A stretch of DNA of 45,338 nucleotides from a virus. Each line of letters begins with the position of its first letter. The stretch's first letter is position 1. The stretch lies in IMG/VR virus record IMGVR_UViG_3300022929_000056, positions 1-45,338 of that record; one strand, 5' to 3'. Made by a program: the position numbers and the translations under genes. The notes beneath the pieces were generated by a model. The model was given only the letters and a program-made list of their open reading frames with translations. It was not told where the DNA came from and made no database searches. Below are positions 1-45,338 of this stretch, piece by piece.

Positions 1-197
1 GTTGGGTATACAACTTAGGACCAACCAATCTAAAAGAATCTACTTTGTTACGTATTCTTAATGAGGGCGATTATGGCGGCGTACCAGAACAGATAAAACG
101 CTGGAATAAAGCAGGTGGTGAGGTTTTAGCGGGTTTGGTTAAAAGAAGACAAGCAGAGGCTAATTTGTTTGAAGGGAAAGAGTGGGAGAAAATCTAG
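1..197 (+). CDS. Phage lysozyme (endolysin, GH24 family), C-terminal part
   Basis: The reading frame enters from the left edge (first full codon at base 3) and gives the last 64 residues of a protein ending at TAG 195-197. The text YNLGPTNLKESTLLRILN, followed by GDYGGVPEQIKRWNKAGG and GLVKRRQAEANLF, matches the C-terminal lobe of T4/lambdoid-type GH24 muramidases, which cut the MurNAc-GlcNAc bond of peptidoglycan for host lysis. The catalytic Glu-Asp-Thr part lies outside the window, so activity and any N-terminal signal-arrest segment cannot be judged. The next gene starts at the base after the stop, so the lysis gene is in the same operon as tail genes. Confidence 0.88.
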   Translation, partial: WVYNLGPTNLKESTLLRILNEGDYGGVPEQIKRWNKAGGEVLAGLVKRRQAEANLFEGKEWEKI

Positions 198-2063
198 ATG
201 CCATATTCAAAAGTACAGTTCAGACCAGGTATATACAGAGAAGGAACAGCGTATAGTGCCGAAAACGGTTGGTTTGATTGTAATTTAATTAGATTTAGAG
301 AAGGTAGAGTAGAAAAATTTGGAGGTTGGCAAAAACTTACTGACAGCACATACCTAGGAACTGCTAGAGCCTTACACAATTGGATTTCTTTAAGTGGTAA
401 TAAATATTTAGGAATTGGAACACATTTAAAGTATTACATAAAAGACGGTACAGCTTTTGCTGACGTCACCCCAATTCGCAAAACAACAACAAACGCAGCT
501 ACTTTTGCGGCCACTGATGGGTCTTCTACCGTAACGGTTACGGATGCCAGTCACGGTGCTGTAAACGGTGATTTTGTTACATTTTCAGATGCCGTCTCTT
601 TAGGAGGTAACGTAACAGCTGCTGTACTAAATCAAGAATATCAAATAGATCTAGTGACAGGCACCAACACGTATACGATTACCGCAAAAGATACATCTGG
701 CTCTACGGTTACAGCTAATGCAAGTGATTCAGGAAACGGCGGTTCAGCTACTGATGCAGCTTACCAAATCAATACGGGACTTGATGTTTACGTGCAATCA
801 ACAGGGTGGAGTGTTGGAACGTGGGGGGCAAGCGGTTGGGGTTCAGCAACTTCATTAGGTGGTAACAATCAGCTTAGACTTTGGACACATGATAACTTTG
901 GTGAAAACCTTATTATGAATACTAGAGGTGGCGGTATTTATCGTTGGCTTGAAAACAACGGAACTGGCACCAGAGCTGTCCAATTATCCGATATAGCTGG
1001 AGCCAACCTTGTACCAACCGTAGGTTTACAAGTAATAACCTCAGAGGTTGACAGACACCTTATCGTTTTAGGCGCTGATCCAATTGAAGGTAGCGCGAGG
1101 TCTGGAGTGTTAGATCCGATGTTGGTTGCTTTCTCCGATCAAGAAAACGAACTTGATTTTGAACCGCAAATTACCAATACCGCTGGATCGGTAAGATTGT
1201 CTTCTGGTTCTAGTATTGTAGGTGGCGTTAAGTCCAGACAAGAAGTTGTAATCTTTACAGACACCTCTGTATATTCTATGCAGTTTGTAGGCGCACCTTT
1301 AACCTTTGCTTTGAATCTTATTAACGAAGCATCAGGTCTTATAGGTCCAAAAGCAGCTATCACTTCTTCGGGCGGCGTATTCTTTATGGGATATGGTAAT
1401 TTCTATTTATATAACGGTACGGTGCAGGAACTGCCTTGTAGCGTTCATAATTATGTATTTGGCGATCTTAATACAGGTCAAGCCTATAAAATACAGGCAT
1501 TTACCAACAGTGAACATAATGAAGTGGGTTGGTTTTACCCTTCTTCATCAAGCGACGAAATAGACAGATATGTTATATACAACACTCAACAACAAGTTTG
1601 GTACTACGGTCAATTGACTAGAACCGTATGGTTAGACTCAGGTGTTGAATCATTTCCACAAGCCACTAACGGCGGTTACTTGTATCAACATGAAATAGGT
1701 TTTGACAACGACGGAAGTGCGATGACTAACGTGTTTGTGGAATCAGCCGATTTTGATATAGGGGATGGTGATCGGTTTACGCAAATATCTGCCTTAATAC
1801 CAGATATCAAATTTTTACAAGATGATAATTCTGGTACAGTCAACGTAGTAACTAAAGTAAGAAACTTTCCAGGCGATTCTTTGACTACCGATTCTACTTC
1901 TGAAGTATCTTCAACCACTCAAAAAGTAAATTTAAGGGCAAGAGGCAGACAGGCTGTAGTACGATTTGAATCAAACGACGACGCTACTAATGATGGTAAT
2001 TTGTCTATTGGATGGCGTTTAGGGGATACTAGAATGGATGTTAAGACTGATGGTAGAAGATGA
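198..2063 (+). CDS. Tail/stabilisation protein, possibly P22 gp10-like
   Basis: A 621-residue protein beginning directly after the lysozyme stop. The N-terminal text FRPGIYREGTAYSAENGW and FREGRVEKFGGWQKL, followed by many short beta-strand blades (LGIGTHLKYY, GENLIMNTRGGGIYRW, RHLIVLGAD, GNFYLYNGTVQEL), suggests a WD/propeller-like repeat fold such as the P22 tail accessory factor gp10 family (phage stabilisation protein). A Ser/Thr/Gly-rich insert at about residues 100-195 (DGSSTVTVTD, GTNTYTITAKD) looks like an added beta-sandwich. No catalytic motif is seen. Its place between endolysin and the ejection genes fits a tail-tip or plug role. The gp10 assignment rests on fold-like appearance and context; a receptor-contact protein is the alternative. 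Confidence 0.6.
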   Translation: MPYSKVQFRPGIYREGTAYSAENGWFDCNLIRFREGRVEKFGGWQKLTDSTYLGTARALHNWISLSGNKYLGIGTHLKYYIKDGTAFADVTPIRKTTTNAATFAATDGSSTVTVTDASHGAVNGDFVTFSDAVSLGGNVTAAVLNQEYQIDLVTGTNTYTITAKDTSGSTVTANASDSGNGGSATDAAYQINTGLDVYVQSTGWSVGTWGASGWGSATSLGGNNQLRLWTHDNFGENLIMNTRGGGIYRWLENNGTGTRAVQLSDIAGANLVPTVGLQVITSEVDRHLIVLGADPIEGSARSGVLDPMLVAFSDQENELDFEPQITNTAGSVRLSSGSSIVGGVKSRQEVVIFTDTSVYSMQFVGAPLTFALNLINEASGLIGPKAAITSSGGVFFMGYGNFYLYNGTVQELPCSVHNYVFGDLNTGQAYKIQAFTNSEHNEVGWFYPSSSSDEIDRYVIYNTQQQVWYYGQLTRTVWLDSGVESFPQATNGGYLYQHEIGFDNDGSAMTNVFVESADFDIGDGDRFTQISALIPDIKFLQDDNSGTVNVVTKVRNFPGDSLTTDSTSEVSSTTQKVNLRARGRQAVVRFESNDDATNDGNLSIGWRLGDTRMDVKTDGRR

Positions 2064-2389
2064 GCAAATTATTAGAAACTCGTTTACCTACAGAACTACA
2101 ACCTTCTGTAACCAAAGAAAACTTTAACAGATTAACCAGAATACTGGAGTTGAACCTTGGTGCGTTTGACCCAAACTCTACACCACAATTCAACGATACT
2201 GAGCTTGGTTCTTTAAAATTTAACGAAGGTGATGTAGTATGGAACACATCTATTGGAGTTTTACAGGTTTATACTGGAAACAAATGGATACAGCTTCATA
2301 CTCCTAAGAATCCACAGGGGTTTGAACTGCAATCAGAACTGGGTTCTGTAACTGTCAGAAACAACGGAGCGACAAGTATAAAGGTTTGA
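2060..2389 (+). CDS. Small virion-associated protein, unknown function
   Basis: A 109-residue protein whose ATG overlaps the preceding stop codon (ATGA), implying translational coupling. The N-terminal half (LPTELQPSVTKENFNRLTRILEL) is probably helical. The C-terminal half (GDVVWNTSIGVLQVYTGNKWIQL) resembles the short beta segment often found in phage tail-fibre or attachment proteins, where a line of the type 'YNTS...LQVYTGN.W' repeats. It could be a small adaptor that joins the fibre or needle to the tail, but no named family is recognised. Confidence 0.65.
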   Translation: MSKLLETRLPTELQPSVTKENFNRLTRILELNLGAFDPNSTPQFNDTELGSLKFNEGDVVWNTSIGVLQVYTGNKWIQLHTPKNPQGFELQSELGSVTVRNNGATSIKV

Positions 2390-2390
2390 T

Positions 2391-3140
2391 ATGCAGGCTG
2401 TAGAGAGTACAAATTCAGCGTATGAGGTAAAAAATTTACTTCTCAGCCGACCTTCTGACTGGTTTATACAAGACCAAACTTTTCAAACCATTAAAGATTC
2501 TCAATTAGATATCGTTCGTTTTCTGAAATCAAAAGGCCAAGAAAACTTAGAAAACCTCCCTTTACATGCGGTTATTGATGAACCTATCAAAGATGTATAT
2601 ACCGCACCTATATTCTCAGAAACATTTTGCGATATATTCAGAGACGAATTAGAAAATATAAAAAAGCACTTTAACTTTGAGCCTAATTCGGAAGAAGACA
2701 CATTGAGACAAATACCAGAAATAGTCTTACAAGACCATATACCCGAACTTTACCTGTCTTTGATGAATGTGGTCAGCACCATTTTTAACCCAATATTTAT
2801 GGGGCTTTGGGGCAGAATCGTAACAGATGGCGGCATACAAATAGCCAATTACAATATAAGAGACAAACAACAAGGCGCTTGGCACCACGATGCAAGCGCA
2901 GATATAAGCGTAGTCATTCCTTTAAATACAGGTGAATACGAGGGTGGTGGAACAGAATTTCAAGGTAGAGGAGTCGTTGAACCGCTTCCTACAGGTAGCG
3001 CTTTGATGTTTCCAAGCTTTACTCACATGCACCGAGGACTGCCCGTACAGTCAGGAGATCGTTACTTATTGGTTTTTTGGTTGATTTCGCGTCCTTGTTG
3101 GGAAGATAAAAAAAACTATTTAGAAATGAATTTTATTTAA
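2391..3140 (+). CDS. 2-oxoglutarate/Fe(II)-dependent oxygenase
   Basis: A 249-residue protein with the jelly-roll dioxygenase signature. The HxD iron ligands are H165 and D167 (WHHDAS), the distal histidine is H214 (THMHRGLPV), and R224 (SGDRYLLVFW) is placed to bind the 2-oxoglutarate carboxylate. Residues 172-200 (VVIPLNTGEYEGGGTEF) match the central strands of prolyl/lysyl-hydroxylase-like members. Such enzymes hydroxylate protein side chains, nucleobases or small molecules; marine phages often carry them with unknown substrate. Here the gene sits inside a virion operon, one base after the previous stop codon, so a structural protein is a plausible target (inference). The first 70 residues are not part of the conserved core. 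Confidence 0.85.
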   Translation: MQAVESTNSAYEVKNLLLSRPSDWFIQDQTFQTIKDSQLDIVRFLKSKGQENLENLPLHAVIDEPIKDVYTAPIFSETFCDIFRDELENIKKHFNFEPNSEEDTLRQIPEIVLQDHIPELYLSLMNVVSTIFNPIFMGLWGRIVTDGGIQIANYNIRDKQQGAWHHDASADISVVIPLNTGEYEGGGTEFQGRGVVEPLPTGSALMFPSFTHMHRGLPVQSGDRYLLVFWLISRPCWEDKKNYLEMNFI

Positions 3141-3173
3141 CAATAGGACTAAAAACAGTAGAATTAAAGACAA

Positions 3174-4517
3174 ATGGATAGAATAAACAGAACTGGGACA
3201 GGAATAGCAAGTTTAGGTAGAGACGAAGATCAGTTTCTAGCTCACGTTGCTTTGGGCGAGCGTGTCGTACCGCCTGTTATATCAGCCGCAACTCAAGCAC
3301 GTATTAACCAAGAAATGAGGGCAGCTGGCCTTGATCCAAACGAATATGCCGTTGGATCTGGTATGTCCATTAATCCTATAACAGGACTACCCGAGTTTGG
3401 GTTTTTCAAGAAAGCTTTTAAAAAAATAAAAAAGGTAGGTAGAAAAGTAGCTTCAGTAGCTCAATTTGTACCTGGCCCTTGGCAAGCACCTGCGGCTTTA
3501 ATAGCAAAAGCAGGAACTGTATATGACGTTGCAAAAGGTAGGGCAAGTCCACTTGCCTTGGCTAGTTTAGGGGGCGGAGGGGGCCTTGGTAGTCTGACTG
3601 GCGGAAAGGGTAATATCTTTAGTAATATATTCAAAGGAACACCAGGGATAAACCCAAGTGCAGGGGGCGGTCTTGGAGGTTTATTCAGCAGAGCCAAAGA
3701 ATTTATATTGCCTGGAGCTGATAAAAAAGGATTATTCAAAAATGTACTTGGTGGTATAGGTAGCTTGTTTGGAGGTATGGGTGCGGGACAACAAGATGAA
3801 TACACTCCTATTATGGATCAAAACGGAAATGTGATTGGTTATAGGAATGAAAATACGATGCAAGATATTTCAGTTGAACAATACAATCAAATGATGTCTT
3901 CAAGACCACAATTTAGCGGATTATTTGGACCTGATAGTATTGCAGATAAATTATTTAACGTAGACCCTAACAAAGGTACGGGTCCTTTGAGTTTTCTTGG
4001 TAAAGGAGCGCAACAAATAGCTGGAGGCTTTCCTGGTGGCGGATTAGGTCTTGGTCTGACAGGTTTGCTTGCTAAAGCCGTATACGACGATACAAAAAGT
4101 AGAGCTGGTGGTTTAGCTCAAACTCCTCAAGTAATGATGGATCAGCTTGGTAGGTACCAATTATCAAAAGAACTAGGAACAGGTGGAACAAGAGGCGAAT
4201 TTGGATTAGGTCCTAAACCAGCTGTTTTGGATGTTGAAGGAGCAGGAAGACAAGCATTTGCAGTTGGCGGAGTGGCTGAACTAGATTTACGAGAAGGCGG
4301 AGAATCAATCGGGCCAGGTACAGGCACTTCTGATGATATACCAGCGATGTTAAGTGATGGTGAATTTGTAATGACGGCCAAAGCTACAAGAGGCGCTGGC
4401 GCTTACGATTTAAAAAAAGGTAAGTCAGGTATTGAATTGGTTCAAGGTGGCGAACCTTCAAGAGAAAAAGGCGTAGAAAACATGCGCGAGTTAATGAATA
4501 TATTTGAGGGAATGTAA
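3174..4517 (+). CDS. Putative internal virion (ejection) protein 1
   Basis: A 447-residue Gly-rich protein. Residues 80-115 hold a basic helix (FFKKAFKKIKKVGRKVAS) followed by a hydrophobic stretch (PWQAPAALIAKAGTVYDV), the pattern of a membrane-active segment. The middle is low-complexity Gly/Leu (GGGGGLGSLTGGKGN). From residue 387, DDIPAMLSDGEFVMTAKATRG is a motif that recurs in phage structural proteins of marine podoviruses. No enzymatic site is seen. Position ahead of three further large virion-type genes, and size similar to P22 gp7 or gp20, suggest a DNA-ejection protein. Its stop overlaps the next ATG (TAATG). Confidence 0.55.
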   Translation: MDRINRTGTGIASLGRDEDQFLAHVALGERVVPPVISAATQARINQEMRAAGLDPNEYAVGSGMSINPITGLPEFGFFKKAFKKIKKVGRKVASVAQFVPGPWQAPAALIAKAGTVYDVAKGRASPLALASLGGGGGLGSLTGGKGNIFSNIFKGTPGINPSAGGGLGGLFSRAKEFILPGADKKGLFKNVLGGIGSLFGGMGAGQQDEYTPIMDQNGNVIGYRNENTMQDISVEQYNQMMSSRPQFSGLFGPDSIADKLFNVDPNKGTGPLSFLGKGAQQIAGGFPGGGLGLGLTGLLAKAVYDDTKSRAGGLAQTPQVMMDQLGRYQLSKELGTGGTRGEFGLGPKPAVLDVEGAGRQAFAVGGVAELDLREGGESIGPGTGTSDDIPAMLSDGEFVMTAKATRGAGAYDLKKGKSGIELVQGGEPSREKGVENMRELMNIFEGM

Positions 4518-5731
4518 TGGCAGAAGCTATCAATCCAATCGTAACTAATATTGCAAGAGATGAAGTAATATCCGATCCTTTTGTTAGAGAGGCTTATTTT
4601 GGTTCTCCTGATACACCAGGCATAATTTCTCAAGCTATAACCGCAGCTAACAGGGCTTTTGGTCAACCAGCGATACTAAGACAGACTGCTGGACTGTCTC
4701 CGTTAGAACTTGCTGCTATGCAGGGAGCTTATGGTGGTTTAGGTTCATATCAACCGTATTTAGATGCCAGCACTAGAGCTTATCAAGAAGGCATGGGAAT
4801 GTCTCGTAGGGCTGGACAGTTGGCGCAACCTTACTTTGCTGGCGAGCAAGCTTATTTGGGAGCTGCAACTGATACGGCTAGACGTGCTGCTGGTATGCAG
4901 TTTGATCCCAGATTGACTAGGCAATTCTACGATCCGTTTGAAGATAGAGTCGTACAACAAACAATAGAGGATGTGTTCAAACGCGGAGAACTGCAAGATA
5001 TAGATGCAAGAACAAGAGATATTTCGCAAGGAGGCGAATCTGCTTTTGGTTCAAGAGCTAGACTGAGTGCTGATGAAAGACGAGCTGCGTTAGGTAGAGG
5101 TCTTGGCGAAGCTTTAGCGGGTATTAGAAGTCAAGGATTCGGACAAGCGCAACAGGCTGCGTTAGGAGAGTTTGGTAGACAAGCTGGAGCTAGAGAGCGA
5201 TTAGCTGGCACGTTAGCTGGATTTGGAACACAGTTGGGTGGAATAGGCGGCAGACGCGCTGGATTAGCGAGAACTATAGGATCAGATATCGCTGGTTACG
5301 GTGCTGGAATTGGGGGATTAGGAAGAGATGTGGTTGATCTAGGTATCAGGTCAAGAGGTGAATTATCAGGATTAGGCGCTACAGCTAGGGGTCTCACTGA
5401 TACTGCGCTTGGCAGAGAATACGAACAAGCAATACAAACTAGAATGGCTCCAACACAAGCGGCTCAATTTGTCAGAGGATTTTTGCCCACATATCAAAGC
5501 GGAAGAACACAAGTTGCTACAACTTACGGAGCGCCAGCTGATCCATTAAGTGCTGGACTTGGAACCTTTTTGAGTACGTATGCTAACTTTGCTAAACCGC
5601 AAACCACAACTTCTAGCGATCCCGCATCAACTGCCGCTACCGCAGGCGGAGCTGCAACTCCTGCTGCTTTCTACGGTAATCCATACGGACAATACAATCC
5701 TTACGCTGGTGGAGGAACTTATACAACCTAA
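4517..5731 (+). CDS. Putative internal virion (ejection) protein 2
   Basis: A 404-residue protein, one base overlapping its upstream neighbour. It is rich in Ala, Gly and Arg with long amphipathic helical runs (residues 80-250, for example RRAGQLAQPYFAGEQAYLG and GEALAGIRSQGFGQAQQAAL), then an Ala/Thr/Pro-rich tail (about residues 360-404). No signal peptide or catalytic motif is evident. The composition and its place in a set of three or four consecutive large helical genes next to the tail protein match the ejection-protein cassette of P22- and T7-type phages (inference from context). The exact homologue is not recognised. Confidence 0.55.
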   Translation: MAEAINPIVTNIARDEVISDPFVREAYFGSPDTPGIISQAITAANRAFGQPAILRQTAGLSPLELAAMQGAYGGLGSYQPYLDASTRAYQEGMGMSRRAGQLAQPYFAGEQAYLGAATDTARRAAGMQFDPRLTRQFYDPFEDRVVQQTIEDVFKRGELQDIDARTRDISQGGESAFGSRARLSADERRAALGRGLGEALAGIRSQGFGQAQQAALGEFGRQAGARERLAGTLAGFGTQLGGIGGRRAGLARTIGSDIAGYGAGIGGLGRDVVDLGIRSRGELSGLGATARGLTDTALGREYEQAIQTRMAPTQAAQFVRGFLPTYQSGRTQVATTYGAPADPLSAGLGTFLSTYANFAKPQTTTSSDPASTAATAGGAATPAAFYGNPYGQYNPYAGGGTYTT

Positions 5732-7842
5732 TGAATGTTTTACAACGAAAAATGTTTGCAAATGGTGATGCAGTAAATTCACCAGTTACTGATTTATCAC
5801 GTTTGATAGCTAACTACGCTACGAGCGGCTTAAGCCCTTTACAAATTTTTGAAGTGTTGCAACAAGACTTTGCTCAACAAGGCATACCGATGGATGTTGG
5901 TTTACGAACCATTGAAAGAATAGCGCAAGAAGTGGGTGGTCCGATGAAAGATGACCCGATGATTACGGATCCTCCCTTTGGAGGACCAAGACCATTAACT
6001 CCTGAAAGATTAGATGAAATGGCTCAAGGGCCTTTTGACACGTCTGTAGATATAGCTCCAGATCGTTTACCACCAGCTGACCCTTCTCTTGACCCTAGAC
6101 TTGGTACTTACGCGCAACAAGGTGACACACTTAATCCAGCGGCAACTCCTGAAGTTGTAGATTTTTCTGAAGACTTACAAGGATTGATGGATACTGACAT
6201 CACTGTAGAAGGGGATGAACAGCCAGAAAAAAAATTAGGTCCAAATGAAATCAGACTAAGTGACGGGCGTGTAATTGATTTTTCTCAAGGTATAAAAGAC
6301 ATACAAGAAGGCAGAGGGCAAGGTATACGCCTTTACAGAATTTACAATTCACCCGACATAGAGCGTGGAGAGAATGTAAACAAAGCGCTAGAACAGTTTA
6401 TTGCAACAGATGAACCAGGTTATTTCAGAATGTTTGGAGGTGATCAAACTCTCGAGGAAAGAAGAGGAGGTACTTTTGGCCCCGAAGACTTTGGAAGTGC
6501 ATTTTACGCTTTAAGTAGAGGTGCAAGAGATGTATTGGGTGAAGTGGCTGAACGGACTTTACCAGGTATAGCAGGATTCTTTGGCGGTAAAGGTCAAGAA
6601 GGTGCAGACAATCCTTTTTACACTGAGCTTGGAGCCAGAGAACTGTTTGAAAAAGATCGTTTTGGGCCAGGTTACATGGCTAGGGGCGGTTTGGATCCAG
6701 AAGAGGTTGATATATTGGTACTTGGAGCAGCTGGCGGCAGAGAAACCATTGCAAAAGATTTGGAAGAAATTGGTATTACAGAAGACAAACAAACTCCTAA
6801 AAAACCTGAAGTGGAAGTGTTTGAAGAAGACGTAGAAGACGTTGAAGGAGAACCAGAATCTGTTGCAGATGCAGCGGTTGCAGGAAAACCACCAGGCGTA
6901 GGAGATCAAGAAGATGTAGGAGATCAACCAGATGCAGGTGCTGGCTTACCAGGTGCTGTAGATGAAGAAGTACCTCCCCCACCTAAATCAAAAGAAGTTA
7001 GTTTTGCTGAGTTTACAACCAGCCCTGACTTCCTACGTTTTGTTAGAAACATAGGTAAAGGTCTAGTTACCCAAGGCGAGCTTGGTAAAGGTATTGCTTT
7101 AGGAGCGGCAGCTGCTGCTGAAGAAAGAGCGCAAGAAGAGGCACTTAAGGCAGAAAGAGATGCAGAACTTCTTAAAGAAATGATAGAGAAAGGACAAGTT
7201 GATCCTTTGAAACCTTCAGAGCTTAAATCTCTCAACGCGATGACAACTGAACTGAGTGACAATATAAAAAATTATGAAGGTACACAAGCTTCAATTGGAA
7301 TAATGAATGATGCAATAGCGTTGTTTGAAGCAGCACTGCAAAATGATGTGCCAATAACAGGCTTACCTGGTAGGATTGCTAGATTCAAAGACGAGGCTGC
7401 TGCATTTATGGGAGTCCCTAATCCTAACGTATCAGATGCGACGAGAATTAAAAATTATATAGAACAAGTCAAACAAAGAAGTATTAGGGAAATACTCAAC
7501 GAATCAGGCAGAACAATATCAAACTTAGATAGAGACATTGTTGATAGGGTCTTTGGTGATTTGGATTTAACTGGTGATCCAAAAGAAATTTTGAAAAAAC
7601 TTAAAAACGCTAGATCCAGCTTAGTAAAAAATAACCGCGACAAACAAAGAGCCATATCCTCAACTTACGAAATAGTGCAGAATCCTGCATATCAAGGCGT
7701 AGGCGTGAAAGCTATAACTCCTTATTCAAGCCTAATAGAAAAGATTATAAATACAGAAATAAGCGATACGTCAAAAATAGACATGAGCCAGATTATTGAT
7801 ATTGATCTTAGAGATTCTGACCTATTTAATTTAGGAAACTAA
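5731..7842 (+). CDS. Putative internal virion (ejection) protein 3
   Basis: A 703-residue protein starting at the ATG that overlaps the preceding TAA. Residues 1-70 (SPLQIFEVLQQDFAQQG) form helices. Residues about 350-420 are an acidic, Pro-rich linker (EEDVEDVEGEPE, VDEEVPPPPKSKE). Residues 450-500 are a charged Ala-rich coiled-coil candidate (ALGAAAAAEERAQEEALKAE). The C-terminal 200 residues are alpha-helical, with a region (ESGRTISNLDRDIVDRVFG) that in other phages is part of a conserved virion-protein domain. No enzyme motif is visible. Gene order supports an internal or ejection role; the linker could allow threading through the portal. Confidence 0.55.
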   Translation: MNVLQRKMFANGDAVNSPVTDLSRLIANYATSGLSPLQIFEVLQQDFAQQGIPMDVGLRTIERIAQEVGGPMKDDPMITDPPFGGPRPLTPERLDEMAQGPFDTSVDIAPDRLPPADPSLDPRLGTYAQQGDTLNPAATPEVVDFSEDLQGLMDTDITVEGDEQPEKKLGPNEIRLSDGRVIDFSQGIKDIQEGRGQGIRLYRIYNSPDIERGENVNKALEQFIATDEPGYFRMFGGDQTLEERRGGTFGPEDFGSAFYALSRGARDVLGEVAERTLPGIAGFFGGKGQEGADNPFYTELGARELFEKDRFGPGYMARGGLDPEEVDILVLGAAGGRETIAKDLEEIGITEDKQTPKKPEVEVFEEDVEDVEGEPESVADAAVAGKPPGVGDQEDVGDQPDAGAGLPGAVDEEVPPPPKSKEVSFAEFTTSPDFLRFVRNIGKGLVTQGELGKGIALGAAAAAEERAQEEALKAERDAELLKEMIEKGQVDPLKPSELKSLNAMTTELSDNIKNYEGTQASIGIMNDAIALFEAALQNDVPITGLPGRIARFKDEAAAFMGVPNPNVSDATRIKNYIEQVKQRSIREILNESGRTISNLDRDIVDRVFGDLDLTGDPKEILKKLKNARSSLVKNNRDKQRAISSTYEIVQNPAYQGVGVKAITPYSSLIEKIINTEISDTSKIDMSQIIDIDLRDSDLFNLGN

Positions 7843-7843
7843 A

Positions 7844-10800
7844 ATGCCTACTTTTAACTTCAGAGTAACGGACGATCTAACGGTTCCGATACAAGCAGAC
7901 AATCAACAAGATGCTTTAAAAATACTGAAGGCTGAACTTGCAAAAAAAGAGGCGTCACCAGCTTTTGATGCGTACTACTTTGACTACGAAAAAGGTCTTA
8001 AAAGTAAAAAACTAAGATCGTTACTGGGTTTGGCAGAAAAACGCGACCAGTCTGGAAAGGAACTTGAAAAAGAACAACTACTGCAAAACTACGTTGGTTC
8101 TCGAGGTTTCACATACAACACAAAAGGTGACCTAGCCATAACCCCAGAGGGTCAAAAGACTCTTGTTGAAAGGGGTTTGTACGACGAAAGCGATATTACT
8201 GACAAGAATGTTGTCATTGACGAAAGAGGTTTTAGCTCTGGAGACTTTTTAGATTTTGCTGGAGTGGTTGGTCCCGTATTTGGAGCGGTCGCGGCTTTGT
8301 CACCTCACTTGAGAGGCGTAAGTCTTTTGAAAAAACTTTTAAGAAACGAAAGATTTTCTAGAATGGTGGCAGCTGGTATAGGTACGGCAGGTGGTAAAGG
8401 TGCAGAGGAAGCCTTAGAAGTACAACAAGGTTTTCAATTACAATCAGATCAAGAAATACAAGACTTAATGGAAAATGAGTTCCTATACGGATTCTTTGGG
8501 CAAGGTATAGGCGAAGCAATCGGTACGGGCTTTGCGGCCTTTTTTGGTAAAAAAGCACCTATTGAAAATGTCAGAGACGCTTACGTGGTAAGTAAAGGTT
8601 ACGACATGAATGACGTGTTGAAACTAGACCAAGACCTAGGAAGACTGGCCACCGAAAAAGATATTGCTAAAGCTTTTAAAGAAGGAAAGATAACTGACTT
8701 GGGAGCTAGAGCAGCTGTATCGCAACAATTCTTAGGCAGAGCGATACCAGGTAGGATGCAAGGTATTGGTGAAACGATTGCGGGTAAACAAGGTAGAGAA
8801 CGTGGTTTGATTGATTATAACATGGCGATGTTGGCTCAATTACGAAAAAAATTAGCAGACAGTAGAGCGGCCTTGGATAACGCTACAGGTATAGAGGATG
8901 CTGGTTTAGCTCAATCTGAAATAGTTGCCAGACGAGCGCAACTTGAAAAGTCTCAAAATGAAGTTACCAATTACCTCAACAAAATGATGCAAGACTTGTC
9001 TGAGCAGACAGGGGGATTTGGTCCAATTATGCAAGCCACAGATCAAGCAGCGCTTGGTAAGAGCGTACAGGATACCATCAAAAATTCTTACAACACTCTA
9101 CAAAGCGATTTCAGAAATCAATACAATAAAATATTTGACGATCTTGACGTGTTACAAAAAACAGAATTTGAAAACAAAGTCAAAGCCGATTTAAGCGATC
9201 TAAATGAGTATATTAAAAAAAGGATTTTTACAGACGATCCCTTAATTACAGCTCTGGACGACGACATAAGTTTGAAAACAGTATTGGGATTACAAAAAAA
9301 CATCGAAAAGGGAGCTTTTAAAGGCGGAGCCACTATTAGTCAACTCATAAAGGCTAGATCCGCTTTAGCTAATTCAAGAGTGCAAGCTGGTTTGAACCCA
9401 GGTGAACAAGGTCTTTTTGTAAAAGACATAGCGGAAAAGTTAGACGAAATAATTTATAAATTACCAGACAATCTTTTAATTATTTCAGGCAAAGCTGGAG
9501 ATCCTCAACTGCTAAGAAACAAAGTTGATTTGTTAAAAAAATTAAACGAAAGCTATTTTAAACAAATACAACCTTTCAATAATGCGATAGTCAAAAAAAT
9601 AAAAAACAACACTATAAATGCTGACGATGTATATACACAAATAGTGGTAGCAAACCGATCTGGTGATATGCAAGACATCTTGAACGCGGCTGGCAAAGAT
9701 ACCGTAAAAGGTACTGGTTACGGCGAGATGACTAAAAACTATCTAAGAACGGAATTGGTCAGAAGGTTGTTTAAGGATGCGGTAGATACTGCCACTGATC
9801 CAACAACAGGTGTATTCAATCCAAGTAAATACGTTGGCAACATAAAAAAATATGGAGCTACACTAAGACCTTTGCTTGGCAACAATTACGACAAAACGAT
9901 GCAAGCTTTAGACACGTTTAATTCCTACAGTCCAAAACTAGCACCGAAAGAAGTTTTTGAACTGGCCGACAAAATACGAGTTGTTGGGCCTGAAGTCCCT
10001 GTAGTGGGTCCCGTTAGACCTACAGATGATGTAGGCACCACTTTTCAAGATTTTGCAAACGCTCTTACTGCAAAAGCAAAAGCAAGTGACGAATTGTTAC
10101 AGTTTCAACAAAACAGAGTTTTAGCAAACATAGAAAACGCATCACCTGAAGTTATTACACAATCCATATTCAGACCTAATTCAGCTGCTGCTATCAATCA
10201 AGTTCGTAACGAAATATCTGAAGAGGCTTTTATAAATGTTCAGGACGAAGCATTGGAAGAACTTATTAAGAAATCTGTTACACCTGGCGGTACAGACCTT
10301 ACAGAGATTTTTAAACCTGGAAACTTCCAAAGAGCATTAAACTCTTACGGAGACGAAACTTTAGATGCGATGTTTGGTAAAGAGTTGTCACAAGCGTTAC
10401 GGGGATATGCTAGAGCTATCAATACTACAGTATCAGGAGCGGAGCGAACTGGAGCGGGTTCTATTGTAGCTGGTACGTTAGCGGCTGGTTTCTTCAACTT
10501 AAATTTATTACCGACTGTTGCTACGCTAACAATCTATAAAACTTTGTTTGCCAATCCAAAAATAGTCTCTTTACTATCACGTACAGACAAAAGCGCGATG
10601 GGTCAGGTTCTTGACGCAGTCGAGCAAGCAATACGTATCGGAGGATTCTCTGCCTTATTTAGAGAAACTGGAGTGGCTACAGAAGACATTACAAGAGAAA
10701 TAGAAGAAACTGGAATTACAGATCAAGCTAGAGAAGTTATAAATCAAGTGGCTGTACCTGCAAAAATTGAATTAGATTTACCTGACATCAACCTATCACA

Positions 10801-10885
10801 AGCACCGACAGGAGCTAGAACTAGAATTGGACCAACGCTACTACCTAATCCAAGAGATCAGGAAATAGCAGAGCTGTTAAGTTAA
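7844..10885 (+). CDS. Large internal virion (ejection) protein 4
   Basis: At 1013 residues this is the largest protein in the window, starting two bases after the previous gene. The N-terminal 25 residues (MPTFNFRVTDDLTVPIQ...) look like a small beta domain. Two hydrophobic stretches stand out: about residues 135-152 (DFAGVVGPVFGAVAALSP) and about 870-905 (SIVAGTLAAGFFNLNLLP), which could insert in the host membrane. The long middle is helical and rich in Asn, Asp and Lys. Size, hydrophobic ends and gene order recall the large ejection proteins (T7 gp16, P22 gp16), but I see no transglycosylase motif. It ends 9 bases inside the 3' end of the convergent nuclease gene, with no terminator between them. 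Confidence 0.58.
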   Translation: MPTFNFRVTDDLTVPIQADNQQDALKILKAELAKKEASPAFDAYYFDYEKGLKSKKLRSLLGLAEKRDQSGKELEKEQLLQNYVGSRGFTYNTKGDLAITPEGQKTLVERGLYDESDITDKNVVIDERGFSSGDFLDFAGVVGPVFGAVAALSPHLRGVSLLKKLLRNERFSRMVAAGIGTAGGKGAEEALEVQQGFQLQSDQEIQDLMENEFLYGFFGQGIGEAIGTGFAAFFGKKAPIENVRDAYVVSKGYDMNDVLKLDQDLGRLATEKDIAKAFKEGKITDLGARAAVSQQFLGRAIPGRMQGIGETIAGKQGRERGLIDYNMAMLAQLRKKLADSRAALDNATGIEDAGLAQSEIVARRAQLEKSQNEVTNYLNKMMQDLSEQTGGFGPIMQATDQAALGKSVQDTIKNSYNTLQSDFRNQYNKIFDDLDVLQKTEFENKVKADLSDLNEYIKKRIFTDDPLITALDDDISLKTVLGLQKNIEKGAFKGGATISQLIKARSALANSRVQAGLNPGEQGLFVKDIAEKLDEIIYKLPDNLLIISGKAGDPQLLRNKVDLLKKLNESYFKQIQPFNNAIVKKIKNNTINADDVYTQIVVANRSGDMQDILNAAGKDTVKGTGYGEMTKNYLRTELVRRLFKDAVDTATDPTTGVFNPSKYVGNIKKYGATLRPLLGNNYDKTMQALDTFNSYSPKLAPKEVFELADKIRVVGPEVPVVGPVRPTDDVGTTFQDFANALTAKAKASDELLQFQQNRVLANIENASPEVITQSIFRPNSAAAINQVRNEISEEAFINVQDEALEELIKKSVTPGGTDLTEIFKPGNFQRALNSYGDETLDAMFGKELSQALRGYARAINTTVSGAERTGAGSIVAGTLAAGFFNLNLLPTVATLTIYKTLFANPKIVSLLSRTDKSAMGQVLDAVEQAIRIGGFSALFRETGVATEDITREIEETGITDQAREVINQVAVPAKIELDLPDINLSQAPTGARTRIGPTLLPNPRDQEIAELLS

Positions 10886-11344
10886 TCCAAGCTCGTCTCT
10901 ATCAAATCCCAAGGCACTATCCGATAAACACGTTAAGTCTTTCTTATGAAGATGTATGTATGGTTCTGAATCTTCTGGCAGTTGCGGTTCGGTAACTGTA
11001 CCAAACCTGACGTCATATACTTTATTTTTATCCCAAGTATGTGAGTACACACTATCAGTCATTGCACACACCAGAACGAATGGTCTGTTCGTTGCAAGGG
11101 ACAAAGCAGCTCCCATTCTTAGTTTGGATGCGCTGAGTAAGAGTGTTTCGTATTTGTTGATACCAAAACTTCTGCACTTTACTTCCATCCAAAAAGAACT
11201 GCCTTTACTTTCACACCAATAGTCCAGTCCGTAAGAGACTGGCAGTTTATGACATCTAACTCCCCATAATCCCTCTATAAATCCAGCTACACGTTCCTCT
11301 CGTTTTTGATCGTTGATCGTTTCCATCTTTGGCTTGGCCATCAT
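10877..11344 (-). CDS. PD-(D/E)XK-type nuclease, Holliday-junction-resolvase-like
   Basis: A protein of 155 residues from the ATG at 11344, preceded by GGAGG five bases away; a TTG five codons further upstream is less likely. The catalytic core shows the pattern Asp-x12-Glu-Val-Lys: GLDYWCESK, then SFWMEVKCR. In this frame the residues are D41, E54 and K56, typical of the restriction-endonuclease fold used by resolvases and VRR/Hjc-like enzymes. Such proteins cleave branched or structured DNA. It lies just downstream of the primase-helicase gene in the same leftward operon, so a role in trimming replication or recombination intermediates before packaging is likely. The substrate is unknown. 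Confidence 0.65.
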   Translation of the reverse strand: MMAKPKMETINDQKREERVAGFIEGLWGVRCHKLPVSYGLDYWCESKGSSFWMEVKCRSFGINKYETLLLSASKLRMGAALSLATNRPFVLVCAMTDSVYSHTWDKNKVYDVRFGTVTEPQLPEDSEPYIHLHKKDLTCLSDSALGFDRDELGLT

Positions 11345-11355
11345 AATTACCTCCA

Positions 11356-13476
11356 TCAATCGTCGAAGAAATTAGGATCAATCGCGACTAGGCGTTTCAT
11401 CGGTCTGCCTGTTTGTTTCACGCGTACGTCCTTCTCTTGTACTTCTCCAGCGTTTATTAATCTGTTTATTATTTCTTTTACCTCAAAAGATTTCATTGAT
11501 CTAAATATTTCTTTACGATCAATATCTCTTTTGCTGATCCCCATTTCCCCTTGCGTTCTTATAAAACTTAACACTTGTTTGATACGACTTTCCATTTCGG
11601 ATCCAGCTACCTTGTCTTCACACGTAGCCACCATCAGTTGATCGTAGTAATACACATAGTCTATTGCCCACTTAGTCATATCGGCAGTTATTTTCTTTGA
11701 GTTAGGTCTATCTGCCAATTGGCAAATCAAAGCTAACCTCATTGCTTTCTCTCTCGTTCTTGAGAGTAATACTTCTAAACCGTCCTTCTCCAGTTTGTTC
11801 TGTTGATCCACAAGCTCGTAAGCTAATTTGTTCAAGAGTTCTTTTGATTCGTCATCAAAAGCAATCACACGTTGACTGAGATTCATCTCAGCGTTGTCTC
11901 TGGCTATCTCCTCCATATCGTTTATAGGCGCCCTAACTTGCCTAACCCATTCGCATACCTTGTAGGATGGTTCTATATACGGGACCATTCTACCTACGGT
12001 TCTAGGTAGCTTAGATTCAACAACGATAAACCTGTTCAAAAATCCATCAACGATACGTCCTGTTGATAAGGCGCCGTAAAAGTTTCTAGGAACTGACATA
12101 CCCACCAAAGTAATCGCTGGTTTGATTGTATGACGATCTAAAGCCTCCTGTTGCTGTTTTTGGGTAAAGGTCATCATAGAGTAGTTATCTGGCCTTAACG
12201 TGCCGTGACAACGTCCCCAAGCCTCCATAAGCACCTGTATAGCGTCTTCCTTGTTTGAATTGGTTGATTTGGATATAGACTCTAACCTTTTACCAAATTC
12301 GTCCATAACGGTGACGTGTGTTGGTTTGTGACGCAGTAAACTGTATACCGCGCCACTAGACGTATAACCGTCACCCGCCATTAAATCTTCAAACCCAGCT
12401 CCTTCTAATATGGTTTCTATTACCGTCTTGACGTTTTCTTTACCTTGTCCTGATTTGGCAATACACATAAAGAACAAAGACGAAAAGTTGTTCATATCTG
12501 TCTTATATATACGACCAAGCGCAACAGACCCTAAAGCTAACGAGGTTTGCAGAGATAGAGCGGGTTGTTGTATCTGCGCTATCTCCTCAGAATACTCGTA
12601 TACATCTTTGAGTATGCCTGGTGGTTCGTAGAGATCTATTGGTTCTTTCACGTTGTAGGTACGTTGAATGAAAGCTGGCGCTTGTTGGTTCTTTCTATCG
12701 TGTGTCTTTTGTATAGAGTTTACTGTAGTTGATATCTCCGATCTAGGTAAAGGTGGCTTGTTTTGTTGATTCCAAGATTGAACAAAAAACTCCACCATCT
12801 CTATAGTTACACCTTTGGCTATTAGATTGCCAGCCAGCCTTGCCGCGTTATCGTTACGACTGCCTTGTACTACACCCGTCAGTTCAAAAGGTTGCGATAT
12901 GCTTTTGGTATTGACCTTATCAACACCCGTAATCATCACCCAATGTTCTTTGGTCAGATCAGGCAGATCGTTAGTATCATGCCAATCCCACTCCTCTATA
13001 AACTTAGGCTCGTATATCGCACCTGTCGCGTGAATATTATAAGGTGCAATAATAAGACCACCCTCTCCTCTTATATCTATAAGTTTTGCGGGATCTGAAG
13101 TATCGGTTCTTCTGGCAACATAAGTCGTAAAGTTTTCAGGGTTATTGTAGTAGTAGTGCATACCCTTACCCGTTGCCACTTTACATGGTGTGTTTGGTAA
13201 ATTGGTTTCTGCCCAATTGACTGCCTCTGGTGTATCGGCATCAACAACAATGAACTTGCCACATATCAGAGCTACGACAAGGTCATCACGGCCTTGAAAC
13301 CATCTTGTTATTTCTTCTGTCGTCGGTTGTCGTTCTTTAAACTTTTGCCATCCGCCTAATTCTTTTGGCGGAACTTTATTATGGCGTAGTAAGGGAACAG
13401 GGCTGTAGCCACTTTCCGCATACGCAAGAGCGAGTTCCAACGCAGAATCCTGCGCGGACGCTTTGACGTTTAACAC
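11356..13476 (-). CDS. Primase-polymerase/helicase fusion (PrimPol + DUF3987-like)
   Basis: A 706-residue replication protein. Residues 10-165 are an archaeo-eukaryotic-type PrimPol domain with the catalytic Asp pair D79 and D81 (VVDADT), H107 (GKGMHYYY) and D134 (KLIDIRGEGG). Residues 205-260 match the PriCT helical domain (DNAARLAGNLIAKG). The C-terminal half is a P-loop ATPase of the DUF3987 type: Walker A at 340-347 (AKSGQGKE) and Walker B at 391-393 (MDE). It would make primers and possibly unwind DNA. The start is GTG at 13476, overlapping the TAG of the regulator gene upstream. With no dedicated DNA polymerase in view, this is the central replication enzyme. Confidence 0.87.
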   Translation of the reverse strand: MLNVKASAQDSALELALAYAESGYSPVPLLRHNKVPPKELGGWQKFKERQPTTEEITRWFQGRDDLVVALICGKFIVVDADTPEAVNWAETNLPNTPCKVATGKGMHYYYNNPENFTTYVARRTDTSDPAKLIDIRGEGGLIIAPYNIHATGAIYEPKFIEEWDWHDTNDLPDLTKEHWVMITGVDKVNTKSISQPFELTGVVQGSRNDNAARLAGNLIAKGVTIEMVEFFVQSWNQQNKPPLPRSEISTTVNSIQKTHDRKNQQAPAFIQRTYNVKEPIDLYEPPGILKDVYEYSEEIAQIQQPALSLQTSLALGSVALGRIYKTDMNNFSSLFFMCIAKSGQGKENVKTVIETILEGAGFEDLMAGDGYTSSGAVYSLLRHKPTHVTVMDEFGKRLESISKSTNSNKEDAIQVLMEAWGRCHGTLRPDNYSMMTFTQKQQQEALDRHTIKPAITLVGMSVPRNFYGALSTGRIVDGFLNRFIVVESKLPRTVGRMVPYIEPSYKVCEWVRQVRAPINDMEEIARDNAEMNLSQRVIAFDDESKELLNKLAYELVDQQNKLEKDGLEVLLSRTREKAMRLALICQLADRPNSKKITADMTKWAIDYVYYYDQLMVATCEDKVAGSEMESRIKQVLSFIRTQGEMGISKRDIDRKEIFRSMKSFEVKEIINRLINAGEVQEKDVRVKQTGRPMKRLVAIDPNFFDD

Positions 13477-13835
13477 TACTCAACCGTTTCACTTGTATCT
13501 TCTTTTTCGCTATCTATAGGACCATAGATGGAAAAGAAATCTAACTTACCTTCAGTTGCCACAATAATCTTTTTGGCCTGATCCGTTGATGGCTGTCTGT
13601 TGCCATACCTCCAAGCCTTGACTGTATGTGTAGAACAATCGAATAACTTTGCAGCAGCTTCGATCCCTACAAACTCTATGTATTTACTTAAACTCACTCG
13701 TTCCACTTCACGCTCCTTATATGCTGGTTCAAGTCCCTGACTGTATAAATCCATCAGTTCTCTCTCTACCAATTGTTGTTGCCTATGGAAGTAATTAATC
13801 TTCCATTGATTCTTATTGATTTTTGCTTTGTTCAT
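13476..13835 (-). CDS. Helix-turn-helix DNA-binding regulator
   Basis: A 119-residue protein with an HTH at about residues 57-82 (GIEAAAKLFDCSTHTVKAW, then RYGNRQPS), the arrangement of Cro/YdaS-like regulators. The N-terminal 50 residues are charged and helical; the C-terminus is acidic. It is first in the leftward replication operon and divergent from the Sak4 operon, so it probably controls both through the inverted repeat at 13855-13884. No GGAG precedes its ATG. A TATAGT hexamer ends only four bases upstream, so the mRNA may be nearly leaderless, or translation may start at the internal ATG of residue 28. Whether it represses lysogeny genes cannot be told; no integrase is present. Confidence 0.75.
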   Translation of the reverse strand: MNKAKINKNQWKINYFHRQQQLVERELMDLYSQGLEPAYKEREVERVSLSKYIEFVGIEAAAKLFDCSTHTVKAWRYGNRQPSTDQAKKIIVATEGKLDFFSIYGPIDSEKEDTSETVE

Positions 13836-13854
13836 GTATACTATATGTGTAATT

Positions 13855-13884
13855 ATGTTTTCGTGTGATTGTAACTGAAAACAT
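13855..13884. promoter_or_regulatory. Inverted repeat in divergent promoter region, candidate operator
   Basis: ATGTTTTC (13855-13862) and its exact complement GAAAACAT (13877-13884) flank a 14-base spacer, in the 73-base gap between the HTH regulator and the Sak4-like gene. The spacing of about two helical turns between half-site centres suits a dimeric HTH protein. TATAGT on the minus strand (13845-13840) could be the -10 of the leftward promoter. No strong rightward -35/-10 pair is visible. Confidence 0.5.
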
Positions 13885-13908
13885 TTACATTAACAACTGG
13901 AGAAAAAT

Positions 13909-14622
13909 ATGAACATTAGTATTCAGGACCGCATCAAGTCACCTAGCGATTTAGTTGAGTCGCAAGGCGCCAAACTTTTAGTGTATGGCGAAAGTGGTGC
14001 GGGTAAAACAACTCTTTGTCAAACGGCTCCTGGTAAAACATTAGTCGTTAGTATGGAGAGTGGTCTTCTCTCTATTAAGGATGCCCCTGATCTTGATGCA
14101 ATCGAGGTTAAGGAAGCTTCTGAAATAGAAGAGATAGCTCAACTACTTGAGAACGGAACACTACAATACGATACCGTTTGTCTTGATAGTGTTACGGAAA
14201 TGGCTGAAATCTTGCTTTCGCAAGAAAAGGCCAAAAGCAAAGATCCTAGACGTGCGTACGGAGAAGTCATCGAAGTGATGATTAAAACGATGCGTAGGTT
14301 CAGGGATTTACCTGTCCACGTTATATTCATTGCTAAACAAAGCAGAGAACGTGACGAGCAGACAGGTGCCTATCATTACCAACCGATGATGGTTGGCGCC
14401 AAACTTCCTACGCAGATACCTTACTTCTTTGATGAAGTATTGGTTCTTCGTACGTTTGACGAAGAAAATGAAGAAGGTAAGACCGTCACTACAAGATGGT
14501 TGCAAACGAGAATTGGTCAGAACTATATAGCCAAGGATCGTTCAGGTAAGTTAGACGGGTTTGAGTCACCCGATCTGGCTAGTGTAATAAACAAACTCGG
14601 ATTTGCAGGAGGTGCAGCATGA
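13909..14622 (+). CDS. Sak4-like RecA-fold ATPase (AAA_24), recombinase candidate
   Basis: A 237-residue P-loop protein. Walker A is residues 28-35 (GESGAGKTT region) and Walker B is at residues 89-93 (TVCLD). FIAKQSRERDEQTGAYHYQP and DEVLVLRT are typical of the AAA_24/Sak4 family of phage RecA-like proteins, reported to promote single-strand annealing together with a phage SSB. The RBS GGAG lies five to six bases before the ATG. It overlaps the DUF669 gene by four bases (ATGA), the usual Sak4 partner arrangement, and a RecE-type exonuclease is 1.9 kb away. Together these support a phage homologous-recombination module. Confidence 0.82.
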   Translation: MNISIQDRIKSPSDLVESQGAKLLVYGESGAGKTTLCQTAPGKTLVVSMESGLLSIKDAPDLDAIEVKEASEIEEIAQLLENGTLQYDTVCLDSVTEMAEILLSQEKAKSKDPRRAYGEVIEVMIKTMRRFRDLPVHVIFIAKQSRERDEQTGAYHYQPMMVGAKLPTQIPYFFDEVLVLRTFDEENEEGKTVTTRWLQTRIGQNYIAKDRSGKLDGFESPDLASVINKLGFAGGAA

Positions 14623-15134
14623 GTGACTTTGAAGGATTGGATATAGACTTGGATGCCGCAGAGAGTAGCTCTGCAATTCCAGAGGGTGATTACCCTGTCG
14701 TAATATTGTCTTGCGAAAAGACAACGTCTGCGGCTGGTAACGACTACTTGAAGTTAGAAGCCGAAGTAACGGGTGATAACTACGCTGGGTGGAGGTTGAG
14801 AAAAAACTTTAACCTCTGGTATGTAAATGACGATAAACAAAAGCAAGAAGAAATCAGAGGCTACGCTAATAACGACTTTGCTCGTTTAGCAAAAGCCGTT
14901 GGTTTCAAAGAAGTTCCCAAGACTGCTTGGGAGTTTCAAAACAAAACTTTTGAAGCGAGAGTCGTCATTGTTGAAGATCAGACTGGTGAATACGGTCCAA
15001 GCAACGAAATCAAATCGTTCTTGCCGTTGAAGACTGAGTCTGCTCCAAAGGCGGTAGACTTACCACCAAGCATGGATGAATCAAACGATGCTTCTCCAGG
15101 TGAGGCAGCTCCCCTAAACAAGCCCTCACTGTAA
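14619..15134 (+). CDS. DUF669 family protein, likely ssDNA-binding partner
   Basis: A 171-residue protein starting at the ATG that overlaps the Sak4-like stop. SSAIPEGDYPVVILSCEKT, LKLEAEVTGDNYAGWRLRKN and GFKEVPKTAWEFQNKTFEA are the hallmarks of DUF669, a family found beside phage recombinases. It probably adopts an OB-like or related beta fold and coats ssDNA (inference from neighbourhood). The C-terminal 35 residues are Pro/Ser/Glu-rich and disordered, but they do not end in the classic Asp-Phe SSB tip; that tip is instead on the 134-residue protein at 16807-17211. Operon partner of the Sak4-like ATPase. Confidence 0.78.
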   Translation: MSDFEGLDIDLDAAESSSAIPEGDYPVVILSCEKTTSAAGNDYLKLEAEVTGDNYAGWRLRKNFNLWYVNDDKQKQEEIRGYANNDFARLAKAVGFKEVPKTAWEFQNKTFEARVVIVEDQTGEYGPSNEIKSFLPLKTESAPKAVDLPPSMDESNDASPGEAAPLNKPSL

Positions 15135-15146
15135 TCGTTCGGCTAC

Positions 15147-15179
15147 GCTAGGAGTCGTTAGAGCCAAGCTCAACCTAGC
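15147..15179 (+). other. Nested hairpin in 3' untranslated region
   Basis: GCTAGG (15147-15152) pairs with CCTAGC (15174-15179), and inside it GAGC (15161-15164) pairs with GCTC (15168-15171) around a CAA loop. It lies 13 bases after the DUF669 stop codon, on the rightward transcript. No T-tract follows, so it is not an intrinsic terminator; it may protect the 3' end of the mRNA or be a protein-binding site. Confidence 0.45.
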
Positions 15180-15215
15180 ACTTACAATACATATTTGGGT
15201 ATCTACAATAAAAAG

Positions 15216-15334
15216 CTGCGGCGACAGGTGGCGTAATCCCAAGTAATGAAGAGTCGTAGATACGGGTTTTAATCAACATAAGGCGAATTACTTACTGAAG
15301 AATAAAGGGGTCAATCGACCCCTTTATTTTATTT
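15216..15334 (+). ncRNA. Candidate small RNA, about 115 nt
   Basis: In the 194-base gap between converging genes, a promoter-like pair TTACAA (15182-15187), 16 bases, TACAAT (15204-15209) predicts a start near 15216. The downstream RNA has an AAGTAAT/ATTACTT helix (15241-15247 with 15287-15293) and ends in a strong terminator hairpin (15303-15326). GTATCTAC (15199-15206) and GTAGATAC (15256-15263) form another pair, one arm of which is in the promoter. No ORF with an RBS is present. Alternatively this is only a structured 3' UTR. No known RNA family is recognised. Confidence 0.35.
15303..15334. terminator. Bidirectional Rho-independent terminator
   Basis: A perfect ten-base-pair stem, TAAAGGGGTC (15303-15312) and GACCCCTTTA (15317-15326), has an AATC loop and is followed by TTTTATTT. 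The A-rich left side gives a T-tract for the opposite strand. It sits between the rightward Sak4/DUF669 operon and the 3' end of the leftward nuclease operon, so it probably stops both. Confidence 0.85.
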
Positions 15335-15739
15335 ACCGTATAAATCCCAATTCGTTTTTAAGATAGATAACCAATCGTCCACAGTCATAACGGCTATAGC
15401 TTGGTTGTCGCGTACCCAATCAGGATTGATCGCGTACAGAGGTATGCAAACTCGTATCGGTTTGCGGTTGTATTTGTAGATAAGTACGGGGATGTTATCT
15501 TCGCAACTTGCACATACTTGTCGCCACCACTCAGGCTTTACCCAATCGCCTTCTTTGTAGAACTTACACTCTATCGCGTGGTTGGGTATTTGCAGATCGC
15601 AAAGATCTCGTTGTTGATATTGATCAAGGTTGCGCTTAGTTTGAAAGTCTATACCTTCCTCTATAAAGAAGTTATTGAGTATACGTACAACGTCTCTCTC
15701 AAACTGAGCGCCTTTGTTTCTGGAATTAATCTTGGCCAT
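15329..15739 (-). CDS. Holliday-junction-resolvase-like PD-(D/E)XK nuclease
   Basis: A 136-residue protein with the motif order of archaeal-Hjc/phage resolvase-like nucleases: NKGAQFERDVVRIL with E14, then LCDLQIP with D48, then AIECKF with E57 and K59, then a helix carrying WWRQ. All expected acidic and lysine residues are present. Such enzymes resolve four-way junctions or debranch DNA before packaging. It is the last gene of the leftward recombination operon and overlaps the exonuclease gene by 14 bases. A second, different nuclease of the same superfamily lies at 10877-11344, so the phage seems to carry two. Confidence 0.75.
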   Translation of the reverse strand: MAKINSRNKGAQFERDVVRILNNFFIEEGIDFQTKRNLDQYQQRDLCDLQIPNHAIECKFYKEGDWVKPEWWRQVCASCEDNIPVLIYKYNRKPIRVCIPLYAINPDWVRDNQAIAVMTVDDWLSILKTNWDLYGK

Positions 15740-16568
15740 CTAAATCAAGTGTAACAACATTAGGGCTGTTGTATACGGTTGGCCTTTCACCTTTCAGATG
15801 TCGCATATAAGCGTGTAGATGTTTCTCCATAGTCAGCCAAGCCACGTCCATTTGTTCGTTGGTTATCTTGAAGACTTTACTGGCGTAGGGTTGTTTCTTT
15901 TCTTGCGCGACAAAGACAAACTCTTTGACTTTGTATCCCGCGGCCTCCATACCCCTTCTGTACCAGGCGGCTTGTTCTGCGTATCCGTATTTCAATACAG
16001 ATTCTTTGAACGACTCAGGACTGCAAGAATAGGTGGTCTTGTAATCAACCACGACTATCTCGTAATCTTGATGGGGGCCTTGCGGTTTACAGATGATGTC
16101 TGGTCTGCACTTACACAAGACGTCGTCTTCAAACCAATAGAAAGATGCCTCGGGTATCTTGCCGTCGCCGTCCAGATACATCTTGCCTTCTTCAATCATA
16201 TAGGCATCCATTTGATTGATCGCGTGCATATCGGATTCGTTGATAACGACTAAGCCTCTGTCAATAAACTCTTGTTTCATTTCTTTATTGGCTTTCGTAT
16301 ACGGGGATCCAAAGATTACGCCCACATTATTATGAAAGGCTTCGTCGCCCTCCACTAGCATATAGTGAGCGGCAGTACCGAACTCCATTGCTTTGGTCGT
16401 TTCTTGTTCTACTTCAAGCGCGTGTATTTGGCTTTCACCAAACTTACGAAAGAAGCTGGAACTCTTACCCACGTCAGAGTGGTAGAGTTCGTTGGGTATA
16501 TCAAAGACAACAAGCGCGTCGCCTTTCTGGGTTGGTTCATATTGTTCTAGTTCAGGTATTGCTTTCAT
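15726..16568 (-). CDS. RecE/exonuclease-VIII-type 5'-3' exonuclease (DUF3799-like)
   Basis: Counted from the ATG four codons upstream (16580), the conserved sites are G68-H72 (FGTAAHYMLVEG), R159-D161 (CRPDIICK), D179-K181 (VVDYKTT) and Y200-Q203 (YAEQAAWYRRG). This is the PD-(D/E)XK architecture of the RecE C-terminal nuclease and phage DUF3799 proteins, which resect dsDNA to give 3' ssDNA tails. I prefer the ATG at 16568 (280 residues) because GGAG is seven bases before it; the upstream ATG at 16580 lies over that RBS. It should feed the Sak4-like annealing protein. It overlaps both neighbours. Confidence 0.85.
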   Translation of the reverse strand: MKAIPELEQYEPTQKGDALVVFDIPNELYHSDVGKSSSFFRKFGESQIHALEVEQETTKAMEFGTAAHYMLVEGDEAFHNNVGVIFGSPYTKANKEMKQEFIDRGLVVINESDMHAINQMDAYMIEEGKMYLDGDGKIPEASFYWFEDDVLCKCRPDIICKPQGPHQDYEIVVVDYKTTYSCSPESFKESVLKYGYAEQAAWYRRGMEAAGYKVKEFVFVAQEKKQPYASKVFKITNEQMDVAWLTMEKHLHAYMRHLKGERPTVYNSPNVVTLDLDGQD

Positions 16569-16794
16569 TTTTTTCTCCATTGTTATAACCCTCTGCTACT
16601 AAAAACAAATCAATCTTTTCACTTATATCTTGTATTAAAGGTGTGCAAAGGTCTTGTCGGTATGAGGAGGGTTCTACTAATTCATGGTTTATTTTTTTAA
16701 ATAAATAAGCATGCAAAGCTCCGTAAGCTACTTTTTGCAATTTTTGTTTATTTTTTTCCAATATTTCATCTACAAATTTTTCAGTTCTTTTCAT
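16552..16794 (-). CDS. Small hypothetical protein
   Basis: An 80-residue protein from the ATG at 16794, which has GGAGG five bases upstream; an in-frame TTG at 16806 overlaps that RBS and is unlikely. It is helical and charged (RTEKFVDEILEKNKQKLQK), with no known motif. It ends 17 bases inside the exonuclease gene, so it is translationally coupled. Being between an exonuclease and the SSB-tipped protein, it may be an accessory of the recombination module, but nothing in the sequence proves this. Confidence 0.6.
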   Translation of the reverse strand: MKRTEKFVDEILEKNKQKLQKVAYGALHAYLFKKINHELVEPSSYRQDLCTPLIQDISEKIDLFLVAEGYNNGEKNESNT

Positions 16795-16806
16795 TTCATC
16801 CTCCAA

Positions 16807-17211
16807 TTAAAAAGGTATGTCATCATCCACATCCCAAGTCTTAGGTCTGTAAACTCGTTTAGTATCTTCTTCCTTTTGTCGTTTCTCAAAAGCGGCTTGC
16901 TTCTTGAACATATCTATAAAGGGTGAATCTTCTTCGTATTCTAACAGGGTGGTCTGCACCACGTTGTCGTTGTAAAAAGGTTCAGGCCAATAGCCTATAT
17001 CGTTTTTGATACGCATAAGGTTTTGACTGACCGTTTCGCGTGGGTTGTATTCGGGTTTTTGTATGGCTTGCCAATACTCCTGGACCGCTTTGATTTCTGT
17101 ATCGTCGCCGACAAACGTAATATCAAACTCAGTCTTGTCGTAAGGCAAGTACACAAACTTACCGTCCTTCTTCTTTAGAGGGTAGCAACGAATGGGTTTA
17201 CCTATTGTCAT
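16807..17211 (-). CDS. Unknown protein with SSB-like C-terminal tip
   Basis: A 134-residue protein, RBS AGGAGG before the ATG. Its final residues are DVDDDIPF, nearly identical to the C-terminal tip of bacterial single-stranded-DNA-binding proteins, through which SSB docks its partner repair enzymes. The N-terminal part (KPIRCYPLKKKDGKFVYLP, then YDKTEFDITFVGDD) has beta-rich character but no recognisable OB-fold signature. Residues 70-110 are acidic and aromatic (DIGYWPEPFYND). In a leftward operon with an exonuclease and resolvase, it is likely a phage ssDNA-binding protein or an SSB mimic (inference from tip and neighbours). It overlaps the next upstream gene by 14 bases. Confidence 0.65.
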   Translation of the reverse strand: MTIGKPIRCYPLKKKDGKFVYLPYDKTEFDITFVGDDTEIKAVQEYWQAIQKPEYNPRETVSQNLMRIKNDIGYWPEPFYNDNVVQTTLLEYEEDSPFIDMFKKQAAFEKRQKEEDTKRVYRPKTWDVDDDIPF

Positions 17212-17407
17212 CTTTTAAGACCTCCTTGTAAGCCAATTCAAATACGTGGGGATGATGATGCAGTATATACATCATAGCCTCAGACATTCTATTGATAGAT
17301 TGTAGGTCTACAAACAGTTCATTTATATGGTCTGGTTGGACTATACCGATTTGGTCCTTTGCTTCTTCAGACAGGGTTTCGTTGATTAGATTATTTAGTT
17401 CACTCAT
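17198..17407 (-). CDS. Small hypothetical protein, first gene of leftward recombination operon
   Basis: A 69-residue protein starting at the ATG at 17407, with GGAG seven bases upstream; a TTG four codons earlier is inside the RBS. It is acidic and helical (NNLINETLSEEAKDQIG) with a His cluster (YILHHHPHVFELAYKEVL). No family is recognised. It leads the operon read leftward from the divergent promoter region at 17408-17501, so it is probably the earliest expressed gene of that set. Confidence 0.65.
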   Translation of the reverse strand: MSELNNLINETLSEEAKDQIGIVQPDHINELFVDLQSINRMSEAMMYILHHHPHVFELAYKEVLKDDNR

Positions 17408-17447
17408 TTTTTTCTCCAATTAATTTATACAATCATAAACAAAAAAC

Positions 17448-17475
17448 TTGCACGCGTAAAGAAAATATATATACT
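17448..17475 (+). promoter_or_regulatory. Sigma-70-like promoter, rightward
   Basis: TTGCAC (17448-17453), 16 bases, TATACT (17470-17475). The predicted start near 17482 gives a 20-base leader containing GGAG before the ATG at 17502. It lies in the divergent gap between the leftward recombination operon and the rightward small-gene operon, surrounded by AT-rich sequence. The leftward counterpart on the minus strand (TATAAA near 17425) has no clear -35. Confidence 0.6.
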
Positions 17476-17501
17476 ATCTGTAAATTACTTAGGAGAAAGA
17501 T

Positions 17502-17735
17502 ATGGCAAAGCCAAAAATAAACGAAGAACAACTATATAACGATTTCAATCTTGAACTGTTGGATGCAATAGAAAAAGCCGAACCTTTGGGTACGCCGATG
17601 ATTGCACACGCGGGGTTGAGATTGTTTACTCAAATGGCTCTTGATTGCGCGCCAAACGAAATAATAGGATTGGGTGTCGTACTTGATACGATTAGAGACG
17701 TAAAACGCGACGACGAGCTTGAGTCAGATGAGTAG
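17502..17735 (+). CDS. Small hypothetical protein
   Basis: A 77-residue protein from an ATG with GGAG eight bases upstream, first gene after the promoter at 17448-17475. It is mostly helical (EEQLYNDFNLELLDAIEK) with an acidic C-terminus (RDDELESDE). No motif or family is recognised. Being first in an operon that leads toward the iteron array and TerS, it may be an early regulator or host-takeover protein, but this is only positional. Its stop codon lies inside the next gene (8-base overlap). Confidence 0.65.
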   Translation: MAKPKINEEQLYNDFNLELLDAIEKAEPLGTPMIAHAGLRLFTQMALDCAPNEIIGLGVVLDTIRDVKRDDELESDE

Positions 17736-17931
17736 TTCATACAAAGTAAAAGAATACGTAGGTTATCAAGAGATATTGGATAACGTGCGATCTATTGTTA
17801 AACGTATCGCGCCCGAGTGGGCCGCTTCATCTATCGTACAAGAGATAGACGACCTGGAGACTACGATTGACGAAACCTTGTCAGGCCGCGCGGATATGGC
17901 GGAAGAAATGTTACGGGATGATTTTGAATAG
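17728..17931 (+). CDS. Small hypothetical protein
   Basis: A 67-residue protein from the ATG at 17728, overlapping the end of the previous gene by eight bases; three codons upstream a TTG is possible but less likely. It is acidic and helical (VQEIDDLETTIDETLSG) without known motifs. It is packed with overlapping neighbours on both sides, typical of translationally coupled early phage genes. Confidence 0.6.
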   Translation: MSSSYKVKEYVGYQEILDNVRSIVKRIAPEWAASSIVQEIDDLETTIDETLSGRADMAEEMLRDDFE

Positions 17932-18139
17932 TTTCTACATCACTACCGAACATCATACGGAACCTGTCGAGTACGGTTATCAAGATGCGGTTGTACATGA
18001 AGCGAACAATTGGAAACTTTGGAAGCCGAAAGTATCGGATATAAAAGTCAGAACTAAATTAGATAAAGATGTTAAGGTTCTTGTCAGACGAGAAATACAT
18101 CAAGATATATTGGAGTGTGAAAGTGACAAAAAAATTTAA
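17918..18139 (+). CDS. Small hypothetical protein
   Basis: A 73-residue protein from the ATG at 17918, overlapping the previous gene by 14 bases. The longer frame that begins upstream at 17867 would run inside the earlier gene and lacks an RBS, so the inner ATG is preferred. It is a mix of aromatic and basic residues (YITTEHHTEPVEYGYQD, then KLDKDVKVLVRREIHQDIL) and could be a small beta domain. No family is recognised. Confidence 0.55.
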   Translation: MILNSFYITTEHHTEPVEYGYQDAVVHEANNWKLWKPKVSDIKVRTKLDKDVKVLVRREIHQDILECESDKKI

Positions 18140-18293
18140 ACTAACTTTAAAGGACGGGTCCGTTGTAAATTATACAAAAAACAAAAATGGGGAGATACAA
18201 TACTTTCCCGAGAAAGACCTGGATCCTAAAACTGCAAAAGCCAGGTGGGATGAACTATACGATAAGGTATATAAAAGAGCGGGGACACACTAG
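18123..18293 (+). CDS. Small basic hypothetical protein, GTG start
   Basis: A 56-residue protein read from GTG at 18123, with GGAG at 18112-18115 seven bases before it; there is no ATG in a suitable place. The sequence (KKFKLTLKDGSVVNYTKNKNG, followed by a helical WDELYDKVYKRAG) looks like a small beta-hairpin plus helix. It is basic, unlike the genes upstream. It overlaps the previous gene by 17 bases. Function unknown. Confidence 0.55.
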   Translation: MTKKFKLTLKDGSVVNYTKNKNGEIQYFPEKDLDPKTAKARWDELYDKVYKRAGTH

Positions 18294-18329
18294 ATGCAGT
18301 ATAATTTAAGAACAGAATATGGGGGCAAT

Positions 18330-18473
18330 ATGAACGAAGAAGCCTTGATCGGAGAGATCGTATCGAATTTTAAAAAACTAAGTGCAGACAACAAGGAATA
18401 TGTTTTGGACAGTCTGAACTTTATCAAAGAGAATCCTAACTTGGTGGTACTTAAAAATGAAGATGGTCAATAA
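18330..18473 (+). CDS. Very small hypothetical protein
   Basis: A 47-residue acidic helical protein (MNEEALIGEIVSNFKKLSAD), with GGGGG four bases before its ATG. An in-frame ATG at 18294, directly after the previous stop, would add 12 residues but has a poorer RBS. The protein looks like a single helix bundle piece. It is followed by an overlapping small gene. No function is visible. Confidence 0.5.
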   Translation: MNEEALIGEIVSNFKKLSADNKEYVLDSLNFIKENPNLVVLKNEDGQ

Positions 18474-18591
18474 GTACACGTGGCAAACAGTCTACGAAGT
18501 TAAACGAGGGAAGCGTTACAAGAAATACGTAAAGGTATTGACGCAACCCGACAACTCGAGAGAAGCACTACATACGGCTTCTATAAAATAA
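18463..18591 (+). CDS. Very small basic hypothetical protein
   Basis: A 42-residue ORF starting inside the end of the previous gene (11-base overlap). It is Lys/Tyr-rich (YEVKRGKRYKKYVKVLTQP) with beta-strand character. No strong RBS, so its expression depends on coupling. Its frame is open and codon use is like its neighbours, but at this length it could be chance. Confidence 0.35.
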   Translation: MVNKYTWQTVYEVKRGKRYKKYVKVLTQPDNSREALHTASIK

Positions 18592-18633
18592 TAGATATGC
18601 AGTTGCACTCTTTCTCCGTAAGAAGGTAAACAA

Positions 18634-18678
18634 ATGGCTCGAGGTACAGTCAGCAACGAAGTACCTCACCCTTATTAA
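18634..18678 (+). CDS. Possible 14-residue leader peptide
   Basis: ATG with AAGGT six bases upstream encodes MARGTVSNEVPHPY and stops one base before the ATG of the next gene (TAA T ATG). This tight spacing suggests a coupled leader peptide whose translation could control the downstream gene. Such a short ORF can arise by chance, so confidence is low. Confidence 0.25.
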   Translation: MARGTVSNEVPHPY

Positions 18679-18679
18679 T

Positions 18680-18910
18680 ATGTTAAAAGCAGACGGTTTC
18701 GACAAAGCAATTATAGGACAGACCTACGATATGGTCGTATCGGAAGAACGTCTGATCTATTCGGTTGAGAAGTGTGTTGAGATCTTGGTAGAACGAGACG
18801 GTATGACGAGCGAAGAAGCAATCGAGTACCTAGATTTTAACGTACTTTGCGCGTATATCGGCAAAGATCAACCTGTCTTCCTTTCGGAAGCCTACGACGA
18901 AATAGAATAA
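18680..18910 (+). CDS. Small hypothetical protein
   Basis: A 76-residue protein beginning one base after the 14-residue peptide. It is acidic and helical (DMVVSEERLIYSVEKCVEIL, then DGMTSEEAIEYLDFN). The fragment SEEAIEYLDFNVLCAYIG resembles a short conserved family seen in marine phages, but no function is known. No clear RBS of its own, which supports coupling to the peptide upstream. Confidence 0.6.
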   Translation: MLKADGFDKAIIGQTYDMVVSEERLIYSVEKCVEILVERDGMTSEEAIEYLDFNVLCAYIGKDQPVFLSEAYDEIE

Positions 18911-18927
18911 TCGGCTATACTGTCGGT

Positions 18928-19224
18928 ATGACAGATTTAAAATTAGTAAACTTAAACAACTACAGACGTAATCCCAGTCATATCGAAGGAAAAGAACGCC
19001 TAGACGCGTTGTTCGAGGATTTTGTCCGCAGAGGCGCGGATCCCGAAATGGTCGCAGAGATGATATTCGCGTATGGCGTATGTGAAGTCATTAATTACGC
19101 ATCTAAGCCCGAAAACGGCCTTGATTCGATTGCGCGGTTACTGTCGGAGAGTTTCGGCCTGGATATCGAGCGTAATCAGTATTTTGACCCCGAAATAACG
19201 GGTTTTGTCAAAGATGACGATTAG
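18928..19224 (+). CDS. Hypothetical protein next to repeat array
   Basis: A 98-residue protein from the ATG at 18928. I prefer this over a frame starting at 18847, which would lie within the previous gene. A TATACT (18916-18921) ends seven bases before the ATG, so a leaderless transcript starting at the A of the ATG is possible. The protein is helical with conserved-looking aromatic and charged residues (ERLDALFEDFVRRGADPEM, VAEMIFAYGVCEVINYASK). Its last codons contain the first copy of the 9-base repeat that continues in the downstream array. Its place suggests a role tied to that array, perhaps as its binding protein, but no DNA-binding motif is recognised. Confidence 0.6.
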   Translation: MTDLKLVNLNNYRRNPSHIEGKERLDALFEDFVRRGADPEMVAEMIFAYGVCEVINYASKPENGLDSIARLLSESFGLDIERNQYFDPEITGFVKDDD

Positions 19225-19501
19225 CGTGACAAAACTATTGGCCTTGAAACGTAGCTGTCAGGCACTTTAGGCGTTTTGTCAGTTTTGTCAGGGTATGGGG
19301 CTTTGTCTAAAAGTGTGGATACAAAATGTAGAGAATGTAAAGGGAGGGTAAGAGAAAGTATGACAAAAGTACTATATATAGTAGTAATATATATATTAGA
19401 AAATAAATATACCTTATAAATACAGGGTTTCGGAGGATTTATAGTTTTGTCAGGATAAGTGTGACAAAACTCTGACAAAACACAATTAAGTATGACAAAA
19501 C
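19202..19501. repeat. Iteron-like array of TGACAAAAC, candidate replication origin
   Basis: Eight exact copies of TGACAAAAC or its complement GTTTTGTCA lie in 300 bases: 19202-19210 (complement), 19227-19235, 19273-19281 and 19282-19290 (complement), 19444-19452 (complement), 19462-19470, 19473-19481, 19493-19501. A ninth at 19361-19369 has one mismatch (last base G). They flank an AT-rich core (19361-19430) with two perfect palindromes. The pattern resembles iteron-plus-unwinding-element origins or a multi-operator control region. The gap 19225-19491 otherwise holds no convincing gene; a 19-codon ORF at 19360 is probably chance. Confidence 0.65.
19371..19398. other. AT-rich palindromes inside the iteron array
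   Basis: ACTATATATAGT (19371-19382) and TAATATATATATTA (19385-19398) are both perfect palindromes, two bases apart, in the most AT-rich part of the window. They could be a DNA-unwinding element or cruciform-forming site at the centre of the TGACAAAAC array. Confidence 0.55.
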
Positions 19502-19623
19502 TAAAACCACATATCAGAGAGAACTTAGAGCCAGAATACGTCGATTTGTTAGAATCGGAACTCGTTGTTAAGATATGCAAAGAATTTCCAGGAGCAAGAG
19601 TAATATGCCTGCAAAAGATTTAA
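19492..19623 (+). CDS. Possible 43-residue protein ahead of TerS
   Basis: The ORF begins with ATGACAAAAC, so its start codon is part of the last iteron copy. It is acidic at the middle (ENLEPEYVDLLESELVVKIC) and overlaps the TerS gene by 19 bases. There is no good RBS. If real, any protein bound to the iteron would block its translation start or transcription. It may simply be an open frame inherited from the repeat. Confidence 0.35.
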   Translation: MTKLKPHIRENLEPEYVDLLESELVVKICKEFPGARVICLQKI

Positions 19624-20168
19624 GAATAAGACAAAGTGTTACTATAGATAAAACCTTAGAAGAGGATGTCGAAGATATGCCTTTTGAGTACATGGACCCG
19701 AATGAGAAGCAACTGACTAAGAGACAACGATTGTTAGTCTGGAACGCAGTCAACGATCCTCAATTATCGTTTGCAGAGGCCGCTAAGAAGGCGGGATATA
19801 AGAATCCTGTCGTTATCGGTAGGTATATGCGAGAAGGCAATAAGTATTCTCACGTACGTCGGGAGTATGAACGATTGATGTCGGAGGCTAAGAAAAAGTT
19901 TGAGCTAACGCATGAACGAGCAGTCGAGGACTTGTATAAGTTAAGGGATGACGCTTGGGGTCGGGGTGCATTTAACGCGGCCATACAAGCTCAAGGACTG
20001 TTGCTTAAAGTCGGGGGACTTATCGTTGATCGTCGGGAAGTATTGCACGGTAAAATAGATCAGATGAGTCGGGAAGAGGTTGAGCGTAGACTCCAGGACT
20101 TACTAGGATCTAAGACAGGTATTACGATTGAGAACAAGTCGGATACTAAGGCCATAGAAAGTAAGTAG
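19605..20168 (+). CDS. terS: Terminase small subunit (putative)
   Basis: A 187-residue protein from the ATG at 19605, with GGAG about ten bases upstream; the ATG ten codons earlier has no RBS. Residues about 35-90 hold a Terminase_2-like HTH (KRQRLLVWNAVNDPQLSFAE, AAKKAGYKNPVVIGRYMREG). A central coiled helix (RVRREYERLMSEAKKKFEL-like) follows. Residues 125-165 (AFNAAIQAQGLLLKVGGLIV, then DRREVLHGK) match the C-terminal part of small terminases that bind the pac/cos DNA. The large subunit is at 28791, about 8.6 kb away on the same strand, with a leftward gene block between, which is unusual. An HTH regulator is the alternative. Confidence 0.65.
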   Translation: MPAKDLRIRQSVTIDKTLEEDVEDMPFEYMDPNEKQLTKRQRLLVWNAVNDPQLSFAEAAKKAGYKNPVVIGRYMREGNKYSHVRREYERLMSEAKKKFELTHERAVEDLYKLRDDAWGRGAFNAAIQAQGLLLKVGGLIVDRREVLHGKIDQMSREEVERRLQDLLGSKTGITIENKSDTKAIESK

Positions 20169-20178
20169 TCGGGAGTCA

Positions 20179-20337
20179 TTAGGTTTTATTCTTCATAATT
20201 GATTTATAAATACTTCCTTCTTCGGAAAGGTAGATTGTTTGTTCGGTATCTTTATTTCCGCAAAAAGGACACTTTCTAATAAACTGTTCACCTTCAAAAT
20301 AGTGATTATTACACTTCAAACATTCAACGATTTGCAT
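20179..20337 (-). CDS. Small zinc-ribbon protein
   Basis: A 52-residue protein: CLKC at residues 6-9 and CPFC at 23-26 form a CxxC...CxxC zinc site. The remainder is short and polar. Its ATG overlaps the stop of the gene upstream (TAATG), and GGAG is nine bases before it. It is last in the leftward small-gene block and converges on TerS with only ten bases between, without a visible terminator. Such small zinc proteins often bind nucleic acid or host proteins; nothing more can be said. Confidence 0.65.
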   Translation of the reverse strand: MQIVECLKCNNHYFEGEQFIRKCPFCGNKDTEQTIYLSEEGSIYKSIMKNKT

Positions 20338-20591
20338 TAGCTTTTCTCCTCAATAACTTTGTAACACTTTGCATATCCTGTTGTATTAACTTCTCTTATA
20401 CCTTCGTCGTTGATGTATGTAGGGTAGAAAACAAGTCGGCACTCGTTTGTTATATCGTCCCTGTATAAGTTCATATCCCATACTTCTCCTTCTTCGGTAT
20501 CTACAGATGTCCAATTATCATCTTGCCAATCAAATACAGTACATTCTTTCATTGTCTTTTCTTCTCTGAGTACCTTCCACGTTTTAGTCAT
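20337..20591 (-). CDS. Small acidic hypothetical protein
   Basis: An 84-residue protein, rich in Asp, Glu and Trp (FDWQDDNWTSVDTEEGEVWD). Beta-strand character is suggested by alternating hydrophobic residues (CRLVFYPTYINDEG). The ATG overlaps the stop of its upstream neighbour, with leader GGAGAAAAGCTAATG. No family is recognised. Acidic surface proteins of this size in phages are often DNA mimics or host inhibitors, but no specific evidence exists here. Confidence 0.65.
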   Translation of the reverse strand: MTKTWKVLREEKTMKECTVFDWQDDNWTSVDTEEGEVWDMNLYRDDITNECRLVFYPTYINDEGIREVNTTGYAKCYKVIEEKS

Positions 20592-20737
20592 TAGCTTTTC
20601 TCCTTAAGTTCATTTCTAGCTTTAGCGGACTCAACTATTCTGTTCCACCTGTTGCCTTTCTTACGTTTGTTAACCAATCCATTAGCCTCTTCGGGGCAAT
20701 TCTTGCGCCACGCTTTATCTAGTTCTTTAAGATTCAT
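20591..20737 (-). CDS. Small basic hypothetical protein
   Basis: A 48-residue Lys/Arg-rich helical protein (LDKAWRKNCPEEANGLVNKR). It is read from the ATG at 20737 with RBS AAAAGGAG eight bases upstream, and its TAA overlaps the next ATG. It overlaps the gene upstream by 11 bases. It is basic while neighbours are acidic. No motif is seen. Confidence 0.55.
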   Translation of the reverse strand: MNLKELDKAWRKNCPEEANGLVNKRKKGNRWNRIVESAKARNELKEKS

Positions 20738-20855
20738 TGTTGATCTCCTTTTTATTTAAAACATTTAACGGGTCGTTTGTAAGAATAAAATCCATAGCCT
20801 TTTGAGTATCCTTAATAGACTGTAATTCTTTATATTTCTTTTCATTTATTTTCAT
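20727..20855 (-). CDS. Very small hypothetical protein
   Basis: A 42-residue helical protein (MKINEKKYKELQSIKDTQKA) with GGAG seven bases before its ATG. It overlaps DUF3310 upstream by 14 bases and the next gene downstream by 11 bases. It has no recognisable domain. The nearly perfect RBS and coupling support expression. Confidence 0.55.
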   Translation of the reverse strand: MKINEKKYKELQSIKDTQKAMDFILTNDPLNVLNKKEINNES

Positions 20856-21132
20856 TGTTATCTCCTAATCTATTTTTAATTTGTTCGAATATCTCCTCTT
20901 CGGCTTTTATTTCCTCAAGAGTAGATAGTTTGAGTTCGTTTGACTCTTGTACTTTAATTAGTCGGGTAAGATACCACTCAGCTTTCTTTAAATCTTCAAT
21001 ACCGCCTTTATCCTTGTATCGGGTAACGTACTTGATGATATTGCCCTCTAAGTAGTTCATAGAATGAGAAACAATATAATCAGTCGTTTCTATTCCTTTG
21101 CGGTAATAAGGTGGATTGATCTTATCGCTCAT
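20842..21132 (-). CDS. DUF3310 family protein
   Basis: A 96-residue protein from the ATG at 21132 (leader GGAGTCCGACAATG). The segment INPPYYRKGIETTDYIVSHS, then NYLEGNIIKYVTRYKDKGG and IEDLKKAEWYLTRLI, is the hallmark of DUF3310 (SaV-like), common in phages and sometimes listed with nucleotide-kinase-like proteins, with no proven role. The C-terminal 30 residues are an acidic helix that extends past the domain. It is one of the two genes in this block that I can place in a named family-like group. Confidence 0.85.
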   Translation of the reverse strand: MSDKINPPYYRKGIETTDYIVSHSMNYLEGNIIKYVTRYKDKGGIEDLKKAEWYLTRLIKVQESNELKLSTLEEIKAEEEIFEQIKNRLGDNNENK

Positions 21133-21361
21133 TGTCGGACTCCTCTGTTTCGGATTCAATTAATTCTATATCCTCAACATTAACCTTTAAACCAGTCTCT
21201 TCTAGCTCTCCCATTTGATGAGAAATGATCTCGTAATCAAAGTCATATTCTTTGTCTAAAAATTTCTTTTCAGCTTCTTCCATAGAATCAGCTTCGCACT
21301 CTACTGTTTGCTCTTCCCATATTGATTCAAGAACATATTTTTTTGCTTTATATCTAGCCAT
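21122..21361 (-). CDS. Small acidic hypothetical protein
   Basis: A 79-residue strongly acidic protein: after KKYVLESIWEEQTVECEADS the sequence alternates Glu/Asp-rich turns (MEEAEKKFLDKEYDFDYEI) and ends SETEESDNER. It resembles small phage proteins of a beta-alpha type with the pattern '...A.S.EEAEE.F...', but no named family is assigned. Leader GGAGTCCAACAATG. Overlaps both neighbours (11 and 8 bases). Confidence 0.65.
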   Translation of the reverse strand: MARYKAKKYVLESIWEEQTVECEADSMEEAEKKFLDKEYDFDYEIISHQMGELEETGLKVNVEDIELIESETEESDNER

Positions 21362-21569
21362 TGTTGGACTCCTTTAATATGCGTATTTCTTCTCTGTAAT
21401 CTCTATCTTGTAGTTCACAGATTTGTTTGAAAGTTTTGGCTTTAGACATACATTTAAGATCAAGTCTCATATCTTCAATACATTCACTCATAGAATCGTA
21501 AAAGAGCATTTCATATATTGCTTTAGATCGTTCTTCTATACGTTCCCTTAGTTTTTGTTTAGTTAGCAT
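21354..21569 (-). CDS. Small hypothetical helical protein
   Basis: A 71-residue protein of charged helices (LRERIEERSKAIYEMLFYDS, then MDLRLDLKCMSKAKTFKQIC-like). Two cysteines could be coincidental. It is read from the ATG at 21569 with the leader GGAGTCCGACAATG, identical to that of DUF3310. It overlaps the zinc-ribbon gene by 11 bases. No family recognised. Confidence 0.6.
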   Translation of the reverse strand: MLTKQKLRERIEERSKAIYEMLFYDSMSECIEDMRLDLKCMSKAKTFKQICELQDRDYREEIRILKESNNG

Positions 21570-21699
21570 TGTCGGACTCCTTTAATTGCCATTCTCCACA
21601 CCAACCACAACTATAATCAAATCCTTGTTTGTACCATTTAGTAGGAAGTGCTTGATAGGTTAGTTCACCTGTTTTGTTGCATTTAATACATTTATCCAT
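21559..21699 (-). CDS. Small zinc-ribbon protein
   Basis: A 46-residue protein with CIKC (residues 4-7) and CGWC (31-34), a CxxC...CxxC zinc site, and Trp/Tyr-rich filling (KWYKQGFDYSCGWCGEW). Leader GGAGTACGACAATG, a variant of the repeated start sequence. The C-terminus (QLKESDNAN) reads through the RBS of the next gene. It resembles Lar-type or other short phage zinc proteins (restriction alleviation) in shape only; function unknown. Confidence 0.62.
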   Translation of the reverse strand: MDKCIKCNKTGELTYQALPTKWYKQGFDYSCGWCGEWQLKESDNAN

Positions 21700-21865
21700 T
21701 GTCGTACTCCACAATATCTTTAATATGCGTTTGATCTATATGAAATAAATCTCCACAAGTGGCGTTGTATTCCTTAACAAGCTCTCTAACAAATTCTTCT
21801 TTGTTATTGGCTTGTCGGACTGGATTAACTGTTCCAAGTTCAATAATACATTCAAATGTTTTCAT
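21692..21865 (-). CDS. Small hypothetical protein
   Basis: A 57-residue protein (MKTFECIIELGTVNPVRQAN, then a helix EEFVRELVKEYNA) with leader GGAGCAAAACCAATG. The pattern of a short strand followed by 'NKEEFV..LV.EY' is shared with a small family of phage proteins of unknown role. It overlaps the 46-residue zinc protein by eight bases and the gene upstream by four (ATGA). Confidence 0.58.
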   Translation of the reverse strand: MKTFECIIELGTVNPVRQANNKEEFVRELVKEYNATCGDLFHIDQTHIKDIVEYDNG

Positions 21866-22260
21866 TGGTTTTGCTCCTTAATAAAAAATCCGCTTAAGAT
21901 ATCTTCAACTTCACTTACGATATCGCAAAATTCATCTTGTTTTTCTTCGGTATATCTTTCGTCTCCGTTCTCGTCTGTTTCTGTTAGAGGGTCTAAAGAT
22001 GAATACTGCAAAACATAATGTGAAAGAGTCGCATACAGTTCTACCCAAGTTTCAGAGGGTATCGTTATTTTGTCCTGTTGTTCCCATTTAAGAGCATTGT
22101 CGGAAAACTCCATTATCTTATTGGTTACTTCTTGATAGTTATGTTCTTCTAAGAGTTCAGCTTTGAGCATGGTGTCTCCAAATGCTATCTCAAAAATATC
22201 ATCAATAAACTTATCTCTTTTTTCTAGGTTATGTTCGTTTTCGTCGTTTACGTCCCACAT
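21862..22260 (-). CDS. Acidic hypothetical protein
   Basis: A 132-residue protein, very rich in Glu and Asp, mostly helical (NLEKRDKFIDDIFEIAFGD, LLEEHNYQEVTNKIMEFSD). The C-terminal stretch (LTETDENGDERYTEEKQDEF) is nearly all acidic or polar. Leader GGAGAAAAACTAATG. It could be a DNA-mimic antirestriction-type protein by composition, but there is no homology evidence. Unknown. Confidence 0.6.
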   Translation of the reverse strand: MWDVNDENEHNLEKRDKFIDDIFEIAFGDTMLKAELLEEHNYQEVTNKIMEFSDNALKWEQQDKITIPSETWVELYATLSHYVLQYSSLDPLTETDENGDERYTEEKQDEFCDIVSEVEDILSGFFIKEQNQ

Positions 22261-22271
22261 TAGTTTTTCTC

Positions 22272-22700
22272 CTAGTTTTCGTGTATTTGGTCTAGTTCTA
22301 CAGAATTAATATGTTTACTAATCCAATTATCAAAACCTATTTTTTGTATTTCTTGATATTGTTCTTCGTCAATAATGATACTGCCTAAATCAACTGTATA
22401 AGTCTTTTCCTCCCATATAACATCTTCAAGGGTAAAATCCACTATCTCTGAATCTTCTAAGTCGGTATCAAAAGACATACCAATTATTGATTCTTCGTCT
22501 TTAATTTCGTCCATTTCAATAGTAAAAGAGAACGTAACGTCAAAATCATATAATCCTTTGTATTTGCCTTCGTTTGATTCAAAATCCCAACTGTTAAATA
22601 AGTCGGCAAAGTAATCATTACCTAACCATAGGTATGAATAGCTATCTCCATTTTTTAATTCAGCATGTATTAATTTGGTAGTTTGTATTTTGTTAGTCAT
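22272..22700 (-). CDS. Acidic hypothetical protein, beta-rich
   Basis: A 142-residue protein with many alternating hydrophobic strands (YLWLGNDYFADLFNSWDF, YDFDVTFSFTIEMDEIKDEE, TYTVDLGSIIIDEEQ). About a quarter of residues are Asp or Glu. Leader GGAGCAAAACTAATG. The start overlaps the stop of the gene upstream (TAATG). Composition is compatible with a DNA mimic, but this is speculation; no family is recognised. Confidence 0.6.
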   Translation of the reverse strand: MTNKIQTTKLIHAELKNGDSYSYLWLGNDYFADLFNSWDFESNEGKYKGLYDFDVTFSFTIEMDEIKDEESIIGMSFDTDLEDSEIVDFTLEDVIWEEKTYTVDLGSIIIDEEQYQEIQKIGFDNWISKHINSVELDQIHEN

Positions 22701-22885
22701 TAGTTTTGCTCCTTAGTCGGGTTATTAGTCGGGGGGTTAGTCGGGTTATAGTCGGGGTTAATATGTATAGAAAAATCAAAGTATTGCATGAGTTGATACA
22801 GTAGATCTAATTCTGCTTCTTGTTTGGTATTGGCGACAGACTGAAAAATCAGTCTATCGCCTTTTATAATTTTGGCTTGTATCAT
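22700..22885 (-). CDS. Small hypothetical protein with NP(T/D)-rich tail
   Basis: A 61-residue protein. Residues 1-40 make a beta-beta-alpha unit (MIQAKIIKGDRLIFQSVANT, then KQEAELDLLYQLMQYFDF). Residues 43-57 are low-complexity (NPDYNPTNPPTNNPT), encoded by four AGTCGGG-type repeats on the plus strand, the same core (GTCGGG) that is repeated in the non-coding region at 24271-24367. The start overlaps the next gene upstream by four bases (ATGA). Function unknown. Confidence 0.58.
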   Translation of the reverse strand: MIQAKIIKGDRLIFQSVANTKQEAELDLLYQLMQYFDFSIHINPDYNPTNPPTNNPTKEQN

Positions 22886-23136
22886 TGGCTTAGTTCCTTA
22901 TCTTTTATAAAGTCAGTCATTATTTCTTTACCTCTTCTAATGACATATTTGAAAGTTATTCTTTTATTCTCATAACTGGAACAACTTTTTAAACCATAAA
23001 CCCAACCCGCATTTGCTTCTGTTTTAACTGTTGTATTGTCATCAAAAGTAAAAATGTATCTAGGGTTTCCATTGATTGAATTTTTACCTCTTACACACTC
23101 TATACAGTCTCTGATTGCTATTTGTTTGTTATTCAT
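22882..23136 (-). CDS. Small hypothetical protein
   Basis: An 84-residue protein with basic N-terminal half (NNKQIAIRDCIECVRGKNS) and strand-rich middle (PRYIFTFDDNTTVKTEANAG). CIEC in residues 12-15 might be half of a metal site but no second CxxC follows (KSCSS is not matching). RBS is GGGG before the ATG. It follows a gene ending three bases upstream. Unknown. Confidence 0.6.
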   Translation of the reverse strand: MNNKQIAIRDCIECVRGKNSINGNPRYIFTFDDNTTVKTEANAGWVYGLKSCSSYENKRITFKYVIRRGKEIMTDFIKDKELSQ

Positions 23137-23138
23137 AT

Positions 23139-23687
23139 TTACCCCGCTAACCTTTCTTTGATTGAATCTCTATCTTCATACCAATGATAGAAAGATTCAT
23201 CTATTACTTTAAATACTCGGTAATCTGTATAACCGCCGCGAACATCTGCCCCATTATGAATAGATAAGAGAATCAGATCATCTACGTACCTTTTACCCTC
23301 TACAAATAGAATGACTTGCGAGAGGTCGCAATCTTCATTACAGGAATTGGTAAAGGTTGTATTGTAAGCGTAGAATTCAGACAGATAGTCTTCAGCGTCG
23401 CAAAGGTTATTTTCTCTTTCCTCTTCAGCTATCCACCTATTGAAATCTTCGGTTCTAGTTTCTTGATATTCTAAGGTTCTAGTTAAATGGTGAAATACAG
23501 ATAATTCCCTATAAGGATAATCTGTATCTTCATCTTCTATAATTTCGTATGGCTCAGATTCAAAATCGGAAAGTGTCTTTTTTTGGTTCTGTTGCCAGTG
23601 GCGACCATTGTCGCCGCCACTATCTAGGAAATGCTCGCCTGTTGATTCAGTCAGCATTTCATATATTGCTTTTTTAGTTTCATTCAT
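23139..23687 (-). CDS. Conserved phage hypothetical protein
   Basis: A 182-residue protein beginning MNETKKAIYEMLTESTGEHF and then LDSGGDNGRHWQQNQ. I recall the 'TG.H.LDSGG..GRHW..N' signature from a family of phage proteins of unknown role. The rest is acidic and aromatic (YEIIEDEDTDYPYRELSVF), with two Cys-rich bits (SCNEDCD). The last 40 residues (DVRGGYTDYRVFKVIDESFY) are strand-like. GGAGG lies nine bases before the ATG. Function unknown, but its size and conservation make it the most substantial gene of the block. Confidence 0.7.
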   Translation of the reverse strand: MNETKKAIYEMLTESTGEHFLDSGGDNGRHWQQNQKKTLSDFESEPYEIIEDEDTDYPYRELSVFHHLTRTLEYQETRTEDFNRWIAEEERENNLCDAEDYLSEFYAYNTTFTNSCNEDCDLSQVILFVEGKRYVDDLILLSIHNGADVRGGYTDYRVFKVIDESFYHWYEDRDSIKERLAG

Positions 23688-23691
23688 TGGG

Positions 23692-23862
23692 CTATTCCTC
23701 CGTATATCCGTGAAACCAATCCTCTCCGCGTGTGTCTTCGCGTTGGCAATGTTCTTGAGCCTCTTCTAAGGTTAAACCCCTTTTAATTGCTCTTTGGCTT
23801 CGCGTAGGGAAACCGCTTGAATCTTTAACAAATTTAATAATTTTATATGTTGTTTCGCTCAT
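23692..23862 (-). CDS. Small conserved hypothetical protein
   Basis: A 56-residue protein. YKIIKFVKDSSGFPTRSQRA, GLTLEEAQEHCQREDTRG and EDWFHGY fit a very common tiny phage family I recall from marine and other phages ('...GLTLEEAQ.HC.REDTRG..WF.GY'), function unknown. The His-Cys-Glu-Asp cluster may bind metal. RBS is GGGG before the ATG. It was not long enough for usual ORF cut-offs but the motif makes it real. Confidence 0.72.
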   Translation of the reverse strand: MSETTYKIIKFVKDSSGFPTRSQRAIKRGLTLEEAQEHCQREDTRGEDWFHGYTEE

Positions 23863-23872
23863 TACTTACCCC

Positions 23873-24061
23873 TTATATTAGATTTTCATTCGCATAATTA
23901 GTCAGAATACTAACTACTTCGCTTGTTGGTTTCATTGAGTTTTTGATAACTAAATCTCTGAAAGATTCATCTTCGCAACATACATCAAAAGAGGCGAAAG
24001 TTTCACCTTCAAAAATACTGGCGATTAAATCCAGTTTATCGTTTTTGGCTTTTATACCCAT
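23873..24061 (-). CDS. Small hypothetical protein, first gene of leftward block
   Basis: A 62-residue protein (NDKLDLIASIFEGETFASFD, then VCCEDESFRDLVIKNSMKP). GGAG lies nine bases before its ATG. It is first in the leftward small-gene block, reading from the large non-coding region 24062-24594, so its promoter should be just upstream on the minus strand; AT-rich TATAGA-type sequences exist near 24100 but no convincing -35/-10 pair. Function unknown. Confidence 0.6.
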   Translation of the reverse strand: MGIKAKNDKLDLIASIFEGETFASFDVCCEDESFRDLVIKNSMKPTSEVVSILTNYANENLI

Positions 24062-24270
24062 TGTTTTATTCTCCGTATTAGTTAAACAATAGGCTTATTC
24101 TATATTATTTTCTACTATCTGTATACTTTTAATAGGTGCGGATATGTAACTAATAAATTAATAGATATTCTTTTAATAGGGAGTTGCACGGGTAGAAATA
24201 ACATTTTCTTTGTCTCTTTTCTTTTCCTATCTCTAGCAAATAGAAACCGACAGACGAAAGCGGGGCGGGT

Positions 24271-24367
24271 GTCGGGTGTCGGGTTTCGTATAGAGTCGCG
24301 ATCTGCTCGGGTGTCGGGTGTCGGGCTAGACTATAGACAAATGACGTCGGGCGTCGGGTTGTCGGGT
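24271..24367. repeat. Clustered GTCGGGT heptamers
   Basis: Seven copies of GTCGGG(T/C): 24271-24277 and 24278-24284; 24313-24319 and 24320-24326; 24346-24352, 24353-24359 and 24361-24367. They come as two exact tandem pairs and one triplet, 27-28 bases apart between groups. In a window this AT-rich such GC-rich repeats stand out. They could bind a phage protein. The same core occurs four times in a gene end at 22713-22757. Confidence 0.75.
24327..24340 (+). repeat. 14-base direct repeat, left copy
   Basis: TAGACTATAGACAA is identical to 26198-26211. The two copies flank the four-gene rightward operon 24595-25878, 1.87 kb apart. A 9-base ATAGACAGT is shared too (24423-24431 and 26190-26198). 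They may be a repeated binding site or the trace of an insertion or duplication. Confidence 0.6.
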
Positions 24368-24456
24368 TAGACCTTAGACTCTAGACGCTAGATTGTAGGT
24401 TGTAGTTATAGACCTATAGACAATAGACAGTCAGACCAAGATAAGACTTCCTCCTG

Positions 24457-24480
24457 GGCGATCTACGAGGCGATCTACGA
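24457..24480 (+). repeat. 12-base tandem duplication
   Basis: GGCGATCTACGA is repeated exactly twice, in tandem (24457-24468 and 24469-24480), upstream of the candidate promoter of the rightward four-gene operon. It may be a doubled operator or a simple replication slip. Confidence 0.6.
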
Positions 24481-24539
24481 GAGTCTATTTATTACAAGAA
24501 GTAATTAAATAAAATCTACCATTTGTATAAGACCTGATC

Positions 24540-24545
24540 TATAAT
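24540..24545 (+). promoter_or_regulatory. Possible -10 box of rightward operon
   Basis: A perfect TATAAT at 24540-24545. No good -35 is 16-18 bases upstream, so it may depend on an activator, for example one bound at the 12-base tandem repeat. A start near 24552 would give a 43-base leader with GGAG before the ATG at 24595. Confidence 0.4.
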
Positions 24546-24594
24546 ACGTATCAAGGGGGAGCGAGGTGCGACCCTATAATTACGGAGAAAAAAT

Positions 24595-24927
24595 ATGGAA
24601 CAAAACCATTTAGAAAAATACGACCACTTAGTAAGCGGTCTTTACAGAGAGTTCGGAGAATATGAAGGGCGACCTTACGTAGCCGATAGAAAACCACACG
24701 CTCTTTTCAGAGCGCATTTGCTAGAACTTCAAGTGTCTGATACTAGAGTCAAAAGTATCGCCGAAGCTTTTGGCGATCTTTGGGATGCTCTTTGCAAACT
24801 AGACTATCGCAACCTACAAATAGTTTGCCGAGAGTTTGAAGGACTCGCTACGCTCTGCAAACAGTATGGTGAGATTGAAGGAATGAGATCAGACTTTACC
24901 AATAGCAAGGGGGAGGAATACAAATGA
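24595..24927 (+). CDS. Hypothetical protein
   Basis: A 110-residue charged helical protein (LEKYDHLVSGLYREFGEYEG, then KSIAEAFGDLWDALCKLDYR). GGAG stands nine bases before the ATG. It opens a rightward four-gene operon that is closed by a terminator at 25896-25927 and bounded by direct repeats. No family recognised. It overlaps the next gene by four bases (ATGA). Confidence 0.65.
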   Translation: MEQNHLEKYDHLVSGLYREFGEYEGRPYVADRKPHALFRAHLLELQVSDTRVKSIAEAFGDLWDALCKLDYRNLQIVCREFEGLATLCKQYGEIEGMRSDFTNSKGEEYK

Positions 24928-25178
24928 CAACAATAGAATACAAAATAACCTTTGAGTTATTGAGCAACCGACAAGAAGGTTGCGAGCCTCAAAGTACAAA
25001 GGTGGGCGACTTGTTAGAAACAAGTGTATCTTCCGCTCTTTGTAATCTTATAGACCAAGGTAAAACTTGGGAAAGAACCGACGGAGTATTTACTGACGAG
25101 GAGAGGGACAAGTGCCTTGCTATCGTCAAGAAATATATTGGCAAGTTTGATTTAGAAGTAACGGAGGTTAGCAAATGA
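24924..25178 (+). CDS. Hypothetical protein
   Basis: An 84-residue protein with GGGGGAGG upstream of the ATG and a four-base overlap with the previous stop. It shows an alternating strand start (TTIEYKITFELLSNRQEGCE), then a helix (DEERDKCLAIVKKYIGKFD). Function unknown. The tight overlaps show that all four genes are made together. Confidence 0.62.
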   Translation: MTTIEYKITFELLSNRQEGCEPQSTKVGDLLETSVSSALCNLIDQGKTWERTDGVFTDEERDKCLAIVKKYIGKFDLEVTEVSK

Positions 25179-25537
25179 ATGAAATAATTTACTTTATTAT
25201 GAAGAACCACACCTATAAAGGCAGATACGTTTACTGTAGCGCTTTTGAAGGTAGAGGATTCGGTAGCGGATTATCCACTTTTGATTATCTTTACCTGCCT
25301 AAGACTGCTAGTTCTAATTTGAAAGAATCAGCCGAAATCGTTAGATATATGAACGAAGATATAGAAAACATATCTGCTAAAAGGTTATTTGAAATAATGA
25401 CTTCAGCTAGGGATGCCCACTGGGGCGCTGAGAGTTTTAGATTTGACGATAATCAATTGGCAGAGGTTCTTTCTTACAACTACCCCGAATGGGCAGACGA
25501 GTTCAAACAACTCGCCGAAGAATCGGAGGTGGCTTGA
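25175..25537 (+). CDS. Hypothetical protein
   Basis: A 120-residue protein with GGAGG before the ATG and a four-base overlap. Sequence features: aromatic-rich start (IIYFIMKNHTYKGRYVYCSA), then a Gly-rich turn (FEGRGFGSGLSTFDYLYLP), and helical C-terminal half. There is no catalytic pattern that I can name. It ends exactly where the next gene starts (TGATG). Confidence 0.62.
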   Translation: MNEIIYFIMKNHTYKGRYVYCSAFEGRGFGSGLSTFDYLYLPKTASSNLKESAEIVRYMNEDIENISAKRLFEIMTSARDAHWGAESFRFDDNQLAEVLSYNYPEWADEFKQLAEESEVA

Positions 25538-25878
25538 TGAAACCTTTACTAGTAGAAATCTTAGAGTCCATTCTCAGGACTGACGAAAAGCTTGCCTATA
25601 CTATTGAGTGCGACGAAGAAGTGTTGGTTCATCCAACTAGAGATACTTCTCTTGCTTGCAATCAAAAAGAAGGCGATAAGTACGAAGGGGTAGACGCAGT
25701 TGATGAAGCAAGGATAGAAATATGGGAAAACCAAAATGATGAATATATCGGCTTCATCTATTGGACGAACTTTAACGACGGAGCAGAGAGGATTGTTGAC
25801 TATAGCGTCGTCCTAGATGAGAAGTATGGGTTGCAAAAAACCTACGAGGATTGGGAAAAGAAATACGAGTTACTATAA
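25537..25878 (+). CDS. Hypothetical protein
   Basis: A 113-residue protein from the ATG at 25537, with GGAGGT upstream; a longer frame from 25489 would lie inside the previous gene and is rejected. It is acidic, aromatic (EARIEIWENQNDEYIGFIYW, then TNFNDGAERIVDYSVVLDE). It is last in its operon and is followed by a terminator hairpin 18 bases after the stop. Function unknown. Confidence 0.65.
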   Translation: MKPLLVEILESILRTDEKLAYTIECDEEVLVHPTRDTSLACNQKEGDKYEGVDAVDEARIEIWENQNDEYIGFIYWTNFNDGAERIVDYSVVLDEKYGLQKTYEDWEKKYELL

Positions 25879-25895
25879 GAACTCCGTAAGAGTGA

Positions 25896-25927
25896 AGGGC
25901 AAGCTTGGAGGACTTGCCCTTTTTTTT
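25896..25927 (+). terminator. Rho-independent terminator
   Basis: AGGGCAAG (25896-25903) pairs exactly with CTTGCCCT (25913-25920) around a nine-base loop, followed by seven further Ts. It closes the 24595-25878 operon. Confidence 0.9.
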
Positions 25928-26011
25928 GCCTGAAATATGGAGAGGGGGGTCTAAAATAGCAAAAGAGGGGTACATATATCGGGGTAGGGGAGTGCAAATA
26001 CAGATAAAAAC

Positions 26012-26067
26012 ACCCAAATATATGCAAAAACAGGCAGAAATAGACGTAAATCGGGAGATATTTGGGT
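26012..26067. repeat. Ten-base inverted repeat
   Basis: ACCCAAATAT (26012-26021) and its exact complement ATATTTGGGT (26058-26067) with a 36-base spacer. No T-tract follows, so not a terminator. It may be an operator, or a pair of binding sites for a dimeric regulator of the late promoter 190 bases downstream. Confidence 0.5.
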
Positions 26068-26197
26068 ATATATACAGATATATAGCGGTAAATCGGGATA
26101 TAGATCGGGATATGGGACTCTATTGGAGTCGGAAAATCGGGTCTGCGACGCGGAAAGTAGAACTTCGTACCCCTAAGTTTATAAGTAGTATAGACAG

Positions 26198-26211
26198 TAG
26201 ACTATAGACAA
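26198..26211 (+). repeat. 14-base direct repeat, right copy
   Basis: TAGACTATAGACAA, identical to 24327-24340, on the other side of the four-gene operon. Confidence 0.6.
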
Positions 26212-26258
26212 TAATATGAATACTTAATCAAACATATCTCAACCACCCTATTTTTTCC

Positions 26259-26288
26259 TTGTTAAAAACTATCTTTTCCCTATATAAT
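26259..26288 (+). promoter_or_regulatory. Putative late-operon promoter
   Basis: TTGTTA (26259-26264), 18 bases, TATAAT (26283-26288). It is the best sigma-70-like pair in front of the structural genes; predicted start near 26295, 90 bases ahead of the first ATG at 26385, and just before the leader hairpin. Confidence 0.6.
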
Positions 26289-26299
26289 TTTTGCAAATA

Positions 26300-26362
26300 G
26301 TTGCAGGTAGATGAGCTTTGTTCACGCTTTCTCCAGAAATGTAATTTTTGACTGCCTGCAAC
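26300..26362 (+). promoter_or_regulatory. Leader RNA hairpin at the 5' end of the late transcript
   Basis: GTTGCAGGTAG (26300-26310) pairs with CTGCCTGCAAC (26352-26362): 11 pairs, one of them G-U, around a 41-base loop. It begins a few bases after the predicted start, so it could protect the 5' end of the late mRNA or act as a regulatory leader. No known riboswitch is recognised. Confidence 0.5.
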
Positions 26363-26384
26363 GCTTAATAAATATGGGAGTTGT

Positions 26385-27560
26385 ATGGCTATAAATCCTG
26401 ATGATATGAAAATAGGACTCAGTTACGGCGGCAGGGACGAAGGCGGCAACTATACCGTACGTAACGGTAAAAAAACATATATACCCGACGATGTCTTCTT
26501 GCGTCCACCTAGACGTCCTCAAGATCCAACCAGCGGCGGCAGATTTGTAAACGATTATTCATTCTTGAATTTACCCGAGCTTGGATCCGCTGTACGTAGT
26601 CCTATAGAAACAGCGCAAGAATCCTTACCACCCAGCGTATTACAACAAATAGATTTTTCTGCCCCCCAGGAATTACCTGAAGCAGACTTACTTACAAGAG
26701 GACCCACCCCCCAAATTATACCAACAAGACCTCAAGGAATCCTAGGCACCCAAAATTTTCGCAATATTTTACAAACGGCGGTAGGTAACGCCGAAGCTGA
26801 AATACAAATGCTTCGAGAAGCTAAGATCAACCTTACTAATCAATACGAACAGGCCGTCGCGCAGCAAGATGCACTTACAGCCCAAGCCGCAGAAGATCAG
26901 TTGGCCGCTGTCAACGCCAAGGAACAAGAACTCCTGACAGAGCGAGCCAATATCATCCAAGAGCTTGAAGACAAGTTCGGCGTAGAACGTGAAGGCTTAC
27001 AAACGAATATAGCTAATCTAGAAGGTACCGTTACAGATTTACAGGCTAATATAGACGCACTTACTCAAGAGAGAGATGCAGCTATTGCAGAACAAGACGT
27101 AATCAGATCTACTGCTGCGGAACAACAAGCCAAAGCTCTAGCGGATCAGAAAGCTGACCTACAAGGACAAATAGATACTTTGAGTGCATCTCAACCAACA
27201 ACAGGAACTACAGGCGTACAAACAGCGCCTACCCCAGATGAATATTTATCAAGTATAGATACTTATAATCCTAACTATATGGGATTCGAAGATGAAAGAG
27301 CGATTGGCAGACAGAATGAAGCAGCAGTAGCGCCGCCTCCAGTACAACAACAAGCGTTTCCAGTAACAGGACAAGATTTAGGAATCCGAGCGCAAAGAGA
27401 ACTACCTGTAACCAACCCTAACATACCTACGGATATAGTCAGTCAGTTGCAGAATATGAACATACAACAACCCAATCTTAATTTTAACAACCTCCGCCTC
27501 GGTATGGCTGGTGGTGGCGATATCAATAAGATTGAGATATTATTAAAACGATTAGGATAG
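26385..27560 (+). CDS. Hypothetical protein with long coiled coil
   Basis: A 391-residue protein, first in the late operon; RBS GGGAG before the ATG. Residues 1-60 (GGRDEGGNYTVRNGKKTYIP, DVFLRPPRRPQDPT) are Pro/Arg-rich. Residues about 130-275 are a continuous coiled-coil candidate rich in Gln, Ala and Glu (QYEQAVAQQDALTAQAAEDQ, LQANIDALTQERDAAIAEQD). A Gln/Pro-rich linker and a short basic tail (DINKIEILLKRLG) follow. It may be a virion or assembly protein; no family recognised. Position before TerL suggests a packaging or structural role. Confidence 0.62.
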   Translation: MAINPDDMKIGLSYGGRDEGGNYTVRNGKKTYIPDDVFLRPPRRPQDPTSGGRFVNDYSFLNLPELGSAVRSPIETAQESLPPSVLQQIDFSAPQELPEADLLTRGPTPQIIPTRPQGILGTQNFRNILQTAVGNAEAEIQMLREAKINLTNQYEQAVAQQDALTAQAAEDQLAAVNAKEQELLTERANIIQELEDKFGVEREGLQTNIANLEGTVTDLQANIDALTQERDAAIAEQDVIRSTAAEQQAKALADQKADLQGQIDTLSASQPTTGTTGVQTAPTPDEYLSSIDTYNPNYMGFEDERAIGRQNEAAVAPPPVQQQAFPVTGQDLGIRAQRELPVTNPNIPTDIVSQLQNMNIQQPNLNFNNLRLGMAGGGDINKIEILLKRLG

Positions 27561-27569
27561 GAGAAGAAT

Positions 27570-28283
27570 ATGAGTAAAGGTATAGAGTCTTTAAGAGATG
27601 AAATGCTGAATACCAAATCAGGATTTTTTGAATTTGAAGAACCCTTTAATACTAGGAATATTTCTGATACAGACATGTTAATTGCAAACCAAGCCGCCAG
27701 AGAAAGTATCAGCCCCGCCGAGCAGCGTATGATGATGATACAAAAGACAGCAGCCGATATGGGCAGAACCATTTCCGATAGAGATGCCCAGCTTTTCGGT
27801 ATGGGTGAAATCAGCTTTGAAGAAGCGATGAGTAGAGCCAGACCTAGTATGGATAGAGTCTCTGGTGAAAGAAACCTGATGCAACAAGAACAAATGTTTT
27901 TTCCTGAAAAAAAATCTTTTAGAGATTCTCAACAAGCTTTCAAAGGTACGCCTTTAGGTGACGCTCTTTCTTATGTACCTGACTTGATGCAGGTTGCTGA
28001 TTATATGGGCTTAAAAAACTTCGCCGAAGGTGGCGCAGTCGAAAGCGAAATCGACAAAGGCTTACAAGAACTTCAAGAGGTAGCTCCAGATGCGATGGTC
28101 ATACAACAAGTGATGACAATGGTGATGGAGATGATTCAGTCTGGCGCTAGTGAAGAACAAATCGTTGCCGCCTTGAAAGAGATGGGACTCGACGATGAAG
28201 ACATTCAGCAAGTGATGATGATGATCGCTGAAGAAATGGCAGGCCAAGAATCTATCGACGGACAACTAGCGCAGATGATGTAA
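27570..28283 (+). CDS. Hypothetical protein, Met-rich acidic C-terminus
   Basis: A 237-residue protein with GGAG eight to nine bases before the ATG. The C-terminal third is remarkable for methionine and acid residues (QVMTMVMEMIQSGASEEQIV, GLDDEDIQQVMMMIAEEMAG). The middle has FAEGGAVESEIDKGLQEL, and 'FAEGGAV' is a short motif common in marine phage structural proteins. It probably forms amphipathic helices. No enzymatic motif. The gene lies one base before its neighbour, in the block leading to TerL. Confidence 0.6.
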   Translation: MSKGIESLRDEMLNTKSGFFEFEEPFNTRNISDTDMLIANQAARESISPAEQRMMMIQKTAADMGRTISDRDAQLFGMGEISFEEAMSRARPSMDRVSGERNLMQQEQMFFPEKKSFRDSQQAFKGTPLGDALSYVPDLMQVADYMGLKNFAEGGAVESEIDKGLQELQEVAPDAMVIQQVMTMVMEMIQSGASEEQIVAALKEMGLDDEDIQQVMMMIAEEMAGQESIDGQLAQMM

Positions 28284-28284
28284 G

Positions 28285-28794
28285 ATGGCTGAACTACCCG
28301 ACGTAGGTTCAATCCAACCCCTAACTGAAGCTGAGAAGCGTAAAGCTTTTGGTACCCCTTTGACCCGCGCTTTGAAAATGGATCCGATCAGTTTGGAACG
28401 TAGCCCCGTCAAACGTGGTATTGCTTCGATTGGCTCCAATATACTGGATATGTTGCCTGGCTTTTCTTTGCAAAAAGGTATACAAGAAGGCGATCCTGTT
28501 CAGATGGGTATGGGTATAACCGATCTGATACCAGGTGCAGCGTTACTAAAAGTTGGCAGTAAAGCCGTTACCGACCTAGCGAATAAACTGGCACGTATGA
28601 CGCCAGAAGAAATAGCTGCGGTCAAACAACAATACAACCCAGTATTTAGAAATATATACGAACAACAAGAACGTATTATCAACGCGGCTGGCGCTACCAA
28701 CGCCGACAAAGCCGCCGCCCGCGAAGTTCAGCGTAAGATCAACGCCAACTATTCAATTATGTTTGATAACGCGGGTAAGAAGTTTGACGGATGA
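28285..28794 (+). CDS. Hypothetical protein
   Basis: A 169-residue protein starting one base after the previous stop. It is helical, with a Gly/Ile/Leu-rich segment (SIGSNILDMLPGFSLQKGIQ, then GITDLIPGAALLKVGSKAV) that could be membrane-near or a structural core, and a basic end (AAAREVQRKINANYSIMFDN). It overlaps TerL by four bases (ATGA). Its size and location are compatible with an auxiliary packaging or virion protein; no family recognised. Confidence 0.6.
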   Translation: MAELPDVGSIQPLTEAEKRKAFGTPLTRALKMDPISLERSPVKRGIASIGSNILDMLPGFSLQKGIQEGDPVQMGMGITDLIPGAALLKVGSKAVTDLANKLARMTPEEIAAVKQQYNPVFRNIYEQQERIINAAGATNADKAAAREVQRKINANYSIMFDNAGKKFDG

Positions 28795-30251
28795 ATCTAT
28801 CCAATTTAACCGAGACAGAGCTGAAAGAAGCTCTGATGTTAAAAGAGAAGCTAGACGGCTTTCAAATACAAGACGAGTGCCAAAGTAGTTTTATCAACTA
28901 CGTTGAACACATCTGGCCTGAGTTTATCTGCGGGCGCCACCATAAAATATTCGCTGAAAAGCTCCAAGAAGTTGCCGAAGGCAAGTGCCGACGTTTGATC
29001 GTGAATATGCCACCCAGACATACTAAGTCTGAGTTCGCATCCACTTTCTTTCCGTCCTATATTATGGGACTCCAGCCCAAGATGAAGATTATGCAGACAA
29101 CGCATACAGGGGAACTGGCTGTACGATTTGGTCGTAAAGTTCGTAACTTGATGGATCAAGACGATTACAAAAAAATATTTCCTGAAGTCAAACTGCAAGC
29201 CGATAACAAATCTGCGGGACGTTGGGAAACCAATAAAGGTGGCGAATACTTCGCCGCAGGTGTAGGTGGAGCGGTAACGGGACGTGGTGCGGATTTATTG
29301 ATTATTGACGATCCACATTCTGAGCAAGACGCGCTCAGTCCGACAGCGCTGGAGTCAGCGTATGAATGGTATACGTCTGGTCCGAGACAGCGTTTACAAC
29401 CCAACGGATCAATTGTTATTGTAATGACACGCTGGAGTTCTATTGATTTGACGGCTAAGTTATTGGAAGCGCAAAAAGAACCCCTTGCTGATCAATGGGA
29501 AGTGATCGAGTTTCCAGCCATATTCCCTGAAACCGACAAACCGCTCTGGCCTGAGTTCTGGCCTGAAGACGAATTATTGAAAGTAAAGGCATCTTTGCCT
29601 GGTATGAAATGGAACGCTCAGTGGATGCAGAACCCGACAGCGGAAGAGGGTTCAATTATCAAACGTGAATGGTGGCAACCTTGGGAATACGACAGCTTGC
29701 CCAACGTGCAATACATCATGCAAAGCTACGATACCGCTTTTTCAAAAAAAGAATCGGCTGACTTTTCTGCTATATCTACGTGGGGTGTATTTAGACCGAC
29801 AGATGACGCACCCGATTCTATTATTCTTTTGGATTGCCAAAAAGGCCGCTGGGACTTTCCCGAACTCAAAGAGATAGCCCATCGTGAATACAGTTATTGG
29901 GAGACAGATATGGTGTTGATTGAAGCCAAAGCTTCAGGTACACCTTTGACTCAGGAGCTAAGACGTATGGGCATACCCGTAGTCAATTACTCGCCGACCA
30001 GAGGCCACGATAAGACCACTCGTATGCACTCAGTCGCTCCTGTTTTTGAAGCGGGTATGGTATACGCACCCAAGCGTATGTTTGCTGAAGAAATGATTGA
30101 AGAATGTGCGTCCTTCCCTTTTGGTAAAAACGACGACTTATGTGATACTATGACGCAAGCTATCATGCGATTCAGAGAAGGTGGCTTTTTGAATTTAGCT
30201 ACTGACTACGATGACGATGATATGGGAGTAAGACAGAGGATTTATTATTAA
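28791..30251 (+). CDS. terL: Terminase large subunit
   Basis: A 486-residue DNA-packaging ATPase/nuclease. ATPase: Walker A-like PPRHTKSE at 74-81, Walker B LLIIDDPHSE with D173-D174, and a coupling motif (VMTRWSSID at 211-219). Nuclease: D314 (QSYDTAFSKK) with D324 (ADFSAIS), E378 (VLIEAKASGTPL) and D449/D452 (NDDLCDTMTQAI), all expected acidic residues present. The Terminase_6-type C-terminal domain is intact. It pumps DNA into the prohead and cuts it. The gene overlaps both neighbours; TerS is far away at 19605-20168. Confidence 0.95.
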   Translation: MNLSNLTETELKEALMLKEKLDGFQIQDECQSSFINYVEHIWPEFICGRHHKIFAEKLQEVAEGKCRRLIVNMPPRHTKSEFASTFFPSYIMGLQPKMKIMQTTHTGELAVRFGRKVRNLMDQDDYKKIFPEVKLQADNKSAGRWETNKGGEYFAAGVGGAVTGRGADLLIIDDPHSEQDALSPTALESAYEWYTSGPRQRLQPNGSIVIVMTRWSSIDLTAKLLEAQKEPLADQWEVIEFPAIFPETDKPLWPEFWPEDELLKVKASLPGMKWNAQWMQNPTAEEGSIIKREWWQPWEYDSLPNVQYIMQSYDTAFSKKESADFSAISTWGVFRPTDDAPDSIILLDCQKGRWDFPELKEIAHREYSYWETDMVLIEAKASGTPLTQELRRMGIPVVNYSPTRGHDKTTRMHSVAPVFEAGMVYAPKRMFAEEMIEECASFPFGKNDDLCDTMTQAIMRFREGGFLNLATDYDDDDMGVRQRIYY

Positions 30252-30586
30252 TGGCTGTTGAAAATCAAGCAAAGAATGATCGTTTTGATATCAACAAAAA
30301 GTTTTTAAAAAATTTTCATCAAAATGTTTTATCAAAAGGTAAGTCAGGAAAAGAGGGTGAAAAAGTAGTAACAATGAAAATAGCTTCGATTGGTCTGGCT
30401 CCAGACAAACACTATTTATTGCCTAGATTTGATCCTGAAACTGGAGAGGTTATTACCGACAATGAAAAGCTCTTAGAAAAATACATGCCTTTTATAGAAT
30501 CAGGACGTATAAAAAGCTATAGTAGTCCTAAAGAAGCTGAGAAGGATAGAAAAATTATGTATCCTCAGATAATAGGTAGAGAATAA
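30251..30586 (+). CDS. Hypothetical protein between TerL and portal
   Basis: A 111-residue basic protein (MAVENQAKNDRFDINKKFLK, then NVLSKGKSGKEGEKVVTMKI). 'SIGLAPDKHYLLPRFDPETG' is strand-rich and could be a small domain. The ATG overlaps the TerL stop (TAATG) and its stop overlaps the portal ATG. Such short genes in this position are common in marine podoviruses, but no role is known. Confidence 0.62.
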   Translation: MAVENQAKNDRFDINKKFLKNFHQNVLSKGKSGKEGEKVVTMKIASIGLAPDKHYLLPRFDPETGEVITDNEKLLEKYMPFIESGRIKSYSSPKEAEKDRKIMYPQIIGRE

Positions 30587-33078
30587 TGGCAATAGAAAGA
30601 ATGACACCCGATCCAGCAAACCAAATGCCTGAAGAGGTGGATATGACGACTACGCAATCTGGCGATGGTTTAGAAGACGATATTATTGAGGTATTGGAAG
30701 GCTTACAAGAAGCCGATGTAGAAATACAAGAAGACGGTTCTGCGTTACTTGGACCCGCACCTGAAATGCAAATGACATCTGAGTTTGGTGAGAACTTAGC
30801 CGAGATGTTATCGTCCAGCGAGCTGGGTCGTATTTATATAGACTTGGTAGGCAGTATTGAAGATGATCGTTCTTCAAGAGAAGACTGGGAAAAAACTTAT
30901 ACCGACGGTTTGAAATACTTAGGTATGCGTTTTGACGAAACCCGATCAGAACCTTTTGAGGGAGCAAGCGGCGTTATTCATCCGTTATTGGGAGAAGCCG
31001 TAACTCAGTTTCAAGCGCAGGCTTACAAAGAATTATTACCCGCTGGTGGTCCAGTTAAAACGCAAGTCGTAGGTGCTTACGACTCTACAATAGAAGAACA
31101 AGCGCAACGTGTGCGCGAGTTTATGAATTACCAAATCGTACACGTAATGGAAGAGTACGATGAAGATTTAGACCAAATGTTGTTTTATCTGCCGTTGGCT
31201 GGATCTGCGTTCAAAAAAGTTTACTACGACGAAAACCTACAAAGACCCGTATCTAAGTTTATAGCACCCGAAGATTTGATCGTACCTTACTATACGACTG
31301 ACTTAGAATCTTGCCCACGTATAACGCATTTGATCAAGATGCCTGAAAACGACGTCAAAAAGCTACAAGCAATTGGTTTTTACAAACGTACAGAATTAGA
31401 GCCTGGTGATGGATCTGACAATTATTCCTCTTTGGATACGGAGAAAGAAAAGTTGGAAGGTATCGAACCCACGTCTGAAACTGACGAGGTGTGTGTGCTT
31501 TACGAAGTTCACTGTAATTTGGACCTTGAAGGATTTGAGGACGTGGACGAGAACGGTGAAGAAACTGGCGTAAAACTGCCATACATCGTTACCATTGATT
31601 CAACAACAGAAGACATATTATCTATACGTAGAAATTTCAAACCTGAAGACCCGATGAAGAACAAGATTGAATATTTTGTTCACTTCAAGTTTTTACCAGG
31701 TCTAGGTTTCTACGGTTTCGGTTTGACCCACATGATTGGTGGGTTGTCTAAAGCGTCTACATCTATTCTAAGACAATTGATAGATGCGGGTACGCTTTCC
31801 AATTTACCTGCTGGTTTTAAGACTCGAGGCATCCGTATACGTAATGAAGATGAACCCATTCAACCTGGTGAGTTCAGAGACGTGGATGCGCCAGCAGGTT
31901 CTTTGCGAGACGCAATACAACCATTACCATTCAAAGAGCCAAGTGGCACCCTGTTGTCGTTACTAGGCTTATTGGTGCAATCAGGACAACGATTTGCTTC
32001 TATTGCAGAAATAGCTGTAGGTGAAGGCAACTCTCAAGCACCCGTAGGTACAACTTTGGCTTTGATGGAAAAATCTACAAAAGTTTTAAGTGCGATACAC
32101 AAGCGTTTACATAACGCTCAGAAAAAAGAATTTGGGTTGTTATCAGATATCTTTGCTCAAAGCTTACCACCCACTTATCCCTATCTGGTTTCAGGTGGTA
32201 TGAATGAGATTAAACAAAGTGATTTTGACGGGCGCATCGACATTTATCCTGTTAGCAACCCAGATATATTTTCTACCAGTCAACGTATAGTTATGGCCCA
32301 AGAAATGATGCAGTTGGTTCAATCTAATCCTCAAATACACGGGCCAGGTGGAGTCTACGAGGCTTACAAAAGAATGTACGCTTCATTGGGAGTAGACAAC
32401 ATCGACCAACTGCTTCTTCCACCGCCTCCAACACAACCTCCACCAATGGAGGCGGGTATGGAAAACAGCGGATTGATGATGGGCGCTCCAGCGCAAGCTT
32501 TTCCACAACAAAACCACGATGCACATATTGCAGCACACGTCAGTCTTTTAAGCCTACAGCCTGTTCAAACAAACGCGCAGGTACAAGCCAATATCATTGC
32601 TCACAGTATGCAGCATTTACAGATGAAAGCAGACATAATCGCGCAGCAACAAATGCCGCCTGATGCTATGCAACAGTATCAACAGTTGCAACAACAGGCG
32701 CAACAAGCATCACCTGTTGAAGCGCAACAAATGCAAGCCGAAGCGTCTAACATACTGGCTCAGTTTAGTGCGCCAATCATGTCAGAGCTAGTCATACAGT
32801 TTTCGCAACAGATTGGTACTCCTCAAGAAGAAGATCCTTTAGTTACGATCAGGAAACAAGAATTAGCTTTAAAAGGTCAGCAGCTTAACCAAGAACAACA
32901 GCAGTTTATGCAGCGTGAAGAACAACGCGCTATGGACCAAATGCGCCAAGATCAGATAGATCGCGAGCGTATAGAAGCTCAAAAAGATATCGCAGAAATG
33001 AAGGACGATACGACGAGGGATAGACTTGACCAACAAAAGGAACTAAAATTAATTGATCTTGGATTAAAACAGTTATAA
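30586..33078 (+). CDS. Portal protein (P22 gp1-like podovirus portal)
   Basis: An 830-residue portal, with core motifs (GRIYIDLVGSIEDDRSSRED, GLKYLGMRFDETRSEPFEG, PFEGASGVIHPLLGEAVTQF, STSILRQLIDAGTLSNLPAG) common to marine podovirus portals. After residue about 640 comes an unusual Gln- and Pro-rich extension (PPPTQPPPMEAGMENS, then QQYQQLQQQAQQASPVEAQQ) ending in a basic/acidic coiled coil. This long C-terminal barrel resembles the extended barrel of P22 gp1. It forms the ring for DNA entry and the base for the tail, and lies right after TerL. Confidence 0.88.
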   Translation: MAIERMTPDPANQMPEEVDMTTTQSGDGLEDDIIEVLEGLQEADVEIQEDGSALLGPAPEMQMTSEFGENLAEMLSSSELGRIYIDLVGSIEDDRSSREDWEKTYTDGLKYLGMRFDETRSEPFEGASGVIHPLLGEAVTQFQAQAYKELLPAGGPVKTQVVGAYDSTIEEQAQRVREFMNYQIVHVMEEYDEDLDQMLFYLPLAGSAFKKVYYDENLQRPVSKFIAPEDLIVPYYTTDLESCPRITHLIKMPENDVKKLQAIGFYKRTELEPGDGSDNYSSLDTEKEKLEGIEPTSETDEVCVLYEVHCNLDLEGFEDVDENGEETGVKLPYIVTIDSTTEDILSIRRNFKPEDPMKNKIEYFVHFKFLPGLGFYGFGLTHMIGGLSKASTSILRQLIDAGTLSNLPAGFKTRGIRIRNEDEPIQPGEFRDVDAPAGSLRDAIQPLPFKEPSGTLLSLLGLLVQSGQRFASIAEIAVGEGNSQAPVGTTLALMEKSTKVLSAIHKRLHNAQKKEFGLLSDIFAQSLPPTYPYLVSGGMNEIKQSDFDGRIDIYPVSNPDIFSTSQRIVMAQEMMQLVQSNPQIHGPGGVYEAYKRMYASLGVDNIDQLLLPPPPTQPPPMEAGMENSGLMMGAPAQAFPQQNHDAHIAAHVSLLSLQPVQTNAQVQANIIAHSMQHLQMKADIIAQQQMPPDAMQQYQQLQQQAQQASPVEAQQMQAEASNILAQFSAPIMSELVIQFSQQIGTPQEEDPLVTIRKQELALKGQQLNQEQQQFMQREEQRAMDQMRQDQIDRERIEAQKDIAEMKDDTTRDRLDQQKELKLIDLGLKQL

Positions 33079-33080
33079 AT

Positions 33081-33284
33081 ATGATTAAAGTTACAAAAGT
33101 AAACGAACAGAAAACACCTAAAGTTTTAGACGGCAAACAATCCTATTCCAACAAAGGCACTTTGCAAACAAAGAAAGCAAAGTCTTTTGATGCCAACACC
33201 ACACCAAAACCAGGTATGGGTAAAGGCAAGGCTAGAGGTATGGGTGCTGCTGAATTTGGTGGCAAGTTTTCTGGTATTTATTAA
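33081..33284 (+). CDS. Small basic hypothetical protein
   Basis: A 67-residue Lys/Gly-rich protein (VNEQKTPKVLDGKQSYSNKG, then TPKPGMGKGKARGMGAAEFG), two bases after the portal stop. It lacks hydrophobic core, so it is probably disordered. 'GKARGMGAAEFGGKF' reminds of short Gly-rich tags seen in marine phage virion proteins. Its stop overlaps the next ATG. It may be a minor head protein that contacts DNA, by charge only. Confidence 0.55.
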   Translation: MIKVTKVNEQKTPKVLDGKQSYSNKGTLQTKKAKSFDANTTPKPGMGKGKARGMGAAEFGGKFSGIY

Positions 33285-33493
33285 TGGATTTAATTTGGCT
33301 TGCCGAAGCCTTACAAAAGATTCTTAAAGAAAAAAAAGAATCTTTAGAAGACTTGATTATGAACGGTGCCAAAGATTTCCAAGAATATAACTATCTACGT
33401 GGTCGTTACAATGCCCTCGAAGACGTAGAGCAAGAATTAAGGGTGTTGCTGGAAAGGAGTGTAGAAAACGATGAAAGAGGTACTGGTACCTGA
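33284..33493 (+). CDS. Small helical hypothetical protein
   Basis: A 69-residue protein, amphipathic helix all along (LAEALQKILKEKKESLEDLI, then YLRGRYNALEDVEQELRVLL). This pattern is common in small phage proteins between portal and scaffold, sometimes annotated as head-closure or chaperone-like. Its end overlaps the GroES-like gene by 23 bases, which suggests coupled expression. No function shown. Confidence 0.6.
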   Translation: MDLIWLAEALQKILKEKKESLEDLIMNGAKDFQEYNYLRGRYNALEDVEQELRVLLERSVENDERGTGT

Positions 33494-33953
33494 TCATATC
33501 GCAAGAGAGGTTGAAGCTGAAAAGCAAAAACCAGAAGAAGAAAAGTCAGAATTGGATCAAGCTTATGTCAACTCAGATGACAGAGTTCTCGACCCAACTT
33601 TATTAGAAAAATCCTACTTAGAACGTATGCCTCAACCGACAGGTTGGAGGTTGTTGATTTTGCCATACAAAGGCAAAGCCGTTACTAAAGGTGGTATTGT
33701 TCTAGCTAAAGAAACTGTAGAAAGAGAATCCCTAGCTACTGTGGTGGCTTACGTAGTGAAGATGGGTCCTCTTTGTTATGCCGATAGAAATAAATTTGGC
33801 GATACCCCTTGGTGCCAAGAAAAAGAATGGGTATTAATTGGTAGATATGCAGGAGCTAGGTTTAAACTTGGCGACGATGCAGAGTGCCGTATTATTAACG
33901 ATGACGAAGTCATTGCAACTATAGAAGACCCTGACGATATCGTTAGTGTCTAA
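33471..33953 (+). CDS. GroES-like co-chaperonin (viral Cpn10)
   Basis: A 160-residue protein whose residues about 55-155 match the Cpn10 fold: PTGWRLLILPYKGKAVTKGG, GGIVLAKET at 74-82, then YVVKMGP, WVLIGRYAGARFKLGDD and DDEVIATIEDPD. GGIVL is the GroES mobile-loop sequence (Ile-Val-Leu contact GroEL). The family replaces host GroES and may change folding specificity for capsid proteins, like T4 gp31. A 50-residue acidic extension (AEKQKPEEEKSELDQAYVN) precedes the domain, longer than bacterial GroES (about 97 residues). The gene stands between portal and scaffold/capsid genes, as expected for a capsid-folding factor. Confidence 0.88.
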   Translation: MKEVLVPDHIAREVEAEKQKPEEEKSELDQAYVNSDDRVLDPTLLEKSYLERMPQPTGWRLLILPYKGKAVTKGGIVLAKETVERESLATVVAYVVKMGPLCYADRNKFGDTPWCQEKEWVLIGRYAGARFKLGDDAECRIINDDEVIATIEDPDDIVSV

Positions 33954-33968
33954 ACATGAGAGGAAATC

Positions 33969-34877
33969 ATGCAAGAAAATGAAGCAATACAGACTGAGGA
34001 ACAAGAGCCTACCGAAGTCGTAGAACTTGAGGAAGAGGTAAAAGAATCCGAATCTGAACAGTCAGCCGCTCCTATCGAAGATATCTCTGAACAAGAGACT
34101 CAAGCCGATGCAGAGCAAGACGAGTTGGAGGATTACTCCAAGAATGTTCAGAAAAGAATCTCTACTTTAACCAAAAAAATGCGCGAACAAGAACGCGCGG
34201 CTCAATCGGCATACGAATACGCAAAAAACTTACAAGCTGAAAATGAAGCTTTGAAGAAAAATACGTCAGCGTATGCAGAAAATTACCAATCAGAGGCTGA
34301 AAACAGATTAAAAGCTCAGAGGGCGCAAGCTAACGCAGTTTTAAAATCTGCTTATCAAGACCAAGATTGGGACAAAGTAACGAAAGCTCAAGATATTCTC
34401 GACAAGATAACTGTCGAAGAAAGTAAATTAGCTAACACTAAGTTGTCTATCGAGCCTACTACTGAGTATCAACAGACTCAGATACCGCAAGGCTTTCAAC
34501 AACCACAAGCCACCCCTGATCCCGATCCAGCCGCTGAAGACTGGGCTAGTAAAAACGAGTGGTTTGGTGAAGATGAGGCTATGACTTTAGTAGCATTTAA
34601 CATACATAGAAGATTGGTAGAGGAAGAAGGGTTTGATACAAACGACCCAACATACTATACTGAAATCGATAAACGTATAAGAGCTGAGTTTCCACATAAA
34701 TTTAACGGTGTGGAAGAGGCCGAGCCAAAGGGCAAAATACAGCAAACTGTAGCGCCCGCTGGTAGAAGCGAAAGCTCTGGACGCAAACGACAAGTGAGGC
34801 TAACTAAAGCCGAAGTCGAAATGGCACGTCGTTTGAATGTACCGTTACAAGAATATGCTAAACACGTAAAAAGGTAG
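33969..34877 (+). CDS. Capsid scaffolding protein
   Basis: A 302-residue protein ahead of the capsid genes. Residues 1-60 are extremely acidic (EEQEPTEVVELEEEVKESES). Residues 60-150 are a coiled-coil candidate (RISTLTKKMREQERAAQSAY, AENEALKKNTSAYAENYQSE). A Gln/Pro linker follows. The C-terminus ends with RQVRLTKAEVEMARRLNVPL and QEYAKHVKR, a basic helix similar to the capsid-binding ends of phage scaffolds. All this is typical of scaffold proteins, which guide prohead assembly and leave. No protease motif is present, so exit must be without cleavage by a phage protease, or an unseen one. Confidence 0.82.
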   Translation: MQENEAIQTEEQEPTEVVELEEEVKESESEQSAAPIEDISEQETQADAEQDELEDYSKNVQKRISTLTKKMREQERAAQSAYEYAKNLQAENEALKKNTSAYAENYQSEAENRLKAQRAQANAVLKSAYQDQDWDKVTKAQDILDKITVEESKLANTKLSIEPTTEYQQTQIPQGFQQPQATPDPDPAAEDWASKNEWFGEDEAMTLVAFNIHRRLVEEEGFDTNDPTYYTEIDKRIRAEFPHKFNGVEEAEPKGKIQQTVAPAGRSESSGRKRQVRLTKAEVEMARRLNVPLQEYAKHVKR

Positions 34878-34881
34878 ACAA

Positions 34882-35385
34882 ATGACAAAAGAAACAGAAT
34901 TAAACGAATCAATTGATGCTCAAGCATCTACTGAAAACAGAACACCACGTTCTGCTGAAACTCGAGCGAAAGATACTGCTCGCAAACCTTGGCGTCGTCC
35001 ATCAATGTTGGAAACACCTGATGCACCTGAAGGATATGAATACAGGTGGATAAGAGCTGAAATCGTTGGACAGGAAGATAAGAAAAATGTAACTGCTAGG
35101 CTAAGAGAAGGTTTCGACCTTGTCAGAGCTGAAGAGTTAGATGGCTTTGAAATTCCTACGCTTGACGATGGAAAGCACTCAGGAGTAGTTTCCGTGGGTG
35201 GTTTGCTTTTGGCCAAGATTCCTACAGAAACGCGAAATGAAAGAAACGCCTACTTTTCAGACCGCGCACAACTGCAACAAGACGCAGTTGACCATGACTT
35301 AATGAAGGAATCTGATCCAAGCTCTCCGATCTTACGACCAGAGAGAAAAACAAGCGTAACTTTTGGTGGTGGTAATCGTGATTGA
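34882..35385 (+). CDS. Hypothetical protein between scaffold and decoration
   Basis: A 167-residue protein five bases after the scaffold stop. N-terminal 45 residues are polar and disordered. The centre (YEYRWIRAEIVGQEDKKNVT, then ARLREGFDLVRAEELDGFEI, and VSVGGLLLAKIPTETRN) suggests a small beta domain known to me from several marine podovirus genomes at this position. It ends in a Gly/Asn-rich basic tail (SVTFGGGNRD). Perhaps a minor head protein; function not established. Confidence 0.6.
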   Translation: MTKETELNESIDAQASTENRTPRSAETRAKDTARKPWRRPSMLETPDAPEGYEYRWIRAEIVGQEDKKNVTARLREGFDLVRAEELDGFEIPTLDDGKHSGVVSVGGLLLAKIPTETRNERNAYFSDRAQLQQDAVDHDLMKESDPSSPILRPERKTSVTFGGGNRD

Positions 35386-35429
35386 TTATCACTGTAATTA
35401 ATTAACTGACTGAATAAGGAAAACTTATT

Positions 35430-35990
35430 ATGGCAAATAAAGATGCACCTTTCGGGTTTCGTTCAGTAGGCAAAAAAGGCGGTGGCGTTGCTAATGGCGG
35501 CGTTACTGAATACGAGATTGCTTCGGGCGCGACTGGAAATATCTTTTCGGGCGACCCAGTTAAGATGTTGAACACAGGTACTATTTTAGTAGCTGGTGCT
35601 GCAACAACTTTATTGGGGATATTCAGAGGTTGTAAATATACGGATAGCAATGGAGATGTAGTATTCTCTTCTTACTATCCAACTGCTACAACTTCATCGG
35701 ATATCGTTGCATTTGTTGAGGATGATCCTAATACACTATTTGAAGTGCAATGCACAGGATCTTTAGCTCAGACAGCTGTAGGTAACAACGTAGAGTTGGC
35801 TTACACTTCTGGGTCTACAAAGACTGGTATGTCTGCGGCAGAAATTTCTTCTACCACAGCGGCTACTTCGGCTCAGTTTAGAATCGTAGGATTCTCTACT
35901 GATCCATCTAATAGCACTACTGGATCCGCAAACGTAAATGCAATCGTATATATTAATGAGCATTTCTATACCACAGTAACGGGAGTTTAA
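35430..35990 (+). CDS. Head decoration/virion structural protein
   Basis: A 186-residue beta-rich protein with Gly, Thr and Ser dominant (FRSVGKKGGGVANGGVTEYE, then ASGATGNIFSGDPVKMLNTG, and SAQFRIVGFSTDPSNSTTGS). The GDPVKML region recalls the decoration-protein or small head protein group found directly before the major capsid protein of marine podoviruses. It is two bases from the capsid gene. It probably binds the capsid outside. Strength of call: fold and context, not motif. Confidence 0.65.
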   Translation: MANKDAPFGFRSVGKKGGGVANGGVTEYEIASGATGNIFSGDPVKMLNTGTILVAGAATTLLGIFRGCKYTDSNGDVVFSSYYPTATTSSDIVAFVEDDPNTLFEVQCTGSLAQTAVGNNVELAYTSGSTKTGMSAAEISSTTAATSAQFRIVGFSTDPSNSTTGSANVNAIVYINEHFYTTVTGV

Positions 35991-35992
35991 TA

Positions 35993-36895
35993 ATGGCAAT
36001 AAATAGAGCGCAATTAGCGAAAGAACTAGAGCCTGGATTGAACGCCCTTTTTGGGTTGGAATACTCCAGGTATGAAGCTGAACACGCTGAAATTTTTGAT
36101 ACTGAATCTTCTGATAGAGCGTTTGAAGAAGAAGTTCTAATTTCAGGTTTCGGTAATGCTGAAGTAAAAGCTGAAGGTACAGGCGTTAGATTTGATAACG
36201 CTTCTGAAGGCTACACTTCACGTTACACTCACGAAACAGTTGCTTTGGCTTTTGCATTAACAGAAGAAGCTGTTGAAGATAATCTCTATGACAGACTTGG
36301 TGCTAGATACACTAAGGCGTTAGCGAGATCTATGGCTAATACTAAGCAAATTAAGGCTGCTGCTGTATTGAACAATGCGTTCTCTACAACAGGAGGCGAT
36401 GGTAAAGTCCTAATTGCTACTGATCACCCTTTAAGTGGGGGTGGTACACTAGCAAACAGAGCTACAACTATGGCTGACCTTAATGAAACTTCATTAGAGG
36501 ATGCTTTGATAAATATATCAACATTCACTGATGACAGGGGCTTAACAATTGCTTTGAGAGGAATGAAACTAATTGTTCCACCTCAACTTCAATTCGTAGC
36601 TGACAGACTACTCAGTTCTCCAGGGAGAGTTGGTACTTCTGACAATGACATCAACGCAATCAGAAACACAGGAATGTTGCCTGATGGTTATGTAGTAAAC
36701 CACTACTTAACTGATACAGACGCTTTCTTTATCAAAACTGATTGTCCTGATGGATTTAAGCACTTTGAAAGATCACCTCTTTCAACTGCACTAGAAGGCG
36801 ACTTTGATACTGGAAACATGAGATACAAAGCTAGAGAAAGGTATTCATTTGGATACTCTAACTTTAGAGCTGTATACGGTTCTCAAGGAGCTTAA
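35993..36895 (+). CDS. Major capsid protein (HK97 fold)
   Basis: A 300-residue protein. Typical features: an N-terminal arm, a spine helix with LTEEAVEDNLYDRLGARYTK and ALARSMANTKQIKAAAVLNN, the P-domain core, and the A-domain region LRGMKLIVPPQLQFVADRLL and GRVGTSDNDINAIRNTGMLP, ending in ARERYSFGYSNFRAVYGSQG. The pattern is that of podovirus HK97-type capsid proteins (Mu-gpT-like group). No delta domain of HK97 type, which agrees with the separate scaffold gene. It is followed by a strong terminator, so it may be expressed at a high level as the end of a sub-operon. Confidence 0.92.
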   Translation: MAINRAQLAKELEPGLNALFGLEYSRYEAEHAEIFDTESSDRAFEEEVLISGFGNAEVKAEGTGVRFDNASEGYTSRYTHETVALAFALTEEAVEDNLYDRLGARYTKALARSMANTKQIKAAAVLNNAFSTTGGDGKVLIATDHPLSGGGTLANRATTMADLNETSLEDALINISTFTDDRGLTIALRGMKLIVPPQLQFVADRLLSSPGRVGTSDNDINAIRNTGMLPDGYVVNHYLTDTDAFFIKTDCPDGFKHFERSPLSTALEGDFDTGNMRYKARERYSFGYSNFRAVYGSQGA

Positions 36896-36902
36896 CGGCA
36901 AA

Positions 36903-36928
36903 TAGTAGTCACCGTCACCCGACTACTA
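36903..36928 (+). other. Hairpin after the capsid gene
   Basis: TAGTAGTC (36903-36910) pairs exactly with GACTACTA (36921-36928) around a ten-base loop, eight bases after the capsid stop and just before the terminator. It may block 3' exonucleases and stabilise the abundant capsid mRNA. Confidence 0.55.
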
Positions 36929-36930
36929 GG

Positions 36931-36961
36931 AAAAGGGGATGCTTCGGCATCCCTTTTTTTT
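36931..36961 (+). terminator. Rho-independent terminator after the major capsid gene
   Basis: GGGATGC (36936-36942), loop TTCG, GCATCCC (36947-36953), followed by eight Ts; AAAA at the left side extends the stem. It has the very stable UUCG tetraloop. It splits the late operon between the capsid gene and the following structural gene. Confidence 0.92.
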
Positions 36962-37062
36962 ACTTTATTTCTTAAAAAAATGGATATATGATAGAAAAGT
37001 GTTTAATTAGCTTAATGAGGGCTGCGTGCAGTTTCCATTAATACAAATATAAGGAGTTCATA

Positions 37063-37779
37063 ATGGCTAATCCACATTTTCAAAACTTAATACTATGGGC
37101 GGGTAATACTGTTGCAACTGAGCATAAGAAAAACCAACCCATGTTCGTACCATATCCGTCAGATCAAACATTTTATATGTATCATAATGATTTTTTTACA
37201 TATAATTCTGGCGATTGGACAATCACTACAACTGAAGCTGGTGCAGGTAATGCTAGTGAAGCTCTTACATCACAAGCGGGTGGGGCTTTATTAATTACAA
37301 ATGATGATGCTGATAACGATTTAGACTTTTTACAATTAAAAGGTGAAAGTTTTAAATTAAGCTCTAGTAAAAAAGCATATTTCTCTGCTAGATTCAAAGT
37401 GAGTGATGCAACACAATCAGATTTTGTAATGGGTTTACAAATTACTGACACAACACCATTAGCTACCACTGACGGTGTTTTCTTCATTAAAGACGATGGT
37501 GATACAAACTTAGACTTTATTGTAGAAAAAGATAGCACATCAACAGATACTACAGCTATTCACACTATGGAAGACGATACTTTTGTTACTGTTACTTGGT
37601 TTATTGATCCAGATGCTTCTAAAGTATTTTATTCTGTAAACAACGCAGCACCAGTTTCTGTAGTAAATACAAATCTACCAGATGACGAAGAACTGACAGT
37701 TTCTTTTGGTATTCAAAATGGTGCGGCAGCCGCTAAAACTATGACAATTGACTATGTAGTTGCAGCAGTAGAAAGATAG
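37063..37779 (+). CDS. Virion structural protein, jelly-roll-like
   Basis: A 238-residue protein with AAGGAG before the ATG. It has many alternating strands (DWTITTTEAGAGNASEALTS, FKLSSSKKAYFSARFKVSDA, FVTVTWFIDPDASKVFYSVN, LTVSFGIQNGAAAAKTMTID), the appearance of a concanavalin/LamG-like beta sandwich. Such folds are common in phage decoration proteins that bind glycans. It is right after the capsid terminator, perhaps from its own promoter in 36962-37050, though no clear pair is visible. Call rests on composition and location. Confidence 0.62.
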   Translation: MANPHFQNLILWAGNTVATEHKKNQPMFVPYPSDQTFYMYHNDFFTYNSGDWTITTTEAGAGNASEALTSQAGGALLITNDDADNDLDFLQLKGESFKLSSSKKAYFSARFKVSDATQSDFVMGLQITDTTPLATTDGVFFIKDDGDTNLDFIVEKDSTSTDTTAIHTMEDDTFVTVTWFIDPDASKVFYSVNNAAPVSVVNTNLPDDEELTVSFGIQNGAAAAKTMTIDYVVAAVER

Positions 37780-37788
37780 GAGTAAACA

Positions 37789-38430
37789 ATGGCAGGTAGA
37801 CTAACTGGCTCGGATGTAAAAGCAGTTTTTATTGAGGCTGACACCGACGCTGCTGATGCAGATGGAGTTGCAAACTCGCAGACGCCATCAGGCGCGGGCA
37901 ACCTTACTATAAATGGTGCTAAAGCATCTGGTGGTGTTGCCACGTTTGGAGCAGCCCGCCAAGTAACTATAACTTCAGCTGCTGATGATTCTGGAAGAAC
38001 CTTTACGGTCACTGGTACTGATGCAAACGGCGATTCTATTTCTGAAGCGGTTACGGGTGCTGATACAGCCGCAGCAACTAGCAGTAAACATTTTAAAACT
38101 GTGACGCAAATTGCTGTGGATGATGCAACGGCTGGAGCTGTTACGGCAGGCATGAATACGTCAGCAATAGACGTTATTTTTGCTGGTCGTGCCAGATTGA
38201 AAGGAACTTTTATTGTAAATTCATCTACAGCTGGAACTGTTAATTTTAGAGATAGTTCTGATGCTGGAGAAAGTGGTACAACACGTTTGTCTTTAGGTAC
38301 TGTAGCAAGTGCAACAGCTGAAAGAGATGTAACAATACCTTCTGAAGGTATCGTTTTTGAAAACGGCGTTTACGTGCCTTACACAGCAGGCACCACTATT
38401 TTTACAAATATGACTGTTTTCCACGCTTAA
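37789..38430 (+). CDS. Virion structural protein, Ig-like
   Basis: A 213-residue Ala/Thr/Gly-rich beta protein with GGAG before the ATG. The segment ARQVTITSAADDSGRTFTVT, GTDANGDSISEAVTGADTAA resembles the lines of phage decoration or Ig-like proteins in marine podoviruses. The C-terminal part (FRDSSDAGESGTTRLSLGTV, then VYVPYTAGTTIFTNMTVFHA) looks like a bounded beta barrel. It probably decorates the virion. No catalytic motif. Confidence 0.62.
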   Translation: MAGRLTGSDVKAVFIEADTDAADADGVANSQTPSGAGNLTINGAKASGGVATFGAARQVTITSAADDSGRTFTVTGTDANGDSISEAVTGADTAAATSSKHFKTVTQIAVDDATAGAVTAGMNTSAIDVIFAGRARLKGTFIVNSSTAGTVNFRDSSDAGESGTTRLSLGTVASATAERDVTIPSEGIVFENGVYVPYTAGTTIFTNMTVFHA

Positions 38431-38431
38431 T

Positions 38432-38698
38432 ATGGCTGAATACAGGGGCAAAAAGGTAACTCTGAACAAACCAAGGAGAATCTCTAAGGGTTCTCCTGGG
38501 TTCGGTAAGAAAACTAGAGAAGTTTTTGTTAGAGTTCCCTCCTCTGGAAAAATTAAACGGGTAACTTTTGGCGACCCAAAATTAGGCGCACATCCTAGCA
38601 ATCCTAAAAAAAGAAAAGCTTACTGCGCTCGCAGTAAAAATCTAGGAGACGATAGAACTAAAGCAAATTATTGGTCAAGAAGACAATGGAGATGCTAA
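38432..38698 (+). CDS. Small Lys-rich protein 1
   Basis: An 88-residue very basic protein (YRGKKVTLNKPRRISKGSPG, KIKRVTFGDPKLGAHPSNPK, KAYCARSKNLGDDRTKANYW). The pattern 'KV.LNKPRRI..G' and 'YC.RS' recurs in short pelagic phage proteins of unknown role. It starts one base after the structural gene and is followed directly by a related basic gene. High positive charge suggests interaction with packaged DNA or with a negatively charged virion surface, which is inference. Confidence 0.65.
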   Translation: MAEYRGKKVTLNKPRRISKGSPGFGKKTREVFVRVPSSGKIKRVTFGDPKLGAHPSNPKKRKAYCARSKNLGDDRTKANYWSRRQWRC

Positions 38699-38929
38699 GT
38701 GGCAAAAGCTAAAAGCGGCGGTAAAATATGTCCAGCTGGCAAGGCTTGGGCAAAACGTACTTTTGATACATATCCTTCTGCCTATGCAAATATGGCCGCA
38801 TCAAAATATTGTAAAGATCCAAACTATGCAAAAGACTCTAAGAAAAAGAAACGGGTTAAGAAAGCTGGAGGGGGATTGGTATTTAACGTAAGAGGACAAG
38901 GCAGAGTAATGCCAAATAGATTGAGATAA
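38699..38929 (+). CDS. Small Lys-rich protein 2, GTG start
   Basis: A 76-residue basic protein beginning with GTG at the base after the preceding stop; GGAG is eight bases upstream. KICPAGKAWAKRTFDTYPSA, then YANMAASKYCKDPNYAKDSK and KKKRVKKAGGGLVFNVRGQG form a family I recall from marine phages ('ICP.GKA.AKR.F..YPSAYAN..A...C'). Conserved Cys residues may bind metal. Role unknown; part of the run of basic proteins. Confidence 0.65.
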   Translation: MAKAKSGGKICPAGKAWAKRTFDTYPSAYANMAASKYCKDPNYAKDSKKKKRVKKAGGGLVFNVRGQGRVMPNRLR

Positions 38930-39372
38930 TGGGACAACTTAAACAGTGGCGAGAACAAAACTGGGTAAGAATAGGTACTGATGGTTCTATTAAGGGACCG
39001 TGTGGAACCAGTAAAAATAAAAAGAATCCAGATAGATGTTTGCCAAAAGCTAAAGCTCAAAGTCTATCTAAGTCAGAACGTGCCAAAACTGCACGTAAGA
39101 AAAAAGCTGCGGGTGCAAAAGGTAAAACCGTAGTAGCAAATACAAAAAAAGCTAGAGTTTCTGTAAGCAGAGGAGGAGAGATGCTAAAAAACAAATTAAA
39201 AGCTGATCTTAACAAAGACGGTAATATATCTTCATACGAAATGAAAAGAGGTATGGCTATTGAAAAAGCCATGTCTCAACAAAATCGTGTGAAGAAGGAA
39301 AACGGTGGATTCATAGCAAAAGGCTGTGGTAAAGTTATGAACAATCGTCGTAAAGTAACGACTATATCTTAG
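38929..39372 (+). CDS. Lys-rich protein 3 with EF-hand-like loop (DUF6321-like)
   Basis: A 147-residue basic protein. The first half (QLKQWREQNWVRIGTDGSIK, then CGTSKNKKNPDRCLPKAKAQ, SLSKSERAKTARKKKAAG) is a marine phage family that I associate with DUF6321. Residues 93-104 (DLNKDGNISSYE) have the exact spacing D-x-N-x-D-G-x-I-x-x-x-E of a Ca2+-binding EF-hand loop, an unusual addition. The end (NGGFIAKGCGKVMNNRRKV) is Gly/Lys-rich. Its ATG overlaps the previous stop (TAATG). It could be a Ca-responsive DNA- or surface-binding virion protein (inference). Confidence 0.68.
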   Translation: MGQLKQWREQNWVRIGTDGSIKGPCGTSKNKKNPDRCLPKAKAQSLSKSERAKTARKKKAAGAKGKTVVANTKKARVSVSRGGEMLKNKLKADLNKDGNISSYEMKRGMAIEKAMSQQNRVKKENGGFIAKGCGKVMNNRRKVTTIS

Positions 39373-39381
39373 GAGATAATT

Positions 39382-39576
39382 ATGCCAGCAAAAAAAGCAG
39401 CAGATAAAAAAATGGATGCCAAAATGAAGGCTAGACAAAATGCAAAGGTAAGACCTGATGAGCCAGTAGAGGAAACAAGGATCTACTTAAACATGCCTAA
39501 GAAAAAGGCTGCTCCAAAAAAGAAAGCACCAGCTAAGAAAAAAGCACCTGCTAAAAAGAAAACTACTAAAAAATAA
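39382..39576 (+). CDS. Histone-H1-like Lys/Ala/Pro repeat protein
   Basis: A 64-residue protein. Its last 25 residues repeat PKKKA/APAKKKA (KKAAPKKKAPAKKKAPAKKK), the composition of histone H1 tails and of bacterial Hc1/AlgP-like proteins. The N-terminal half is also basic but has an acidic spot (PDEPVEETRIYL). RBS is AGGAG before the ATG. It likely binds DNA without sequence preference. Whether it is packaged in the virion is unknown. Confidence 0.7.
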   Translation: MPAKKAADKKMDAKMKARQNAKVRPDEPVEETRIYLNMPKKKAAPKKKAPAKKKAPAKKKTTKK

Positions 39577-39585
39577 AGGTTTACT

Positions 39586-39801
39586 ATGTATAAAAGAACA
39601 AAAGGGTATGCCGCTGGCGGCCAAGTAAAATCAAAAGGTATGCGTAAAGGTGGCGTATACAAAAGCAAAGGTATGCGTAAAGGCGGTGTCGCCAAAAGCA
39701 AAGGCATGCGTAAAGGCGGCGTATACAAAAGCAAAGGTATGAACAAGGGTGGCCCAATGAAATCTAAAGGATACAAAAAGGGCGGGAAAGGTAGGCCGTA
39801 A
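39586..39801 (+). CDS. Tandem-repeat Lys/Gly protein (KSKGMRKGGVY repeats)
   Basis: A 71-residue protein made of about five copies of an 11-residue unit: KSKGMRKGGVY, KSKGMRKGGVA, KSKGMRKGGVY, KSKGMNKGGPM, KSKGYKKGGKG. At DNA level the unit is 33 bases with synonymous drift, so it is not a fresh duplication. Net charge is extremely positive. It lies after the histone-like gene, so both may neutralise DNA. It ends right at the GTG of the next gene. No homologue named. Confidence 0.7.
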   Translation: MYKRTKGYAAGGQVKSKGMRKGGVYKSKGMRKGGVAKSKGMRKGGVYKSKGMNKGGPMKSKGYKKGGKGRP

Positions 39802-40479
39802 GTGGCTTACTTACAAAGCAACATCCCACATTTCAAATGCTGGGTCAGAAAAGAATATACGCATAATCACGAAAAATATCACGGTGAGTTTCTTCACGCC
39901 ATGGCTATCGCTGTTACGACGATGCCTTGCCGTTGTTTAAGTTTTCAATTGATATTTACAGGTATAGAGGCAGAAGGCGAAGAAGAAGATACAGTTCATG
40001 GTGGCGCTATGTGGGCCAGGATGCCAATAACAGCGCTTGTAGGAGATACACCTTTTGAACAGTGGCCAGAACCAATGGCTGTTCACGATGCTCAACCTTG
40101 GGATTGTTCTTCACACCATCATGCCGTTTACGTATTAGATAGAGCCACACCTTGTCCTTGGCTGGCTAAAATAGATGGTAATTTTTACCCAGCTAAATAC
40201 ATGTTTACTGTTGATTATGCTGAAAATGAGATAGCTGATGATCCTGCCCAACATAAACAAAGTCATGTTTTAGAATTATTAGACGCAGGAGAATGGACAG
40301 GTAATATCGTAGCGTTACCAAATAATCGTGTAAGAGTTACCCACCCCGCTTGGTTTGAGACTGGATCAGGCGCACCTGATTTTAGACCATCCGCACATAT
40401 ACATTATTCAAAGTCTGATTTAGACTATACGTTGGATGTAAACAGAATTTTTGATAATCTATATGCAGAGGACGAGTAA
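39802..40479 (+). CDS. Conserved hypothetical protein, GTG start
   Basis: A 225-residue protein starting with GTG at the base after the previous stop; GGCGGG-type Gly codons precede, no clear SD. It is rich in His, Trp and aromatic residues (FKCWVRKEYTHNHEKYHGEF, WDCSSHHHAVYVLDRATPCP, and FRPSAHIHYSKSDLDYTLDV). Acidic patch AEGEEEDTVHGGAMWARMPI. No catalytic family is recognised; many His/Asp/Glu suggest metal binding. I recall similar proteins in marine phage genomes but not a function. Overlaps the next ATG (TAATG). Confidence 0.62.
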   Translation: MAYLQSNIPHFKCWVRKEYTHNHEKYHGEFLHAMAIAVTTMPCRCLSFQLIFTGIEAEGEEEDTVHGGAMWARMPITALVGDTPFEQWPEPMAVHDAQPWDCSSHHHAVYVLDRATPCPWLAKIDGNFYPAKYMFTVDYAENEIADDPAQHKQSHVLELLDAGEWTGNIVALPNNRVRVTHPAWFETGSGAPDFRPSAHIHYSKSDLDYTLDVNRIFDNLYAEDE

Positions 40480-41153
40480 TGGCACTTTCAGGCAGTACAG
40501 ATTTTGAACCTAACGTAACCGAGTTTGTTGAAGAAGCTTTTGAGCGTTGTGGTATTGAACTAAGAACAGGATACGATCTTAAAACAGCAAAAAGATCTAT
40601 AAATCTTATGTTGGCAGAATGGGCCAATAGAGGTTTAAATCAATGGACAATAGAACAAGCTACCCAAACTGTAACAGAAGGAACTTCTAGTTATTCTTTG
40701 AATTCTAACGTAATTGATATATTAGATATGTCGTTGCGTAGAACAGTTAATAGTGAAACAACTGATACAAGTATGAACAGAATCAGTCGCTCTGAATATT
40801 TGAATATACCAACTAAAGATACAAAAAGCCGACCTTCGCAGTTCTTTTTTGACAAGCTAACTACACCCGTAATAAAAATATGGCCAAGCCCTGAAAACTC
40901 TACGGATATATTGGTTTTTAACAAAATAGTCAGAATGGATGATGCCGATACAGCTATCAATACATTAGATATGCCATTTAGGTTCTATCCTTGTTTTGCC
41001 GCTGGATTGGCTTACTACATATCAATAAAGAGAGCGCCTGATCGTATGCAAATGCTAAAGGCTGCTTACGAAGAAGAATTTAGACGTGCAGCCGATCAAG
41101 ACGAAGATAGAGCATCATTTCGTATAAAACCATCTATGAGGAGTAGTTATTAG
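40479..41153 (+). CDS. Head-tail connector, P22 gp4-like
   Basis: A 224-residue protein. FEPNVTEFVEEAFERCGIEL, RSINLMLAEWANRGLNQWTI and IKIWPSPENSTDILVFNKIV fit the P22 tail accessory factor gp4/tail-tubular-A-like group in marine podoviruses (helical start, central beta region, helical end). It binds the portal and the needle or next tail ring. Its GTG-starting neighbour overlaps its stop. Confidence is fair because the motif 'R.LN.ML.EW..RG...W' is characteristic of this family. Confidence 0.75.
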   Translation: MALSGSTDFEPNVTEFVEEAFERCGIELRTGYDLKTAKRSINLMLAEWANRGLNQWTIEQATQTVTEGTSSYSLNSNVIDILDMSLRRTVNSETTDTSMNRISRSEYLNIPTKDTKSRPSQFFFDKLTTPVIKIWPSPENSTDILVFNKIVRMDDADTAINTLDMPFRFYPCFAAGLAYYISIKRAPDRMQMLKAAYEEEFRRAADQDEDRASFRIKPSMRSSY

Positions 41154-41506
41154 TGGCTTACGCTACTGGAAAGTTTGCGCGTGGCCTTTGTGATCGTTGT
41201 GGTTTTGAATACAAATTGCATGAACTCAAAGAAGAATGGAACAATTTAAAAGTTTGTAGCGAATGTTTTGAACCAAAAGCTCCTCAAATTGATCCAAGAC
41301 CAGTAATTACAGACCCAGAAGCAGTTTACAACCCAAGACCCAACAATGATAAAGAAGTTGGTGAGGGATTTGTAGTTGTATCAGATGCAAACAATTTTAC
41401 GGCTACAAGCATAAATTCTTTGTCTATGAATCCATCTATCTTGGGTACCAATTTTACTACACCTGAAATGACAGGAAGTGTGGGAACAGTTACAATCACA
41501 ACATGA
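41153..41506 (+). CDS. Zinc-ribbon protein in connector region
   Basis: A 117-residue protein starting with GTG. C13-C16 (CDRCGFEYKLHELKEEWNNL) and C35-C38 (VCSECFEPKAP) make a CxxC...CxxC zinc ribbon like those of phage 'L7-type' or rubredoxin-like proteins. After residue 65 the protein is beta-rich, Thr/Ser/Asn-rich (SINSLSMNPSILGTNFTTPE). The two-domain design (zinc ribbon plus beta tail) is typical of marine podovirus genes next to the connector. It likely has a structural role in the tail. Confidence 0.68.
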   Translation: MAYATGKFARGLCDRCGFEYKLHELKEEWNNLKVCSECFEPKAPQIDPRPVITDPEAVYNPRPNNDKEVGEGFVVVSDANNFTATSINSLSMNPSILGTNFTTPEMTGSVGTVTITT

Positions 41507-42177
41507 CTTATACTGAATTATATACTTTGATACAAAACTTTCTGGACAACAATGAAAGTACGTTCAATACGACAATACCTGATTTTGTAAAAAATGCAGA
41601 AGATCGTATATTTAATTTAGTACAAGAAGATTTCTTTAGGAAAAATGTGACAGGTAGTTTGACAACAGGAAACCGTTTTCTGACTTGTCCTACAGATTTT
41701 ATTCTGAGTTTTTCGTTAGCAGTAATTGATAGTTCAAGTGACTATCATTTTCTGGAAAAGAAACACCCCAGTTTTATGCAGGAATATACTCCTGATATAA
41801 CTGATACCAGTCTGAGAGGACTGCCTAAATACTACGCTGACTTTGATAAGGAATACAGCACTTCTGGAAGTTCTGGAACAACTATCACCGTCGCGCCATT
41901 ACCAGATGCAAACTACTCAGTAGAATTGCATTATTTATATAGACCAAACAGTTTGGTTTCAAATACAGACGGCACCTGGCTTTCCGTAAATGCCAGAGAC
42001 GCTCTGCTTTATGGCTCGTTAGTCGAGGGCTATACTTTTATGAAGGGTGAACCAGATTTACTCGCAACTTACGAAAATAGATTCCAACAAGAAATTGCTA
42101 GATTGAAAAATAGAGCAGAAGCTAGAGGAAGACGCGACGAATATCGCTATGACTCACTTCGCTCAAATGTAAGTTAA
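41503..42177 (+). CDS. Head-tail adaptor/tail tubular-like protein
   Basis: A 224-residue protein. TYTELYTLIQNFLDNNESTF, IPDFVKNAEDRIFNLVQEDF, then AVIDSSSDYHFLEKKHPSFM, and LATYENRFQQEIARLKNRAE are typical of adaptor proteins (gp6/gp4 type) that I recall from marine podovirus genomes. It overlaps the zinc-ribbon gene by four bases (ATGA). Together with the gp4-like gene it makes the second connector ring. Confidence 0.7.
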   Translation: MTYTELYTLIQNFLDNNESTFNTTIPDFVKNAEDRIFNLVQEDFFRKNVTGSLTTGNRFLTCPTDFILSFSLAVIDSSSDYHFLEKKHPSFMQEYTPDITDTSLRGLPKYYADFDKEYSTSGSSGTTITVAPLPDANYSVELHYLYRPNSLVSNTDGTWLSVNARDALLYGSLVEGYTFMKGEPDLLATYENRFQQEIARLKNRAEARGRRDEYRYDSLRSNVS

Positions 42178-42188
42178 AAGGAGAAAGT

Positions 42189-42932
42189 ATGAAGCCTATC
42201 AAGAAACTTGAGGGCAAGACTGTAGCCATCGTAGGAATGGGACGTAGTTGGTTTGACTACAATCTTGCTAAATCACACGGAGTACATTTTGACGAAGTCT
42301 GGGCAATAAATGCCGTAGCAGACGTCATATTCCATGATCGTATTTTTATGATGGATCCAGCCAGTCGTTTTTTTGACAGCGACGATGCGGGTGGTCAAAC
42401 AGATTCCATGATCAAAATACTAAAAACGCATGAAGGACCCATATATACATGCGAGCTAGATGAAAGGGCAAAAGGACTTGTATTGTACCCTATAGAAGAA
42501 GTGGTCAGAGAGTTAAACTGTTACTACCTCAATAATACAGTTGCCTACGCAATAGCTTTTGCGTTATGGAACAAAGTAGGCTGTATAAAAATGTTTGGTG
42601 TAGATTTTACTTATACAGGAAATTTATATTTTGCAGAGTCAGGTAGAGGATGTGTTGAGTATTGGTTATCTAAATGTCAAGGCGCAGGTATACAAGTAGA
42701 AGTTGCTAATTCTTCAACCTTGTTAGATACATCTATACCTGTAGAAGATAAATTGTACGGTTATCATCGCCTAGATGATCCAAAAATTATTGTACATGAT
42801 CAAGAAAACAAACTAAGAGTCTTTGACAAAAGCCAAGTAGAACAAAAAGAAGTAGAGCAAAAACCTATGCTTATGGATAGGTATGATACACATCTAAAAG
42901 AGTCAAAAGCAGGAGATCCAAAAGTATGGTAG
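42189..42932 (+). CDS. Rossmann-fold DUF115/MptE-like protein
   Basis: A 247-residue protein, GGAG before the ATG. A Rossmann start GKTVAIVGMGRSWFDYN is followed by FDEVWAINAVADVIFHDRIF (strand-helix), then YYLNNTVAYAIAFALWNKVG, CIKMFGVDFTYTGNLYFAES and GRGCVEYWLSKCQGAGIQVE. This set matches the 6-hydroxymethylpterin-pyrophosphokinase MptE-like/DUF115 superfamily, often called 'norphogenetic protein' or glycosyltransferase-like in pelagic phages. It may add a sugar or modify the virion surface; substrate unknown. It sits in the tail region rather than among DNA genes. Confidence 0.7.
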   Translation: MKPIKKLEGKTVAIVGMGRSWFDYNLAKSHGVHFDEVWAINAVADVIFHDRIFMMDPASRFFDSDDAGGQTDSMIKILKTHEGPIYTCELDERAKGLVLYPIEEVVRELNCYYLNNTVAYAIAFALWNKVGCIKMFGVDFTYTGNLYFAESGRGCVEYWLSKCQGAGIQVEVANSSTLLDTSIPVEDKLYGYHRLDDPKIIVHDQENKLRVFDKSQVEQKEVEQKPMLMDRYDTHLKESKAGDPKVW

Positions 42933-43225
42933 ATGAAATTACTCCAGGCGCGTTGCCAGCTTTAGGTGTTATAGAAGCGCAAACCACTAACTTTGGAGGA
43001 CACCCTCCTGAGTTTTGGGCAGATCGTTTGACTGAAAAAATAGTAGGTGTATCTGAAGATAACGAACCTCACGTTAAAGAACAAGCTAAAGCCTATAAAG
43101 AAGCAATTAGACAGGTGTGTTTAATTTATATAAAAAATGCTATAAAATCCTATAAGGCTACCTTGATTCAAGAGCTAATTAAGGCTGGAGAGGAAGATGT
43201 AGCTAAAATTGTAAAAAGGATATAA
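42926..43225 (+). CDS. Small conserved hypothetical protein
   Basis: A 99-residue protein overlapping the previous gene by seven bases. HPPEFWADRLTEKIVGVSED, NEPHVKEQAKAYKEAIRQVC and YIKNAIKSYKATLIQELIKA form a helical family I recall next to tail genes in pelagic phages. Its Trp and Arg/Lys pattern is conserved-looking. Function unknown, probably a tail assembly or virion protein. Confidence 0.65.
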   Translation: MVDEITPGALPALGVIEAQTTNFGGHPPEFWADRLTEKIVGVSEDNEPHVKEQAKAYKEAIRQVCLIYIKNAIKSYKATLIQELIKAGEEDVAKIVKRI

Positions 43226-43227
43226 AT

Positions 43228-43656
43228 ATGGCTATAACATCAACTTTGACTACAAGTTTTAAGAAACAACTTCTTGAAGGTACGCACAATTTCAAAAACA
43301 GCGGCGGGGGTACTTTTAAACTGGCTTTATACACCAGTTCTGCTACTTTAGGTGCAACCACTACGGCTTTTACTACAACAGGGCAAGCTAGTGGTACCAA
43401 TTACACATCTGGAGGGGCTAACCTAACTAGAGTGGATCCTACTTCAAGCGGCACTACAGGATTTACTGATTTTGCTGATTTGACGTTTGGAACAGCTACG
43501 ATTACTGCTAGGGGTTGTATGATTTATAACTCATCTGCAACTAACGCTTCAGTAGCTACTATTGATTTTGGTGGAGATAAAACATCTACCGCAGGTGATT
43601 TTACGGTAGTTTTTCCTGCGGCAGCAGCAAGTACAGCTATCATAAGAATAGCTTAG
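43228..43656 (+). CDS. Virion structural/tail protein, beta-rich
   Basis: A 142-residue Thr/Ala/Gly-rich protein. STLTTSFKKQLLEGTHNFKN, then FKLALYTSSATLGATTTAFT and ASGTNYTSGGANLTRVDPTS are typical of small phage tail or baseplate structural proteins. It starts two bases after the previous stop. No enzyme motif. Probably a virion surface or fibre-attachment protein. Confidence 0.7.
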   Translation: MAITSTLTTSFKKQLLEGTHNFKNSGGGTFKLALYTSSATLGATTTAFTTTGQASGTNYTSGGANLTRVDPTSSGTTGFTDFADLTFGTATITARGCMIYNSSATNASVATIDFGGDKTSTAGDFTVVFPAAAASTAIIRIA

Positions 43657-43662
43657 TAGCCT

Positions 43663-44427
43663 ATGGCTGATATAACGGGCTGGGGTCGTGGAACCTGGGG
43701 TTCCGATACGTGGGGCGAACCTAATCCTGTTACGCTTACTGCACCTAACGCTGCAACAGGATCCGTAGGATCTTTAACCGTTGTTGCAAAAGCAAATGTA
43801 ACGCCTGCTTCACAAGTTGGAACTTCTGCTTTAGGTACGGTTTCTATAGATGCAGAAGCAAATGTAACCCCTACAGGACAATCAGGCACTAGCGCCCTAG
43901 GATCTATAACAACAGACGCCGAAGCTAATGTCACACCATCTGGACAATCTGCTACAAGTGCTTTAGGTACGCCATCTATAGACGCAGAGGCTAATGTAAC
44001 GCCTACTGGACAGTCAGCTACAGGAGCAGTATCAGGAGTTGGAGTAAATGGTCAAGCAGTAGCTACTTTGCCATCTGCTGTAGGTACACTAGGAGCTGTA
44101 TCAGTTGATGTAGATGGAGAGGCAAATGTGCCTGTATCTGGACTTTCCGCTACTAGCGCAGTTGGTACCGTAACCATACATCATAACGCAATATTTGATA
44201 TTGATGGCGTTTCGTCTACTGGATCGGTTGGGTCTGTAACGATTGTAGCAAAAGCTGGAGTATCAATAACAGGTGTATCAGCTACAGGAGAATTAGGAGA
44301 ACCCTTTGTCTGGAGCCTTATAGACGAATCTCAAACCCCTAACTTTAGTGAAATAGATGAAGATCAAACGCCTAGTTTTACAACCATAGATGATAGCCAG
44401 ACCCCAAATTGGGAAGATGTTGCTTAA
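43663..44427 (+). CDS. Tandem-repeat tail/virion protein
   Basis: A 254-residue protein with an aromatic N-terminal part (GWGRGTWGSDTWGEP), then about six to seven copies of a 23-24-residue unit of the type DAEANVTPTGQSATSALGTV, and a C-terminal triple motif (IDESQTPNFSE, IDEDQTPSFTT, IDDSQTPNWED). The end motif is frequent in uncultured marine phages, likely a contact site. The repeats suggest a rod or beta-solenoid. Codon drift between repeats shows they are old, yet four are quite alike, which makes number variation likely. Tail or surface role. Confidence 0.72.
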   Translation: MADITGWGRGTWGSDTWGEPNPVTLTAPNAATGSVGSLTVVAKANVTPASQVGTSALGTVSIDAEANVTPTGQSGTSALGSITTDAEANVTPSGQSATSALGTPSIDAEANVTPTGQSATGAVSGVGVNGQAVATLPSAVGTLGAVSVDVDGEANVPVSGLSATSAVGTVTIHHNAIFDIDGVSSTGSVGSVTIVAKAGVSITGVSATGELGEPFVWSLIDESQTPNFSEIDEDQTPSFTTIDDSQTPNWEDVA

Positions 44428-44471
44428 CTATGCAAGAGAAAGGTAATATAATCAAATGAACGGAGATATAA

Positions 44472-45338
44472 ATGGCTACTTATGTAAATGATCTAAGACT
44501 TAAAGAAATAGCTACTGGTGATGAGTCAGGAACTTGGGGAACAAGTACAAACACCAACTTGGAGTTGATTGGTGAAGCACTAGGCTTTGGCACAGAAGCA
44601 ATAACTACAAACGCAGATACTCACACTACTACTGTAGCTGATGGATCTACAGATCCTGGTAGAGCTATGTATATCAAATATACAGGTACACTAGACTCAA
44701 CTTGTACTATAACAATTGCACCTAATACTATGAGTAGGATGCATTTTATTGAAAACGGTACGAGCGGTTCTCAAGACATAATTATTTCACAAGGCTCTGG
44801 AGCTAACGTAACCATACCAAATGGTGATGTAAAAGCAGTCTATTTAGATGGTGCTGGTAGTGGAGCAGCAGTTACAGACGCTTTTGCAAGTCTTTCTGTA
44901 GTAGATTTGACTGTCCAAGGAGCATTTACTTCACAAGGTATAGACGATAACGCAGATGCAACTGCTATAACTATTAATAGTTCTGAACAAGTTGGTATAG
45001 GTGTTACTCCAGTAGTTACTTTAGATGTTGGAGGTACAAGCGATTTAGTAGCTTCTTTTAGAAGTTCTACAAACAATGGAAACACATCAGAAGCAAAAAT
45101 TAGAGCAGTAGATAGTGATAGTTCTCATGTAGCAATTTTTCAATATCAAGGCTATCAACATAGATTTCAAGATGCTAGTGGAAATGAGAAAGTAAGGATA
45201 GACAATTCTGGAAATGTTGCCATTGGACATACTACAACTACTGGCGCTAAATTAGCCATTTGTGATGGTGCTAATTCTCAAATTCAATTCTTTCCTGAAA
45301 TATCTACAGACACTAATTTGACACAGCATTATGACCCT
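44472..45338 (+). CDS. Tail-fibre protein, N-terminal part (runs off window)
   Basis: The frame from ATG 44472 (GGAG seven bases upstream) stays open for 289 codons to the window edge. The start MATYVNDLRLKEIATGDESG, TWGTSTNTNLELIGEALGFG is the typical N-terminal attachment domain of marine phage tail fibres. Middle repeats of the type 'VQGAFTSQGIDDNADATAIT' and 'VRIDNSGNVAIGHTTTTG' belong to the trimeric fibre shaft with the 'G..VGIGTT.P...L.V' pattern before a chaperone-like end, which is outside. It would bind the host receptor. Confidence 0.85.
   Translation, partial: MATYVNDLRLKEIATGDESGTWGTSTNTNLELIGEALGFGTEAITTNADTHTTTVADGSTDPGRAMYIKYTGTLDSTCTITIAPNTMSRMHFIENGTSGSQDIIISQGSGANVTIPNGDVKAVYLDGAGSGAAVTDAFASLSVVDLTVQGAFTSQGIDDNADATAITINSSEQVGIGVTPVVTLDVGGTSDLVASFRSSTNNGNTSEAKIRAVDSDSSHVAIFQYQGYQHRFQDASGNEKVRIDNSGNVAIGHTTTTGAKLAICDGANSQIQFFPEISTDTNLTQHYDP

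Follow-up and report, generated by a model that had tools for sequence, protein, structure and literature searches.

The window analysed here, the whole 45,338-nucleotide stretch of an IMG/VR virus contig (IMGVR_UViG_3300022929_000056), carries on its + strand a late operon in which genes for TerL, the portal, a GroES-like protein, a putative scaffold, the major capsid protein (MCP) and two acidic head-type proteins are followed by five small basic ORFs (P1 to P5), a phrog_3704 protein and a SU10/Pam1-type adaptor; the names TerL, portal and scaffold were assigned from sequence and position. The features are the following:

35993..36895, + strand: major capsid protein (PF25209, phrog_371), context
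38432..38698, + strand: P1, 88 amino acids, slot-1 protein (phrog_7595)
38699..38929, + strand: P2, 76 amino acids, GTG start (phrog_27331)
38929..39372, + strand: P3, 147 amino acids, two-cysteine module (phrog_23735)
39199..39240 (approximate), + strand: EF-hand-like loop of P3, DLNKDGNISSYE, by EF-hand consensus
39316..39357 (approximate), + strand: C-terminal tag of P3, KGCGKVMNNRRK, by tag pattern
39382..39576, + strand: P4, 64 amino acids, lysine-rich, with an H1-like PAKKK tail
39586..39801, + strand: P5, 71 amino acids, with five KSKGMRKGG-type units
40479..41153, + strand: SU10/Pam1-type head-tail adaptor (PF24175 SU10_adaptor, 52 bits), right border of the cassette region

A first-pass annotation had described five adjacent, strongly basic genes of 88, 76, 147, 64 and 71 residues inside the late operon. 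Their coordinates and lengths are all correct, they lie on the + strand between the MCP-side head genes and the adaptor, and their predicted pI values are 11.27, 10.53, 10.72, 10.52 and 11.14 (P1 to P5), with net charges computed from the translations of +21, +17, +28, +18 and +24. Among the 74 called + strand ORFs of the window they are the top five in net charge per residue, and by our own count the chance that five given ORFs of 74 are consecutive is about 4e-6. The late proteins outside this group are nearly all acidic, for example the MCP (pI 4.8), the portal (4.5) and the putative scaffold (4.7). Median dN/dS values against relatives are 0.018 for P1, 0.10 for P2, 0.10 for P3, 0.13 for P4 and 0.37 for P5, with 0.052 for the MCP; from this codon comparison, all five behave as genuine genes that are translated and under selection.

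Several other genes of the window drew attention. A sixth small basic ORF (33081-33284, 67 amino acids, pI 10.2) lies directly 3' of the portal gene and ends in GKARGMGAAEFGGKFSGIY, another RGxG-type C-terminus; it has no Pfam or PHROG match. The GroES-like co-chaperonin (33471-33953, PF00166, 28.6 bits) lies within the head gene cluster, and a GroES gene is annotated at the same place in HTVC023P, HTVC027P, DSL-LC04 and CRP-902. Positions 42189-42932 encode a 247-residue late protein (KTVAIVGMGRSWFDYNLAKSHGVHFDEVWAIN...) that has no Pfam match and is kept near the adaptor in relatives, and positions 43663-44427 encode a 254-residue protein built of imperfect EANVTPTGQSGTSALGTxSIDA repeats.

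The first-pass annotation had read the five proteins as a histone-like set. This holds by composition for P4 and perhaps for P5, but P1, P2 and P3 are small two-cysteine modules. The paired cysteines, which had been overlooked, as had the coupling of P1, P2 and P3 and a C-terminal motif common to P2 and P3, are almost invariant: the two positions are conserved in 91% and 96% of P1 proteins, 99% and 98% of P2, 99% and 99% of P3, and 100% and 100% of the DUF6321 proteins that take the place of P1 in other phages. P1 has a conserved YCARS...WxC signature (C65 and C88) and a confident AlphaFold2 model (pLDDT 91.5) with short strands followed by two C-terminal helices. A uniform histone-like reading was therefore rejected for P1 to P3, given the paired cysteines and the predicted P1 fold. 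In a Foldseek comparison of P1 with the PDB the top matches were Cren7-DNA complexes, but at an E-value of 1.6 and a TM-score of 0.3 a Cren7-like DNA-binding fold was dropped; a second aligner found no PDB structure at Z of 2 or more. Querying the PDB by sequence with P3, with two DUF6321 proteins and with the fused cyanophage S-P4 protein described below gave nothing useful; the lone match below 0.01 involved a region of the fused protein beyond the core of the modules. A P1 homologue in CRP-902 (L007:2017-2271), and likewise in CRP-901, is annotated as 'HVA1 family protein'; this name is probably wrong, since a Pfam search with window P1 yields no match to that family.

P2 consists of a YPSAYAN two-cysteine module followed by a C-terminal tag, RGQGRVMPNRLR. 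P3 combines a two-cysteine module resembling the second half of DUF5872 with an optional EF-hand-like insert and a C-terminal tag. The EF-hand-like loop noticed in the first pass, DLNKDGNISSYE, fits the consensus, but Pfam EF-hand_1 scores it at 14.7 bits against a cut-off of 25.4; of 144 non-redundant P3 proteins, 44 have the canonical pattern and 99 lack it. P4 and P5 are lysine-rich, disordered-looking and variable companions of P1 to P3. Both the PAKKK repeats of P4 and, in P5, five KSKGM[RN]KGG-type units were confirmed. The likeness of P4 to H1 tails is one of composition only, and an AT-hook-like [RK]GRP[RK] motif occurs in nine of its 37 distinct relatives. P5 contains no acidic residues; its relatives range from 50 to 159 amino acids, with KGG units that vary in sequence and number. 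Neither protein matched Pfam, and tblastn with P5 gave no match in phages. In the corresponding gene region of some relatives, proteins of 296-424 amino acids carry P5-type KGG repeats and a C-terminal KVRGAGIARKGVRPAKM (L149:1008-2213, L153:4267-5541, L155:1667-2557).

For P2 and for P3 alike, scans of IMG/VR turned up more than 500 relatives; the two genes are adjacent in 173 of the 188 loci that have both. The position upstream of them, slot 1, is exchangeable: in the 82 loci with enough flank, not all of them independent, it is filled by P1 in 40 and by a DUF6321 protein in 42, and no locus has both or lacks both. A tree of 104 adaptor proteins requires at least 12 swaps between P1 and DUF6321, all forced by well-supported branches, a number that recombination between slot and adaptor could inflate. 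By hhalign, the P1 and DUF6321 profiles match at 95.3% through their common CARS...WxC end, and P1 matches the cyanophage version of DUF6321 at 84.5%; window P1 does not match the Pfam DUF6321 model (PF19846). Scores of the DUF6321 HMM on P1-type proteins were disregarded, as this HMM may have absorbed P1 sequences.

Spacing within the trio is tight. P2 follows P1 with a gap of 0 in the window and in 48 of 61 loci, and follows DUF6321 with a gap of 0 in 31 of 35; P3 overlaps P2 by one base in 156 of 173, and in the window it likewise shares one base with the P2 stop codon. P4 and P5 mostly begin 2-9 bases after the preceding gene. As read from this spacing, P1, P2 and P3 are made as one translationally coupled unit. 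The expectation that the five-gene order would be conserved in relatives holds for this unit only: slot 1, P2 and P3 stay together, but the exact order of five is confined to closer relatives and occurs in eight of 54 non-redundant, well-covered loci. The arrangement of five is accordingly a local variant of a more widespread group of three. Small basic ORFs, three to seven in number, lie between MCP and adaptor in 89 of the 92 loci that are complete over this interval. A frequent basic family of about 96 amino acids, KxGTGKKPKGSxRRLYTDENPxDTV..., is found between slot 1 and P2 or P3 (L021:5600-5890, L154:5717-6001 and others) and has no Pfam or PHROG match.

The C-terminal tag, RGxGxVMxxR, is common to P2, P3 and a third, unrelated family. 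The pattern [RKN]GxGx[VIA][MI]xxR is located no more than 45 residues from the C-terminus in 57 of 105 P2 and 94 of 144 P3 proteins; among 3181 distinct ORFs it is confined to these three families and is never internal. The third family consists of 102-residue, DUF5824-like (PF19141) proteins encoded directly upstream of P1 (L303:4693-5001, L304:1064-1372, L305:552-860). In 29 loci neither P2 nor P3 is tagged, so not every relative requires the tag. The EF-hand-like loop with an RGxG-type C-terminus is also found alone or behind other basic modules, for example at L078:3190-3375, L313:2307-2597, L317:3850-4173 and L004:15387-15752, and judged from such arrangements it is apparently a mobile add-on. 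Tag and EF-hand insert thus look like small add-ons that are being shuffled.

DUF6321 occurs in 411 phage records, mostly of cyanomyoviruses, and in the cyanomyovirus proteins examined it forms the C-terminal portion of a chain in which P2-like and P3-like segments are also present. Examples of this fused form are P-SSM2 gp114, the S-P4 'structural protein T4 GC0119' and S-SCSM1 ORF29, the sole module-bearing protein found in the S-SCSM1 genome. The patterns of the modules are LxxWF..W..PC..C for the P3 type, [YW]PSAYA for the P2 type and a CARS...WxC end for slot 1. Against the cyanophage segments, hhalign gives 96.6% over 35 columns for P2, 95.8% for P3 (70.7% with a thinner alignment) and 99.3% for DUF6321, control pairs being mostly below 2% with one, P2 to P3, at 24%. 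The P3 HMM detects S-SCSM1 ORF29 with an E-value of 3e-7. The AlphaFold2 model of the fused protein is poor (pLDDT 55). In DSL-LC04, the P2 homologue matches positions 1-39 and the P3 homologue positions 53-107 of the 116-residue Pfam family DUF5872 (PF19197), with scores of 20.1 and 23.6 bits against a cut-off of 27.5; the window P2 and P3 themselves give no match to Pfam DUF5872, which is listed as a protein of the haptophyte virus CpV-BQ1 (PMC12085832). P1, P2 and P3 are thus likely homologous to the modules of the fused cyanophage protein, and by these profile links one cyanophage chain would correspond to three coupled genes here.

P1-like domains are also joined to other proteins. ICP1 ORF125 (locus L320, NC_015157, 4709-5545, minus strand) is an XkdF protease (PF14550, Peptidase_S78_2) with a C-terminal P1 domain (HMM E-value 3e-12), and its product Gp125 is the predicted procapsid protease of that phage (PMC9040626, PMC7567579). 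Phage Melnitz encodes an NMNAT-like enzyme to which both a P1 module and a DUF5824 module are joined; NMNAT-like proteins have been reported in cyanophage virions (PMC9602691).

The proposal that the set is packaged into virions finds support on homologues. Mass spectrometry detected 45 proteins in CsCl-purified S-SCSM1 virions (PMC9602691), and the GenBank record of this phage tags 48 CDS, ORF29 included, as 'virion protein'. The tag tracks detection closely but not exactly, as 48 are tagged against 45 detected and as the terminase subunits and several predicted baseplate proteins are untagged. The fused S-P4 homologue is annotated as 'structural'. In S-CREM2, ORF137 was detected in virions by four peptides (PMC10665884); it follows the adaptor, stopper and sheath-terminator genes, and its identity rests on synteny, because this position matches that of the DUF6321 gene of the related S-CRM01. 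By analogy with these homologues, P1 to P3 are fairly likely to be carried in the virion.

It is thus somewhat more probable than the contrary that P1, P2 and P3 represent a basic, multi-module virion protein split into coupled genes and that the set resides in the head interior. Points that speak against this reading are the different module order of fused and split forms, the poor model of the fused protein, the inexact virion tag, and P1 homologues encoded at a distance from head genes. A head-interior location, the most likely one, is the simplest reading because the proteins are basic, late, encoded beside head genes and related both to a virion-associated fused protein and to part of a prohead protease. 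The set would be produced late, during head assembly, with the head interior as its most likely destination. Positive charge and the two-cysteine modules, which may form disulphides, would tether the proteins initially to the acidic inside of the prohead and later to the DNA once it is packaged; binding to DNA is plausible, and the proteins may also bind the scaffold. P4 and P5 would act as flexible polycations, and the RGxGxVM tag and the EF-hand insert would be exchangeable add-ons. One set carries a total charge of +108, such that about 84 copies of each protein would offset 10% of the phosphates in a 45-kb genome, an abundance within reach of mass spectrometry. Basic proteins have been considered to be without evidence of contributing much to the neutralisation of phage DNA (PMC3281028); if basic proteins do sit with the DNA here, this would contradict the view, stated in that paper, that the charge of packaged DNA in tailed phages is balanced without proteins.

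The same genes could instead encode prohead-core assembly factors, whose modules would dock on the acidic scaffold or inner capsid and aid portal-scaffold-protease assembly, their presence in virions being incidental. This reading, which overlaps partly with a head-interior location, is consistent with the fusion of a P1 domain to the prohead protease in ICP1 ORF125, with the acidity of scaffold, MCP and portal, and with gene positions between MCP and adaptor; it is nonetheless doubtful, since a cyanophage homologue is tagged in CsCl-purified virions and assembly-only core proteins are normally removed. Internal proteins that are ejected with the DNA, as for T4 IPI, and that protect it or act on host targets would also be small, basic and encoded in the head neighbourhood. 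The Melnitz fusion of P1 and DUF5824 to an NMNAT-like enzyme, of a kind present in cyanophage virions, and the fast divergence of P5 would fit such a role. However, strong purifying selection, not arms-race divergence, marks slot 1, P2 and P3, and a common N-terminal leader is not seen, which makes ejection unlikely.

Late proteins that never enter the virion, such as regulators of late transcription or translation or factors that handle phage DNA before packaging, are likewise an unlikely explanation. In this clade the direct evidence is genomic, and some P1 homologues, those of HTVC026P and Flavobacterium phage immuto, are encoded outside head operons; against this stand the virion tag and 'structural' annotation of the fused homologues and the near-constant presence of small basic ORFs between MCP and adaptor. 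The first-pass suggestion that the proteins coat the particle is disfavoured. External decoration or cement proteins would suit genes that directly follow the MCP and cement-like genes, but P-SCSP1u has a DUF6321 gene directly 3' of its MCP gene (its DNA is 100% identical to that of P-SCSP1f), yet its capsid, resolved by cryo-EM at 3.2 A, was reported to consist of MCP only, with decoration proteins absent (PMC10575957), a method that would miss disordered or internal material. This makes an ordered coat on the outside unlikely for the DUF6321 family. Furthermore, the cement protein of DSL-LC04 is encoded by a separate gene, and the corresponding window genes are acidic. Decoration is thus very improbable for the set.

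Within the accessible literature no published description of the whole cassette was found, in agreement with the first-pass impression. The literature searched, with most subscription papers and all supplementary tables outside its scope, leaves DUF6321 unnamed, mentions DUF5872 in a single paper, the one on the haptophyte virus, and, within the same limited scope, describes no set of small basic or lysine-rich marine phage proteins. A head-interior role for the set would join the uncharacterised families PHROGs 7595, 27331 and 23735, DUF6321, DUF5872 and DUF5824 in one testable hypothesis on head proteins of widespread ocean phages. As a tentative extension, marine phages, and perhaps algal giant viruses, may share a pool of basic two-cysteine mini-modules that serves as a combinatorial cargo code. 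The modules would be P1, DUF6321, the DUF5872 halves, DUF5824 and CWxGY; along with EF-hand inserts, with KGG repeats and with the RGxG tag, they might be shuffled, fused or split to load the head and also to equip prohead proteases and virion enzymes. Should basic proteins indeed accompany the DNA in these heads, the shared tag would offer a specific, mutable signal.

The T4 proteins IPI to IPIII, likewise small and basic, act within the head and have an N-terminal capsid-targeting leader that the prohead protease cleaves. The set resembles them in being small, basic and, as proposed here, internal to the head; no sequence relation to them was found, and inspection by eye of P1 to P5 revealed no shared N-terminal targeting leader, a C-terminal tag being shared instead. 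The P1-like domain of ICP1 ORF125 differs from window P1 in being fused to a protease and in having lost both cysteines. DUF6321, which occupies the slot of P1 in about half of the relatives, differs from it in the N-terminal half. DUF5872 is a single Pfam family, whereas its counterpart here is split over two genes. The GC0119/gp114 family, like the window set, has P3-like, P2-like and DUF6321 modules with two cysteines each, and its gene is late and lies near neck and terminase genes. It also carries an extra CWxGY module, a pattern not found in the window, whereas the window has P1 instead of DUF6321, together with P4, P5 and the C-terminal tags. The cyanophage protein is a single chain in the order P3-P2-DUF6321, whereas here three coupled genes follow each other in the opposite order.
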